This document shows positions 1-26,009 of a stretch of DNA of 26,009 nucleotides, piece by piece. Source of the DNA: a virus; the IMG/VR virus record IMGVR_UViG_3300006101_000058, positions 1-26,009 of that record, one strand, 5' to 3'. The notes under the pieces were generated by a model that saw only the letters and a list, made by a program, of their open reading frames with translations, did no database searches and was not told where the DNA came from. How positions within the stretch are numbered: position 1 is the first letter of the stretch; each line of letters begins with the position of its first letter. The position numbers and the translations under genes were made by a program.

Positions 1-76
1 CATCCGCAGCTTCCTCGGTCAACAGTTCAATGTTGGCCTGAGTAAAGCTGAGATGTTCTTTGAGATAGCGTGCCAT
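1..76 (-). CDS. Partial N-terminus, probable prohead core protease (gp21-like)
   Basis: Only the first 25 codons are present; the gene runs off the left edge. The start ATG is at 74-76 and is preceded by an AAAAGG ribosome-binding-like stretch at a long spacing. The visible peptide starts MARYLKEHLSF and continues through a short acidic stretch ending LLTEEAAD. In T4-like phages the gene order is 20, 67, 68, 21, 22, 23, and this gene follows portal, a small basic protein and an acidic core protein on the same strand, so the gp21 slot is expected. An 'L-[TV]-E-E' lead-in to the protease domain is also typical of that family from memory. Too little is visible for catalytic residues. A scaffold protein is the alternative. 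Confidence 0.45.
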   Translation of the reverse strand, partial: MARYLKEHLSFTQANIELLTEEAAD

Positions 77-85
77 GTTGTTCAA

Positions 86-931
86 TTATCCTTTTGGAAA
101 AGGAGTTCTTGTGTTAGGATTGTGCTGATCAAACTTGGGCTTGGGTGCTGGCTCCAGTCTGCTGTTCTTGGTACCTTCGCCTGGATTGTTCTTGAACTTT
201 CTGGCATCGGCCACTTCGGTTGCTTTAGGCGCTGTACGTCCTTGTGCTTCGGCACCAGTTATCTTGACTGGACTGCCTTGCATGCCCTTGGCACCCGAGT
301 TGAACGCTGTTGGGCTCTTGTTGTTGGCACCATCATCGCCATGCTTGGGAGCAGGTACCTTGTCCAAGGTCACGTTTTCCATCATGCCCATGTTGTCATC
401 GGCAAATGCTTCAGTGTCGTCTTGAGCCAGTGCATCACCGCCCAGTTCGTCGCCTTCTTCGCCTTCGAGATCGCTGTGCATGCCGCCTTCTTCGCCGCCC
501 ATCATGCTTTCAAATTCGGCCATGAGTTCGTCCAGTTTGTCTTCAAGATCAATCACTCGATCTTCAATGTCGTGCTCGGTTTCGTTGCCGTCGTCGTGAT
601 CCTGTTCCATGTCATGGGTCATGTCTTCGCCATCTTCTTCGGCTTCGTCGTCAAACTCTTCGTCGTTTTCCATCATGCCGGATTCTTCGGTTTCGACGTC
701 GTCGATCAAATCGTCGCTGGCGTCGCCGCCCATGCTTTCGTCAAGATCTTCTTCTTCCTCGTCATCACACTCGCAAGGAGCTTTGTGACAGGTGTCGCAC
801 TGCTCATCTTCCATCAGGCTCTCATAAATCTCGCGTGATTTTTCTACCACGATGTCGTGGAAAAGCTCTTTGGCTTTGTCTTCTTCGTCGTTGATCACAT
901 ATTCAATCAACTGTTCAAATTTCGATGTCAT
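86..931 (-). CDS. Acidic prohead core protein, gp67-like, enlarged
   Basis: 281 residues. The first 45 residues form a helical opening (starting MTSKFEQLIEYVINDEEDKA) which resembles T4 gp67, an 80-residue acidic internal head-core protein. It is followed by a Cys-rich patch at about residues 45-54 (CDTCHKAPCEC), then about 130 residues dominated by Asp and Glu with repeated Met-Gly-Gly. The last 90 residues are basic, low-complexity, rich in Pro, Lys and Asn, and probably disordered. T4 gp67 shapes the prohead and is cut by gp21; this protein sits between portal and the probable gp21, matching that role. It is more than three times the T4 length. The start is well supported by AAGGAG six nt upstream of the ATG. 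The family assignment rests on position and composition rather than on a firm motif. Confidence 0.6.
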   Translation of the reverse strand: MTSKFEQLIEYVINDEEDKAKELFHDIVVEKSREIYESLMEDEQCDTCHKAPCECDDEEEEDLDESMGGDASDDLIDDVETEESGMMENDEEFDDEAEEDGEDMTHDMEQDHDDGNETEHDIEDRVIDLEDKLDELMAEFESMMGGEEGGMHSDLEGEEGDELGGDALAQDDTEAFADDNMGMMENVTLDKVPAPKHGDDGANNKSPTAFNSGAKGMQGSPVKITGAEAQGRTAPKATEVADARKFKNNPGEGTKNSRLEPAPKPKFDQHNPNTRTPFPKG

Positions 932-1034
932 AATATCTCCTTATAGATCGTATAGTACTTACTAGCTAGAGGAAATATTGGTAGTTTTAGGCCTCAAAAC
1001 TGGCCATTTTATGATACAGCCTGTTACAGATCTG

Positions 1035-1256
1035 TTACAGAGCTGGGGCCGCAGGAGCAGGTGCGTACTGCTGTTTGACCAGTTTGAGTTTTTCTTTGTA
1101 CTCGTAACTGCGTATATCGTTCATCTGGCGCAGTTTGTTGAGCTGGCGCAGAGTCAGACGAGTTTTACGCAGATCTTTCAGCGTGGGTTGGCTGTTGTCT
1201 TGACTGACGTCCTGATAGCCACCAGCGGCTCGATCGTATATTTCGTTGAGGTTCAT
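1035..1256 (-). CDS. Small basic protein between portal and head-core genes (gp68 position)
   Basis: 73 residues, beginning MNLNEIYDRAAGGYQD. The centre is a basic helical stretch (TLKDLRKTRLTLRQLNKLR) and the end is an Ala-Pro tail. A short basic protein of the form 'LTLRxLNKLR' occurs in this place in aquatic T4-like phages, where T4 carries gp67/gp68, so a head-core or scaffold role is likely. I chose the ATG at 1254-1256, seven nt after the portal stop. An in-frame ATG further upstream would overlap portal and has no ribosome-binding site. A perfect T4 late box TATAAATA ends only four nt before this ATG and no Shine-Dalgarno sequence fits between. Function is inferred from position only. 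Confidence 0.65.
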   Translation of the reverse strand: MNLNEIYDRAAGGYQDVSQDNSQPTLKDLRKTRLTLRQLNKLRQMNDIRSYEYKEKLKLVKQQYAPAPAAPAL

Positions 1257-1260
1257 GCTG

Positions 1261-1268
1261 TATTTATA
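1261..1268 (-). promoter_or_regulatory. Late-promoter box TATAAATA before the 73-residue head gene
   Basis: The minus strand reads TATAAATA, the exact T4 late consensus recognised by gp55-RNA polymerase, overlapping the portal stop codon. The ATG of the next gene begins after only four more bases (CAGC). With the usual T4 late spacing, transcription would start at or next to that ATG. It may be fortuitous because part of it lies in coding sequence, but the same arrangement recurs before portal and before the tape-measure-like gene. Confidence 0.5.
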
Positions 1269-3087
1269 TCGCCGGCACTCCGCCGCCACCACCGCCGGGT
1301 GCTGGGGGTGCTCCGGTTCCGGGTATCTGCCCGGCTGTGGCTAGATCTGCTCCAGGCTGTCCGGGGCCTGGCATGACTTCGGCTCCGGCCAGATCCTGAC
1401 CGGTCGTGATGTCACTTTCCATGCCAGCTGGAGTAATACCAATTGATCTAAGATCCTGCCCTTGTGTGGTGTCAATCTCAGGTTTGTCGCGTTCTTCTCT
1501 CCAGGTTATTTCGTTTTCCATGATCTCTTCTTCAGTCAGACCCAGGAAGCGTTTCATCATGAACCTTTTGCTCATGTACGGCAACTGTTCCAGCTGTGTA
1601 AATGCCGAGATACGGGCATTGTCCATTTCGGCCTGTCGATAGGTAGCAAAGTTCTGCGGTTCACAGAATCTAATGGTAAACAGCCCGGAATCAATATTGA
1701 AACCTCTCCAGTGCAGGAACATCTTGAACTCGTCGTCCAACTTTTGCATGATCAGATTCTGCAAGCGTTTGCAATACTGGTTGAATCTGTACTCCTGTAT
1801 CAAGGCCGTGCCCACTTTGCCGTCGGTGAATGCACGATCCGAATCGTCAGGACCGGTTGGCAAATAGCTAGAAGGCACACGCAATCCGCGAGCCATCTTG
1901 TTGTTGAAGTATTTGAGGTCGTCAATTTCACCCAGATTCTGGCCACCTGGCAAGGTGTCTACGCTGCTGCCGCGGCCGTCGGCTGTGACCGGAAAGTAAA
2001 AGTCTTCGTTGACTGCCAGCGGATTGTAGCTGGCATCCATCATGTTGGCGCCACCGCCGGTGTTGGTTGGAATACGTCGTTGATGCATTTCGTTCTTGAC
2101 TCGTTCCACAAACTGCATGGCCAAATGACTGGGCATGTTGCCCACGTCAATTTTGAATATGCGTCGCTCAGGCGCACGTTGCACACGATAGATCAAGACC
2201 GAATCTTCCAACAGTTCTTTCTGCTTGTAGACCTTGAATATGTTTTCCAAGATGCTTTGTCCAAACGGCCAAAAGAAATCCAGTCCTTCGTTGAGACTGA
2301 GATGTATCACGTGTCTGGCATCCAGACAAGTTTCGTTCATGGCCTGCGAAAATCTATTGTTGCCAGTACCGCCACCGGCTCCACCATAGCCACCGCCGTT
2401 GGGTGCAGTATAGTTGTTTTGTCCTGCACTGCCGGTAGCACGACTCACATAGTAATCCGATGTGGTCTTGGCTGCCATGCTCATGTTTTGGAAATTGGGG
2501 TTGATGTCTCTGATGATGTATTGCTCGGGTCGCTTGCCTTCGCTTTCGTTCACGATCACACGTGCCACCTTGACCATGTCCACCCAGTACATTTCAAATG
2601 TTTCTGGGTCGCGCACAAACACCTGATCGCCATACTTGATCACGTTGCGAAACAGCTTGAATATGCGCTGATCCAGCTTGTTGAGTTTGGTCCACTGTTG
2701 CAACTGTTTCTTGATGATGTCTATTTCGTGGTCAGTGGGCTTGTCGGTGAACTGTATGTCAAACGGTGTCTTGTTGTCGGCATTGACCTGCGTGCTGAAT
2801 TCAGCTATGATGTCCAAGCAAGCATTGACTTCACTGTCACAGTCCATGTTTTCGTACTGATTGTAGCGTTCAATACGGTTGGGATGCCCCGAATAAACTT
2901 CAGGCAAACGACTGGCATAGTTGCGATAGGCAAATTCATTGCCAGTGCCCGGAGTGTCGTAGCCGGCACCGTTTTGTTTGCCGTAGCCGGGCAGTCCAAA
3001 TTGATTGGATCCCGAGATCGGACTGAGTTGACCGCCTGTGCTGGCTACCTTGAAATACTTGCGCCAACCTTTGTTGTTTTCTGCCAT
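1264..3087 (-). CDS. 20: Portal vertex protein gp20
   Basis: 607 residues. It forms the dodecameric channel at the unique head vertex through which DNA is packaged and to which the neck attaches. Recognised from family blocks: 'SRLPEVYSGHPNRIERY' near residue 60 followed by 'MDCDSEVNACLDIIAEF', and 'GEIDDLKYFNNKMARGLRVP' in the clip/stem region around residue 385. The C-terminal 60 residues are Gly/Pro-rich low complexity (GAPPAPGGGGGGVPAI). T4 gp20 has 524 residues; this one is longer at both ends, with an extra Gly/Asn-rich loop near residues 225-245 (GGGYGGAGGGTGNN). The start follows a late-type box and has no clear Shine-Dalgarno. It lies between the tape-measure-like gene and small head-core genes. 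Confidence 0.93.
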   Translation of the reverse strand: MAENNKGWRKYFKVASTGGQLSPISGSNQFGLPGYGKQNGAGYDTPGTGNEFAYRNYASRLPEVYSGHPNRIERYNQYENMDCDSEVNACLDIIAEFSTQVNADNKTPFDIQFTDKPTDHEIDIIKKQLQQWTKLNKLDQRIFKLFRNVIKYGDQVFVRDPETFEMYWVDMVKVARVIVNESEGKRPEQYIIRDINPNFQNMSMAAKTTSDYYVSRATGSAGQNNYTAPNGGGYGGAGGGTGNNRFSQAMNETCLDARHVIHLSLNEGLDFFWPFGQSILENIFKVYKQKELLEDSVLIYRVQRAPERRIFKIDVGNMPSHLAMQFVERVKNEMHQRRIPTNTGGGANMMDASYNPLAVNEDFYFPVTADGRGSSVDTLPGGQNLGEIDDLKYFNNKMARGLRVPSSYLPTGPDDSDRAFTDGKVGTALIQEYRFNQYCKRLQNLIMQKLDDEFKMFLHWRGFNIDSGLFTIRFCEPQNFATYRQAEMDNARISAFTQLEQLPYMSKRFMMKRFLGLTEEEIMENEITWREERDKPEIDTTQGQDLRSIGITPAGMESDITTGQDLAGAEVMPGPGQPGADLATAGQIPGTGAPPAPGGGGGGVPAI

Positions 3088-3094
3088 AGTCTAG

Positions 3095-3102
3095 TATTTA
3101 TG
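3095..3102 (-). promoter_or_regulatory. Late-promoter-like box CATAAATA before portal
   Basis: The minus strand reads CATAAATA, seven of eight positions of the T4 late consensus. It lies in the gap between the tape-measure-like stop and the portal ATG, ending seven nt before that ATG. No ribosome-binding sequence lies between them. Confidence 0.5.
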
Positions 3103-3105
3103 GAC

Positions 3106-5433
3106 TCAATGACTCTGTTGCAATATCTTTTGACTGACGTTTACTTGGTTCTTCATCACTGTGATCAACTGGTCCAGTTTGTCCAGTTGCATGGACATGA
3201 TTGCTTGATTGTTGTTGTCCTGTAGTGCCTGCACCATTTGATCCAGTTTTGACATCTGCTGGGTCATCATGCTAGTGGCCGGTTGATCGGCTGTGTCTGA
3301 CCGCATGCGATCGGGTGTGATTGTAAGCTGTTCAGTGCCGTGCATGGTGATGTCGGGCTTGTATCCACTGACCGGCCCTGACAGCTGGCCATCAAATCCG
3401 TTGGCACCCCGTATCGACGGGCCCGTCGATCCGTTTTTTAAAATTTGATCCATCACAGCTGATTCACTATTGTTCATGCCAACTTTAGGACCGGCAGGAG
3501 CATCGCTCGCGGGCATGGTAGGACCGTTATTCTTTGATGGGGTGTTAGCTGTTGTTGGCGATGTTGAACTAGCTACTTGCGTGATTGTGCCAACTCTTCC
3601 GCCTTCAACTTTTTTCATCGCATCTAAAAATCTGCCTTGTTCTTCTCTGGACATATCAACATAGCGTTTGCTCATGTCCAGATTTGCCATCTTGGCCACA
3701 TTTTTAATATACGATCCTGAATCATTTTCGTTGGGCGGGGCCCATTTTTTTATAGCATCGGCTGCTGACAATTTGCTATAAAGGTCGCCTTTTAACAAAG
3801 CATCAGCGGCTCTACGACCCATCTCTTCTGAAGGAAATATAGCAAATCTACCATCACTGCCAATGGCTCCCATTTTAATGGCAAAATCTCCGTACTCGAT
3901 ATCGCCAGGGTTGTTGCTTCTCCAATTGCGATCGCCCCCGCTACGCATTTCCCCATTGGAATACGTGATAGTAGGCGATCCAGTTGCAGTTTTTCCAACA
4001 GAAGCTGGACCTTTGGCGTCCTTGCCACCGCTGAAAAAGTCACCCACTTTGTCCCAAAACCCTTTGCTACCTTCGGCGGCCTGGTCTGTGATTCCAGCCA
4101 ATTTGGCCATGGCCTTGGTAGCTGGCCCTACGCCGTCGTTGATCATGCTTTGCAGTGCATCTCTGGTCTTGAGTTGTTTTTCTCTAAGAGACACAGCCGC
4201 ATCTGTGGTACTGTCAGTGACTTCGGTTGATTTTTCAGCTGCAGCAGCTGATTCAGTCCAGTTTTTGCTGTTTAGCTTGATTATGTCACGGTAAGGGCCT
4301 GCAAAATCAGACAGGTTGTTCATGCGAGCTTGACCTTTGAAGTTGTCAAGGGCAGCACCTGCGGGTTTTAATGCATCCATGAACTGGCCCATGTTCATGG
4401 TGCCGTTTTTCACTTGATTTATCATTTCCATGAGTCGTCCGCCCGACAGCTGGAACAACTGGTTCTGTTCTTTGCTTCCAGTAAACATACCGGTCACACT
4501 TTCAGCAAACGCACGAGCCTTGGCGCCAGTAGGGTCCACGCTCATCAAGGAATTGAAGATTTTTTGCAATTCTTCGCCTTTTTCGCCCATGTCGCTGACT
4601 GTGACTGCAAACGAATCCACAGCCTGGGCTGCTTCACGTTGCTGTTCCAATTCTTCACGCTGTTGGCCAGTCAATCTGGTAAGGCCTTCCATCTCTTTGA
4701 GATAGGCCACAGCACCCTGTGTGAGCTCGGCCTGTGTTTTGCCCTGGCCCTGACCCAGCATGGTTATCTGTTTGTAGTATCCTGCAATGGCACGATTTTG
4801 ATTGTCAACATTGAGCCCCATCTTTTGGAACGTGTCTTGCAGACCGGTATTTTTAAAATCTTCGGCTGTTTTGGCCATGGCCGCGGTGCCTTGTGCCACT
4901 GTGCCACCAAACAGAGCCAGACTCTTGGCATTGGCCTGCAACAATGCAGTCATCTGATCCAGCTCGCCGATGCCGTAGCTGAATTTCTGCATGGTATCAA
5001 ACACATCGCTCATGCCATTGGCAGTGCCTTGACCAAATCTGGTCAGATCCTGATAGCTCTTGAACAGAGCATCCGATTGCTTGTTGGCTTCCTGAGCATA
5101 TCTGGCTGCAGCCGTAGCGGCCAGACCCAAAGCCCGGCCCACAAACGGTATCCGAGCGAGCAGGTCGCTCATGACCTTGGCTGTTGCTCCAATGCCGTCG
5201 TTGAACACTGCGGCACCTTGCGCACCGTCTTTGAGATTTTCTGCGTATTTGAGTGCCGACGATCCTAGGTCTGAAAAACTCTTGTTGAGCTGGGCTGTGT
5301 AGTTTTTGACACCAATTGTGGCATCTTTCATCTGCCTTGACAGTTCGGCCGTGATCGGTGTGCCTGTTTCGATAGCTCGATTGTAGGTGTCAAATATTTC
5401 TTTGATTTCTTCAGCGGTGTATAGATCGGCCAT
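3106..5433 (-). CDS. Tape-measure-like tail protein with a peptidoglycan-hydrolase-like segment
   Basis: 775 residues, mostly predicted helix. Residues 1-300 are rich in Ala, Gln, Lys and Glu with heptad-like coiled-coil stretches and one hydrophobic segment near residues 90-110 (IPFVGRALGLAATAAA), as in tail tape-measure proteins. At about residues 500-545 there is the motif 'NWRSNNPGDIEYG' followed by 'GRFAIFPSEEMGRRAADALL'. This 'N-NPGxIxYG ... FAxFPS' pattern is known from phage structural proteins linked to peptidoglycan hydrolysis (PRD1 P5-type annotations). The C-terminus (last 60 residues) is again coiled coil, 'MSKLDQMVQALQDNNNQ'. The tape would lie in the tail tube and be delivered first into the envelope, where a wall-cutting segment makes sense. 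Divergent to the gp26-like pair. It does not resemble T4 gp29 closely, so the role is inferred. Confidence 0.6.
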   Translation of the reverse strand: MADLYTAEEIKEIFDTYNRAIETGTPITAELSRQMKDATIGVKNYTAQLNKSFSDLGSSALKYAENLKDGAQGAAVFNDGIGATAKVMSDLLARIPFVGRALGLAATAAARYAQEANKQSDALFKSYQDLTRFGQGTANGMSDVFDTMQKFSYGIGELDQMTALLQANAKSLALFGGTVAQGTAAMAKTAEDFKNTGLQDTFQKMGLNVDNQNRAIAGYYKQITMLGQGQGKTQAELTQGAVAYLKEMEGLTRLTGQQREELEQQREAAQAVDSFAVTVSDMGEKGEELQKIFNSLMSVDPTGAKARAFAESVTGMFTGSKEQNQLFQLSGGRLMEMINQVKNGTMNMGQFMDALKPAGAALDNFKGQARMNNLSDFAGPYRDIIKLNSKNWTESAAAAEKSTEVTDSTTDAAVSLREKQLKTRDALQSMINDGVGPATKAMAKLAGITDQAAEGSKGFWDKVGDFFSGGKDAKGPASVGKTATGSPTITYSNGEMRSGGDRNWRSNNPGDIEYGDFAIKMGAIGSDGRFAIFPSEEMGRRAADALLKGDLYSKLSAADAIKKWAPPNENDSGSYIKNVAKMANLDMSKRYVDMSREEQGRFLDAMKKVEGGRVGTITQVASSTSPTTANTPSKNNGPTMPASDAPAGPKVGMNNSESAVMDQILKNGSTGPSIRGANGFDGQLSGPVSGYKPDITMHGTEQLTITPDRMRSDTADQPATSMMTQQMSKLDQMVQALQDNNNQAIMSMQLDKLDQLITVMKNQVNVSQKILQQSH

Positions 5434-5438
5434 AATTA

Positions 5439-5446
5439 TATTTATC
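5439..5446 (-). promoter_or_regulatory. Late-promoter-like box GATAAATA before the tape-measure-like gene
   Basis: The minus strand reads GATAAATA, five nt before the ATG at 5431-5433. The 23-bp gap to the divergent gp26-like gene is short, so the minus-strand promoter and the plus-strand ribosome-binding site (GAGGAAAATC before 5457) overlap. Confidence 0.5.
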
Positions 5447-5456
5447 GAGGAAAATC

Positions 5457-6305
5457 ATGAGCCAAACTAACCCACTAAAACAGTATTTCCGCCAACCAGC
5501 AGTGTACATACGCTTGCCCAGCAACGGACGATTTTATCCACCCGGTGCCCTGAATCCCAGTGTCACCGGCGAATATCCAGTATATCCCATGACTGCCATA
5601 GACGAAATAACCTATCGTACTCCAGACAGCCTGTTCAACGGACAATCCACAGTGAACGTGATCAAGAGTTGCATGCCCGACATTATAGATGCCTGGGCTA
5701 TTCCGGCCACGGACATGGATGCTATCTTGGCTGCCATACGCATGGCCAGCTACGGGCACGAAATGGAATTTGGCAGCACCTGCCCCAGTTGCCGGGCCCA
5801 GTCAGACCGTGCAATAGATCTTAGATCTGTGCTGGAAAGCCTCACAGCCGGCGACTACGACAGCAGCGTGCAGTCAGGCGACATGGAGATATTTTTCCGT
5901 CCCATGAGCTACAAGAATCTCAGCGATAACAATCGCATGCAGTACGAAAATCAAAAGCTGTTACAGATGATGCCAGATCTGTCAGATTCCGAGCAGATCA
6001 ACGAAGCCAAAATCACAGCAGTCAGCGATGCCTTGAAAAAGATAACCGAAGTCACGGTGCATGCCTTGGCCCAGAGCATTGCCGCAGTCAAGACCCCCAC
6101 AGCCATGGTACACGAACCTGAATACATTGAAGAAATGCTCAAAAACTGTGATCGTCGACTGTTTGCGCAGATACGCGATCATGCGATTGACCTAAAATCG
6201 CAGTCAGAAATGCAGCCCATGCAATTGACCTGCGACGAGTGCAATCATGTGTATCAACAGCAACTGACTCTGGACATGTCGAGTTTTTTCGATCGCGCCT
6301 CCTGA
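5457..6305 (+). CDS. 26: gp26-like baseplate/tail assembly protein (probable tail chaperone, zero-frame product)
   Basis: 282 residues. The N-terminal half carries the blocks typical of T4-like gp26 base-plate family proteins: 'LPSNGRFYPPG' near residue 20, 'PVYPMTAIDEITYRTPD' near residue 41, and 'AAIRMASYGHEMEF' near residue 92. Two CxxC pairs (C109/C112 and C259/C262) could hold a zinc ion. T4 gp26 is shorter (about 208 residues). The start has GAGG eight nt upstream. Four codons before the stop, the codons read T TTT TTC (6284-6290), a canonical -1 slippery heptamer. The overlapping -1 frame continues for 76 codons, so a longer product is likely. The gene lies next to the tape-measure-like gene, as tail chaperone pairs do. 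Confidence 0.8.
   Translation: MSQTNPLKQYFRQPAVYIRLPSNGRFYPPGALNPSVTGEYPVYPMTAIDEITYRTPDSLFNGQSTVNVIKSCMPDIIDAWAIPATDMDAILAAIRMASYGHEMEFGSTCPSCRAQSDRAIDLRSVLESLTAGDYDSSVQSGDMEIFFRPMSYKNLSDNNRMQYENQKLLQMMPDLSDSEQINEAKITAVSDALKKITEVTVHALAQSIAAVKTPTAMVHEPEYIEEMLKNCDRRLFAQIRDHAIDLKSQSEMQPMQLTCDECNHVYQQQLTLDMSSFFDRAS
6284..6290 (+). promoter_or_regulatory. Candidate programmed -1 ribosomal frameshift site, T TTT TTC
   Basis: In the zero frame of the gp26-like gene the bases 6284-6290 read T TTT TTC, matching the X XXY YYZ rule. The zero frame stops at 6303-6305, four codons later. A -1 slip after TTC leads into the frame that stops at 6518-6520. The predicted fusion has 278 gp26-like residues plus 76 more (354 total). 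Position and direction match the lambda G/GT arrangement. Confidence 0.6.
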
Positions 6306-6520
6306 TCTCGGACTCTGAACAGATCGGGCTCATGGTAGACGATATGGAAAAAGAGTGCAACAAGATCAGACAAGAGGCTTTCCAGCTCAGTTGGTACATG
6401 CGTGGCGGGCTCAGCTACGAACATGCCCTGCAACTCAGTGCCAGCGAACGAGTGTTGATCAATCAGCTGATCAAGGACAATTTGGAAACTACCAAAAAGT
6501 CAGGACTGCCTTTCTTTTAA
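6290..6520 (+). CDS. gp51-like C-terminal extension reached by -1 frameshift (or internal start at 6332)
   Basis: 76 codons in the -1 frame relative to the gp26-like gene. The conserved-looking part is 'MEKECNKIRQEAFQLSWYMRGG' (split here: MEKECNKIR, then QEAFQLSWYMRGG), then a helix and the end 'KKSGLPFF'. Small proteins of this shape follow gp26 in other T4-like phages, where they are called gp51 or baseplate hub assembly protein. If translated separately the best start is ATG at 6332, giving 62 residues, but it lacks a recognisable ribosome-binding site. That absence, the slippery heptamer upstream and the correct frame all favour production as an extension of the gp26-like protein. Both modes could operate. 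Confidence 0.65.
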   Translation, partial: RSRLLISDSEQIGLMVDDMEKECNKIRQEAFQLSWYMRGGLSYEHALQLSASERVLINQLIKDNLETTKKSGLPFF

Positions 6521-6943
6521 AGAACCTGTTGTTTCATTTCAAGATCTCTAACGAGATCTGTTGCTTTCGCTGTGCTCAGCAACTGTGTTCTTCTCTTGCA
6601 TTATCCAGATTATGCGGTCACAATTCACCGTATTCACGGTGAACTGACTTCTACATTATCCGAGTTGTAGCTGTCATTTACGATAAAGAGATTCGTTTTC
6701 ACGACGGAGGCGGTTGACCGGTACCCCCTACTCTAGCTTCACATATCAACGGAACCCTAGTGACCCAATCGTAAATCCAAGTCCTATGGGCATGAGTTGT
6801 GTCTTTTTCACAGAGCTCAAATCCTTTGTTGCCTTAAGTTAGCAATTGCCTTTGACACCCGAGCGAACCTAGGTCCATTCTATCCGAGCCGATACTGTCG
6901 GCCCTCAACGGGGATCGAGCTACCTCGATCAAACACAGTCGGT
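6521..6943. other. Gene-free convergent gap rich in hairpins
   Basis: 423 bp between the gp51-like stop and the GIY-YIG stop, with no convincing gene on either strand. It holds several perfect inverted repeats: AGATCTC-TAAC-GAGATCT (6542-6559), GTTGCT/AGCAAC (6560-6583), TTCACCG-6nt-CGGTGAA (6624-6643), GCCGA/TCGGC (6888-6902) and GATCGAG-CTAC-CTCGATC (6913-6930). A longer-range 9-bp pair, ATTTACGAT (6676-6684) with ATCGTAAAT (6768-6776), encloses 83 nt. The hairpins lack the T-run of simple terminators. A structured RNA, 3' UTR stability elements, or decayed coding sequence are possible. No tRNA cloverleaf could be built. Confidence 0.6.
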
Positions 6944-7384
6944 TTAGTTGCCTGTAGAAAGTTTGTTTTTTATATGACTGCCGTGTATGCGGCACACTAT
7001 CTGCCCGTTGTACCAAGCGTCTGATTCCAGTACTTGATGACGGAACTGTTCGCGGGCTTCAATATAGTTGCATTCGGCCTTGCTTTTACAGTAAAATAGT
7101 ATCTGTCTAGTGAAGTTGTCGGCGCCCAGCGCCAGTAGGTCTTGGTTCAGTTGATCGTTGCTGCCGTAGTATTGTTGCCAGTCTGAGTCTATCTTGCTGC
7201 GGATGCGTTTTCGTTTCTTGTTGCCGTTTTTGAGTTTGACTACCTTGTACGTGGTCTTGCTGAATTTTGCTAGTTTTTTGCCGATGTATCGACGTCCGGT
7301 TGTGGTGTTTGTGATCAGGTACACAAAGCCCACACAGTCTTCGGGCAGTTGGTTGATCTGGGTGTTTTCGTATAACCATGACAT
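6944..7384 (-). CDS. GIY-YIG family endonuclease, probably free-standing homing type
   Basis: 146 residues. The GIY half appears as 'GFVYLITN' (residues 19-26) and the YIG half as 'RRYIGKK' (31-37). 'SDWQQYYGSND' follows near residue 67, and the likely metal-binding glutamate is E109 in 'NYIEAREQF'. The C-terminal 'WYNGQIVCRIHGSH' is also typical of the phage version, so the protein looks complete. These enzymes cut DNA at a specific or semi-specific site and promote their own spread, like the Seg proteins of T4. It is the last gene of the minus-strand operon, three nt after the dehydrogenase stop, and it borders the hairpin-rich gap. No interrupted host gene is visible, so it is not in an obvious intron. 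Confidence 0.85.
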   Translation of the reverse strand: MSWLYENTQINQLPEDCVGFVYLITNTTTGRRYIGKKLAKFSKTTYKVVKLKNGNKKRKRIRSKIDSDWQQYYGSNDQLNQDLLALGADNFTRQILFYCKSKAECNYIEAREQFRHQVLESDAWYNGQIVCRIHGSHIKNKLSTGN

Positions 7385-7387
7385 GGA

Positions 7388-7972
7388 CTATTGTTTATGA
7401 TCAAAATTCACCCACCCTATAATTTCTTCAATGCATGTGTTTGGTTGAGCATTAGTAATTAGCTCAATGTACGAACAGATATCTGCTGTGTCAATTCCGT
7501 TCCCAGTCCAGCTGGATCTGTTGCGAGTCAAATCAGTATCCAGCCGATCGAGGGTGAGTAGACTGGTTTTGAACGGTACCTTGTTGTCTTTGAATGCTCG
7601 TGTCCACTGGCGACTGTGTTCTTTCAAGGCTGCCTTGCTCACACGATAGGTTTCAAAACTTGGAATCGGCGCCGACACTGTTTCACTGCCGACACTGCCT
7701 ATGTTGACAATATATCCTGACTTGTTTTCTTTGGCCCACAGATCTCCAACTGCATACAACAACTGAACCTGTGCAAAATTGGCCCAGGGCTCTTGAAATG
7801 GTCCGTCAAATGCGTTGTTAACAAACACGTCATAGTCTAAACTGATCTTGGCCAACTTTTCTGTATCTTTTGTGATGTCAAAGCCGTTGCCTCGGCAGTA
7901 ACTGTCGCCGCCAAAACGGTCAATCATGGCAAGTCCTAGGCCCTTGCTACCGCCAGTAATCATGTATTTCAT
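7388..7972 (-). CDS. Short-chain dehydrogenase/reductase
   Basis: 194 residues, short for the family (usually about 250). The Rossmann cofactor motif is 'TGGSKGLG' (residues 6-13), the 'NNAG'-type motif is 'VNNA' (51-54), and the active site is S93, Y109 and K113 (YRVSK). All three catalytic residues are present, so an active NAD(P)-dependent oxidoreductase is expected. The C-terminal substrate-binding part is reduced. The ATG overlaps the stop of the radical SAM gene by four bases (ATGA), indicating translational coupling and probable action in the same pathway. The substrate is unknown; a sugar, or the product of the radical SAM enzymes, is the natural guess. A similar gene is not part of the T4 core. 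Confidence 0.85.
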   Translation of the reverse strand: MKYMITGGSKGLGLAMIDRFGGDSYCRGNGFDITKDTEKLAKISLDYDVFVNNAFDGPFQEPWANFAQVQLLYAVGDLWAKENKSGYIVNIGSVGSETVSAPIPSFETYRVSKAALKEHSRQWTRAFKDNKVPFKTSLLTLDRLDTDLTRNRSSWTGNGIDTADICSYIELITNAQPNTCIEEIIGWVNFDHKQ

Positions 7973-9081
7973 CGTTTACTTCCTCCTTGATCCCATACTT
8001 TGGTAATTTTAGAACCACAGGTCATGGCACACTCAAACAAACGACCGTTGGCCAGTGTTTTGTTCCACGACTTTACTAGATCTGCCCACATAGAATTACT
8101 AAAAATTTCTTCTAAACTGTGCAGATTAATATTGAAACTGTCTAAATCGTAACTTTCCAAAAACGACCTAACTTGATTTTTGCCATCAACTGTGCTCAAC
8201 TGGTTGGACTCGGGCAACACACCTGCCTCGTAAAATCTACGATCGTACAGATTATGATTAAAAAAGTTACAGGGCAATACCAATCCTTCTGCATTGACAA
8301 CAACCTTGGGGCCAATCATGGCATCGCATTTGATTTCTGTGGTATCAAAATAGTCTTTAATATTGCTGTACTGTCGTTTTAATTCTGGTAAAAACAGCAT
8401 GCTCTGATTGCGGTACTCGGGATTAACAGGCGGTTCTATAACATACTCGTCCCTGACAGGCCATGCTGTCATTTCTTCAACAGTCCTGTGATTAAAAAAT
8501 CTTCCAGTTTTTCTAATCAACACATTAAAAAAACCCAAATCCTTGCCCAGCTGTTTGGCCTTTTCTACCTGATGCTCGTTGTGTTGAAACACAATAAAAT
8601 TCCATTGAGCACGACCCCCTGCGTCAATAAAAGACTTGGCATTTTTGATCACTTTGTTATAGTTTACATTTTTCCTATACAAATGTAAAGTATCTTCCAG
8701 GCCATCGATACCAAAATCTATTTGTCCATAACCGGCCATGATCCTGGCAATTTCTGCCCAGTACTCTGGTTCATGCACACCACCGTTAGTATGAAAATAC
8801 AACCACAGTGTGGGATTCTTTTTACGAAAATCACGCAAGATATCCAAAAAATTTGGATGCATAATAGGATCGCCGTAGCTACCACAGAAAAAAATCTGAT
8901 TCAGACCTTTGCATATTCCAGCGATAAAAGTTTGATCTATTACAGTACGATCGAGATGGCACAGCGGCATTCTTTTGTTGATACCGCGACCATTTTCATT
9001 GCGAGGACATTGCGGGCATGCGGCATTACAGTAACTGGTAATTTCCAGTTGATATTCCTGTATGTCTGTTACATTAAACAT
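7969..9081 (-). CDS. Radical SAM protein with SPASM-like C-terminus
   Basis: 370 residues. C18, C22 and C25 form the CxxxCxxC motif (SYCNAACPQC) that binds the [4Fe-4S] cluster cleaving S-adenosylmethionine. 'FFCGSYGDPIMHP' (64-76) fills the place of the GGEP motif, and 'DFGIDGL' (122-128) is a core strand. Extra cysteines C252 and C271, and C351 and C355 near the end, suggest a SPASM-type auxiliary cluster domain; these occur in peptide-modifying and sugar-acting radical SAM enzymes. I chose the ATG at 9079-9081 because AAAGGG lies seven to eight nt upstream and it overlaps the preceding stop by eight bases; an ATG ten codons earlier lies deeper in the preceding gene. The substrate is unknown. 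Confidence 0.88.
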   Translation of the reverse strand: MFNVTDIQEYQLEITSYCNAACPQCPRNENGRGINKRMPLCHLDRTVIDQTFIAGICKGLNQIFFCGSYGDPIMHPNFLDILRDFRKKNPTLWLYFHTNGGVHEPEYWAEIARIMAGYGQIDFGIDGLEDTLHLYRKNVNYNKVIKNAKSFIDAGGRAQWNFIVFQHNEHQVEKAKQLGKDLGFFNVLIRKTGRFFNHRTVEEMTAWPVRDEYVIEPPVNPEYRNQSMLFLPELKRQYSNIKDYFDTTEIKCDAMIGPKVVVNAEGLVLPCNFFNHNLYDRRFYEAGVLPESNQLSTVDGKNQVRSFLESYDLDSFNINLHSLEEIFSNSMWADLVKSWNKTLANGRLFECAMTCGSKITKVWDQGGSKR

Positions 9082-9574
9082 CGGGCAACCCTTTAAAAAA
9101 ATCTTTAGCATGATCCAATGTCTGTTTGTTGGTTTTAAAAATAGTATTATCTAATTTTGGCCCAGGCTTGCGTAAAGAAATTAACCACAGTGGCGCCGGG
9201 GTGGTAAACTCCAAGACCCAAGTGCCGTTGTGCCCTAGATACAGATTGGGACTGATGTAGTAAGGATCGCTGTCGGTTTTGTGTAGATAAATTGGAAAAA
9301 ATTTACCATCCCACAATTCTCTCTCAAGTGAAATTTGATCCATACTGATTGCCGTTATTTCTACATGTTTGTCAATATTGCTGTTGCTAGCATCGTCGAT
9401 GGTTTTGCCGTAGTGTGTAATTTTTAATGAATGCAATTCGTCTGGTATGTTGAGTTCAAAACTGTATTGGTCCTGTGCAGGACCGTCGGCCAAGGTCAAA
9501 TAATCGTCTACAATTATTTTTACCAGTGGATCTCCTAATCCTCGTTCGACGCTTAAAGAAATATCTAATTTCAA
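9074..9574 (-). CDS. Unknown beta-rich protein between two radical SAM genes
   Basis: 166 residues, no recognised enzyme motif. It alternates short strands and turns and contains 'LWDGKFFPIYLHKTD', then 'YLGHNGTWVLEF' near residue 115. This pattern of a lysine-rich 'G-K-x-x-P-I-Y' followed by 'Y-L-G-x-N-G-x-W' recalls a widespread phage protein family of beta-sandwich, possibly carbohydrate-binding type; I recall this from memory and give it low weight. Start: TTG at 9572-9574 overlaps the preceding TGA (TTGA) and has GGAG seven nt upstream, a clear coupled start. An in-frame ATG 26 codons earlier lies inside the preceding gene and is less likely. Being sandwiched between two radical SAM genes suggests a partner, substrate or carrier role. 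Confidence 0.7.
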   Translation of the reverse strand: MKLDISLSVERGLGDPLVKIIVDDYLTLADGPAQDQYSFELNIPDELHSLKITHYGKTIDDASNSNIDKHVEITAISMDQISLERELWDGKFFPIYLHKTDSDPYYISPNLYLGHNGTWVLEFTTPAPLWLISLRKPGPKLDNTIFKTNKQTLDHAKDFFKGLPDV

Positions 9575-11073
9575 TGTATCACTCCAGCTAGTCGTGCAAT
9601 TCTTTCCTGGTACTTGTCCATCATAATTTTGATTTGATCGTCGCCCTTCCAAAAGGTATAACCTAGATTTACTGCATGTTCTTGGGCTTCAAGTCGTCGC
9701 ATGATGCGTTCTTTGTAGGTTAATTCTGGATTATCCAAGCATTTCCAGTCGGCACCCTGGGGGCGATTGCCGTTGACGCCGATCAAGTTTAGGCGCTCTG
9801 GATAATCGTACATTTCGGTTCCTTCTTCAATGGTCAAGGTGGTTCCTAAATTCACACCGATCACTGTGCCGTCGGCCACATATCTTTGATAACGAGTCAG
9901 CATTTCTAGAGTCTGGTCAAAGTCTTCTCTAGTCTCGGTGGGAAAGCCCACAATGATAAGAAAATACACTTGTATTTTGTTCTTGCTGTATTCTTCCATG
10001 TTATAATCTAAGTCAGCACCGGTAAAGCCCTTGCGCATGTGTTTTCTTACACGATCACTACCGGTTTCTATTCCGATAACCATGGTATCTGCACCACCTT
10101 GTGCCATGATTTCAAAATCAGCTGATTTAAAATTACTGTAAGGTTGCACAATAGCATGACTACTGTATTTGAAATATCTGTTTGGCAAATTATTTTTTTT
10201 GTAGTAATCCACTAAGGTTTGATTGAATTCTCTGAAATCTTTCACACTTCCGTTGCACAATGCGTCATGAAAAAAGTAATCGCGCACTTGATAGTGTTCG
10301 TAGTAATGTATCATCTCGTCAGCCAACTGTTTACCGCGTTTGAATCTATAGCCTCCCTGCATGGTAGGAATGTCACAAAATACACAATTTCTTACACAAC
10401 CTCGACTAGTTTCCATCGGCAGTACTCCGGTAGTATAACCACTTTGGTATTTGGTAATGTCAAAGTCGCTAAAATCCATTGGAGCATGTTCTTTTATGTT
10501 GCTGTATTCTGCTAAGAAATCGGTGTCAATACCAGCCACAGAATAATCACCGGCCATAATAAACGGAATGGTTGTTTCGGCCTCACCACGGATCCAATGA
10601 TCGATCAACTGTTGATCTTTTAAAAAGTGTGCAAATTCAGGACGTTGACTATAGCTTCCGTTTTCTTCTCGTATCAGTCCTTGTCCCCCCACAATCACTT
10701 CTACCGTAGATAGTTTTCTTAATCGAGTTAAAAACTCCACACAAAATCTTTGTGCTTGCCAGCTGAACACACTGATAAATAATTTTTTTGGTTTCTCCAA
10801 CAGTATCTGATCAATCCATTGTTGAACAAATAGATCTAACGTTTTTTGTGCAACTTGACCAATTTTTTTATTTTTGACAAATAAAAACTCGTCAATTTCG
10901 TTAAACAGTCCTGCATCTGTGTTTTTTTTGAAATCTGTAAAGTAATCGATATTGATATCTAAAATACGACTTGTAACATTCAAGCGATTTAAAATACCTT
11001 TGATGATTGCTGGTGCTGCTGCTGGACGCACTGGTGCCACTCTAGGTATAGTTAAAATCACTACGTCAGTCAT
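9571..11073 (-). CDS. B12-binding-type radical SAM protein
   Basis: 500 residues. Residues 1-170 look like the Rossmann-type B12-binding domain common to this class, with 'VIVGGQG' (126-132) and 'IRGEAE' (161-166) before the radical SAM core. C226, C230 and C233 form the CxxxCxxC motif (SRGCVRNCVFC). 'GADTMVIGIETGSDRVRKHM' near residue 330 and 'YFLIIVGFPTETREDF' near residue 370 are standard core strands of Elp3/MiaB-like radical SAM proteins. No DxHxxG cobalamin-lower-ligand motif is seen, so B12 may bind base-off without a His ligand or may not be bound. Members methylate or rearrange unactivated carbons. It is coupled to gp46 by an ATGA overlap with GGAG six nt upstream. Confidence 0.88.
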   Translation of the reverse strand: MTDVVILTIPRVAPVRPAAAPAIIKGILNRLNVTSRILDINIDYFTDFKKNTDAGLFNEIDEFLFVKNKKIGQVAQKTLDLFVQQWIDQILLEKPKKLFISVFSWQAQRFCVEFLTRLRKLSTVEVIVGGQGLIREENGSYSQRPEFAHFLKDQQLIDHWIRGEAETTIPFIMAGDYSVAGIDTDFLAEYSNIKEHAPMDFSDFDITKYQSGYTTGVLPMETSRGCVRNCVFCDIPTMQGGYRFKRGKQLADEMIHYYEHYQVRDYFFHDALCNGSVKDFREFNQTLVDYYKKNNLPNRYFKYSSHAIVQPYSNFKSADFEIMAQGGADTMVIGIETGSDRVRKHMRKGFTGADLDYNMEEYSKNKIQVYFLIIVGFPTETREDFDQTLEMLTRYQRYVADGTVIGVNLGTTLTIEEGTEMYDYPERLNLIGVNGNRPQGADWKCLDNPELTYKERIMRRLEAQEHAVNLGYTFWKGDDQIKIMMDKYQERIARLAGVIH

Positions 11074-12833
11074 GCCATCTCCACGTCTGTGTTATAGCTG
11101 GTATAGCCATTCTCTTTGACCACTTTTAGTATATTCTCCACTCGGCCAGCCAGCTCGTCTCGGTGACTGACCAACCATATGCTCTTGTGGCGCTCGCGAC
11201 TCATGTGCTTGAGCAAGGCCAGGGCCGCTTCCACACCAGCTGTGTCCAAGCCGTTGTCGATCATTTCATCTATGAACAGAAGGTTGATTGGCTGGTACAA
11301 ACTTTCAAACACATCACGGAAGGCCCAGCTCATGCTGAGAATCAGTCGGTTGCGTTCACCTCTACTGAGATTGTCAAAGTCCAGCTCGCGGCCCAGCTCT
11401 TCGATCAAAACTGTGAGGTCATTCTGGAATATGACTGTGTGCGGCAGTCCCATGCTGTCCAGATAGTGTGTGAGTCTGGCATTCAGGTAACTGAGATTCT
11501 GTTCTATGATCTTTTTGCGTATGAAACTGTCCTTGCTGGTCAGCAGTTTGAGCAAGAACTCCTGATGCTCTTGCAAGCGAGTGAGTTCATTCATGCTGTC
11601 GTAGGAGACTTCTTGCAAGGCAGCCTGGGTCATTTCTTCAATCTGTTCAGTGTAAGGGTCGATTTCTTGTCGCTTGTGATCAATCTGCTGTACGAGACCG
11701 GCCACTGTGGCACGATGCTGAATCGCGTCAGCTTCGTTGTCATAGAACATCTTGGGCGGTCTCCCCAGCGTGCCCAGGGTTTCAACTGCAAGCTCGAGGT
11801 CTGCCAAGAGCTGTGCATGTGCCAGGCTTGCTGTTCTAGCTGTTGCCAGATCCTCCTGTTTCGCTGTCACGACCGATTGGTGCTTGTTGTCGTGGAAGGG
11901 CTGGCCGCAGGTATGGCATTCGTGACTCTCCAGCGTTGCAATTTCTTTCGACAGTTTGTCTATCGTTTTGTTTTCTCGATCACGGTCCAGTTTGGTGCGG
12001 CTGATCTGACCGGATAGATCGTTGAAGTCTTTTCTTTTTTGATCCCAAGCCCGGTGTGCTTGATGCGCTGCAATTTCGTCTTCGATCTGTATATTTTGTA
12101 GCGCCTCGAGTGCTTTTTCCAGTTCCTGTACGTCAGTGGAATGTTTTTCCGCCCATAGTCGTTGTCTACGTTTGAGATTTTCAATCTGTTCTTGGATGCG
12201 TTGATTGGCCTCTTGCACAGCTCGTATCCTGAACTCTTCTTGCTGTATGGCATCTCGTGTGCCCTTGTTCAACTCTTTGATGCGATCGGCTCGATCGCTC
12301 AGTTGTGTGATGCCCAACAACTGCTCGATTATGGTGCGTTGATCGTTGGCCTTGAGACTCAAGAATGGTTCGGTATAGGTATTCAAGGCCATGATGTGTT
12401 TGAACATGTCGTGGCTGAGTCCCAGCACCGACTCGATGGCTTCCTGTGTTTCTCGGCTGTCGCCCTGTGCTTCGTCCGCGGCGACCTTTTGTTCGCTGTT
12501 GACATAGAATTTCAGTAGGTTGGGCTTGCGACCACGTTCGATTCGATACGCCTGTGCGCCCAACACAAAGTCCAGACTGACCAGCATGCCCTTGCCGTTG
12601 GTCTTGTTGACCAGGTTGTCTTTTCTGATATTGCTGAGTGCGTTGCCATACAAGGCATAGCTGAGTGCGTTGATGATGGTGGTCTTGCCGGTGCCGTTGC
12701 GACTGCCGTCACCGCCCAGGTCAAGATTTTCACCCAACACAAGAGTAAGGTCTGACCGATCAAAATCGATGGCCTGTGTGGCATTGCCCACACTCATGAA
12801 GTTTTTAACGGTTAGTTTTTTAATTTGGATCAT
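11070..12833 (-). CDS. 46: Recombination endonuclease subunit gp46 (Rad50/SbcC-like ATPase)
   Basis: 587 residues (T4 gp46 has 560). An SMC-type ATPase that with gp47 resects DNA ends for recombination-dependent replication and host DNA breakdown. Walker A is 'GSRNGTGKTT' (43-52). Long coiled coils flank a zinc-hook 'CHTCGQ' near residue 305. The ABC signature is 'LSRGERNRLILS' near residue 495, Walker B is 'LLFIDEMIDNGLD' near 518, and the switch is 'VSHRDE'. All key residues are present, so it should be active. It overlaps the SGNH-like gene upstream and the B12 radical SAM gene downstream by four bases each. In T4 gene 46 directly follows gene 47; here five to seven reading frames separate them. 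Confidence 0.95.
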   Translation of the reverse strand: MIQIKKLTVKNFMSVGNATQAIDFDRSDLTLVLGENLDLGGDGSRNGTGKTTIINALSYALYGNALSNIRKDNLVNKTNGKGMLVSLDFVLGAQAYRIERGRKPNLLKFYVNSEQKVAADEAQGDSRETQEAIESVLGLSHDMFKHIMALNTYTEPFLSLKANDQRTIIEQLLGITQLSDRADRIKELNKGTRDAIQQEEFRIRAVQEANQRIQEQIENLKRRQRLWAEKHSTDVQELEKALEALQNIQIEDEIAAHQAHRAWDQKRKDFNDLSGQISRTKLDRDRENKTIDKLSKEIATLESHECHTCGQPFHDNKHQSVVTAKQEDLATARTASLAHAQLLADLELAVETLGTLGRPPKMFYDNEADAIQHRATVAGLVQQIDHKRQEIDPYTEQIEEMTQAALQEVSYDSMNELTRLQEHQEFLLKLLTSKDSFIRKKIIEQNLSYLNARLTHYLDSMGLPHTVIFQNDLTVLIEELGRELDFDNLSRGERNRLILSMSWAFRDVFESLYQPINLLFIDEMIDNGLDTAGVEAALALLKHMSRERHKSIWLVSHRDELAGRVENILKVVKENGYTSYNTDVEMA

Positions 12834-13546
12834 ATGGTGTTTAAGTTTAACATATTAAGATATTGATCACAAACACTTTGGAGAATTTTTTTGTCAGTTA
12901 TATGATAGTAGGGTCGAGCTATAGATGAATCGTAGTAGTCCCAAAGATTGATGCAATTTTCTTTTTCTTTATATTTTGAAAAGTTCCAATCTTGTGCAGG
13001 TTTAAAATTTTTATGTTCAAATCCACCCTGACTCCAGGCCCATCCTTTGACATTCTTAGCAGAATCAATCATTGATAGGGTTTGTTGTATAAAAATATAA
13101 TTTTTTTCAATTGTCGACGGCATATCTACATACCGCATAAAAAAGTTTTTAATTTTGTCTACACAGGCAGTGGTAAAAATATTGTTGTGCAATTTTGGAT
13201 TAAACGGATTAACCCATGACATACACAATAACTCCTTGCGGGCACCTGGTGCCAACACATTGTGATATCGATTTATATTATCTGTTTGGGAATCATTTAA
13301 ATTCAAAACAAATTCCTGACGAGTTGATCCAGTAGCGTTATATATTAAATAATCGCACTGATTTTTTAAAGCGTGTTTAACCTGTAGATATATCAAGTAA
13401 TTACTAGCACCCGGTATAGATAAATTAACGACGGTTGTGTTGGGCAATTTTTTAGCCAGCATCTCAGTCCAATTATTGCCATAGTCGGGGTCGCTAGAAC
13501 AAAAACTGTCTCCGCATATATAAAGGGTTTCTTTAGTTAACAGCAT
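12830..13546 (-). CDS. SGNH/GDSL-like hydrolase
   Basis: 238 residues. Block I is 'YICGDSFCSSD', with the nucleophile candidate S14 in G12-D13-S14. 'NLSIPGASNY' (41-50) fits block II with its glycine, 'YNATGSTRQEF' (69-79) fits block III with asparagine N70, and 'YYHI' (213-216) supplies a C-terminal histidine after several aspartates. The block order matches SGNH esterases, which often add or remove acetyl groups on sugars. No signal peptide is seen, so it acts in the cytoplasm or on virions. The start overlaps the epimerase stop by 14 bases, and its stop overlaps the gp46 ATG (ATGA). AT-rich compared with gp46. Substrate unknown; context points to a glycan. Confidence 0.65.
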   Translation of the reverse strand: MLLTKETLYICGDSFCSSDPDYGNNWTEMLAKKLPNTTVVNLSIPGASNYLIYLQVKHALKNQCDYLIYNATGSTRQEFVLNLNDSQTDNINRYHNVLAPGARKELLCMSWVNPFNPKLHNNIFTTACVDKIKNFFMRYVDMPSTIEKNYIFIQQTLSMIDSAKNVKGWAWSQGGFEHKNFKPAQDWNFSKYKEKENCINLWDYYDSSIARPYYHITDKKILQSVCDQYLNMLNLNTI

Positions 13547-14498
13547 TGTTTTGCTGGACTATCCAATCATATAACTTTTTCAACCCATCATCCAATGATT
13601 GAGTATGGGTCCATCCTAGTTTTTCTTTAATCAATCTATTGTCTGAATTTCTACCGTTAACTCCAATAGGACCGTCTACATAATTAATTGAAATATTTTT
13701 TCCTGAAATAGCTATTACTTTTTTTGCTAATTCAGTGATGCTAACTGACTCTTCGCTACCTATGTTAGCTGGCCCAGCAAAATCGCTAGCCATTATTTTA
13801 ATAGTAGCATCCAAACATTCGTCAATATACAAGAATGAACGAGTCTGCGATCCATCCCCCCACACGTCGATTGATCCACCGTCGTGTGCCTGGGCTACCT
13901 TTCGGCAAATAGCTGCCGGCGCCTTTTCTTTGCCGTTGTTCCAGCTAGTTTCAACACCAAAAATATTATGATATCTACCAATATGAACCTCGACTCCGTA
14001 GTTTTTTTTTAAATTTTGATATAAGCGTTCACTAAACAACTTTTCCCACCCATACTCACTGTCAGGCTCGGCCGGATATGCACTACTTTCTTCACAATTG
14101 GGGTTATCAGGGTCAAGTTGATTGTAAGCCGGGTATATACAAGCAGACGAACTAAAAAAGATTTTTGGTTTAGGATTTTTCATCAACTCATTGATAATAT
14201 TTAAATTTATCAAAGCTGAGTTATAAAGAATGTCCATATCGTTTATGCCCGTAAACACGTAGCCTGCTCCGCCCATATCTGCAGCCAATTGATAAATTTC
14301 ATCGACAGGTTCTTCCAACAACATTCTACACACATCACGGTCTCGTAAATCGCCAACAATAAAATTATCAGCAGCGGTTACACTAAATTCTGGCAAATGT
14401 AAATCAACCCCAGTTACATAATGTCCTTGTTTTTTTAATCGGATAACCAAGTGCGACCCAATAAAACCGCCTGCGCCCAAAACTAACATTTTTTTCAT
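13533..14498 (-). CDS. GDP-mannose 3,5-epimerase (GME-like) of the extended SDR family
   Basis: 321 residues. The Rossmann motif GAGGFIG is at 8-14. Compared from memory with the plant enzyme, the catalytic residues C145, Y174, K178 and K217 of Arabidopsis GME correspond here to C120 (SSACIYP), Y149 and K153 (YGWEK), and K192 (GKEKAPAAICRK), all with the same offset of 25. 'LAADMGGAGY', 'DGSQTRSFLYIDEC' and 'GRNSDNRLIKEKLGW' are further family blocks. The enzyme turns GDP-mannose into GDP-L-galactose and GDP-L-gulose in the cytoplasm. Alternatives are UDP- or dTDP-sugar epimerases, but the Cys/Lys pair is specific. AGGAG precedes the ATG by about ten bases, and the gene starts one nt after the upstream stop. 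Confidence 0.88.
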   Translation of the reverse strand: MKKMLVLGAGGFIGSHLVIRLKKQGHYVTGVDLHLPEFSVTAADNFIVGDLRDRDVCRMLLEEPVDEIYQLAADMGGAGYVFTGINDMDILYNSALINLNIINELMKNPKPKIFFSSSACIYPAYNQLDPDNPNCEESSAYPAEPDSEYGWEKLFSERLYQNLKKNYGVEVHIGRYHNIFGVETSWNNGKEKAPAAICRKVAQAHDGGSIDVWGDGSQTRSFLYIDECLDATIKIMASDFAGPANIGSEESVSITELAKKVIAISGKNISINYVDGPIGVNGRNSDNRLIKEKLGWTHTQSLDDGLKKLYDWIVQQNNAVN

Positions 14499-14501
14499 TT
14501 A

Positions 14502-15077
14502 CTATCTGACTCCTAAATTTTTTTGACATTCTGCGGCAAAGTTTTTTAATTCAAGCTGGTGTAATTCGTTGTAATAATAATTAAAATTATAATCTAATAT
14601 ATCTTGCATGTCCATGCACATTTCTTTTAATTCGGCCACGGACTTGTTACAAATTGATTCAACTATGCTAACAACTGCTAACAGTCGATCCACTGGGTCA
14701 TCCACAGCGTCATAATGTTCACTCCAATAGCGATCAAATGTTTTAAATCCAATAGATTTAAGATTAGCTAAACACCCAGTGCTTCCGGCAATTACAAACG
14801 GGCGTTTAGAACTTATTGGTTTAATTGATTTTTCGCTAACATAAACATTTGGATAATCAAACACAGTTTCTGTTATAACGTGTAAAAAAGATTGTTGTGA
14901 TAACGCCGTCGATCCAGATACGTAATTTTCTTTTCTGATATCTTTAAAATTTTTAAAAGAATGATTAGGCAAGATTTGATTAAATGCATCAACCAACCAG
15001 GGGTGGTTGATAAGCAATCGGTCTCTTATTCCGGCATGTTTGTCAATATAAAGTAAATGTAAATGTTCTGGATACAT
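14502..15077 (-). CDS. Glycosyltransferase-like protein, C-terminal half
   Basis: 191 residues. The informative part is 'HVITETVFDYPNVYVSEKSIKPI' (shortened: ITETVF, then VSEKSIKPI) followed by 'KRPFVIAGSTGCL' and 'GFKTFDRYW'. The pattern E-T-x-F ... S-E-K-x-x-K-P-I ... P-F-x-x-x-G ... L-x-x-x-G-F-K-T-F is that of the nucleotide-sugar-binding half of fucosyltransferase- or exostosin-like transferases and of many phage hypothetical proteins. The glutamate and lysine expected for donor binding are present. It lacks the usual N-terminal half, which the preceding gene may supply. Starts one nt after the stop of that gene. AT-rich: 18 G/C in the 60 bases 14581-14640. Function is inferred, not established. 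Confidence 0.55.
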   Translation of the reverse strand: MYPEHLHLLYIDKHAGIRDRLLINHPWLVDAFNQILPNHSFKNFKDIRKENYVSGSTALSQQSFLHVITETVFDYPNVYVSEKSIKPISSKRPFVIAGSTGCLANLKSIGFKTFDRYWSEHYDAVDDPVDRLLAVVSIVESICNKSVAELKEMCMDMQDILDYNFNYYYNELHQLELKNFAAECQKNLGVR

Positions 15078-15078
15078 G

Positions 15079-15612
15079 TTAGTTATTATTACAAAAACTT
15101 ACCATACCATGATCTATTAGATTTTTATTGCGCAACAATGAATATAAAAGAGTACGATGCGATCTACGAACTCTACATAACGATTGATACTTTGAAGTAA
15201 TAGCCTTAGGATTTAATTCAACATTTTCTTTATCAAACCATAATAAATTTTGCAAGAAATTTTGTATGTTAGCAATAGCACAATTCTCTGTAGTTTCTTG
15301 TTGTCTTAAAATTTCTAATTCTTTTTCTATATTTTGCTGAGTTAAAATTAAACAAAAATAATTTGAAACATCTAGGTTAACTAAAATTCTCTGCAAATTA
15401 CGCAACATTAGTCCAGGTTGATCGTTGGTAACATAGTAATCAGTATCATAATGCAAAAATATAAATCGATAGTTTGATTCGTAATGGTCTTGTTTTAATT
15501 TTAGTAGGTCATTGTATAGTCTTGACATATCACTTTGGTAGTTGAGTAAATTAAATATTCGATCAAATTTAAAATATTTTTCTAGTATGTTGATAGTGGA
15601 TATATCAAGCAT
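15079..15612 (-). CDS. Unknown protein, possible N-terminal half of a glycosyltransferase-like protein
   Basis: 177 residues, without a motif I can name firmly. The middle is helical with a hydrophobic strand 'RFIFLHYDTDYYV' near residue 50 and 'YFCLILTQQN' near 85. The C-terminal 'RVRRSHRTLLYSLLRNKNL' and 'HGMVSF' resemble the block 'RxHRxxLLxxLxxxxLLxxGxVSF' that precedes the donor-binding half in intact phage proteins of the same kind. The next gene begins one nt later in another frame with exactly such a donor-binding half, so the two may be a split version of one gene. The start overlaps the stop of a 34-residue micro-ORF by eight bases. AT-rich. Confidence 0.55.
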   Translation of the reverse strand: MLDISTINILEKYFKFDRIFNLLNYQSDMSRLYNDLLKLKQDHYESNYRFIFLHYDTDYYVTNDQPGLMLRNLQRILVNLDVSNYFCLILTQQNIEKELEILRQQETTENCAIANIQNFLQNLLWFDKENVELNPKAITSKYQSLCRVRRSHRTLLYSLLRNKNLIDHGMVSFCNNN

Positions 15613-15709
15613 GTAAATTATACCAATGGTTATGTGACTGCTCGATGAAGTCTTGATCTATTAACAATAGATCAAACGTATTTTCTAATAATTTAATTTT
15701 TTCCAACAA
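15605..15709 (-). CDS. 34-residue micro-ORF coupled to the following gene
   Basis: Reads from TTG at 15707-15709 (or the adjacent TTG at 15704-15706) to TGA at 15605-15607, giving about 34 residues that begin LLEKIKLLENTF and end HNHWYNLHA. A perfect AGGAGG lies five nt before the first TTG. Its stop overlaps the next ATG by eight bases, an arrangement seen at true coupled genes. The AGGAGG is part of the sequence that encodes the glycine motif of the epimerase remnant. No family recognised; it could be a leader peptide or a fragment of a lost gene. Confidence 0.4.
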   Translation of the reverse strand: MLEKIKLLENTFDLLLIDQDFIEQSHNHWYNLHA

Positions 15710-15746
15710 TGAATCCTCCTGCACCAAATACTAAAATTTTTTTCAT
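15693..15746 (-). pseudogene. Remnant of an epimerase gene start
   Basis: Seventeen codons beginning MKKILVFGAGGFI, then VGKN and a stop. The first 13 residues match the start of the GDP-mannose 3,5-epimerase 1.2 kb downstream (MKKMLVLGAGGFI) and the Rossmann glycine motif of sugar epimerases in general; the DNA differs at roughly eight of 39 positions, so it is a diverged copy or a related gene. Homology ends abruptly after ATTG. Its ATG overlaps the gp47 stop (ATGA), so an epimerase once directly followed gp47. It cannot encode a working enzyme. Confidence 0.7.
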
Positions 15747-16759
15747 AGATTTTGATATATTTTTAATAACAACTTGGGATCGTAAAATTCACTTTCGATA
15801 TTGGTCAGCTGGTCAGTCACGATCTGATCCACGCTTTCGAATCGTACTTCGCCAGGCGCCAGGTCTAGATCCACTGTGGTTCTTTTGCTGGGTATCAGGG
15901 CCATCTCTCTGAGATTGTGTGATTGTACAAATGTGTTCTTGATAAACGATGCTTCTTCGTAGCTGATGTCGATATCCAGCTCCACACGCACATGCATGTT
16001 GGGAGTCAGTATGCTGGCACCGTGGTCAATTACCTCGCTCAACCGCATGACTCGATACAGGGGTTGATCGGGCCAAGCCCGATACTCGGGCTGTTGGCCC
16101 CATTCCAGGATCATCATGCCTCGGTCAGCATCGCCAGCATCGGCAAAGTTGTGTGGAAAACAGTTGCCAATGTAGTTGATGTTTCGTTTGCTTTGTCTAA
16201 GATGGAAATGTCCACTGAACACCGACCCAACGCCACCAAAGCTGTCCACACGAACTTCGCCGTGGTCGGGCATTTCGACCATGGCATTCATCTTGAAGTG
16301 CGGCAGTTCAAAGTGCCCAAACATGTACTGTGCTGACATTCGTGGTATGCGTTTGTGATCGTCGCCGACCAACCAGGGAGCTATGATCACATCACCGGAT
16401 TTGAACCAGTCGTTGACTATAGTAATATTGGGCAAGTGTTCGGCCCATTCCACGCCGTGTATGTCTCGCCGGTCTCGGTAGTAGAGATCGTGATTGCCCG
16501 GAATAAAATAAAAGCGTTCAAATGCTGCACTGAGCTTTTGTAAACTACGCAGGCTAAAGTGCAAAGTTTGTAGATTGATACTGGCACGATGATGATGCCA
16601 GTCGCCTAGAAACATGCCGGTTTCGCAACCTTGGGCCCGGGCTGTGTCTATGAACCAATCAACAAATGCTTCACAGTCCTGATTGTGAATCAGGCTGTTG
16701 CTTTTTAGTCCCCAGTGTATGTCAGTACAGATGGCTGCTTTACGGAATAGATTTGTCAT
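15743..16759 (-). CDS. 47: Recombination endonuclease subunit gp47 (Mre11/SbcD-like nuclease)
   Basis: 338 residues, the same length class as T4 gp47 (339). Metal-binding phosphoesterase motifs are all present: D13 and H15 (TDIHWG), 'GDWHHHR' (52-58), 'GNHD' (88-91), 'GHFELPH' (148-154) and 'GHFHLRQ' (183-189). It works with gp46 in DNA end resection, in the cytoplasm. It follows gp55 by 12 bases. After its stop the expected partner gp46 is 2.9 kb away, the gap being filled by sugar-related genes. The ATGA at the stop leads into an epimerase remnant. Codon use and base composition match gp46 and gp55, not the intervening cargo. Confidence 0.95.
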   Translation of the reverse strand: MTNLFRKAAICTDIHWGLKSNSLIHNQDCEAFVDWFIDTARAQGCETGMFLGDWHHHRASINLQTLHFSLRSLQKLSAAFERFYFIPGNHDLYYRDRRDIHGVEWAEHLPNITIVNDWFKSGDVIIAPWLVGDDHKRIPRMSAQYMFGHFELPHFKMNAMVEMPDHGEVRVDSFGGVGSVFSGHFHLRQSKRNINYIGNCFPHNFADAGDADRGMMILEWGQQPEYRAWPDQPLYRVMRLSEVIDHGASILTPNMHVRVELDIDISYEEASFIKNTFVQSHNLREMALIPSKRTTVDLDLAPGEVRFESVDQIVTDQLTNIESEFYDPKLLLKIYQNL

Positions 16760-16771
16760 CCTGCTAGTATA

Positions 16772-17671
16772 CTATTCTTCAGTGATGAATACGACCTCTC
16801 CGGCAATCATGTCTGGATTTCTGCGTCCGGCATTCTGACGAGTCCATGACGGATTGAGACCGTTCATTTCCAAGATATCGTCTCGGATGTTTTGATTTTT
16901 CTTTTCCAGATTCAGGATTCTGGTAAAACTATTGGTGATGGCCGCAGTGTAGTAGGCAAATGGATTCTGGCTCTTGCTTTCGTCAAACTGCAGGCCGATC
17001 TGGCTCAGTTGCAACAGGGCCTGGCCGCGCATTTCTTCGTTGTAGGTATAACCTCTCCAGTTTGATCTGGTGGCATAGCGTTCACACAGTTTCATGAACA
17101 TGTTGGCCAAGGTGCGGGTCATTTTGCCGTGATCCTTGCAGAATTCGCCGTGTACCAGGTCACCCTGCCAGTGGCTCTTGCCCACCAGGTACGGCTCGCG
17201 ATTTTCATCTATACGGTAGTGATAAAACGGTGGAAAGTTCAATCGCACATGATTGGGGCTGAGCACAGCATCATCTACCAGATCGGCGATGGGATCTTCT
17301 TCTACGGCATCCAGTTCGAATATGTCTTGGATCTTTTTCTTTTTGGTTGCACCCTTGGGTATTTTTTTGGGCGCCATGGGTATGTGTTCCCAACAGGTGA
17401 TCCTGAACACCAGATCAGTGTTGGCGATTTTGACTGGATCGATGACCTGTCCAGTTTCTCGCTTGATACGGTCAGCACGATTGCGTCTGGCTTCGGCCAC
17501 GGTTCTTTGGTTGATTTTCAATACCGTGGGCAAGATTATGTCGTACTGATGATCGGCAACCGGATCCAGATATGTGCAGTAGGTGTTCTTGCTCAGGTGT
17601 ATTTCTTTTAAGATATCTCGATTGTTGAGATAGTTGATTTTTGCTGGTGTTTTGAAAGTGGTTGTGGCCAC
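16772..17671 (-). CDS. 55: Late-transcription sigma factor gp55
   Basis: 299 residues. The C-terminal third carries the sigma region 2-type block known from aquatic T4-like phages: 'RGYTYNEEMRGQALLQL', 'ESKSQNPFAYYTAAITNSF', 'LNLEKKNQNIRDDILE' and 'PSWTRQ'. gp55 replaces host sigma on RNA polymerase and reads TATAAATA late boxes. T4 gp55 has 185 residues; this has a longer N-terminus with a Lys-rich linker and an acidic stretch around residue 125 (KKKKIQDIFELDAVEEDP). Start: GTG at 17669-17671, with AAGGAG eight nt upstream. An upstream in-frame ATG has no such site and would lie before the mapped promoter. First gene of the long minus-strand operon. Confidence 0.9.
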   Translation of the reverse strand: MATTTFKTPAKINYLNNRDILKEIHLSKNTYCTYLDPVADHQYDIILPTVLKINQRTVAEARRNRADRIKRETGQVIDPVKIANTDLVFRITCWEHIPMAPKKIPKGATKKKKIQDIFELDAVEEDPIADLVDDAVLSPNHVRLNFPPFYHYRIDENREPYLVGKSHWQGDLVHGEFCKDHGKMTRTLANMFMKLCERYATRSNWRGYTYNEEMRGQALLQLSQIGLQFDESKSQNPFAYYTAAITNSFTRILNLEKKNQNIRDDILEMNGLNPSWTRQNAGRRNPDMIAGEVVFITEE

Positions 17672-17679
17672 GTGCGATT

Positions 17680-17685
17680 CTCCTT
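17680..17685 (-). promoter_or_regulatory. Ribosome-binding site AAGGAG deciding the GTG start of gp55
   Basis: The minus strand reads AAGGAG, followed after eight bases by GTG at 17669-17671. No ATG start in the same frame has comparable support. Confidence 0.75.
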
Positions 17686-17696
17686 GAAGTGTATTT

Positions 17697-17724
17697 ATTT
17701 TACAACACATTGCAGGAATGTCAA
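17697..17724 (-). promoter_or_regulatory. Sigma70-like promoter for the gp55 operon
   Basis: The minus strand reads TTGACA (17719-17724), a 16-bp spacer, then TAAAAT (17697-17702): a perfect -35 and five of six at -10. Transcription would start near 17690, leaving a leader of about 20 nt with AAGGAG before the GTG. This suits expression of gp55, gp47, gp46 and the cargo by the unmodified host polymerase before late genes. An overlapping AATAAATA (17692-17699) also resembles a late box but may be coincidence. Confidence 0.65.
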
Positions 17725-17747
17725 CCATTATCATTATCTGGTCCGTT

Positions 17748-17765
17748 TATTTAGCTGGCTAAATA
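17748..17765. promoter_or_regulatory. Palindrome carrying a late-type box on each strand
   Basis: TATTTAGC-TG-GCTAAATA is a perfect 8-bp inverted repeat with a 2-bp centre. Read outward, each arm gives GCTAAATA, a T4-late-like box: the plus arm ends 18 nt before the tube-cap ATG at 17784, and the minus arm points to gp55. The plus-strand gene has AGGAA before its ATG. It could be a bidirectional late promoter, an operator or both. Confidence 0.5.
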
Positions 17766-17783
17766 TCATATACAGGAACAATC

Positions 17784-19616
17784 ATGGCACAAGGGTACGA
17801 TCCGGCTAAAGCAGCGTTATTTAATAAACTAATCCAAGACGGGTTGAGCGAGGATGCGGCGGCAAAACAAGCTGGAATCACCGAGGCCGATTTTGGAACT
17901 TATGTAATAGGCCTAGACGGAAAAATTGGACCTTTGGTGATAGGGGTTGGACAAAAGTCTGGAGTGAATAACACAGATAATTTTGACAACGAGCCCCCGG
18001 CATCTAGTGTCAAAACCACCACCACTACGACCATAACAACCAGTGGGGGCGGAACAACAACTATAATAGCAGGGGTAGATACGCCCACCCCAGAAAGCAA
18101 GGCACTACAGGAACAGATCAATGCTACGTCATCTCAAATTGACAAAATTAATCGACAGCTAGCTCCGGTTGCTTTTGGCGGCACTCCAAATCTAACAGCA
18201 GACCAGCGTGCAACACTACAAGCGCAACGAGCAGAGCTGTATGATCAATGGAATGCACAAACAGATGCTGCAGCATCTGCCACACTACCGGGCACTCCCA
18301 CAGTAACTACTACGCCAAACACTACTACAACCACAACCACTACACAATTCAGCAGTGCTTCTTCTGCCAGCCCGGTTGGTGCCAACGACACACAACAAGG
18401 ACAAGAGCAAATCTACAGTACCAGTGCTCCGCTTCCGGCTAACCAAATACAAACAAACGCCACCGACGTTGGCAGTTTCGTTGGAACACCGGCTGGTGAA
18501 ATCACCACTGTCAGTTTGGCTGCACCAGTAACATATGGACTTAGCGGTCTATCCAGTCTCAATCAAAACAACACCACCGACGTTGGCAGTTTCGTTGGAA
18601 CACCGGCTCCGGTTGTTGCAGATGCTGTGGCATCTGCACAGGCCTCCGGCGGCACTGATGTCAGCAATTTTGTGTCGTCGGCCACCCCGGTCGGTGCAGA
18701 TGCTGTAGCAGCTGCACAGGCCTCCAGCAATACTGATTCCACAGCATTCACGGCCGGCAACGGCGGGGACCAGCTCAATGCAGGTCCGTCGGCTATCAGA
18801 GCCGGCACTGCAAACGCACAGAATCAACCAGCAATCAACAACACAAACCGCAGCGTGAACAACACTGACTGGCGTGTGAGATTGAGTCTGGCCAACGGAG
18901 CCGATTATCTGTATTCGGCAGCTGATGCTGCCTCGGGCATACTGTCGCCACTTCGGGCCACCAATGGCATCATATTTCCTTACACGCCCACAATCAGTAC
19001 CAGCTACAAGGCCAACTACAACAGCTACGACCTTACACATTCAAACTATCGTGGTTATTTTTATCAGAACAGTTACACTGACAGCATAACTGTCACCGCT
19101 GCATTCACGGCACAGAACACCCAAGAAGCCAATTATCTCCTGGCTGTCATACACTTTTTCCGTTCGGTTACCAAGATGTTTTATGGGCAAAGCTCACACC
19201 TGGGATCACCGCCACCCATCTGCTATCTCAACGGCCTGGGCGAATTTCAATTCAACCAACATCCGGTCTTGGTCAGCCAGTTCAACTACTCGTTGCCAGC
19301 TGATGTGGATTACATACGTGCCGGCAGCAGCAACAATCTAAATCTTCCGCAAAACCAATTGCGTGCCCAGACCAATACTGTCAATCCGGCCTTGGCCTCA
19401 GTGGCTCGGTTAGCATCAGCTTTCTTGACCAAGGGGGCGGCACAGAATGTGCGCCCTCCGGTAGCACAACCATTGACCAACAGCCCTACCTATGTGCCAA
19501 CCAAGATGGAAATAGTGCTGACCCTGTTGCCGGTACAAAGTCGTCAACAGGTCAGCCAGGTGTTCAATCTAGACAGTTTTGCCAATGGTAGCCAACTCAC
19601 AAAAGGATTCTGGTAA
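17784..19616 (+). CDS. Baseplate tail-tube cap protein (gp48/gp54-type) with a long repetitive N-terminus
   Basis: 610 residues; T4 gp48 and gp54 have 364 and 320. The conserved part is the C-terminal 260 residues, beginning 'DWRVRLSLANG' near residue 357, with 'FPYTPTISTSYKANYNSYD', 'THSNYRGYFYQNSY', 'LLAVIHFFRSVTKMFYGQSS' and 'PPPICYLNGLGEFQF'. This is the form of the tube-associated baseplate cap found in T4-like phages; gp48 is my preferred label. Residues 1-60 form a small globular start, 75-215 are Thr- and Ala-rich with two poly-Thr runs, and 225-315 contain repeated 'TDVGSFVGTPA' units. Extra N-terminal mass could decorate the baseplate. AGGAA precedes the ATG. First gene of the plus-strand tail module. 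Confidence 0.75.
   Translation: MAQGYDPAKAALFNKLIQDGLSEDAAAKQAGITEADFGTYVIGLDGKIGPLVIGVGQKSGVNNTDNFDNEPPASSVKTTTTTTITTSGGGTTTIIAGVDTPTPESKALQEQINATSSQIDKINRQLAPVAFGGTPNLTADQRATLQAQRAELYDQWNAQTDAAASATLPGTPTVTTTPNTTTTTTTTQFSSASSASPVGANDTQQGQEQIYSTSAPLPANQIQTNATDVGSFVGTPAGEITTVSLAAPVTYGLSGLSSLNQNNTTDVGSFVGTPAPVVADAVASAQASGGTDVSNFVSSATPVGADAVAAAQASSNTDSTAFTAGNGGDQLNAGPSAIRAGTANAQNQPAINNTNRSVNNTDWRVRLSLANGADYLYSAADAASGILSPLRATNGIIFPYTPTISTSYKANYNSYDLTHSNYRGYFYQNSYTDSITVTAAFTAQNTQEANYLLAVIHFFRSVTKMFYGQSSHLGSPPPICYLNGLGEFQFNQHPVLVSQFNYSLPADVDYIRAGSSNNLNLPQNQLRAQTNTVNPALASVARLASAFLTKGAAQNVRPPVAQPLTNSPTYVPTKMEIVLTLLPVQSRQQVSQVFNLDSFANGSQLTKGFW
18460..18608 (+). repeat. Two perfect 35-nt direct repeats plus diverged copies
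   Basis: A 35-nt sequence at 18460-18494 recurs exactly at 18574-18608, encoding TDVGSFVGTPA in the tube-cap protein. Two weaker copies follow at about 18653-18700 (TDVSNFVSSATP), with a second unit 'ADAVAxAQAS' repeated twice between 18620 and 18725. They lie in a low-complexity part of the protein and suggest recent unit duplication. Confidence 0.85.
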
Positions 19617-19918
19617 TGTCCGTCACCTATGATGCTGCCAGTCCGTATTTTACCACGGGCTACAGCCAATTTTTCCTAGATACCATGACCAACCGGCCCA
19701 TACCGGTGTTGTCGGACGATCGTTACTGGGCTATCACGGCTACCTATCAGTACAGGCCCGATCTGTTGGCATTTGACCTTTACAGCAACAGTCGTTTGTG
19801 GTGGGTGTTTTATCAACGAAATCCCAATACCTTGACAACACCGCCTTTGGATTTTGCAGCCGGTACGTCCATCTATCTACCACAGATCAGTACCTTGCAG
19901 GCAGTATTGGGGATCTAG
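19616..19918 (+). CDS. 53: Baseplate wedge protein gp53
   Basis: 100 residues, one LysM-like fold. The recognition block is 'YQYRPDLLAFDLYSNSRLWWVFYQRNP' (in parts: YRPDLLAFDLY, then LWWVFYQRNP) around residues 44-70, followed by 'TPPLDFAAGTSIYLP', which is how gp53 and related wedge proteins end. T4 gp53 is longer (196 residues) and joins wedges into the baseplate ring; the short form is usual in cyanophage relatives. The start overlaps the preceding stop by one base (TAATG), so the two are translationally coupled. The next gene begins one nt after its stop. Confidence 0.8.
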   Translation: MSVTYDAASPYFTTGYSQFFLDTMTNRPIPVLSDDRYWAITATYQYRPDLLAFDLYSNSRLWWVFYQRNPNTLTTPPLDFAAGTSIYLPQISTLQAVLGI

Positions 19919-19919
19919 C

Positions 19920-21530
19920 ATGGCTACACAAATTTTGATTGGCGGTGAACCTTATGTACCAGGGCAGTCTTTGTCGCTGGCACAAATGGCGGCTATTTCG
20001 GCGTCTATTCAACTGGGCAACGACACCTATTCTAGTGCTTACTCTGGCACGTTGAATGCACAGGCCTATGCTCAATATGTAGCACAGGGCGGACAACTCG
20101 GTTTTGCAGCAATGCTGTCAGCAACCGCCCAACCACAAGACAGTGCTGCCCAGATTGTGGTCGAGGCCGCAGATGCTCGCGACGAAGGAGCCATCAGTCA
20201 AAATCCACCAGTTCTCACCTCACCAGTGACCTCAATTGTGGGGGCAGAAACGATTGCCAACACTGTGGTTACTGTTGCCAACAACAGCCTTGCGGCCCAG
20301 GGGTTCAGCATTGGTGGTCTGGCCAGTCGGTTTGTGGGGACCAACAATCGCCTGTTGACATCGGGCTTGCCGGCCAACCAGAGCCTGAGTTTGAGTCAGA
20401 GTCAGGCCACTCCGCCTTTTTCCACAGTGAACAACCTGTTGCCTGGTGGAGTCGGTGCTAATACCATACTTGGCAACGAATTCCGGGCCAGCGCTGCCAG
20501 CCAGCCCGGCCAAGGTGCCCCCAACAGTGATGGTATTGGTACTTCGGCCCAGGACATCATACGCTTTGCCTTCCAGTCCAATACCAATCAACGCATACCC
20601 ACACAGCCCAATGTGCTGGATCAGTTTGCCAGCTACACCTATCAGCTCAGCTGGTATCTTATGACCGATTCTCAATACAATGATCTGATCAAGAGCGGAA
20701 ATCGTAACGTGGGTGGCTGGAGCCTGTTGATGCAAAGCGGCGGAGCACCGGTACAGACCACAGGAGCCACTGCTGCCAACAACAACCTGCCCATTCGTAA
20801 TCAGTTTTTTCCATTAGATTATTACATGGACGATCTTGAAATACACACCTTGATTCCGCAGGGCGGCACACAAATGGCTCACACTGCTACCAGTATCAAG
20901 TTCAAGGTCACCGAACCCAACGGTGTGACCTTGGTCAGCAATTTGTATTCGGCTGTGTCTGCACTGTATGGATACGACAATACCGGGGACTATGATCCTG
21001 CACAGAATCTGCTGTACAAACCCGGACAAGCTCCTATATCCATACAACCACCAAACTATCTACAGGCCATGTATTGTCTTGTGATACGATTCTACGGCTA
21101 TGACGCACAGGGCAATCTGCAGGCACCCATCATGGGAACCAACGGCAGTCAACAGGCCATAGTACAAAAAATCTATCCGTTCCAGCTGGTCAACATCACT
21201 TTTACCATGGCTCCGGGTTCCAACAGTCGCGGCATCGAATATCATGTGGAATGTGTGCCTAGGGGTCAGCTGGCCTTTGCCCAGGCACGCGGCACAGTGC
21301 CATACAATTTCCAGTTAAGCGGAAACACGGTCAAGGACCTCTTGATCGGTAAACCGGCGCAGGCTGGTCTGGTTCCAAAACAGGATGGTCGTGTTACAAC
21401 AACAACCCCACCAGGCAATGCCAGCACAACTATAGCAACAGTTATAACTGCTGAACAGCAAATCACACAGTTTGGAACATTTAATGCGGGTAATAGTTTA
21501 ACCTATAGTGACACTCCTGGAATATACTAG
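19920..21530 (+). CDS. Large virion structural protein, probable baseplate hub component
   Basis: 536 residues. The first 230 are Ala-, Gln-, Ser- and Asn-rich and probably largely flexible. The rest is beta-rich with 'YTYQLSWYLMTDSQYNDLI' near residue 237, 'FFPLDYYMDDLEIHTLIP' near 300, 'NYLQAMYCLVIRFYGYDAQG' near 382 and 'GSNSRGIEYHVECVPRG' near 440. This layout is familiar from hub-type virion proteins of aquatic T4-like phages, but I cannot equate it with one T4 gene (gp27-like is the closest functional guess). ATG at 19920 was chosen because it follows the gp53 stop by one base; an earlier in-frame ATG lies inside gp53. Confidence 0.6.
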   Translation: MATQILIGGEPYVPGQSLSLAQMAAISASIQLGNDTYSSAYSGTLNAQAYAQYVAQGGQLGFAAMLSATAQPQDSAAQIVVEAADARDEGAISQNPPVLTSPVTSIVGAETIANTVVTVANNSLAAQGFSIGGLASRFVGTNNRLLTSGLPANQSLSLSQSQATPPFSTVNNLLPGGVGANTILGNEFRASAASQPGQGAPNSDGIGTSAQDIIRFAFQSNTNQRIPTQPNVLDQFASYTYQLSWYLMTDSQYNDLIKSGNRNVGGWSLLMQSGGAPVQTTGATAANNNLPIRNQFFPLDYYMDDLEIHTLIPQGGTQMAHTATSIKFKVTEPNGVTLVSNLYSAVSALYGYDNTGDYDPAQNLLYKPGQAPISIQPPNYLQAMYCLVIRFYGYDAQGNLQAPIMGTNGSQQAIVQKIYPFQLVNITFTMAPGSNSRGIEYHVECVPRGQLAFAQARGTVPYNFQLSGNTVKDLLIGKPAQAGLVPKQDGRVTTTTPPGNASTTIATVITAEQQITQFGTFNAGNSLTYSDTPGIY

Positions 21531-21532
21531 CC

Positions 21533-23116
21533 ATGACTGATCTCACCAACAAACCACAGAATGCCTACATCACAGCCACCAACACCTATCTACAGCGGGG
21601 CAATCCGTTGCTGGAGACTCCCAAGACACCTGCTGATCTCAAGATACCCGGTGTACGACAGCCACAGCAACCAACCGCAGTTGATCCTGCATCACCGCCA
21701 GCCAAAGCCACGTCGGCACCCACTGGCAATTCCAACTATGCCTTTACCGGTCTGGCCGAAGCCCTTAACACCTATCAGAACCAGTTGGTCAAAGACGGCA
21801 TCTATCAAATTGCTGACTTTTATGAATTCCAATTCAATCCAATCGCACTGGGCAGCAGCAAGGTCAAGAAAGCTGGCAGTACCGATCGATCAAAAACCGC
21901 TGGCAAAAACGCTGCCACAGCCAGACAAGCACTAGATTCAACAACTGATGCAGTAAGCAGCAACAGTCAAAACTGGGACGTACAGGCCGGCACACAAATC
22001 ATCCAGGTCATTGATCAGATCATGCGCAGCAGTGAATACATCAGCCAGCAAGCAACCGCGCAGATTGATGCCAACACGCAAAAAAACATACCCAGCACCA
22101 GCAACGGCATCATAGCCTGGTACAACGTCAGTGTGCAGGCTGTCAGTCTGGGATTTGACAATCTGCGGCGAGATTTTGCCTATCACATGACCTTTGTGAT
22201 CACTCCGTATTCGATAACCAAGATGGTGAGCGACTATTTTCCTGACAGCCGATATAGAGGCAGTCACAAGAGCTACAACTATTGGTTCACTGGGCAAAAT
22301 ACCGAGGTACTGAGTTTTGAACAAAAATACGATGCATTGTACAAGATCATAATGAATGGCAGCCAGGCAACACAGATAAACAGTGCTGTGGCCATCAATT
22401 ATCGTGAGCAATACAGCAAAACAGCCATGCCCACTACCAACGAAAAAACTGGCCAACAGACCGGAACCTATACCAATGCAGCAGCCGACAGTGCCGCAGA
22501 TTTCCTTTACAGCCAGACAGATTATGCCTTGGCCAAAATCAGGATAGTGGGGGACCCGGCCTGGCTACAGCAAGGATCGGTCACTACCGGGGTCACAGCA
22601 CAGCAGTTCACATTTGATCCATTCAATGCCGATGGCAGCATAAATTACGACAGCCAGATGGTGAATTTTGACATCAACTGGAATCAGCCAGCCGATTACG
22701 ATTTTGCCACTGGTGTGATGGATCTAAACAACACCCAAGGAAGACCCAAGGTCAACAATACCTATTATGCATCTGAATGTAGAAGTTTTTTCAGCCGTGG
22801 CAAGTTTGAACAAGAACTGGAAGGCAAGCTCTTGATCGAAAGCAAACCAGATCAGGCCAACAGCACTGCACCAGTAGAACGTGTTGCACCAAAAACGAAA
22901 CCAACATCGCCACCACCTCTCACGGGCACTACTCCATTAAAACCGTCACAACAACAGGATCAGGCCGCGGTTGGCATGGCAGCCAGTATAGTCCGTCCAA
23001 ATGGCACATCATTCAATCCGTTCTTGCAAGCACGACAACCCGGCGGACCTTTTTCAGGAAATCGTACTCCGTTGGCACCAAACAATCCATTGAATCCCAA
23101 CAACTATAGCAATTGA
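21533..23116 (+). CDS. Second large virion structural protein, probable baseplate hub component
   Basis: 527 residues, two nt after the previous gene. After a Pro/Thr-rich start it has 'YEFQFNPIALGSSKVKKAG' near 100, 'GIIAWYNVSVQAVSLGFD' near 198, 'DFAYHMTFVITPYSITKM' near 221, 'RIVGDPAWLQQGS' near 340, and 'YYASECRSFFSRGKFEQELEG' near 412. The tail is Pro-, Thr- and Asn-rich and disordered. 'I-x-G-D-P-x-W-L-x-Q-G' and the final 'F-x-x-G-x-F-x-Q-x-L-x-G' are frequent in phage hub-like proteins that hold the spike. It sits directly before the gp5-like spike. Some blocks look like those of the preceding protein, so distant paralogy is possible. Confidence 0.6.
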   Translation: MTDLTNKPQNAYITATNTYLQRGNPLLETPKTPADLKIPGVRQPQQPTAVDPASPPAKATSAPTGNSNYAFTGLAEALNTYQNQLVKDGIYQIADFYEFQFNPIALGSSKVKKAGSTDRSKTAGKNAATARQALDSTTDAVSSNSQNWDVQAGTQIIQVIDQIMRSSEYISQQATAQIDANTQKNIPSTSNGIIAWYNVSVQAVSLGFDNLRRDFAYHMTFVITPYSITKMVSDYFPDSRYRGSHKSYNYWFTGQNTEVLSFEQKYDALYKIIMNGSQATQINSAVAINYREQYSKTAMPTTNEKTGQQTGTYTNAAADSAADFLYSQTDYALAKIRIVGDPAWLQQGSVTTGVTAQQFTFDPFNADGSINYDSQMVNFDINWNQPADYDFATGVMDLNNTQGRPKVNNTYYASECRSFFSRGKFEQELEGKLLIESKPDQANSTAPVERVAPKTKPTSPPPLTGTTPLKPSQQQDQAAVGMAASIVRPNGTSFNPFLQARQPGGPFSGNRTPLAPNNPLNPNNYSN

Positions 23117-23147
23117 TATGTAAAGTAACTGACAGAAAGAAAAACAC

Positions 23148-24659
23148 ATGGGTTTACAAAATTATCAACGCAGTCGTGGCACACCTAAAACATTTGATCA
23201 GAATCGCGGTGGCACACCTGGCACTGGCGGCCCGTATATTGGCATAGTCAAAAACAACACTGACCCCACACGCATGGGTCGTTTGCAGGTCTATATCACG
23301 GCATTTGGAGCCAACGAGGAAGATGAAACGGCCTGGAAATGGGTCAGTTACGTGACTCCATTTTACGGAGCCACACCGCAAGGTGGCACTGCCGGAACCG
23401 GCACTTTCCTGGACGGAAACTCACAAAGCTACGGCATGTGGTTTACCACACCCGATATTGGTGTGCAGGTAATCTGTATCTTTATCAATGATGATCCCGG
23501 CAACGGCTATTACATAGGATGCTTGCCCAACAACGGAGTCACTCACATGATCCCGGCCATTGGATCGGTGGCCGCCAACAAGGCTGCCGCGCAGAATTCA
23601 ACACAGGCTGCGTATCTGGCCAACAGCTCGCGACTGCCGGTCACCGAAATCAACGACAGCCCAGAAAATCCCAAAACCAGTGAAAGCGCCACGTTTTTCA
23701 ATGACACCAAACCAGTTCACAGCTATGTGGCCGCGATTCTGTTCCAGCAAGGACTCAACAACGATGTCATGCGTGGACCCATTGGGTCCAGTGCGCAACG
23801 CGAAAGCCCCAGTCACTGTTATGGAATAAGCACACCGGGGCGTGCAATCTACCAAGGTGGCCTGGGCGACACTGCCGATGCCAAGACTCTAGATGCCATC
23901 AGCCTGGACAGTATCAACGTGATCGGTCGTCGGGGCGGTCACACCTTGGTCATGGACGATGGAGCGCAAGACGGTACTGACAATCTGATCCGGATACGCA
24001 CCAGCAAAGGACATCAGATCACCATGAGCGACGACGGTAATTTTTTCTACATCTGCCATGCCAACGGTCAGGCCTGGGTAGAACTGGGTCAAGAAGGCAC
24101 CTTGGATGTGTTCACAACCAATTCAGTCAATCTGCGAACCGAAGGCACTATCAACTTGCATGCCGATCAAGATGTCAACATATTTGCCGGTGGCAAAATG
24201 AATCTCAAAAGTGCCAAAGGTACCAGCATACAGAGCGACACGGATGCTGACTTGGCATGCAAGGGCGGACTCAAGCTGTTTGGACAAAAAAGCATGGATA
24301 TCAAGACCGGTGGCACCATGGCCATCAAGAGTCAGTTGGGCAGCTGGAGTGCAGGTGCTGCACTCAGTCTCAGTGGCACCTTGTTGTTGCTCAATAGTGG
24401 TCCAGGACTGCCGGCTTCGGCTCCCAAAGGCATCACTGATTATCTACAACCCAATACCACATTCAACCCCAGCACCGGTTGGCAGGTAAGTCCCACTGGC
24501 ACCAAGAGTTGTGTCACGCGAGCGCCCACTCATGAACCTTACCCGTACCATAATCAAGGTGTAAACAACCAGACCAGTCTAGGGGTCAGCGGCCAACCCA
24601 GCCCACCTATAGATGCGCCAGATTTACCAGTCGGAGTTTCGATAACCAAGATATCATGA
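23148..24659 (+). CDS. Baseplate central spike, gp5/VgrG-like, without lysozyme domain
   Basis: 503 residues. Residues 28-130 form the OB-fold of the gp5 family ('GPYIGIVKNNTDPTRMGRL', 'WVSYVTPFYGA', 'PDIGVQVICIFINDDPGNGYYIG'). Residues about 262-330 carry 'RRGGHTLVMDDGAQ' and 'IRIRTSKGHQITMSDDG', the lead-in to the spike. From 325 to 405 short repeats such as 'INLHADQDVNIFAGGKMNL' make the triple-stranded beta-helix that pierces the envelope. T4 gp5 carries a lysozyme between OB-fold and needle; here that stretch has no lysozyme catalytic pattern. It follows the hub-type proteins by 31 nt; only a weak GAAAG ribosome-binding site is seen. Its stop overlaps the next ATG. Confidence 0.85.
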   Translation: MGLQNYQRSRGTPKTFDQNRGGTPGTGGPYIGIVKNNTDPTRMGRLQVYITAFGANEEDETAWKWVSYVTPFYGATPQGGTAGTGTFLDGNSQSYGMWFTTPDIGVQVICIFINDDPGNGYYIGCLPNNGVTHMIPAIGSVAANKAAAQNSTQAAYLANSSRLPVTEINDSPENPKTSESATFFNDTKPVHSYVAAILFQQGLNNDVMRGPIGSSAQRESPSHCYGISTPGRAIYQGGLGDTADAKTLDAISLDSINVIGRRGGHTLVMDDGAQDGTDNLIRIRTSKGHQITMSDDGNFFYICHANGQAWVELGQEGTLDVFTTNSVNLRTEGTINLHADQDVNIFAGGKMNLKSAKGTSIQSDTDADLACKGGLKLFGQKSMDIKTGGTMAIKSQLGSWSAGAALSLSGTLLLLNSGPGLPASAPKGITDYLQPNTTFNPSTGWQVSPTGTKSCVTRAPTHEPYPYHNQGVNNQTSLGVSGQPSPPIDAPDLPVGVSITKIS

Positions 24660-26009
24660 GCGTATTCAATTACACCCTTCCTTCAGGATCCACGTTCCGC
24701 ATGACTGCACCCACGGGTACCACGCAGTTGCAAGCCGACCAGATCTTTTACAGTCAAGTGGCTGCAGGCGCATTTGTGGGTTACAGTCCAGGACAGACCT
24801 TGACCAGTGCCACTGAAACAGTGACCAAGTTTGCTCTCAGCCGGCTGGATAGAGGCACAGCCGGAGTCGACACACAGGCCATAGTGGCCATAGTCAACAA
24901 CATTCCCACTGTCAACCTGGTCTCGACTGCAGCCAATGGTGTGTCAATCTCACAGGGTCTGCCCAATTTGACTGCCACGCCCTTGGTCAACCCTGTCGGT
25001 CAAGCTGACTTGGTCAATGTGGCAACAGGAACTTTGGCTCCCAACCCCATCGGACCCTTGAGCAGCAATCAGGTTCAAGGTATCCTGGCACAGATAAGCA
25101 ATCTAGTGGATCAACCGGCCACGGTCATGACCGACGACAAAGGAGTAGGCCAATACGGATTCAGTTGTGTACAACTGGAACAGGCCGGATATGTCAAGCC
25201 CGGTACTTGGCAAAGATTCATATTTGATCCATCGCCCATGACCTCGGTACTGTCGGCTGCTGGAATCTGGACAGGTAAAAACGGAATAAAATCGGTCACC
25301 GATTTCTTGAACAACGCCGGGTCACAAACAGATGCACAAAATTATCTGTTGCAAACTGGATACAACAGCTTGGTGTCCAGTGGAACAATTTTGCCTGCTA
25401 CCGCTCAGAGCCTGACCACTTCGGTAGGTCAAATCTTCAGTCAAAGCGGTCTGCAGACAGTGAGTGCGCTGGGTGCCAGCATCGGTGCCAGTCTCTCGGT
25501 GCCCAGTTCGGTGTCATCTGCTTTGTCGGGTACTGCCATAGCCAGTTTGCTGAGCAGTCCGTTGACCAACATCAACAGCATATCGTCTGGTGCTGTCAAT
25601 GCTATTACCAATGCTGTTGGCAATTTTACCAACACCAGTGGTATAATCAGCAATTTGACCAATACTGCAATTGGAGATGTAGGAGCTCTAGTATCCAATG
25701 CTGGTCGTTTTGGATCAGCAGCCACCGCAGCCTGGAGCCAATTGTCCTCGGGCGCCGTTTCATCTGTGTTGGGCGGTATCACCGGCCAAGCAAGCAACAT
25801 CGCCAACAATCTTTTGGGCAGTATTACCGGTCCGGCCTCGGGCACTTTCGATCTTGGCAGCAGCCTAGTGAATGCTCTGCCTGGCGACATCGGTAGTAGC
25901 ATATCCAATCTAACCAGCAATCTCGACATCACCGGCAAGGCCGGACAGTTTGCCACAGCTTTCAGCGACCCTGCTGCGGCACTATCCAATTTAGGAAATT
26001 TTGATATTA
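24656..26009 (+). CDS. Partial large virion protein, Ser/Ala/Asn/Gly-rich, tail-tip associated
   Basis: At least 451 codons; the gene runs off the right edge. It begins MSVFNYTLPSGSTFRM at an ATGA overlap with the spike gene. Near residue 155 it has 'KGVGQYGFSCVQLEQAGYVKPGT' (in parts: GQYGFSCVQLEQAGY, VKPGT), followed by 'AAGIWTGKNGIKSVTDFLNN'. I recall such blocks from large tail-associated proteins of T4-like aquatic phages, sometimes annotated as peptidoglycan-binding. From residue 250 it is built of weakly amphipathic Ser/Ala/Asn/Gly stretches, suggesting extended or repeat-like structure. It probably works with the spike and hub. Enzymatic function is not visible in this part. Confidence 0.65.
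   Translation, partial: MSVFNYTLPSGSTFRMTAPTGTTQLQADQIFYSQVAAGAFVGYSPGQTLTSATETVTKFALSRLDRGTAGVDTQAIVAIVNNIPTVNLVSTAANGVSISQGLPNLTATPLVNPVGQADLVNVATGTLAPNPIGPLSSNQVQGILAQISNLVDQPATVMTDDKGVGQYGFSCVQLEQAGYVKPGTWQRFIFDPSPMTSVLSAAGIWTGKNGIKSVTDFLNNAGSQTDAQNYLLQTGYNSLVSSGTILPATAQSLTTSVGQIFSQSGLQTVSALGASIGASLSVPSSVSSALSGTAIASLLSSPLTNINSISSGAVNAITNAVGNFTNTSGIISNLTNTAIGDVGALVSNAGRFGSAATAAWSQLSSGAVSSVLGGITGQASNIANNLLGSITGPASGTFDLGSSLVNALPGDIGSSISNLTSNLDITGKAGQFATAFSDPAAALSNLGNFDI

Follow-up and report, generated by a model that had tools for sequence, protein, structure and literature searches.

The gp26-like gene in the window (the whole 26,009-nt stretch analysed here, from IMG/VR record IMGVR_UViG_3300006101_000058) is very probably one tail assembly chaperone gene decoded in two ways, with standard decoding giving a short form and −1 frameshifting at a T TTT TTC heptamer giving a long form. 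Its sequence marks the window as part of a T4-superfamily myovirus genome; besides a portal gene (Table 1), it holds an SMC-type nuclease-subunit gene (11070-12833) that resembles gp46.

Locus structure and reading frames

Read from the ATG at 5457, the zero frame of the gp26-like gene ends ATG TCG AGT TTT TTC GAT CGC GCC TCC TGA, and because the frame reads AGT TTT TTC, the heptamer is in X XXY YYZ register. An open −1 frame begins at 6191 and ends with the stop at 6518-6520; no in-frame ATG occurs in the extension until 16 codons in, and no RBS-like sequence was found ahead of that ATG. An earlier note on this DNA had described a phase-correct heptamer four codons before the stop, a −1 frame that continues for 76 codons beyond the heptamer, and a downstream piece without a ribosome-binding site of its own, and the sequence bears out all three.

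Table 1. Coordinates of the gp26-like locus and its neighbours in the window
Feature	Position	Strand	Basis
RBS-like GAGGAA of the gp26-like gene	5447..5452	+	Sequence; just 5′ of ATG 5457
Short form, zero-frame product, 282 aa, T4 gp26 family, putative tail assembly chaperone TAC-N	5457..6305	+	Pfam, PHROGs, AlphaFold2/Foldseek
Slippery heptamer T TTT TTC, putative −1 frameshift site	6284..6290	+	Sequence and conservation in relatives
Zero-frame stop TGA, four codons past the heptamer	6303..6305	+	Sequence
−1 frame extension (FF + 76 residues + stop), predicted C-terminal part of the long form	6284..6520	+	Sequence, conserved in relatives
Predicted frameshifted long form, ~356 aa, TAC-NC, putative T4 gp51 equivalent	5457..6520	+	In-silico fusion alignments
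Divergent neighbour, 775 aa, lysozyme-like segment; its position and size alone make it a candidate tape measure	3106..5433	-	phrog_873 match, residues 481-646
Portal protein gp20, T4-superfamily myovirus context	1264..3087	-	PF07230, E = 1.6e-103

The earlier note also placed the pair beside a tape-measure-like gene. The 775-residue neighbour is indeed adjacent, but it is divergent and its product had no tape-measure family match in PHROGs, Pfam or NCBIfam; profile comparison of the neighbouring proteins with T4 gp29 likewise gave no match. In KVP40, Ah1 and Aeromonas 65 the gene order is tube protein, gp26, extension and a gene of 500-700 aa, such that the large gene lies directly 3′ in these phages, whereas it is divergent in the window, and in neither arrangement does it match a tape-measure family.

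Just 3′ of the gp26-like locus there is a SegE-type GIY-YIG homing endonuclease (6944-7384, minus strand; PF19835, E = 3e-33). Two radical-SAM proteins (7969-9111 and 9571-11073, both on the minus strand) adjoin a short-chain dehydrogenase (7388-7972), with an NAD-dependent epimerase (13533-14498) farther along from the pair, constituting an unusual small-molecule or surface-modification gene set that separates the tail gene from the recombination genes.

Family and predicted structure of the two products

The short form belongs to the gp26 family, with a score of 49 bits against PF12322 (cut-off, 24.5; residues 63-278; E = 8e-13) and a match to phrog_150 (residues 5-278; E = 3.5e-14), and is ~15% identical to T4 gp26 and gp51. 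Foldseek matched its AlphaFold2 model (pLDDT 92) to gp26-family proteins from a wide range of phages, among them Aeromonas phage 25 (gp26) and Campylobacter CP220. The fold of the HK97 chaperone gp13 (2OB9) is present in the same list at a level that is not significant (E = 3.6; TM 0.20/0.46), and no solved structures with T4 gp26 or gp51 were found.

The extension alone, as a 78-residue −1 product, had no family match in Pfam, PHROGs or NCBIfam. It is predicted to be all-helical (pLDDT 91), and a fold search returned a small helical protein (best E = 0.011), an uninformative result. Relatives keep a core of WYMRGG...ER...LETTKKSGLPFF within the extension. When the two frames are fused in silico, the alignment of the window product with the cyanophage fusions spans 266 columns (E = 3.6e-15), and the window-type fusion aligns weakly with T4 gp51, reaching the gp51 C terminus (E = 2e-4). 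The window extension by itself gives a short, in-register profile match to the gp51 tail that is weak (probability 2-5%). Based on this register, the extension appears to correspond to the C-terminal tail of gp51. The description of this piece as gp51-like in the earlier note would be apt for only the last ~50 residues of T4 gp51 and would not extend to the whole protein.

Conservation of the slippery site

Relatives were drawn from IMG/VR at three depths (close or window-type, cyanophage-type, and jumbo/freshwater), and both the slippery site and its frame relation to the extension are conserved. All window-type loci (33/33) have T TTT TTC. In the 32 loci of the close set it stands 1-6 codons 5′ of the stop and, where the contig is long enough, is followed by an extension of 72-75 codons, even though the position of the stop itself shifts. 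The same heptamer occurs in 80/80 cyanophage-type loci and in 77/80 jumbo/freshwater loci; the three that lack it have A AAT TTT, itself a legitimate slippery heptamer, in the same place. Cultured jumbo phages 121Q, MIJ3, Phosso, and Atu_ph07 possess T TTT TTC in the correct phase, and it is also present in KVP40, P-SSM2, S-PM2, Ah1, Aeromonas 65, BUCT608, and Desulfovibrio 7757, with the variants T TTT TTT in HTVC008M, phiM12, and Ochrobactrum OC and T TTT TTG in Rhizobium I1_9. After clustering (<50% identity), 35 of 35 clusters are slippery (31 TTTTTTC, 2 TTTTTTT, and 2 AAATTTT). Given the codon usage of each gene and taking the FF pair as given, the probability of this by chance is ~1e-23, a value that treats clusters as independent and is indicative only. 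Conservation in every cluster excludes a chance origin of the heptamer.

The heptamer could also be read as the by-product of a conserved Phe-Phe, with the −1 frame as a decayed or chance overlap that is not expressed; the FF pair is conserved at the slip-site position even in T4 gp26, where it is coded TTC TTT. Yet the codon choice for FF is fixed at the site, while Phe-Phe elsewhere in these genes takes the form T TTT TTY in only 4 of 113 cases, and across relatives the extension is conserved at the protein level, varies little in length, and in the cyanophages and KVP40 is homologous to the gp51 tail, leaving the by-product reading extremely unlikely. Among loci with TTTTTT, the codon ahead of TTT TTC is of eight kinds (AGT, AAT, GAT, TCT, GCT, CAT, ACT, and GGT) representing seven amino acids, and the final T is always present.

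A second alternative is that the locus consists of two separate genes, with the extension translated alone by stop-restart (coupled re-initiation) past the gp26-like stop. The cyanophages are where this would be most at home, as databases annotate the downstream piece as its own gene (e.g., P-SSM2 ‘gp51’) and in 65 of 67 distinct loci the −1 frame offers an ATG immediately past the stop, though a Shine-Dalgarno-like sequence is found ahead of none of the 65. Further, among distinct loci, 14/19 of the window type and 43/67 of the jumbo type lack any start codon within the first 15 codons of the extension, consistent with the late ATG in the window; T4 gp51 is a single continuous protein with the same domain order, and re-initiation would leave an invariant slippery heptamer unexplained. 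Separate translation is for these reasons improbable, and from a conserved shifted-frame extension that commonly lacks a start of its own we strongly infer that −1 frameshifting occurs at the heptamer.

Stimulatory elements

The cyanophages possess candidate stimulatory elements on both sides of the heptamer. A GAGG-type (Shine-Dalgarno-like) element starts 13-15 nt 5′ of the heptamer, and the E codon at this element favors GAG (73:10, versus 593:1363 elsewhere). A predicted hairpin 3′ of the stop has a mean z of −2.55 compared with −0.19 in controls; one of its pairs covaries (UA/GC/AU) among 18 distinct sequences and its covariation score is above every shuffle and slide. RNAalifold retained just four pairs of this hairpin, and in the most diverged cyanophage sequences the whole stem is not formed. 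The layout of element, heptamer, and hairpin resembles the arrangement in E. coli dnaX. For the window clade, a conserved downstream structure and a Shine-Dalgarno-like element were looked for and neither was found, there was no consensus fold, and folding of the downstream RNA of the window itself had z = 0.24, such that no stimulator is claimed there.

These elements also bear on whether RNA polymerase, and not the ribosome, slips on the six-T run to generate mixed mRNAs with no ribosomal frameshifting. The core of the site is a homopolymer run, extended to 7-8 T in some relatives (RM378 and HTVC008M), but nearly all lineages have six T followed by C, and a run of six T is short for RNA-polymerase slippage. 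Three lineages have A AAT TTT, a sequence compatible with tandem tRNA slippage but not with a homopolymer run, and the cyanophage Shine-Dalgarno-like element and hairpin fit ribosomal frameshifting, all of which renders transcriptional slippage very unlikely.

Proposed decoding and comparison with known systems

Under −1 ribosomal frameshifting, most ribosomes would stop at 6305 and release the 282-residue gp26-like short form, while a minority would slip at T TTT TTC, with the two tRNAs re-pairing on TTT TTT, and translate 76 more codons to give the long form. The gp26-type short form would be produced in excess and the gp51-type long form at a low level. Of the two lambda proteins, gpG attaches to the tape measure and the frameshifted gpGT, through its T part, to the tube protein; neither is present in the virion (PMC5009743). 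By analogy with gpG/gpGT, the domain shared by the two forms may cover the tape measure protein, while the helical extension, present in the long form alone, may recruit tail-tube subunits; both forms would be gone by the time the virion is complete. A chaperone function for the window gene is suggested by this parallel and by gp26/gp51, which have been listed as hub assembly chaperones (Leiman 2010). The gp26/gp51 family is now regarded as comprising tail assembly chaperones, in line with the suggestion of the earlier note that proteins labelled ‘baseplate hub’ be recast.

Tail assembly chaperone genes of T4-like phages were identified by Vladimirov, Gautam & Davidson (2022, Virology 566:9-15), a study that the phage Adele paper (PMC12846349) cites as having reported that TAC-N genes of T4-like phages contain poly-T slippery sites, and the summary given with PRFect (PMC10885494) describes some T4-like phages as having one short and one long fused gene. 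Because the main idea was published in 2022, what this analysis adds is a broader set of lineages, the stimulatory elements of the cyanophages, and the exceptions; going by the papers that cite the 2022 study, the further clade, the jumbo phages, the cyanophage cassette, and the T7-like site in the Ackermannviridae appear to be new.

The closest known counterparts, T4-like gp26 and gp51 (TAC-N and TAC-NC), are short and long forms from the same family as the window gene (PF12322/phrog_150), and differ in that T4 has two divergent genes where the window has one gene with a −1 site, and in the length of the extension (~50 residues compared to 76 in the window). The gpG/gpGT of lambda (slippery G GGA AAG) and gpE/gpE+E′ of P2 have a different heptamer and no detected sequence similarity to the window products. 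Unlike these proteins, the gp26 family has two CxxC zinc-finger-like pairs, and the tape measure, downstream in the lambda and P2 systems, has a divergent candidate in the window. The tail assembly chaperones of the Vandenendeviridae and Andersonviridae (PMC12846349) are, as proposed here, −1 frameshifted at a poly-T site in large myoviruses; this is a comparison of slippery sites, with a conserved GTTTTT in place of T TTT TTC.

Hundreds of phage records call this gene ‘baseplate hub’ or ‘hub assembly catalyst’ and omit the long product, an annotation that would be corrected. The locus also provides comparative support for the lambda-type short/long chaperone system serving T4-superfamily tails, and related phages offer a natural comparison between two forms generated by frameshifting (KVP40 and the cyanophages) and by gene duplication (T4).

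T4 genes 26 and 51 and other lineages

T4 carries gene 26 on its minus strand and gene 51 on its plus strand, a divergent arrangement that is not a frameshift pair. Both products match PF12322 over nearly the full length of the profile (gp26, E = 9e-64; gp51, E = 4e-52) and match each other by profile (E = 4e-17), with gp51 being a gp26-family protein that has an extra ~50-residue C-terminal tail. This tail matches the cyanophage −1 extension (E = 4e-9), and phrog_634 is common to the gp51 C terminus and the −1 extensions of the cyanophages and KVP40 (extensions, E = 2e-31 and 7e-22); the KVP40 annotation had likened its small ORF to the last 40 residues of gp51. Since the two proteins share a family and the gp51 tail matches the −1 extensions, gp26 represents the short form and gp51 is its long counterpart, each with a gene of its own, and Tevenvirinae-type phages including T4 would make the same two products from these paralogs. 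The proposal in the earlier note that gp26 and gp51 are a frameshift chaperone pair therefore holds for the conserved, phase-correct heptamer and −1 extension but not for T4 itself, where gp51 is a second full-length family member encoded divergently.

Searching with gp51 retrieved ~1,300 phage records, in which Tevenvirinae-type phages of enterobacteria and Acinetobacter predominate, while the frameshift form is kept in Straboviridae such as KVP40, Ah1, and Aeromonas 65. In the phylogenetic tree gp26, gp51, and the frameshift genes form separate groups, with gp26 and gp51 clean on long branches and the branching order not resolved. We consider it fairly likely that a single −1 frameshifted chaperone gene is ancestral to the whole T4 superfamily, including the jumbo phages and Straboviridae such as KVP40, with the T4 type derived by duplication and split into 26 and 51 and the cyanophages possessing the full cassette of Shine-Dalgarno-like element, heptamer, and hairpin. 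Derivation of the T4 type by duplication would explain why T4 has long been cited as the long-tailed phage without the G/GT frameshift, which is described as conserved among long-tailed phages ‘except T4’ (PMC5009743).

The Ackermannviridae (18/18 Vi01-type loci; VP-1, Kuja, and phiA8-29) keep the homologous −1 extension in the absence of the canonical heptamer and have an NTT TTY site (ATT TTC, GTT TTT, CTT TTT, or CTT TTC). Gene 10A of T7 is known to undergo −1 frameshifting and reads GTT TTC ahead of the shift, and based on this match the Ackermannviridae may use a T7-type slip; gene 10 (10A/10B) is a capsid gene, and the window differs from both in having the canonical T TTT TTC. The earlier note counted separated genes or the lack of a slippery site among relatives as evidence against a frameshift pair, and such cases do exist in the Tevenvirinae-type phages and the Ackermannviridae, though both arrangements look like derived states and the latter retain the −1 frame.

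Several individual genomes depart from these arrangements. In Campylobacter phage NCTC12673, PF12322 genes for a short form and for a gp51-like long form lie in tandem, and the long-form gene is broken by an in-frame TAA. One T4-like gp51 ORF (locus L158) stops after 120 aa and the remainder continues in the −1 frame, which may reflect a natural break or a sequencing error. In Rhodothermus phage RM378, for which its own genome was the sole database relative found, the gp26-family gene ends in seven T and the extension is in the +1/−2 frame (around 2015-2045 of the locus), so a different shift may be used. Lastly, T4 gp26 (gene 26, 3806-4429) weakly matches the gp28 family (phrog_1140, E = 9e-4; gene 28 at 6349-6882 of the T4 segment), and gp28 may be a third, distant relative of gp26 and gp51.
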